Made by a program: the position numbers and the translations under genes. The notes under the pieces were generated by a model that worked only from the letters and a program-made list of their open reading frames with translations, was not told the DNA's origin and ran no database searches. A stretch of 16,298 bases of DNA, taken from assembly GCA_016201085.1 (NCBI GenBank), contig JACQDO010000247.1, forward strand, positions 1 through 16,298. The letters are read 5' to 3'. Positions within the stretch are counted from its first letter, which is position 1; the number at the start of each line of letters is the position of its first letter. The DNA is from Hyphomicrobiales bacterium. Its GTDB lineage: Bacteria; Pseudomonadota; Alphaproteobacteria; Rhizobiales; Xanthobacteraceae. Shown here piece after piece: positions 1 through 16,298 of this stretch.

Positions 1-872
1 CCCTGCTTGGCGAGCGCGACCATCAGCGCGTTGATGTCGTCCTGTTTGCACGACGGCCCGAAGCCGGTCTTTCCCACCAGCAGCTTGCGCGCCTCGCGGC
101 GGGCGAAGTCGAGCACCTCGCGCGACACCAGATCGTCGAACAGGATCACATCGGCCGATTGCAACGCCCGCACCGCGCGCAGCGTCAGCAATTCGGCATC
201 GCCCGGTCCGGCGCCGACCAGCGTGACCGAACCGTTTTCCGTCGCAGTGCCTAAGCCCTGCACCTCGGCGACGAAGCGCTCGAAGTCGCCCTGCGTCGGA
301 TCGCTGTCGGGGTTGGCCACCGCATGTGCGGTGAACAGCTGCCAGAACTTGCGCCGGCCGGCAAACGACAGGCCGGAGGCCTTCACTGCGCTACGCCAGC
401 GCGCCGCGGCGGCCGCCCAATCGGCAAAGCCTTTCGGTAGTAGCGCTTCCAGCTTGGCCCTGATCGCCTGCGCGAACACCGGGGCGGCACCGTCGGTGGA
501 AATGCCGATGACCAGCGGCGAACGGTTGACGATGGCGCCGAAGGAAAAGTCGCAGAACGCCGGCTTGTCGATGACATTGACCGGCACGCCGGCGGCACGC
601 GCGGCGCTGGCGAACGCAGCGGCACCATTATCGTCGTCGAAGGCGCCGACGGCCATCGCGGCACCGCGCAGATCGTCCGCCGTCCACGCGTCCACGGCAT
701 AGACTTCGACGCGTGCGCCCGCCGCCTCCAGCTGTTCCCGCTTCCACTCGGCCGCCTGGCCGTCGCCGACCAGCACGACGCGCTTGCCCTGCAACGCCAG
801 GAACACCGGCAGCCGCGCCAGCGGTGACATTCGTTCCGGCTTCGCCTCAAGCGGTTTGCGCAATTCGTCCAT
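1..872 (-). CDS. cysG: Siroheme synthase CysG, copy 1 (3' end outside the window)
   Basis: Multifunctional siroheme synthase: SAM-dependent uroporphyrinogen III methylation, then precorrin-2 oxidation and ferrochelation. Siroheme is the cofactor of NirA and CysI in this locus. About 290 codons are present: the whole N-terminal dehydrogenase/ferrochelatase domain (Rossmann motif VLVGDGQAAEWK near residues 34-45, NVID, then GISTDGAAP) and the first part of the methyltransferase domain (VGAGPGDAELLTLRAVRAL). The ATG at 872-870 is chosen because AAGGA lies 9 nt upstream and the protein then starts like the second copy (RKPLE near the N-terminus). The gene follows nasA in the same operon. A 26-bp duplication just upstream leaves no stop codon between nasA and this ATG, so a NasA-CysG read-through product is possible. 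About nine in ten bases match the copy at 13189-14583. The central Gly of the Gly-Gly-Gly motif is Asp here, at a variable position of GxGxxA. Confidence 0.93.
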   Translation of the reverse strand, partial: MDELRKPLEAKPERMSPLARLPVFLALQGKRVVLVGDGQAAEWKREQLEAAGARVEVYAVDAWTADDLRGAAMAVGAFDDDNGAAAFASAARAAGVPVNVIDKPAFCDFSFGAIVNRSPLVIGISTDGAAPVFAQAIRAKLEALLPKGFADWAAAAARWRSAVKASGLSFAGRRKFWQLFTAHAVANPDSDPTQGDFERFVAEVQGLGTATENGSVTLVGAGPGDAELLTLRAVRALQSADVILFDDLVSREVLDFARREARKLLVGKTGFGPSCKQDDINALMVALAKQ

Positions 873-3563
873 GACTGACGATCCTTTTGAGTTCCGGCAA
901 GCACGAGCCGCAATTGGTTCCGGCGCGCAGCGCCGCGCCGATCTCGTCCACCGCAGCGCCGCGCCGATCTCGTCCACGTTCGCCGCCCGGCCGCTGGCGA
1001 TGGTGGTGCGGATGACGTTCAAGCCGACGCCGAAGCAGGCGCACACCAGCGGGCCGGGATTGGCGAGGCCGTCGGTCGATTTGCCCGACAGCACCGCGCG
1101 CCGTTGCATTTCGCCGAGCGTTTCCGCCTCGAACAGCGCCTTCACCGTGTCCCATTGCGGCACCGCGTCGGCCGGGCCGATGAACAGGCAGCCGTTGAGC
1201 CGGCCCTCGACGAAGGCCGCCACGCGGCAGATGCCGCGCGGCTCGTCCATGTAGTCGGCGATCTCCGCCGCACCGAACAAAGAATGCCCGACCTCGCGCC
1301 AGACGGCGGGCGGCGCGTCGCTCGCCAGCAGCAGGCCGCTGCCGCTTGCGAGCTTCGCACGCGACCACCAGGTTTCCGCCGGCAGATCGATTTGCGCGCG
1401 CGCCAGCAGGAAGCCGCGATAGCGATAGGCCACCGGCTCGACCGCGGCCGGCGTCGCCTTCGCCTCCGGCTGGCCGGAGAACGGGTCGCAGACCGGCGCC
1501 ACCAGCTCGCCGACGCGGGCGGCGGCGGCGGTTTCCTCGCTCCAATGGATCGGCACGAACAGCGACCCGCGCCGCTGGCCCTCGCTGAGCACGACCTTGA
1601 GCACGCAGGCGCCGTCAGGCGTGCGCACGCGCGCCAAGCCGCCATCGGCGAGCCCTGCCGCCGCCGCATCCAGCGGATGCACTTCCACGAACGGCTCCGG
1701 CATGTGGTTGGCGAGGCGCGGGCTGAGCCCCGAGCGCGTCATGCTGTGCCACTGGTCGCGCACGCGGCCGCTGTTGAGGCGAAACGGGAATGGCGCGCTG
1801 AGCGCCGCCCGCGGCGCCGGCGACTCGGGCGCGATCAGCCGCGCCTTGCGGTCGGCCGTGAAGAAACCGCCTTGCGCGAAGAAGCGCGTGTCGCCGCGCG
1901 CGGCGCCGGCGCGCGCCGGCCATTGCACCGGCGCGAGCGCGTTGAATTCCGCCTCGGTGAGTTGCGCCAGCGCACCGATATCGAAATCGCGCGTGCCGTT
2001 ATTCTCGAACGCCGACAGCGCCGCGTGTTCGCGGAAAATATCGGCCGCCGATACGTAGCCGAATTGCTCGCCGAAGCCCAAGCGGTGCGCCACCTGCGCG
2101 ACGATCCACCAGTCCGGCCGCGCCTCGCCCGGCAGCGTCAGGAACGGCCGCTGGCGCGAGATGCGCCGCTCGGAATTGGTGACGGTGCCGTCCTTCTCGC
2201 CCCAGGCAGCGGCCGGCAGCAAAATTTGCGCACCGGCATTGATGGTGTCGTTGGACAGCACGTTGTCGGACACCACGAACAGCTCGAGTTGGCCGAGCGC
2301 TTCGCGCACCGCGCGCGCGCGCGGCAGCGACACCGCCGGATTGGTCGCCATCACCCACAGCGCCTTGATCTCGCCGCGCTCGATGGCTTCGAACATCTGC
2401 ACCGCCTTGAGACCCTCGCGCCGCGCCATGTTGGAGGCGCGCCAGAAGCGGCCGACGCGGTCGATTTCCTCCGGCGAAAAATTCATGTGCGCCGCAAGTT
2501 GATTGGCGAGGCCGCCGACTTCGCGGCCGCCCATCGCGTTGGGCTGGCCGGTGAGCGAGAACGGCCCCATACCCGGCCGGCCGATGCGGCCGGTAACGAG
2601 ATGGCAGTTGATGATGGCCGAGACCTTGTCGGTGCCCTGCGCCGACTGGTTCACGCCCTGCGAATAACCGGTGACCGTGTTCGGCGTGGCGCGGAACAGC
2701 TCGAAGAAATGGGCGACGTCGGATTCGGCCAGACCGCAGGCGGCCGCGGTCGCCGCCACGCTCGGCGCGATTTCGCGCGCGCGGGCGAGCGCTTCGGCAA
2801 AGCCCGAGGTGTGGGCTGCGATATAGGTACGGTCGAGCGCGTCGCGTTCGGTGAGATGCACCAGCAGGCCGCAGAACAGTGCGGTGTCCATGCCCGGCGC
2901 CACGCTCAGGAACAAATCGGCGTCTTCCGCGCTGGCCGTGCGGCGCGGGTCGATCACGACCAGTCTGGCGCCGCGCGCGCGCTTGTTGGCGACCATGCGC
3001 TGATAGAGCACGGGATGGCACCAGGCCGCGTTGGAGCCGACCAGAACGATCAGATCGGCGCGGTCGAGATCGGCATAGACGCCGGGCACCGTATCGGCTC
3101 CGAAGGCGCGCCGGTGGCCGGCGACCGACGAGGCCATGCACAGCCGCGAATTGGTGTCGACATTGGCCGAGCCGAGGAAGCCCTTCATCAGCTTGTTGGC
3201 AACGTAGTAATCCTCGGTGAGCAATTGCCCGGACAGATAGAACGCCACCGCGTCGGGGCCGTGTTCGCGAATGGTGCGGGCAAAGCCGTCGGCGACCAGG
3301 CCGAGCGCGCGCTCCCACGAGGCGCGCGCCAGCCGGCCGTCGGCCTGCCGCAGCATCGGATGCAGCAGCCGGCTGTCGAGGCCGAGTGTCTCGCCCAGCG
3401 CGGAGCCTTTCGAGCAGAGTCGCCCGAAATTGGCCGGATGCTCGGGATCGCCGGCGATCACCGCGCCGCCGCGCCCATCCGGCTTGGCCAGCACGCCACA
3501 GCCGACCCCGCAATAGGGGCAGGCAGTGCGCACGGCCGGCGGATGATGCGCGGGCGCGTTCAT
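847..3563 (-). CDS. nasA: Assimilatory nitrate reductase catalytic subunit NasA, 3' end frameshifted by a tandem duplication
   Basis: Cytoplasmic molybdopterin nitrate reductase, converting nitrate to nitrite. Starting at 3563 (ATG overlapping the upstream stop as TGATG), the protein opens with a [4Fe-4S] site CPYCGVGC (Cys15, 18, 22) plus Cys50. The molybdenum-ligand region NSRLCMASS is near residue 142, followed by motifs of the bis-MGD family such as TGQPNAMGGREVGGL, NSERRISRQRPF and a C-terminal MopB domain. A BFD-like [2Fe-2S] domain with CAC at 841-843 ends the protein. The second cysteine pair of that domain (NCGSC) lies one frame away because of an exact 26-bp duplication at 926-977. 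With one unit removed, the gene ends at the TGA at 847-849, giving 896 residues, a normal NasA length. As read, the frame leaves NasA after Arg871, adds 26 unrelated residues and enters cysG in frame. No signal peptide is visible, which fits an assimilatory enzyme. Confidence 0.9.
926..977. repeat. Exact 26-bp tandem duplication in the nasA 3' end
   Basis: Positions 926-951 and 952-977 are identical 26-bp units placed directly head to tail. Because 26 is not a multiple of three, the second unit shifts the nasA frame. Removing one unit restores the NCGSC cysteine pair of the C-terminal [2Fe-2S] domain and a stop at 847-849. Such short perfect duplications arise by slippage or, sometimes, by assembly or sequencing error. 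Confidence 0.95.
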
Positions 3564-5209
3564 CAATAGACGTCCTGCTGATAACGCCCGACCTTCTTCA
3601 GATTGGCGACGAAGGCCGTCGCCTCGTCCGCGCTGCGTGCGCCGTGCTGGGCCACGATATCGACCAGCGCGATTTCCACGTCCTTGGCCATGCGCTTGGC
3701 GTCGCCGCAGACATAGATATGCGCGCCCTCGGCGAGCCAGGCCCACAGATCGCGGCCAACCTCGCGTATGCGGTCCTGCACGTAAATCTTCTTTTCGCTG
3801 TCGCGCGACCAGGCGAGGGTGAGCCGCGTCAGCACGCCGGACGATTTCATGGTCTTGAAGTCGTCCTCGTAGAAGAAATCGAAATTGGACCGTTGATGGC
3901 CAAAGAACAGCCAGTTGCGGCCGGACGCCTGGGTCGCCCAGCGCTCCTGCAGGAAGGCGCGGAACGGCGCGACGCCGGTGCCCGGCCCGATCATGACGAT
4001 CGGCACCGCCGGATCGGCCGGCAGCGCGAAGGCGGGCGCCTTCTGCACGTAGATCCGGACGATGGCGCCTGGCTTGACGCGTTCGGCCAGATAGGTGGAG
4101 GCCACGCCGAGCCGGCGGCGGCCGCCGATCTCGTAGCGCACCGCATCGACGGTGAGCGCGACCCGGCGCGGATCGAGCTTGGGCGACGACGAGATCGAAT
4201 AAAGCCGCGGTTGCAGTTGATCGAGCGCCTCGATGAAGGCTTCCGGATCGGGCCGGATGCCGGGAAATTTCTCGATCGCCGCCAGCACGTCGAGCGTCTC
4301 CGCATCGCCGTCCGGATCGTCGCCATTGGCCAGCGCGCGCGCCTTGATGCGGCGTTCGCCGCCGGTGATGTAGGAGAACAGCTGGAACAGCATGTCGGGC
4401 GCCGGCGACAGCGACACGCTGTCGAACAGTACCTCGCGCAAGGTGCGTCCGCCGATGGGGAAATCCGCCGGCGCGCCGAGCGCCTTGATCACCGCGTCGA
4501 CCAGCGCCGGGTCGTTGGTGGGAAACAGGCCGAAGGAATCGCCAACCGCATAATCGAGGCCGCGCGTCGAGACGTTCAATTCGACGTGCCAGGTTTCCTT
4601 TTCCGAGCCGGGCTTGTTGAGCCTTTTGCACGACAGCACGGTCGCCATTGCCGGGTTGTCGCGCGAATAGCGCGGCACAACTTCCGCTACCGGCGCCGAT
4701 TCTTCCGCTACCGAAGCTGCTTCGGCGGCAGCGGGCGAAGCCGCGGCCGGCGCCGGTGGCGCGCTCTTGAGCTCTTCATGCAATTTCTTCAGCATGCGGG
4801 CGGTTTCCTTGCCGCCCGGCACGCACAGGTTCAGCCGTTCTTCCTTGCCGCTGAAAATGGCGCCCGAATAATTCCGGCAGTCGTAGCCGCACTGGCCGCA
4901 ATCCTGCTGCGCCATCGCCGCCATCAGGCGCCAGCGCATCGGCTTGCCGTCGGCCAGCTTCATGCGGTCGGCGAGCGCTATGGTCTGATCGTGCCAGGGC
5001 GCGCCACCGTCGTCATCATCGGCAGCCTTGGCACTGGTGCCGCCGGCCAACAGCGCCGCCGCCTGCTCGCCGGAGAGCGGCGTGACGCCATAGCCGTCGA
5101 GCGAAATCAGCCCGGCGAAGAAGCCATTGAGCCAGACGCGCTGCTCCGCGGAGAATGGCGCGGTTTCCGGAATAAACGATGGGATCGGCGGCGGTATGTT
5201 TTGCGTCAT
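3563..5209 (-). CDS. CysJ-like NAD(P)H flavoprotein reductase with N-terminal Fe-S motif and no flavodoxin domain
   Basis: A 548-residue electron-transfer flavoprotein. Residues 180-548 resemble the FAD/NADP half of sulfite reductase alpha subunit (CysJ): FAD motif RLYSISSS (335-342), GVASTYLA (368-375), nucleotide motif GPGTGVAPFRAFLQER (408-423), YVCGDAKRMAKDV (499-511) and the typical C-terminal end RYQQDVY. The FMN flavodoxin domain of true CysJ is absent. Instead residues 104-111 read CGQCGYDC with a fourth Cys in LCVPGG (129), the spacing of a small 4Fe-4S domain such as PF04060. An Ala/Pro-rich linker (149-178) joins the halves. The ATG overlaps the nirA stop (ATGA) and the stop overlaps the nasA start (TGATG), so it is translationally coupled to both. 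It probably passes NAD(P)H electrons to NirA and/or NasA; which one is not shown by sequence. It may also serve CysI, whose operon shows no reductase subunit here. It is usually labelled sulfite reductase alpha subunit. Confidence 0.88.
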   Translation of the reverse strand: MTQNIPPPIPSFIPETAPFSAEQRVWLNGFFAGLISLDGYGVTPLSGEQAAALLAGGTSAKAADDDDGGAPWHDQTIALADRMKLADGKPMRWRLMAAMAQQDCGQCGYDCRNYSGAIFSGKEERLNLCVPGGKETARMLKKLHEELKSAPPAPAAASPAAAEAASVAEESAPVAEVVPRYSRDNPAMATVLSCKRLNKPGSEKETWHVELNVSTRGLDYAVGDSFGLFPTNDPALVDAVIKALGAPADFPIGGRTLREVLFDSVSLSPAPDMLFQLFSYITGGERRIKARALANGDDPDGDAETLDVLAAIEKFPGIRPDPEAFIEALDQLQPRLYSISSSPKLDPRRVALTVDAVRYEIGGRRRLGVASTYLAERVKPGAIVRIYVQKAPAFALPADPAVPIVMIGPGTGVAPFRAFLQERWATQASGRNWLFFGHQRSNFDFFYEDDFKTMKSSGVLTRLTLAWSRDSEKKIYVQDRIREVGRDLWAWLAEGAHIYVCGDAKRMAKDVEIALVDIVAQHGARSADEATAFVANLKKVGRYQQDVY

Positions 5210-6975
5210 TCGGCAGCTTCCGCAGCGAACATGGTCTTCAGCGCGGCGACCTCATGCCGGCGCGAGAAGGCAAGGAAGCTCTCCTCGCGCGCGGTGCGAT
5301 GCGCGAGATAACCCTTGAGCATGCGCTCGACGGTGCGCGGCGCATCCTCCGCCTTGACGTCGCGATAGAGCTCGCGGCCGAGCGCGGCGTCGGGACCGAA
5401 GCCGCCGCCGACATAGATGTGATAGCCCTCGATCTGGTCGCCCTCCTCCGACACCTGGATCTTGCAGGCGAGCAGGCCGATTTCGCTGATGTAATGCTGC
5501 GCGCAGGAATGATGGCAGCCGGTGAGATGGATATTGACCGGGCCGTCGAGATTGACGCGCGCCTCGCACCATTGCGCGATCTCCTCGGCGTGGCGCTTGG
5601 TGTCGGAGGCGGCGAACTTGCAGCCGACATTGCCGGTGCAGGCGACCAGCCCGGCGCGGATCGAGGTCGCCTCGGTCGATAGGCCGAGCGCCGCGATGGC
5701 GGCGCAGGCGGCGGCGACTTTGCCGTCGGCGACGCCGGAAATCAGCGAATTCTGCCAGACCGTCAGGCGGATATCGCCGTCGCCGAATTCCTGCGCGATC
5801 TTGCCGAGGCCGTTCATCTGTTCGGCGCTCAGCTTTGCCACCGGCAGCACGACGCCGATCCAGTTGAGCCCCTCCTGCTTCTGTCGGTGCACGCCGACAT
5901 GGGCGGAGCGGTCGTGCGGCGGGCGCGGTGCGATCGCCTCGGCCGGCACTGTGATGAGCTTGCGGCCGAGCTTTTCCTCGACCAGCACGAGGAATTTCTC
6001 CAGGCCCATCGAGTCCAGCACATATTTCAGCCGCGCCTTGGTGCGGTCGGTGCGGTTGCCATGGTCGATATAGACGCGCACCACGGCGTCTGCGACCGGC
6101 GTCGCTTCCTCCGGCTTGACGATCACGCCGGTGTCACGGGCGAAGTCCTTGTGCCCAGTGATGCCGCCGAGCGCGAGCTTGAACCACACGCCGGCCTCGG
6201 GTCCGAAGCCCTCCTTCACCTCCACCGCCGCAAAGCCGATGTCGTTGGTGTCCTCCAGCACCGGAATACAGCCGCCGCCGTCGAAGCCGACATTGAACTT
6301 GCGTGGCAGGCCGTAGAGTGCACGCTCGTTGAGAATGTGGAAGTGCCATTCGCGCGCATAAGGCCGCGTGTCGATCAGCTCCTGGCGATCGATCCCGGCG
6401 GTAGGCGTGCCGGTGACATTGCGGATATTGTCTGCGCCCGAGCCGCGCGAACACAGACCGAGGTCCTGGATCGCCTCCACCATGGCGACCGCGTTCTTCG
6501 GCTCGATCTCGCGCATTTGCAGGTTGGCGCGGGTGGTGACGTGGCTGTAGCCACCGGCATAGCGCTCGGCCAGATCGGCGAGGCCCGTCATCTGCCAATG
6601 CTTAAGGATGCCGTTCGGGATGCGCAGCCGGCACATGTAGGAATTCTGCGCCGGCGCCACGTAGAACAGCCCGTAGAAGCGCCAGCGGAAATTGTCCGGC
6701 GGCTTGGGCGCTTCGTTGTTGTGCGCCTGTTGCTTCAGCCGCTCGTAGCCGTCGAACGGATGCAGCTCGCGCTTGAACTTCTCCTGATCGGCGAGCTTGC
6801 CGCCCGCCGCCAGCACGCGATCCTGCGCCTTGAGGTGGATGGCGTCGGGACCGCTCGGCTCGCCGCCCGCGGCTGCGCCCGCGGGCAGCTGGCCGCGCGC
6901 GGCGCGCGCCGCCGTGAGGCCTGACGCGAAACCCTCGAGATAACGTTTCTGGTCGGGGGTGAAGTCGCTCGACAT
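5206..6975 (-). CDS. nirA: Siroheme-dependent assimilatory nitrite reductase NirA (ferredoxin type)
   Basis: Six-electron reduction of nitrite to ammonium in the cytoplasm, using siroheme and a [4Fe-4S] cluster. The 589-residue protein has the two-repeat nitrite/sulfite reductase layout and the cluster/siroheme cysteines CTGNVGC (446-452) and CHHSC (487-491). NVTGTPTAGID (186-196) and the first-repeat segment MCRLRIPNGIL (114-124) are also typical. The length matches ferredoxin-nitrite reductases and not NADH-dependent NirB, which carries extra N-terminal FAD/NAD domains. The start at 6975 is chosen over an upstream in-frame start at 7188 because GTGAGGG sits 7-8 nt before this ATG, the family N-terminus begins here, and the upstream extension would run through the predicted promoter and leader. 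It is the first gene of the operon nirA, flavoprotein, nasA, cysG, with a 4-nt overlap to the next gene. Confidence 0.94.
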   Translation of the reverse strand: MSSDFTPDQKRYLEGFASGLTAARAARGQLPAGAAAGGEPSGPDAIHLKAQDRVLAAGGKLADQEKFKRELHPFDGYERLKQQAHNNEAPKPPDNFRWRFYGLFYVAPAQNSYMCRLRIPNGILKHWQMTGLADLAERYAGGYSHVTTRANLQMREIEPKNAVAMVEAIQDLGLCSRGSGADNIRNVTGTPTAGIDRQELIDTRPYAREWHFHILNERALYGLPRKFNVGFDGGGCIPVLEDTNDIGFAAVEVKEGFGPEAGVWFKLALGGITGHKDFARDTGVIVKPEEATPVADAVVRVYIDHGNRTDRTKARLKYVLDSMGLEKFLVLVEEKLGRKLITVPAEAIAPRPPHDRSAHVGVHRQKQEGLNWIGVVLPVAKLSAEQMNGLGKIAQEFGDGDIRLTVWQNSLISGVADGKVAAACAAIAALGLSTEATSIRAGLVACTGNVGCKFAASDTKRHAEEIAQWCEARVNLDGPVNIHLTGCHHSCAQHYISEIGLLACKIQVSEEGDQIEGYHIYVGGGFGPDAALGRELYRDVKAEDAPRTVERMLKGYLAHRTAREESFLAFSRRHEVAALKTMFAAEAAE

Positions 6976-7098
6976 TGTCGCCCTCACGCCACCAGTTCGC
7001 GCATCGCTTCGATCGACGTTCGCGCAAGCAAGGAAGCGAGCAAGCGTCCCGGCGCCATGCCGCTGACAATCGAAACCAGATTCCGGCTCATCCGTTTT

Positions 7099-7154
7099 GC
7101 AGCGGGGGCTGCCCTTTCTACGTACAGACGACGGCTGCACGCGAATTGGTGCAG
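7099..7154 (-). promoter_or_regulatory. nirA leader stem-loops
   Basis: Two stems can form in the predicted leader RNA. One is CTGCAC/GTGCAG with an 8-nt loop (7154-7135), starting about 8 nt from the predicted 5' end. The other is GCAGC/GCTGC with a CCCC loop (7112-7099). There is no U-tract, so neither is a terminator as seen. Two tandem stems resemble the targets of NasR/NasT antiterminators, but the loops are not the six-base loops described for that class. The first stem also reads as a near NtrC dyad (TGCAC-N8-GTGCA, one base longer than consensus spacing). Confidence 0.35.
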
Positions 7155-7172
7155 AGCGCATAACGGATGTTT

Positions 7173-7187
7173 GCAAAACCTGTACCA
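7173..7187 (-). promoter_or_regulatory. Sigma-54 (-24/-12) promoter of the nirA operon
   Basis: The minus strand reads TGGTACAGGTTTTGCA here: GG and GC dinucleotides with the required spacing, and one mismatch to TGGCAC. The predicted transcript start is near 7161, giving a leader of about 185 nt before nirA. Bases on both sides of the -24 box also form a perfect dyad (CCTGTAC-ATG-GTACAGG, 7178-7194). Confidence 0.7.
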
Positions 7188-7239
7188 TGTACAGGAGGAC
7201 GGCCGGCGGTTCGCTATCTAATTGATATTGCTATATAAT

Positions 7240-7252
7240 CATCAATATTTTA
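7240..7252 (+). promoter_or_regulatory. IHF-like site in an AT-rich block
   Basis: The block at about 7211-7253 is strikingly AT-rich in otherwise GC-rich DNA. It holds CATCAATATTTTA, one mismatch from the IHF consensus WATCAANNNNTTR, and an inverted repeat ATTGAT (7221-7226)/ATCAAT (7241-7246). It lies between the nirA promoter and the shared dyad at 7282-7292, the expected place for a DNA bend that loops an enhancer onto sigma-54 polymerase. Confidence 0.4.
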
Positions 7253-7281
7253 CCGCGCGGTGCTGAAATTAACGCTTCCGC

Positions 7282-7292
7282 TGCAGTGCACA
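7282..7292. promoter_or_regulatory. Candidate upstream activator site of nirA (shared dyad)
   Basis: TGCAGTGCACA matches TGCAATGCACA upstream of narK (13124-13134) in 10 of 11 bases. Its centre is about 125 bp upstream of the predicted nirA start; the narK copy sits about 129 bp upstream of its own. An NtrC-like activator is the likely user, although the half-site spacing is tighter than classical NtrC sites. Confidence 0.45.
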
Positions 7293-7344
7293 TAAAATAG
7301 CTTCGGCGGCGGCGCTTTTGATCGCAAATTGAGCAGCTGAAATT

Positions 7345-7367
7345 TTGCGCAACCGGCGCCTGCGCAA
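7345..7367. promoter_or_regulatory. Candidate upstream activator site of the nitrite channel gene
   Basis: A perfect inverted repeat TTGCGCA-N9-TGCGCAA, centred about 91 bp upstream of the predicted start of the plus-strand sigma-54 transcript. It is well placed for an enhancer-binding protein. The protein that binds it cannot be told from sequence. Confidence 0.4.
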
Positions 7368-7421
7368 GCAAATCTCCATAAAAAACAAAGCGCAGCGCGC
7401 GGTCGTCACGGCCGCGGCATT

Positions 7422-7436
7422 TGGCACGACACTTGC
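7422..7436 (+). promoter_or_regulatory. Sigma-54 (-24/-12) promoter of the nitrite channel operon
   Basis: TGGCACGACACTTGC is a perfect match to the sigma-54 core TGGCACG-N4-TTGC. The predicted start is near 7448, about 120 nt before the channel ATG at 7570. It implies activation by an enhancer-binding protein, probably NtrC, under nitrogen limitation. Confidence 0.85.
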
Positions 7437-7440
7437 GGAT

Positions 7441-7470
7441 GGCTTCGTCGTGAGCACCACGACGAAAGCC
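7441..7470. promoter_or_regulatory. Inverted repeat at the start of the nitrite channel transcript
   Basis: GGCTTCGTCGTG and CACGACGAAAGCC flank a short AGCAC centre: 12 base pairs with a single bulged A. The predicted transcript start falls inside the left arm, so a DNA operator is as likely as an RNA hairpin. Confidence 0.35.
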
Positions 7471-7569
7471 TGTGCATGACACGACCGACGAACGGAAATC
7501 TCCGGCTCACTCAATGCCCGCCCAAGAGCAGACTGCCGCATTTTTAATTTCGCAATCAGGGGAACTGAA

Positions 7570-8394
7570 ATGTCCTATCTCGTACCTTCGGAATTCGTCA
7601 CCAAGATGGTCGACGCCGGCGAATCCAAGATCTTCATGTCGACCCGCGACACAGTCGTGCGTGCTTACATGGCCGGCGCCATTTTGGCCTTGGCCGCCTG
7701 GATGGCAATCACGATCACCGTGAACACCGGGCAGCCGCTCGTTGGAGCGCTGCTGTTTCCGGTCGGATTCGTCATGTTGTACCTCCTCGGTTTCGATCTC
7801 TTGACCGGCGTGTTCGTCCTCTGCCCGCTGGCCTTGATCGACAAGCGGCCGGGGGTGACGATGGCCGGAGTTTTAAGAAACTGGGGCCTGGTTTTTCTCG
7901 GCAACTTTGCCGGCTCTCTCACCACGGCTTTCTTGATGGCCTACGTAACGACGTTCGGCTTCACGCAGCCACCTGACAAAGTCGGCACCGTGATCGGAAA
8001 CATCGGCGAAGCCCGAACGCTCGGCTACGCCGCCCACGGCGCCGCCGGCATGGCGACGCTGTTTTTCCGCGGCGCGCTGTGCAACTGGATGGTCTCGACC
8101 GGAGTCGTCGGCGCCATGATCTCGACATCGGTCCCCGGCAAGGTCATCGCGATGTGGATGCCGATCTTCGTGTTCTTCTACATGGTGTTCGAGCATTCGG
8201 TCGTGAACATGTTCCTGTTCCCGGCGGGCTTGATGCTGCATGCCCCGTTCTCGATCCTAGACTATTTCATCTGGAACGAGATTCCGACCGTGCTCGGCAA
8301 TCTGGTCGGCGGGCTGGCTTTCACCGGCCTCACCCTCTACGCCACCCACGTCCGCACCGCTCCCAAGCGCGCCGCCCTCAAGCGCGTCGCCTGA
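7570..8394 (+). CDS. nirC: Formate/nitrite transporter (FNT) family channel, probably nitrite (NirC-like)
   Basis: Inner-membrane pentameric channel of the FocA/NirC family, here most likely moving nitrite because it sits among nitrate and nitrite reductase genes. The 274-residue protein has about six hydrophobic segments. FNT signatures seen are YMAGAILALAAW (33-44), FRGALCNWMV (166-175) and FEHSVVNM (207-214), the last with His209, equivalent to the central pore histidine of FocA. The ATG is preceded by AGGGGA at 7-nt spacing. It is transcribed from the sigma-54 promoter at 7422-7436. The substrate is an inference: the family also carries formate and hydrosulfide, and formate or hydrosulfide channels share the same motifs. 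The kinase/phosphatase gene follows 64 bp downstream on the same strand, separated by a terminator-like hairpin. Confidence 0.92.
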   Translation: MSYLVPSEFVTKMVDAGESKIFMSTRDTVVRAYMAGAILALAAWMAITITVNTGQPLVGALLFPVGFVMLYLLGFDLLTGVFVLCPLALIDKRPGVTMAGVLRNWGLVFLGNFAGSLTTAFLMAYVTTFGFTQPPDKVGTVIGNIGEARTLGYAAHGAAGMATLFFRGALCNWMVSTGVVGAMISTSVPGKVIAMWMPIFVFFYMVFEHSVVNMFLFPAGLMLHAPFSILDYFIWNEIPTVLGNLVGGLAFTGLTLYATHVRTAPKRAALKRVA

Positions 8395-8410
8395 GGGGAT
8401 TTGCTAGTGT

Positions 8411-8448
8411 AGAGCCTCAGCCCCACCGGAGTTGAGGCTCTATTCTTT
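8411..8448 (+). terminator. Terminator-like hairpin between the channel and kinase genes
   Basis: A perfect 9-bp stem, AGAGCCTCA (8411-8419) with TGAGGCTCT (8433-8441), is followed by ATTCTTT. The T-run is short and interrupted, so termination is probably partial and could reduce kinase expression relative to the channel. It overlaps an alternative TTG start at 8432, which argues for the ATG at 8459 as the kinase start. Confidence 0.55.
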
Positions 8449-8458
8449 GGACGGCCGC

Positions 8459-10186
8459 ATGGCACAACTCGCGATATCGCTTGGACAGCACTCCGATAGA
8501 GGCCGTAAAGAGTCCAATCAGGATTTTCATGGCGCATTGATTCCGGCCGAACCGCTGTTGAGCCTGAAAGGCATCGCCATCGTGCTGGCGGATGGTATCA
8601 GCAGCAGCAATGTCAGCCAGATCGCCAGCGAGTCCGCCGTCAAAAGCTTTTTGATGGATTATTACTGCACTTCGGAATCCTGGTCGGTAAAGACCTCGGC
8701 CTACCGCGTATTGGCCGCGACAAACTCCTGGCTGCATGCCGAAACCCGGCGCAGTCAGTACCGTTACGACAAAGACAAAGGCTATGTCTGCACCTTAAGC
8801 GCCATGATCATCAAGTCGACGACCGCGCATATATTCCATGTCGGCGATACGCGTATCTACCGTTTGGCCGGCCATTCCCTCGAGCAACTGACCGACGATC
8901 ATCGGGTTACGTTTTCATCGGAGCAAAACTACCTCAGCCGCGCGCTGGGCATGAACCCGCAAATCGAGATCGACCACCAAACGCTGCAAGTCGGCAAGGG
9001 AGATATTTTTCTGCTGGCGACCGACGGCGTTTACGAGCATGTCGAGCCGCGCTTCATCGCCAACGCCATCAAAAACAACGCCAAAGATCTGGACGGCGCG
9101 GCCAGGTTTCTGGTCGAGGAAGCCTACAAGAACGGCAGCGCGGACAACCTGACCGTTCAGATCGTGCGCATCGACGAACTGCCGGATAGCGAACCGAGCG
9201 ACGTTTTCGGACGGGCGAGCGAACTATCGCCGCCGCCGCTGCTGGAAGCGCGCATGGTTTTCGATCAATACCGCATCGTCAGGGAAGTTCACGGCAGCAG
9301 CCGCGGTCATATTTATCTGGCCACCGATATCGAAAGCGATCGGCTGGTTACCTTGAAAATTCCGTCGATCGACCTGCGCGACGACCCTGCTTACCTCAAG
9401 CGCTTCATGATGGAAGACTGGGTGGCCCGGCGCATCAACAGTCCCTATGTCTTGAAGCCGTGTTTGCAATCCAGGAAGCGGAACTACCTTTATGTCGTCA
9501 TGGAATTTGTCGACGGGCAAACTCTGACGCAATGGATGATCGACAATCCGAAACCCAACCTTGAGCTTGTCAGAGGGATCGTCGAGCAGATCGCCAAAGG
9601 GCTACAAGCCTTCCACCGAATTGAAATGCTGCATCAGGATCTGCGGCCCGAGAACATCATGATCGACCGAACCGGAACGGTGAAGATCATCGATTTCGGC
9701 TCCACCAATGTCGCCGGCGTCATGGAAGCCACGCCATCGTTGGATGCCAGCCAGATTCTGGGCACGGCGCAATACACCGCGCCGGAATATTTCCTGGGCG
9801 AGAGCGGCTCGACGCGCTCCGATATATTCTCGCTCGGGGTGATTACTTACCAGATGCTGACAGGAAAGCTGCCTTATGGCGCGCATATGGCGCGAGCGCG
9901 CAGCAAGTCCCAGCAACGAAAATTAAATTACAACTCCGTGCTCGACAACAATCGCGAGATCCCCGCCTGGATCGATAGCGCACTCAAGAAGGCGGTGCAG
10001 CCCGACCCCTACAAACGCTATGAGGAACTGTCGGAATTCATGTTCGATCTGCGTCATCCCAATGTGGAGTTTCTCAAGTCGACGCCCGCGCCGCTGCTGG
10101 AGCGCAATCCGCTGTTATTTTGGAAATGTCTTTCGCTGATTCTGGTCTGCGCGTGCTTGGTGCTGCTCGTTCTGCTGCGGCGATAA
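8459..10186 (+). CDS. Bifunctional PP2C phosphatase / Ser-Thr protein kinase, membrane anchored
   Basis: A 575-residue signalling protein. Residues 5-240 form a PP2C-type phosphatase with its metal-binding acids in place: SDRGRKESNQD (Asp22), LADG (Asp45), HVGDTRIYRL (Asp130), LLATDG (Asp189) and ADNLTV (Asp229). Residues 270-535 form an Hanks-type kinase: Lys300 in VTLKIP, catalytic loop HQDLRPEN (392-399), DFG at 412-414, APE at 441-443 and SDIFSLGVITYQMLTGKLPYG. The glycine loop is degenerate (HGSSRG) and the loop residues Arg and Lys of HRDLKPEN are Gln and Arg. A hydrophobic segment at 553-573 ends in RR, so the domains should face the cytoplasm. The start at 8459 is chosen because the phosphatase domain begins there. 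Similar kinases occur beside nir/nas genes in other proteobacteria (PA1782 near nirBD in Pseudomonas aeruginosa). Its target is unknown; the neighbouring channel or the reductases are candidates. Confidence 0.9.
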   Translation: MAQLAISLGQHSDRGRKESNQDFHGALIPAEPLLSLKGIAIVLADGISSSNVSQIASESAVKSFLMDYYCTSESWSVKTSAYRVLAATNSWLHAETRRSQYRYDKDKGYVCTLSAMIIKSTTAHIFHVGDTRIYRLAGHSLEQLTDDHRVTFSSEQNYLSRALGMNPQIEIDHQTLQVGKGDIFLLATDGVYEHVEPRFIANAIKNNAKDLDGAARFLVEEAYKNGSADNLTVQIVRIDELPDSEPSDVFGRASELSPPPLLEARMVFDQYRIVREVHGSSRGHIYLATDIESDRLVTLKIPSIDLRDDPAYLKRFMMEDWVARRINSPYVLKPCLQSRKRNYLYVVMEFVDGQTLTQWMIDNPKPNLELVRGIVEQIAKGLQAFHRIEMLHQDLRPENIMIDRTGTVKIIDFGSTNVAGVMEATPSLDASQILGTAQYTAPEYFLGESGSTRSDIFSLGVITYQMLTGKLPYGAHMARARSKSQQRKLNYNSVLDNNREIPAWIDSALKKAVQPDPYKRYEELSEFMFDLRHPNVEFLKSTPAPLLERNPLLFWKCLSLILVCACLVLLVLLRR

Positions 10187-10195
10187 ATTGGCGTC

Positions 10196-11407
10196 TTACG
10201 CCGCCGCGCTGACGAAGGCTCGGCCGAATACCAGGTCCTGACGAAACGCCTCGATCGAGACGCCCGAGCGGATCAGATCGAGATACCACAGCCCGTCCGC
10301 GCTATCGCCGAACAGCACCGCACCGACCAGGCGGCCGCCCTTGATCACCAACTTCTTGTAAGTGCCGAGGCCGGGATCAGAGAGGACGAGTTGTTCGGTG
10401 TCCGCTGCGCCCAGGAAATCGCCGGCGGAGAACACGTTGACGCCGGTGACCTTCAGATTGGTCGCGAACTGGGCCGGACGGAAGGCGGCCTTATCGCCAG
10501 CCAGCGTCCGCGCCACGACCGCCGCCATGTCGTAGATCGGCTCAACCAGCCCGTAGCAGATGCCCGCGTGTTCGACGCACTCGCCGACCGCATAGATATT
10601 GGGATCGGACGTCCGCATCCGATCGTCAACGACGATGCCGCGCTCGACATCGAGGCCGGCATCCGTGGCAATGCGCGTTTCGGGCCTGATCCCCGTGGCC
10701 ATGACCACGAGATCCGCCGGGTATATCGTGCCGTCGTCGAGCAGCACGGCCTCCGCGCGCTTGTGGCCGAGAATAGCCGTCGTCTGCGCGTTGCAATGGA
10801 CGTCGATGCCGCGCGCTTCCAGCGCCCGCTGCAACAGACGGCCCGCTGCCGGATCGAGCTGACGCTCCATCAGGTGGCCCATCAGATGCAGCACGGCCAC
10901 ACTCATGCCACGCGCTTGCAATCCGGCCGCGGCCTCAAGCCCGAGCAGACCGCCGCCAAGCACCACGACCTTCATGCCAGGCCTTGCGGCGACCGCCAGC
11001 ATGGCGTTGACGTCGTCGAAATCGCGGAAGGACAGCACGCCCTGCAATTCCTTGCCGGCCACCGGAATGACGAAGGGCGCCGAGCCGGTGGCGATCACCA
11101 GTCTGTCATAAGGGGTCTTGCCGTTGCGCGAATGCACCGTCTTGGCCGTGCGATCGATTTTGGTGATCGTCTCGCCGAACCGGCAGACAACGCCGTGCGC
11201 CGCATACCAGGGGGCATCGTGGATGACGGTCTCGTCGAAGGTCGCCTCTCCGGCCAGCACCGGAGAGAGCATGATGCGGTTGTAGTTGCCACGCGGCTCC
11301 GCGCCGAACAATGTGACATCGTAGGCGTCCGGCTGCACCTTGAACAAACGTTCGAGCATGCGGCCCGAGGCCATTCCGGCACCGACGATAACGAGCTTGC
11401 GCCTCAT
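10196..11407 (-). CDS. NirB/NasB-type FAD-dependent NAD(P)H oxidoreductase
   Basis: A 403-residue pyridine nucleotide-disulfide oxidoreductase-fold flavoprotein, equal in size and motifs to the N-terminal FAD/NAD half of NirB. Seen are the FAD motif VIVGAGMASG (6-15), LVIATGSAPF (103-112), the NAD motif VVVLGGGLLGLEAA (147-160), FAD site YAVGECVEH (272-280) and the NirB-specific stretch TNLKVTGVNVFSAGDF (316-331). The BFD Fe-S and siroheme parts of NirB are missing, and the protein ends normally, so this is a stand-alone module and not a broken nirB. Proteins of this kind act as electron-donating subunits for NasA in other bacteria. The ATG at 11407 has GAGAG upstream and lies 11 nt after the narK stop, so the two genes form one operon. 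The 3' end faces the kinase gene with only 9 bp between stops. Whether it serves NasA or NirA is not shown. Confidence 0.88.
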   Translation of the reverse strand: MRRKLVIVGAGMASGRMLERLFKVQPDAYDVTLFGAEPRGNYNRIMLSPVLAGEATFDETVIHDAPWYAAHGVVCRFGETITKIDRTAKTVHSRNGKTPYDRLVIATGSAPFVIPVAGKELQGVLSFRDFDDVNAMLAVAARPGMKVVVLGGGLLGLEAAAGLQARGMSVAVLHLMGHLMERQLDPAAGRLLQRALEARGIDVHCNAQTTAILGHKRAEAVLLDDGTIYPADLVVMATGIRPETRIATDAGLDVERGIVVDDRMRTSDPNIYAVGECVEHAGICYGLVEPIYDMAAVVARTLAGDKAAFRPAQFATNLKVTGVNVFSAGDFLGAADTEQLVLSDPGLGTYKKLVIKGGRLVGAVLFGDSADGLWYLDLIRSGVSIEAFRQDLVFGRAFVSAAA

Positions 11408-11418
11408 ATTTGCCGCTC

Positions 11419-12801
11419 TCACACGCGCGCTTCGGCAAGGCTGGTGGCGCCCGCGGTATAGCTCTTGCGCAGGTAGTACCACCACGTGAGCGCGAGGCAG
11501 GTGGCGTAGAACGCCAGGTAGATTCCCAGCGCCAATTGCGGGCCGCCGGTCATGGCGATCGAAGCGCCGAAACCGCGCGGGATCAGGTAGCCGCCGCAGG
11601 CGCCGATGGCCCCGATAAATCCAAGCGCGGCGCCGCTTTCGATTCTGGCGGCATTCACGGCAAAGGCGCGGGCCACCTCGCCGGAGCCTTTTGTCTCGCG
11701 CAGTTTCTGCTCGCGGAAGATCGACGGGATCATCCGGTAGGTCGAGCCGTTGCCGATGCCGGTCGTGACGAAAAGGATGAGGAACATGGCCAGGAAGCCG
11801 GCAAAGTTCTTCGCCTCCACGAAGTGCATGACGCCGACGGTGGCGGCGCCCATGACGATGAAATTCCAGAACGTCACGATGGCGCCGCCGACTTTATCGG
11901 CCAGCAGGCCGCCGAGTGGGCGCGACAGCGACCCCACCAGCGGTCCGAGGAACGCAATGGCGATCGTGACCGTCGGGAACTGGGTCTTGATCAGCAGCGG
12001 GAACGCGGCCGAGTAGCCGATGAAGGAGCCGAAGGTCCCGATGTAGATGTAGGACATGATCCAGGTGTGCTTGCGCCCGACGATGGCGACCGCTTCCTTG
12101 AAGCTGGAGCGCGCCGAAGTGAGGTTGTTCATAAAGAAAAACGCGCCGATGACCGCGATGGCGAGCGGCACGATCCATATCAGCCCGGCATTTTGCAGAT
12201 AGAGGCCGGCCGAAGTCGGCGTTGCCTGATAGAGGCTGAACAGACCGACGCCCATCAGGATCGGCGTCAACAACTGCACGCTGCTAACGCCGATATTGCC
12301 GCCGGCCGCGTTCAGGCCGAGTGCCCAGCCTTTCATACGGTCCGGGTAGAAGAACGAAATATTGGTCATGCTGGAGGCGAAGTTGCCGCCGCCGAGACCG
12401 GCCGTCGCCGCCACACACAGCATCAGCCAGAACGGCGTATCGGGCTGCGTCACGAAATAGGCGAGCGCGGTGGTCGGAATGAACAGCACTGCCGCGCTGA
12501 AGATCGTCCAGTTGCGGCCGCCGAACATCGTGACCGCGAAGGTGTAGGGAAACCGCATGAGCGAACCGATCAGTCCGGGCAGCGCCACCAGCTGAAACAG
12601 CTGGTCGGTGGTGTAGTGGAAGCCGGCCTGCGGCAATTTGGTGGCGACGATGCTCCAGATCAGCCAGACCGAGAAACCGATGTGCTCGGCGACGATCGAC
12701 CAGATGAGATTGCGCCGGGCAATGAACTTGCCCTTGCTGTCCCAGAACTTCACATCCTCCGGGTTCCAATCCGAAATCCAACTCTTGCCCCGCGTGCTCA
12801 T
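11419..12801 (-). CDS. narK: NarK-type nitrate/nitrite transporter (MFS)
   Basis: Inner-membrane transporter for nitrate uptake and/or nitrate-nitrite exchange. The 460-residue protein has about 12 hydrophobic segments and both nitrate signature motifs: AGLGGGNFASSMTNISFF (134-151) and TTGIGNGSTYRMIP (346-359). The substrate-binding arginines expected in helices 2 and 8 are present as Arg83 (LMRFPYTF) and Arg294 (SLSRPLGG). The start at 12801 is chosen because AAGGAA lies about 6 nt upstream; a longer in-frame extension to 12909 would overlap the leader terminator stem. The gene is first in its unit, followed after 11 nt by the FAD reductase gene. A sigma-54-like promoter at 13010-13024 and a leader of nearly 200 nt precede it. 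Confidence 0.95.
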   Translation of the reverse strand: MSTRGKSWISDWNPEDVKFWDSKGKFIARRNLIWSIVAEHIGFSVWLIWSIVATKLPQAGFHYTTDQLFQLVALPGLIGSLMRFPYTFAVTMFGGRNWTIFSAAVLFIPTTALAYFVTQPDTPFWLMLCVAATAGLGGGNFASSMTNISFFYPDRMKGWALGLNAAGGNIGVSSVQLLTPILMGVGLFSLYQATPTSAGLYLQNAGLIWIVPLAIAVIGAFFFMNNLTSARSSFKEAVAIVGRKHTWIMSYIYIGTFGSFIGYSAAFPLLIKTQFPTVTIAIAFLGPLVGSLSRPLGGLLADKVGGAIVTFWNFIVMGAATVGVMHFVEAKNFAGFLAMFLILFVTTGIGNGSTYRMIPSIFREQKLRETKGSGEVARAFAVNAARIESGAALGFIGAIGACGGYLIPRGFGASIAMTGGPQLALGIYLAFYATCLALTWWYYLRKSYTAGATSLAEARV

Positions 12802-12892
12802 GAGATTTCCTTTCCGATCGTCCTTGCTCTGGTTTGATCCCGGTCGCTGCCTGTCGTGTTCGTCGCTGGTCTCGATCCGCCTTTCCGCCCAC

Positions 12893-12944
12893 AAAAAGCC
12901 GCAGCCCACGCTCGCGCGCGCGGTGCGAAGCCCGGGACAGCGGC
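12893..12944 (-). terminator. Putative attenuator (terminator stem plus U5) in the narK leader
   Basis: On the minus strand GCCGC (12944-12940) and GCGGC (12902-12898) close a GC-rich stem, with CCC/GGG pairs inside, directly followed by TTTTT (12897-12893). It lies about 100 nt after the predicted transcript start and about 90 nt before the narK ATG, so it would stop transcription before narK unless overridden. The stem is imperfect and its loop is long. Confidence 0.5.
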
Positions 12945-12972
12945 GTTGCTTGTTGGCCCGTCGTTGGACTGC

Positions 12973-12994
12973 GGACGCCGAACGCCTAGCGTCC
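12973..12994 (-). promoter_or_regulatory. narK leader 5' stem-loop
   Basis: GGACGC (12994-12989) pairs with GCGTCC (12978-12973), starting about 5 nt from the predicted 5' end. Its loop carries GGCGTT (12986-12981), which is complementary to AACGCC (12947-12942), and that segment overlaps the left arm of the terminator stem. This gives a possible anti-terminator pairing. Confidence 0.4.
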
Positions 12995-13009
12995 AGGGCG
13001 ATAGCTATT

Positions 13010-13024
13010 TCAAGGATCGTGCCA
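13010..13024 (-). promoter_or_regulatory. Sigma-54-like promoter of the narK operon
   Basis: The minus strand reads TGGCACGATCCTTGA: a perfect -24 box and correct spacing, but the -12 box is TTGA and not TTGC. The predicted start is near 12998. The missing -12 C lowers confidence, although the upstream dyad at 13120-13134 supports it. Confidence 0.55.
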
Positions 13025-13119
13025 AGACAGAAAACACTGTGAAATCAGGTGTTTGTATAAAATTTGGGCAGTATTGTTGATATGATTTGCTGCCTAATTC
13101 CGGGCAAGCTGCGGTTATC

Positions 13120-13134
13120 TTGTGCAATGCACAA
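13120..13134. promoter_or_regulatory. Candidate upstream activator site of narK
   Basis: TTGTGCA-A-TGCACAA is a perfect dyad with 7-bp arms and one central base, about 129 bp upstream of the predicted narK start. Its right part matches the element at 7282-7292 upstream of nirA in 10 of 11 bases. The DNA between it and the promoter (about 13025-13100) is AT-rich, as is common between enhancer and sigma-54 promoter. I see no gene in the 12802-13188 gap. Confidence 0.5.
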
Positions 13135-13188
13135 ATTTAGCGCACGACCGGCAGGAGCAACCCGTATGCACCGGCTGACAACCAAGGA

Positions 13189-14583
13189 TTACGCAATTGC
13201 GCGATTTTCCGCCGGCGTCGCGCCCAGCTCGCGCATGGCGCGCCCCAGCATCACCAGCACCGGACCCGGCAACGCGGCCTGCGCCAGGCGGGCGGGCAGT
13301 TCGCCAATGGGCGCCGCCACCGTCGCCTGATCGGGCTGCGTGGCGCGCGCGATGGCGATGGCCGGCGTTGTCGGGTCGAGGCCCGCGGCGATGGCGCGCG
13401 TGACCAAAGCCTCCAGCGTTTTGGTTGGCATGTAGATCGCCGTGGTGGTCGCCGGATCGGCGAGGCTCTGCCAGTCGAGATCGGCGGGCAACTGGCCGTC
13501 CTTGGCGTGGCCGGTGACATATTGCAGCCGGCGCGCATGTTGGCGGTCGGTCAGTGGCAGCGCCAGCCTGGCGGCGGCGCCTTGCGCTGCCGTGATGCCG
13601 GGCACGATCTCAACGGAAATATTCGCCGCGCGGCAGGCATCCAGTTCCTCGCCGGCGCGACCGAAGATCAGTGGGTCGCCACCTTTGAGGCGCACCACGC
13701 GCTTGCCCTGCTCGGCGAGCGCGACCATCAGCGCGTTGATGTCGTCCTGCTTGCAGGACGGCCCGAAGCCGGTCTTGCCGACCAGCATCTTGCGCGCCTC
13801 GCGCCGGGCAAAATCCAGCACCTCGCGCGACACCAGATCGTCGAACAGGATGACGTCGGCCGCTTGCAGCGCCCGCACCGCGCGCAGCGTCAGCAATTCG
13901 GCATCGCCCGGTCCGGCGCCGACCAAAGTGACCGAGCCGTTCTCGACCGCTGTCCCTAAGCCCTGCACCTCGGCCACGAAGCGCTCGAAGTCGCTTTCCG
14001 TCGGCTCGCTCGCCGGGTTGGCAACAGCATGCGCGGTGAACAGCTGCCAGAACTTGCGGCGCCCAGCAAATGACAGACCTGAGGCTTTCACCGCATTGCG
14101 CCAGCGTCCTGCTGCCGCAGCCCACTCGGCAAAACCCTTGGGCAGCAGCGCTTCCAGCTTGGCGCGGATCGCCTGCGCGAACACCGGGGCGGCGCCGTCG
14201 GTGGAGATGCCGATCACCAGCGGCGAACGGTTGACGATGGCGCCGAAGGAGAAGTCGCAGAACGCCGGATTGTCGATGACATTGACCGGCACGCCTACGG
14301 CGCGCGCGGCCTTGGCGAAGGCCGCAGCCCGCTCGTCATCCTCGAAGGCGCCAACGGCGATGGCCGCGCCGCGCAGATCGTCCGCCGTCCACGCGTCCAC
14401 GGCATAGACTTCGACGCGTGCGCCTGCCGCCTCCAGCAGCTCGCGCTTCCACTCGGCCGCCTGACCGCCACCCACCAGCACGACGCGTTTGCCTTGCAGC
14501 GCCAGGAATACCGGCAATCGCGCCAGCGGTCCCATGCGCGCCGGCTGCGTCTCAAGCGGTTTGCGTTCGGATTTTTCGGTCAT
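13189..14583 (-). CDS. cysG: Siroheme synthase CysG, copy 2 (complete)
   Basis: A complete 464-residue siroheme synthase, close to the 457 residues of E. coli CysG. Residues 30-165 are the precorrin-2 dehydrogenase/ferrochelatase domain with VLVGGGQAAEWK (35-46) and NVID (Asp104, the position of the catalytic Asp in the E. coli enzyme). Residues 217-460 are the uroporphyrinogen III methyltransferase domain with LVGAGPGDAELLTLRA (220-235), RLKGGDPLIFGRAGEE (298-313) and VPGITAAQGAAA (327-338). The ATG overlaps the cysI stop by 4 nt (ATGA), which ties it to sulfite reductase as its siroheme supplier. The first 870 bp align without gaps to the copy at 1-872, apart from two extra N-terminal codons. 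No terminator was seen after its TAA before the narK control region. Confidence 0.95.
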   Translation of the reverse strand: MTEKSERKPLETQPARMGPLARLPVFLALQGKRVVLVGGGQAAEWKRELLEAAGARVEVYAVDAWTADDLRGAAIAVGAFEDDERAAAFAKAARAVGVPVNVIDNPAFCDFSFGAIVNRSPLVIGISTDGAAPVFAQAIRAKLEALLPKGFAEWAAAAGRWRNAVKASGLSFAGRRKFWQLFTAHAVANPASEPTESDFERFVAEVQGLGTAVENGSVTLVGAGPGDAELLTLRAVRALQAADVILFDDLVSREVLDFARREARKMLVGKTGFGPSCKQDDINALMVALAEQGKRVVRLKGGDPLIFGRAGEELDACRAANISVEIVPGITAAQGAAARLALPLTDRQHARRLQYVTGHAKDGQLPADLDWQSLADPATTTAIYMPTKTLEALVTRAIAAGLDPTTPAIAIARATQPDQATVAAPIGELPARLAQAALPGPVLVMLGRAMRELGATPAENRAIA

Positions 14584-16289
14584 GCCGCGGCGCCGGGTTT
14601 CTTGAGATTGACGTTGGCGTGGAAATCGCGACCATTGCCGGTGGCCGCGACGAAGCCGGCGCGGATGGTGAAATCGCCGAAGCGTTCGCCCTTCTGCCGC
14701 GAGGCCGCATAGGCGGCAAAGATCGGATCGAGCGCGGCAATAATCGCGTCGTGCTCGAGGTCCTCGGCATAGAGCTTGGATAGCCGCGAGCCGTCGAAGG
14801 CGGCGCCGAGATAAAGATTGTAGCGGCCCGGCCCTTTGCCGACCAAGCCGATCTCGGCGAGATAAGGCCGCGCGCAGCCGTTCGGGCAGCCGGTCATGCG
14901 GATGACGATGTCGTCTTGCGACAGGCCGTGCGCCGCCAGTTTCTCGTCCAGCGCGGTGATCAGGTCCGGCAGGTAGCGCTCGCTTTCGGCCAGCGCCAGG
15001 CCGCAGGTCGGCAGCGCGACGCAGGCCATCGAATTGCGCCGCAGGCCCGACCACGGCGCCAGCAGGCCGGTCCCCACCATCGCCCAGTGAATCTTCTTTT
15101 GCTTCTCGACCGGGATATTGGCAACGATCAAATGCTGATTGGGTGTGATGCGGAAATCGCCGTCATGATTTTGCGCGATTTTGCGCAGTGCCGCCATCTG
15201 CTTCTCGAACAGCCGCCCGTTCGGCACGAACAGCGTGAGGTGGCTGCGGCCGTTGTCACCCGCGCTCCAGCCGTAGCTGTCGCCCTGCGAAGTAAACTTG
15301 AACGGCTTGGCCGCTGCGAGCGTGACGCCGGCGCGCTTTTCCACCTCGGCGCGGAAGGCCTCCAGCCCGCGATCTTCGATGGTGTATTTCAGCCGCGCGT
15401 GCTTGCGGTTTAAGCGGTCGCCCCAGTCGCGCTGCACGGTGACGACGGCCTCGGCAATCGCCACCGCATCGCGCGTCTCGCAATAGCCCAATACGTCGGC
15501 GGTGCGCGGGTAAGTATCGGGCTCGCCGTGCGTCATGCCCATGCCGCCGCCGACAGTGACGTTATAGCCGGTCGCCGCGCCCTTCTCGTCGAGGATGGCG
15601 ATGTAGCCAAGATCGTGCGCGAAGATGTCGACGTCGTTCGACGGCGGCACCGCCAGCACGATCTTGAATTTGCGCGGCAGATAGGTCTTGCCGTAGATCG
15701 GCTCCACCGCCTCGTCCTCGCCGCCGGCGATTTTCTCGCCGTCGAGCCAGATCTCGCGGTAAGCCGGCGTGCGCGGCAGCAGATGGTCGGACAGTTTGCG
15801 CGCCAGCTCCAGCGTTTCGGCATGGGCGCGCGACTGGTGCGGATTGGGATTGCACATCACATTGCGATTGACGTCGCCGCAAGCGGCGATCGAATTGAGC
15901 AGCACCGCGTCGATGCGCTGCATGGTCGCCTTCAGGTTCGACTTGATGACGCCGTGCAGCTGCACCGTCTGCCGGGTGGTCAGCTTCATGGTGCCGTTGC
16001 CGTAGTCGCGCGCGATCGCATCGAGCGCCAGCCACTGCGCCGGCGTCAGCACGCCGCCGGACACGCGCACGCGGATCATGAAGGCGAAGGCCTTCTCCAT
16101 CTTCTTGCGCGTGCGTTCCGGCCGCAGGTCGCGGTCGTCCTGCAGATACAGGCCGTGGAATTTCACCAGCTGCTGATCGTCCTCGACGATGGCGCCGGTG
16201 ACTTCCTCAGATAAGCCTTCCGCGAGCGTGCCACGCAGATAGTTGCTGGCTTCCTTGATGCGCTCGTTGCGCGAGACGTCGTCGGTCAT
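14580..16289 (-). CDS. cysI: Sulfite reductase hemoprotein beta subunit CysI
   Basis: Assimilatory sulfite reductase, six-electron reduction of sulfite to sulfide using siroheme and [4Fe-4S]. The 569-residue length matches E. coli CysI (570), and the cluster cysteines are in CVALPTC (423-429) and TGCPNGC (466-472). The N-terminal part has the CysI-type stretches SNYLRGTL, LTTRQTVQLHGVIK and CGDVNRNVMCNPNP (137-150). The start at 16289 is 9 bp from the window edge, with GAGAG just upstream; the promoter lies outside. The gene overlaps cysG copy 2 by 4 nt. No cysJ follows it here, so the NADPH-reductase partner must be elsewhere, or it may be the CysJ-like protein at 3563-5209. Confidence 0.95.
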   Translation of the reverse strand: MTDDVSRNERIKEASNYLRGTLAEGLSEEVTGAIVEDDQQLVKFHGLYLQDDRDLRPERTRKKMEKAFAFMIRVRVSGGVLTPAQWLALDAIARDYGNGTMKLTTRQTVQLHGVIKSNLKATMQRIDAVLLNSIAACGDVNRNVMCNPNPHQSRAHAETLELARKLSDHLLPRTPAYREIWLDGEKIAGGEDEAVEPIYGKTYLPRKFKIVLAVPPSNDVDIFAHDLGYIAILDEKGAATGYNVTVGGGMGMTHGEPDTYPRTADVLGYCETRDAVAIAEAVVTVQRDWGDRLNRKHARLKYTIEDRGLEAFRAEVEKRAGVTLAAAKPFKFTSQGDSYGWSAGDNGRSHLTLFVPNGRLFEKQMAALRKIAQNHDGDFRITPNQHLIVANIPVEKQKKIHWAMVGTGLLAPWSGLRRNSMACVALPTCGLALAESERYLPDLITALDEKLAAHGLSQDDIVIRMTGCPNGCARPYLAEIGLVGKGPGRYNLYLGAAFDGSRLSKLYAEDLEHDAIIAALDPIFAAYAASRQKGERFGDFTIRAGFVAATGNGRDFHANVNLKKPGAAA

Positions 16290-16298
16290 GGAACTCTC

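Follow-up and report, generated by a model that had tools for sequence, protein, structure and literature searches.

In Bradyrhizobium japonicum, the assimilatory nitrate reductase NasC (blr2809) is described, in the excerpts of the published account on which we draw, as carrying an N-terminal [4Fe-4S] and a C-terminal [2Fe-2S] cluster, with a flavoprotein as its proposed electron donor, and deletion of NasC abolishes growth on nitrate (PMC4724949). Bacterial reading frames can be broken by the expansion of short tandem repeats, as excerpts of another report describe for a 5-bp repeat in umuC of Vibrio fischeri (PMC2330054). Here, we analyze a nasA gene in which an exact 26-bp tandem duplication shifts the frame shortly before the gene's end and opens it into the neighboring siroheme synthase gene, cysG. 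The window, by which we mean the whole stretch of DNA analyzed (16,298 nucleotides), is an entire contig (C433) from the draft genome of a soil bacterium of the Hyphomicrobiales (3,661,176 bases in 526 contigs, 88.57% complete).

An Exact Tandem Duplication Shifts the nasA Frame

Two identical 26-bp units (926-951 and 952-977) lie in tandem inside the 3′ end of nasA (926..977, minus strand). The period-26 run is exactly these 52 bp, with no extra matching base at either flank and with zero microhomology at the breakpoints. No other exact tandem duplication of period 15 to 399 is present in the window, and an exact 26-bp tandem copy within 16 kb is beyond a chance match. A search for a hairpin at the repeat found only ordinary stability (z-scores 0.02 and 1.00).

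Upstream of the duplication, nasA runs in frame from its ATG at 3563 (978..3563, minus strand) through N-terminal [4Fe-4S], molybdopterin, and dinucleotide-binding domains and a CAC motif at residues 841-843. The frame is shifted after Arg871, the last native residue, and the NCGSC motif is lost from it. From the ATG at 3563 onward, 1187 codons are free of stops up to base 1, which is the contig edge; on the way, the shifted frame crosses a linker of about 26 out-of-frame residues (873..951, minus strand) and takes in the cysG ATG at 872 as its codon 898. The native tail survives in the DNA in another frame (847..951, minus strand), as reading from base 951 in frame 0 yields VDEIGAALRAGTNCGSCLPELKRIVSHGRIAQTA, followed by a stop that ends at 847; this tail contains NCGSC, no longer shares the frame of the rest of nasA and is the same tail as that of relatives. 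With one 26-bp unit removed, NasA has 896 residues and, with its stop at 847, shares 26 bp with cysG, whose ATG is at 872. An earlier note on this DNA had described the two units, the shift after Arg871 with CAC kept and NCGSC lost, the absence of a stop from the nasA ATG through that of cysG to position 1, the retention by cysG of its own AAGGA and ATG, and the normal gene given by a single unit, and each of these descriptions is borne out by our analysis.

Gene Neighborhood and Domain Content

On the minus strand, the gene order is a nitrite/sulfite reductase family gene (5206-7188), a flavoprotein gene (3563..5209), nasA, and a first copy of cysG (1..872) that has its own ATG at 872 with AAGGA upstream and is cut by the contig edge. 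The flavoprotein, directly upstream of nasA and with FAD- and NAD-binding domains in the domain search, is a candidate electron donor, a presumed role. A second nitrite/sulfite reductase gene (14580-16289, minus strand) precedes a complete second cysG (13189..14583, minus strand), which starts inside the stop codon of that reductase gene. The two cysG copies share 88% identity (755/860 bases). The contig breaks inside the first copy, perhaps owing to its likeness with the second, and the contig of the sister genome (G010) likewise stops just within cysG. We found no neighboring contig or alternative version of the locus at either end: the left end matched itself and the second cysG (93%), and the right end matched itself only. 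Also within the nitrate cluster, a formate/nitrite transporter gene (7570-8394) directly precedes a gene for a protein phosphatase 2C fused to a protein kinase domain (8432-10186, plus strand).

The domain search places the body of the protein among the NasA/NasC assimilatory nitrate reductases, with the N-terminal domains of that group present (Molybdop_Fe4S4, 55.6 bits; Molybdopterin, 238 bits; Molydop_binding, 97.8 bits; each above its cut-off). The C-terminal BFD-like [2Fe-2S] domain, with its CxC and CxxC pairs, is not intact: Fer2_BFD scores 21.1 bits in the window's NasA, under the cut-off of 26, and 52.7 bits in P0011, the best match listed in a search with NasA residues 400-880 (87% identity). 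In a search of solved structures, the best stretches among the best 60 of 102 matches end at or before query residue 713, short of the C-terminal domain, and a plasmid search gave partial matches only.

If the duplication is real, the loss of the C-terminal cluster should, we infer, cut the electron supply to NasA. Siroheme supply should be unharmed, because the first cysG has retained a start of its own and there is another copy of the gene. We detected no replacement NasA in the genome, which is incomplete; the next best match shows 31% identity across query residues 12-237 of 860.

The Lesion Is Private to One Genome among the Relatives Examined

The motif NCG[STA]C is present in the nasA frame in all 26 loci of the genus and in 76 of the 80 loci from named organisms, two sets that are not independent and have some organisms in common (L034 and L009, for instance, come from one organism). 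The four named loci lacking it are two cut by contig ends (L051, L089), one with masked bases (L108), and one with a different, longer C-terminus (L073). In all 102 motif-bearing loci, at most 60 residues follow the motif, and none of the 26 genus loci or the 76 motif-bearing named loci carries the lesion; the 26-bp duplication is private to this genome among the relatives examined. The genus is probably Pseudolabrys, since two of its genomes, G002 and G015, have NasA tails identical to those of L035 and L041, which are named loci of Pseudolabrys. In a short NasA tree, the sister of the window genome is G010 (locus L005; support 100/99), in which the end of NasA is intact. Six other genomes (G259, G326, G329, G169, G047, and G125) have long open frames around NasA; these were considered as candidates and rejected, as each of them finishes with a normal NasA tail and has its extra length upstream.

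By motif search, cysG lies directly downstream of nasA in 21 of the 26 genus loci. With cysG starts extrapolated from the alignment, 18 of these 21 have 26 bp between the start of cysG and the end of the nasA stop; L005 has 17 bp, and an insertion is present in L011 and L019.

Compared with G010, the body of nasA has a dN/dS of 0.178 over 862 codons, a value that denotes purifying selection, and the adjoining flavoprotein gene one of 0.138 over 541 codons. Purifying selection on nasA implies that the lesion is either recent or not real. The NasA C-terminal region has no match at 1e-30 in 14 of 43 genus genomes (some of them incomplete), so that the nitrate assimilation pathway looks dispensable and patchy in the genus and its loss is plausible; in a census of the family, a match is found in 287 of 391 genomes.

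Recent Mutation or Assembly Error as Possible Origins

Damaged NasA or an assembly error explains the sequence. We give about an even chance to the reading that, in this strain or its population, a 26-bp unit within the 3′ end of nasA was recently duplicated in tandem; both the presence of the duplication in cells and its effect are what we infer. Such a duplication would shift the frame after Arg871, the NCGSC pair would go untranslated, and the C-terminal [2Fe-2S] (BFD-like) domain would be left incomplete; NasA would then be without the cluster thought to receive electrons from its reductase, and the cells would probably assimilate nitrate weakly or not at all. The mutant frame would continue into cysG as a by-product, because the two genes overlap by 26 bp and the insertion has a length of 2 mod 3, and cysG could still initiate at its own ATG, with the second cysG also present.

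Several observations count against a mutation: the absence of microhomology, the fragmentation of the draft, and the lack of any other lesion, none having been seen in the genes of the window, the nas cluster included; purifying selection fits a very recent event only. Typical slippage involves microhomology at the breakpoints.

These same observations, together with the absence of the lesion from all 26 genus and all 76 motif-bearing named loci, point to an assembly or sequencing error, in which two fragments with 26 bases in common were placed one after the other rather than overlapped, or an unsupported local copy was introduced, and NasA is normal in cells. We consider such an error quite possible, at somewhat less than an even chance. 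Metagenome assemblies are known for local errors, duplicate sequence at scaffold joins, and wrong repeat numbers (excerpts of PMC7111523), and excerpts of a report on one published genome describe 14 false tandem expansions (PMC2330054); these, however, measured 318-1264 bp, far longer than 26 bp.

Other features of the assembly argue against an error. From 100 of the 526 contigs taken as a sample, 89 were readable (623,420 bases), and these contain no N and hence no sign of gap joins. They hold two other exact tandem duplications of period at least 15 (periods 24 and 15), and one each is found in 14 genus stretches (195,618 bases; period 27) and in the 80 named loci (1,003,123 bases; period 21). 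All four periods are multiples of three, although the numbers are small. As neither of the other duplications in the sampled contigs is frame-breaking, the assembly, within this sample, shows no frequent spurious frame-breaking copies. In addition, the ends of two of its contigs (L150 and L171) overlap by exactly 59 bases, a faint hint, from one pair, of the assembly word length; if it is the word length, the 52-bp array fits within one word and should have needed read support.

Should the second unit prove an error, the locus would illustrate how little a fused open frame says for a fusion protein when the genome is a draft, above all at overlapping genes. If the recent duplication is real, the strain is a natural experiment on whether assimilatory nitrate reductases can function once the C-terminal [2Fe-2S] domain is gone, and it shows a pathway in the course of being lost in a genus already patchy for it.

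The Joined Frame Is Likely a By-product

The earlier note had read the sequence, if real, as producing either a NasA-CysG fusion or a damaged NasA. The elements of that reading hold (frameshift, cysteine loss, open frame, separate cysG start), whereas a meaningful fusion is not supported: when the nasA-cysG junctions of related genomes were compared, no fusion appeared in the 26 genus loci. That nitrate reductase and siroheme synthase have evolved to work here as one protein is suggested by a frame that stays open through both genes and in which domains of NasA and CysG are both recognized. We nonetheless regard it as extremely improbable, given that the joined gene recurs in none (0/26) of the genus loci, that its linker is 26 codons of out-of-frame nasA, and that PF00384 and PF00590 occur together in none of the best 120 of 145 matches listed (7996 candidates scored); the partial NasA-CysG frames P0004 and P0008 look frameshifted by eye.

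An open frame of this kind requires little explanation. Insertions of length 2 mod 3 make up half of all frame-breaking lengths, and all of them put nasA into the cysG frame; of the 21 relatives in which cysG adjoins nasA, 10 have a cysG frame that is free of stops over 35 or more codons upstream of LARLPVF, far enough to reach the duplication site. The fused frame is therefore an ordinary outcome of a frameshift at this place and weak evidence of fusion, likely a by-product. The 26-bp duplication and the 26-bp nasA-cysG overlap are different stretches despite their equal length.

A number of singleton proteins (P0001, P0002, P0003, P0004, P0005, and P0008) join CysG to an upstream flavoprotein, to a sulfite reductase, or to part of NasA, and several of these CysG joints read by eye as frameshifts.

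Duplications near the nasA-cysG Junction

In three of the 21 relatives with an adjacent cysG (L005, L011, and L019, from genomes G010, G027, and G037), the stretch from the CAC motif to LARLPVF has 27 additional bp. They come from an in-frame tandem repeat, with a 27-bp unit, of the RKP segment that closely follows the start of cysG; L011 has an exact repeat, L005 and L019 diverged ones. In the NasA tree, L005 stands apart from L011 and L019, which lie in one supported group of 17. The exact copy is at L187:10750-10805. Duplications of about the window's unit length thus do arise near this junction, a point in favor of a mutation. Among the 14 genus stretches, there are six tandem arrays of period 18-40 with a score of at least 50, and the top two are cysG-start repeats (L187 and L181), which suggests, from small samples, a tendency of the junction to acquire duplications of such a length. 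Such arrays are not rare generally, as the 623,420 bases sampled from the window's own genome hold 31 by the same measure. The relatives' 27-bp units differ from that of the window, lying downstream of the cysG ATG, whereas the window's units lie 54-105 bases upstream of it. In a named relative, Bosea sp. OK403, there is an exact 14-bp tandem copy across the nasA stop codon (L057:8652-8681).

These repeats invite the more ambitious proposal that the junction is a hotspot for 26-27-bp duplications in the genus, with frame-keeping ones fixed in some species and frame-breaking ones switching nitrate assimilation off reversibly while giving a temporary NasA-CysG fusion, a proposal we hold to be very unlikely. 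Its central element, a duplication gained and lost at an appreciable rate so that nitrate assimilation is turned off and on in the population, we judge just as improbable. Tandem copies can be lost exactly, via recombination or slippage, and three relatives carry duplications of similar size nearby. Tandem-repeat copy number is also described, in excerpts of PMC12817950, as varying inside isogenic bacterial populations. Against a reversible switch, the window has just two copies, its unit is duplicated in no relative examined, and the nearby duplications of relatives are frame-keeping and involve different units.

Comparison with Described Systems

The promoter repeats of Mycobacterium tuberculosis, which are phase-variable according to excerpts of PMC12817950, resemble the window in being small tandem duplications whose copy number is in principle changeable. 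The window differs from them in having two copies only, in a coding region, and in being known from one genome. The artefactual expansions in excerpts of PMC2330054 and PMC7111523 offer another likeness, in that a sequence stands twice in tandem and is noticed because relatives lack the copy; unlike the expansions of 318-1264 bp with imperfect copies (PMC2330054), the copy in the window is 26 bp long and exact. The expansion in V. fischeri umuC, again in excerpts (PMC2330054), is similarly a short tandem copy that breaks a gene intact in relatives; in the window, however, the unit is 26 bp, it is known from a draft assembly, and the broken frame joins the next gene.

Among described enzymes, the comparison is with B. 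japonicum NasC, as presented in excerpts of PMC4724949. The window's NasA has the N-terminal [4Fe-4S], molybdopterin, and dinucleotide-binding domains, and a flavoprotein gene adjoins it, as in the B. japonicum system. Unlike NasC, it has a broken C-terminal [2Fe-2S] domain, with CAC kept and NCGSC out of frame, and its reading frame enters cysG.
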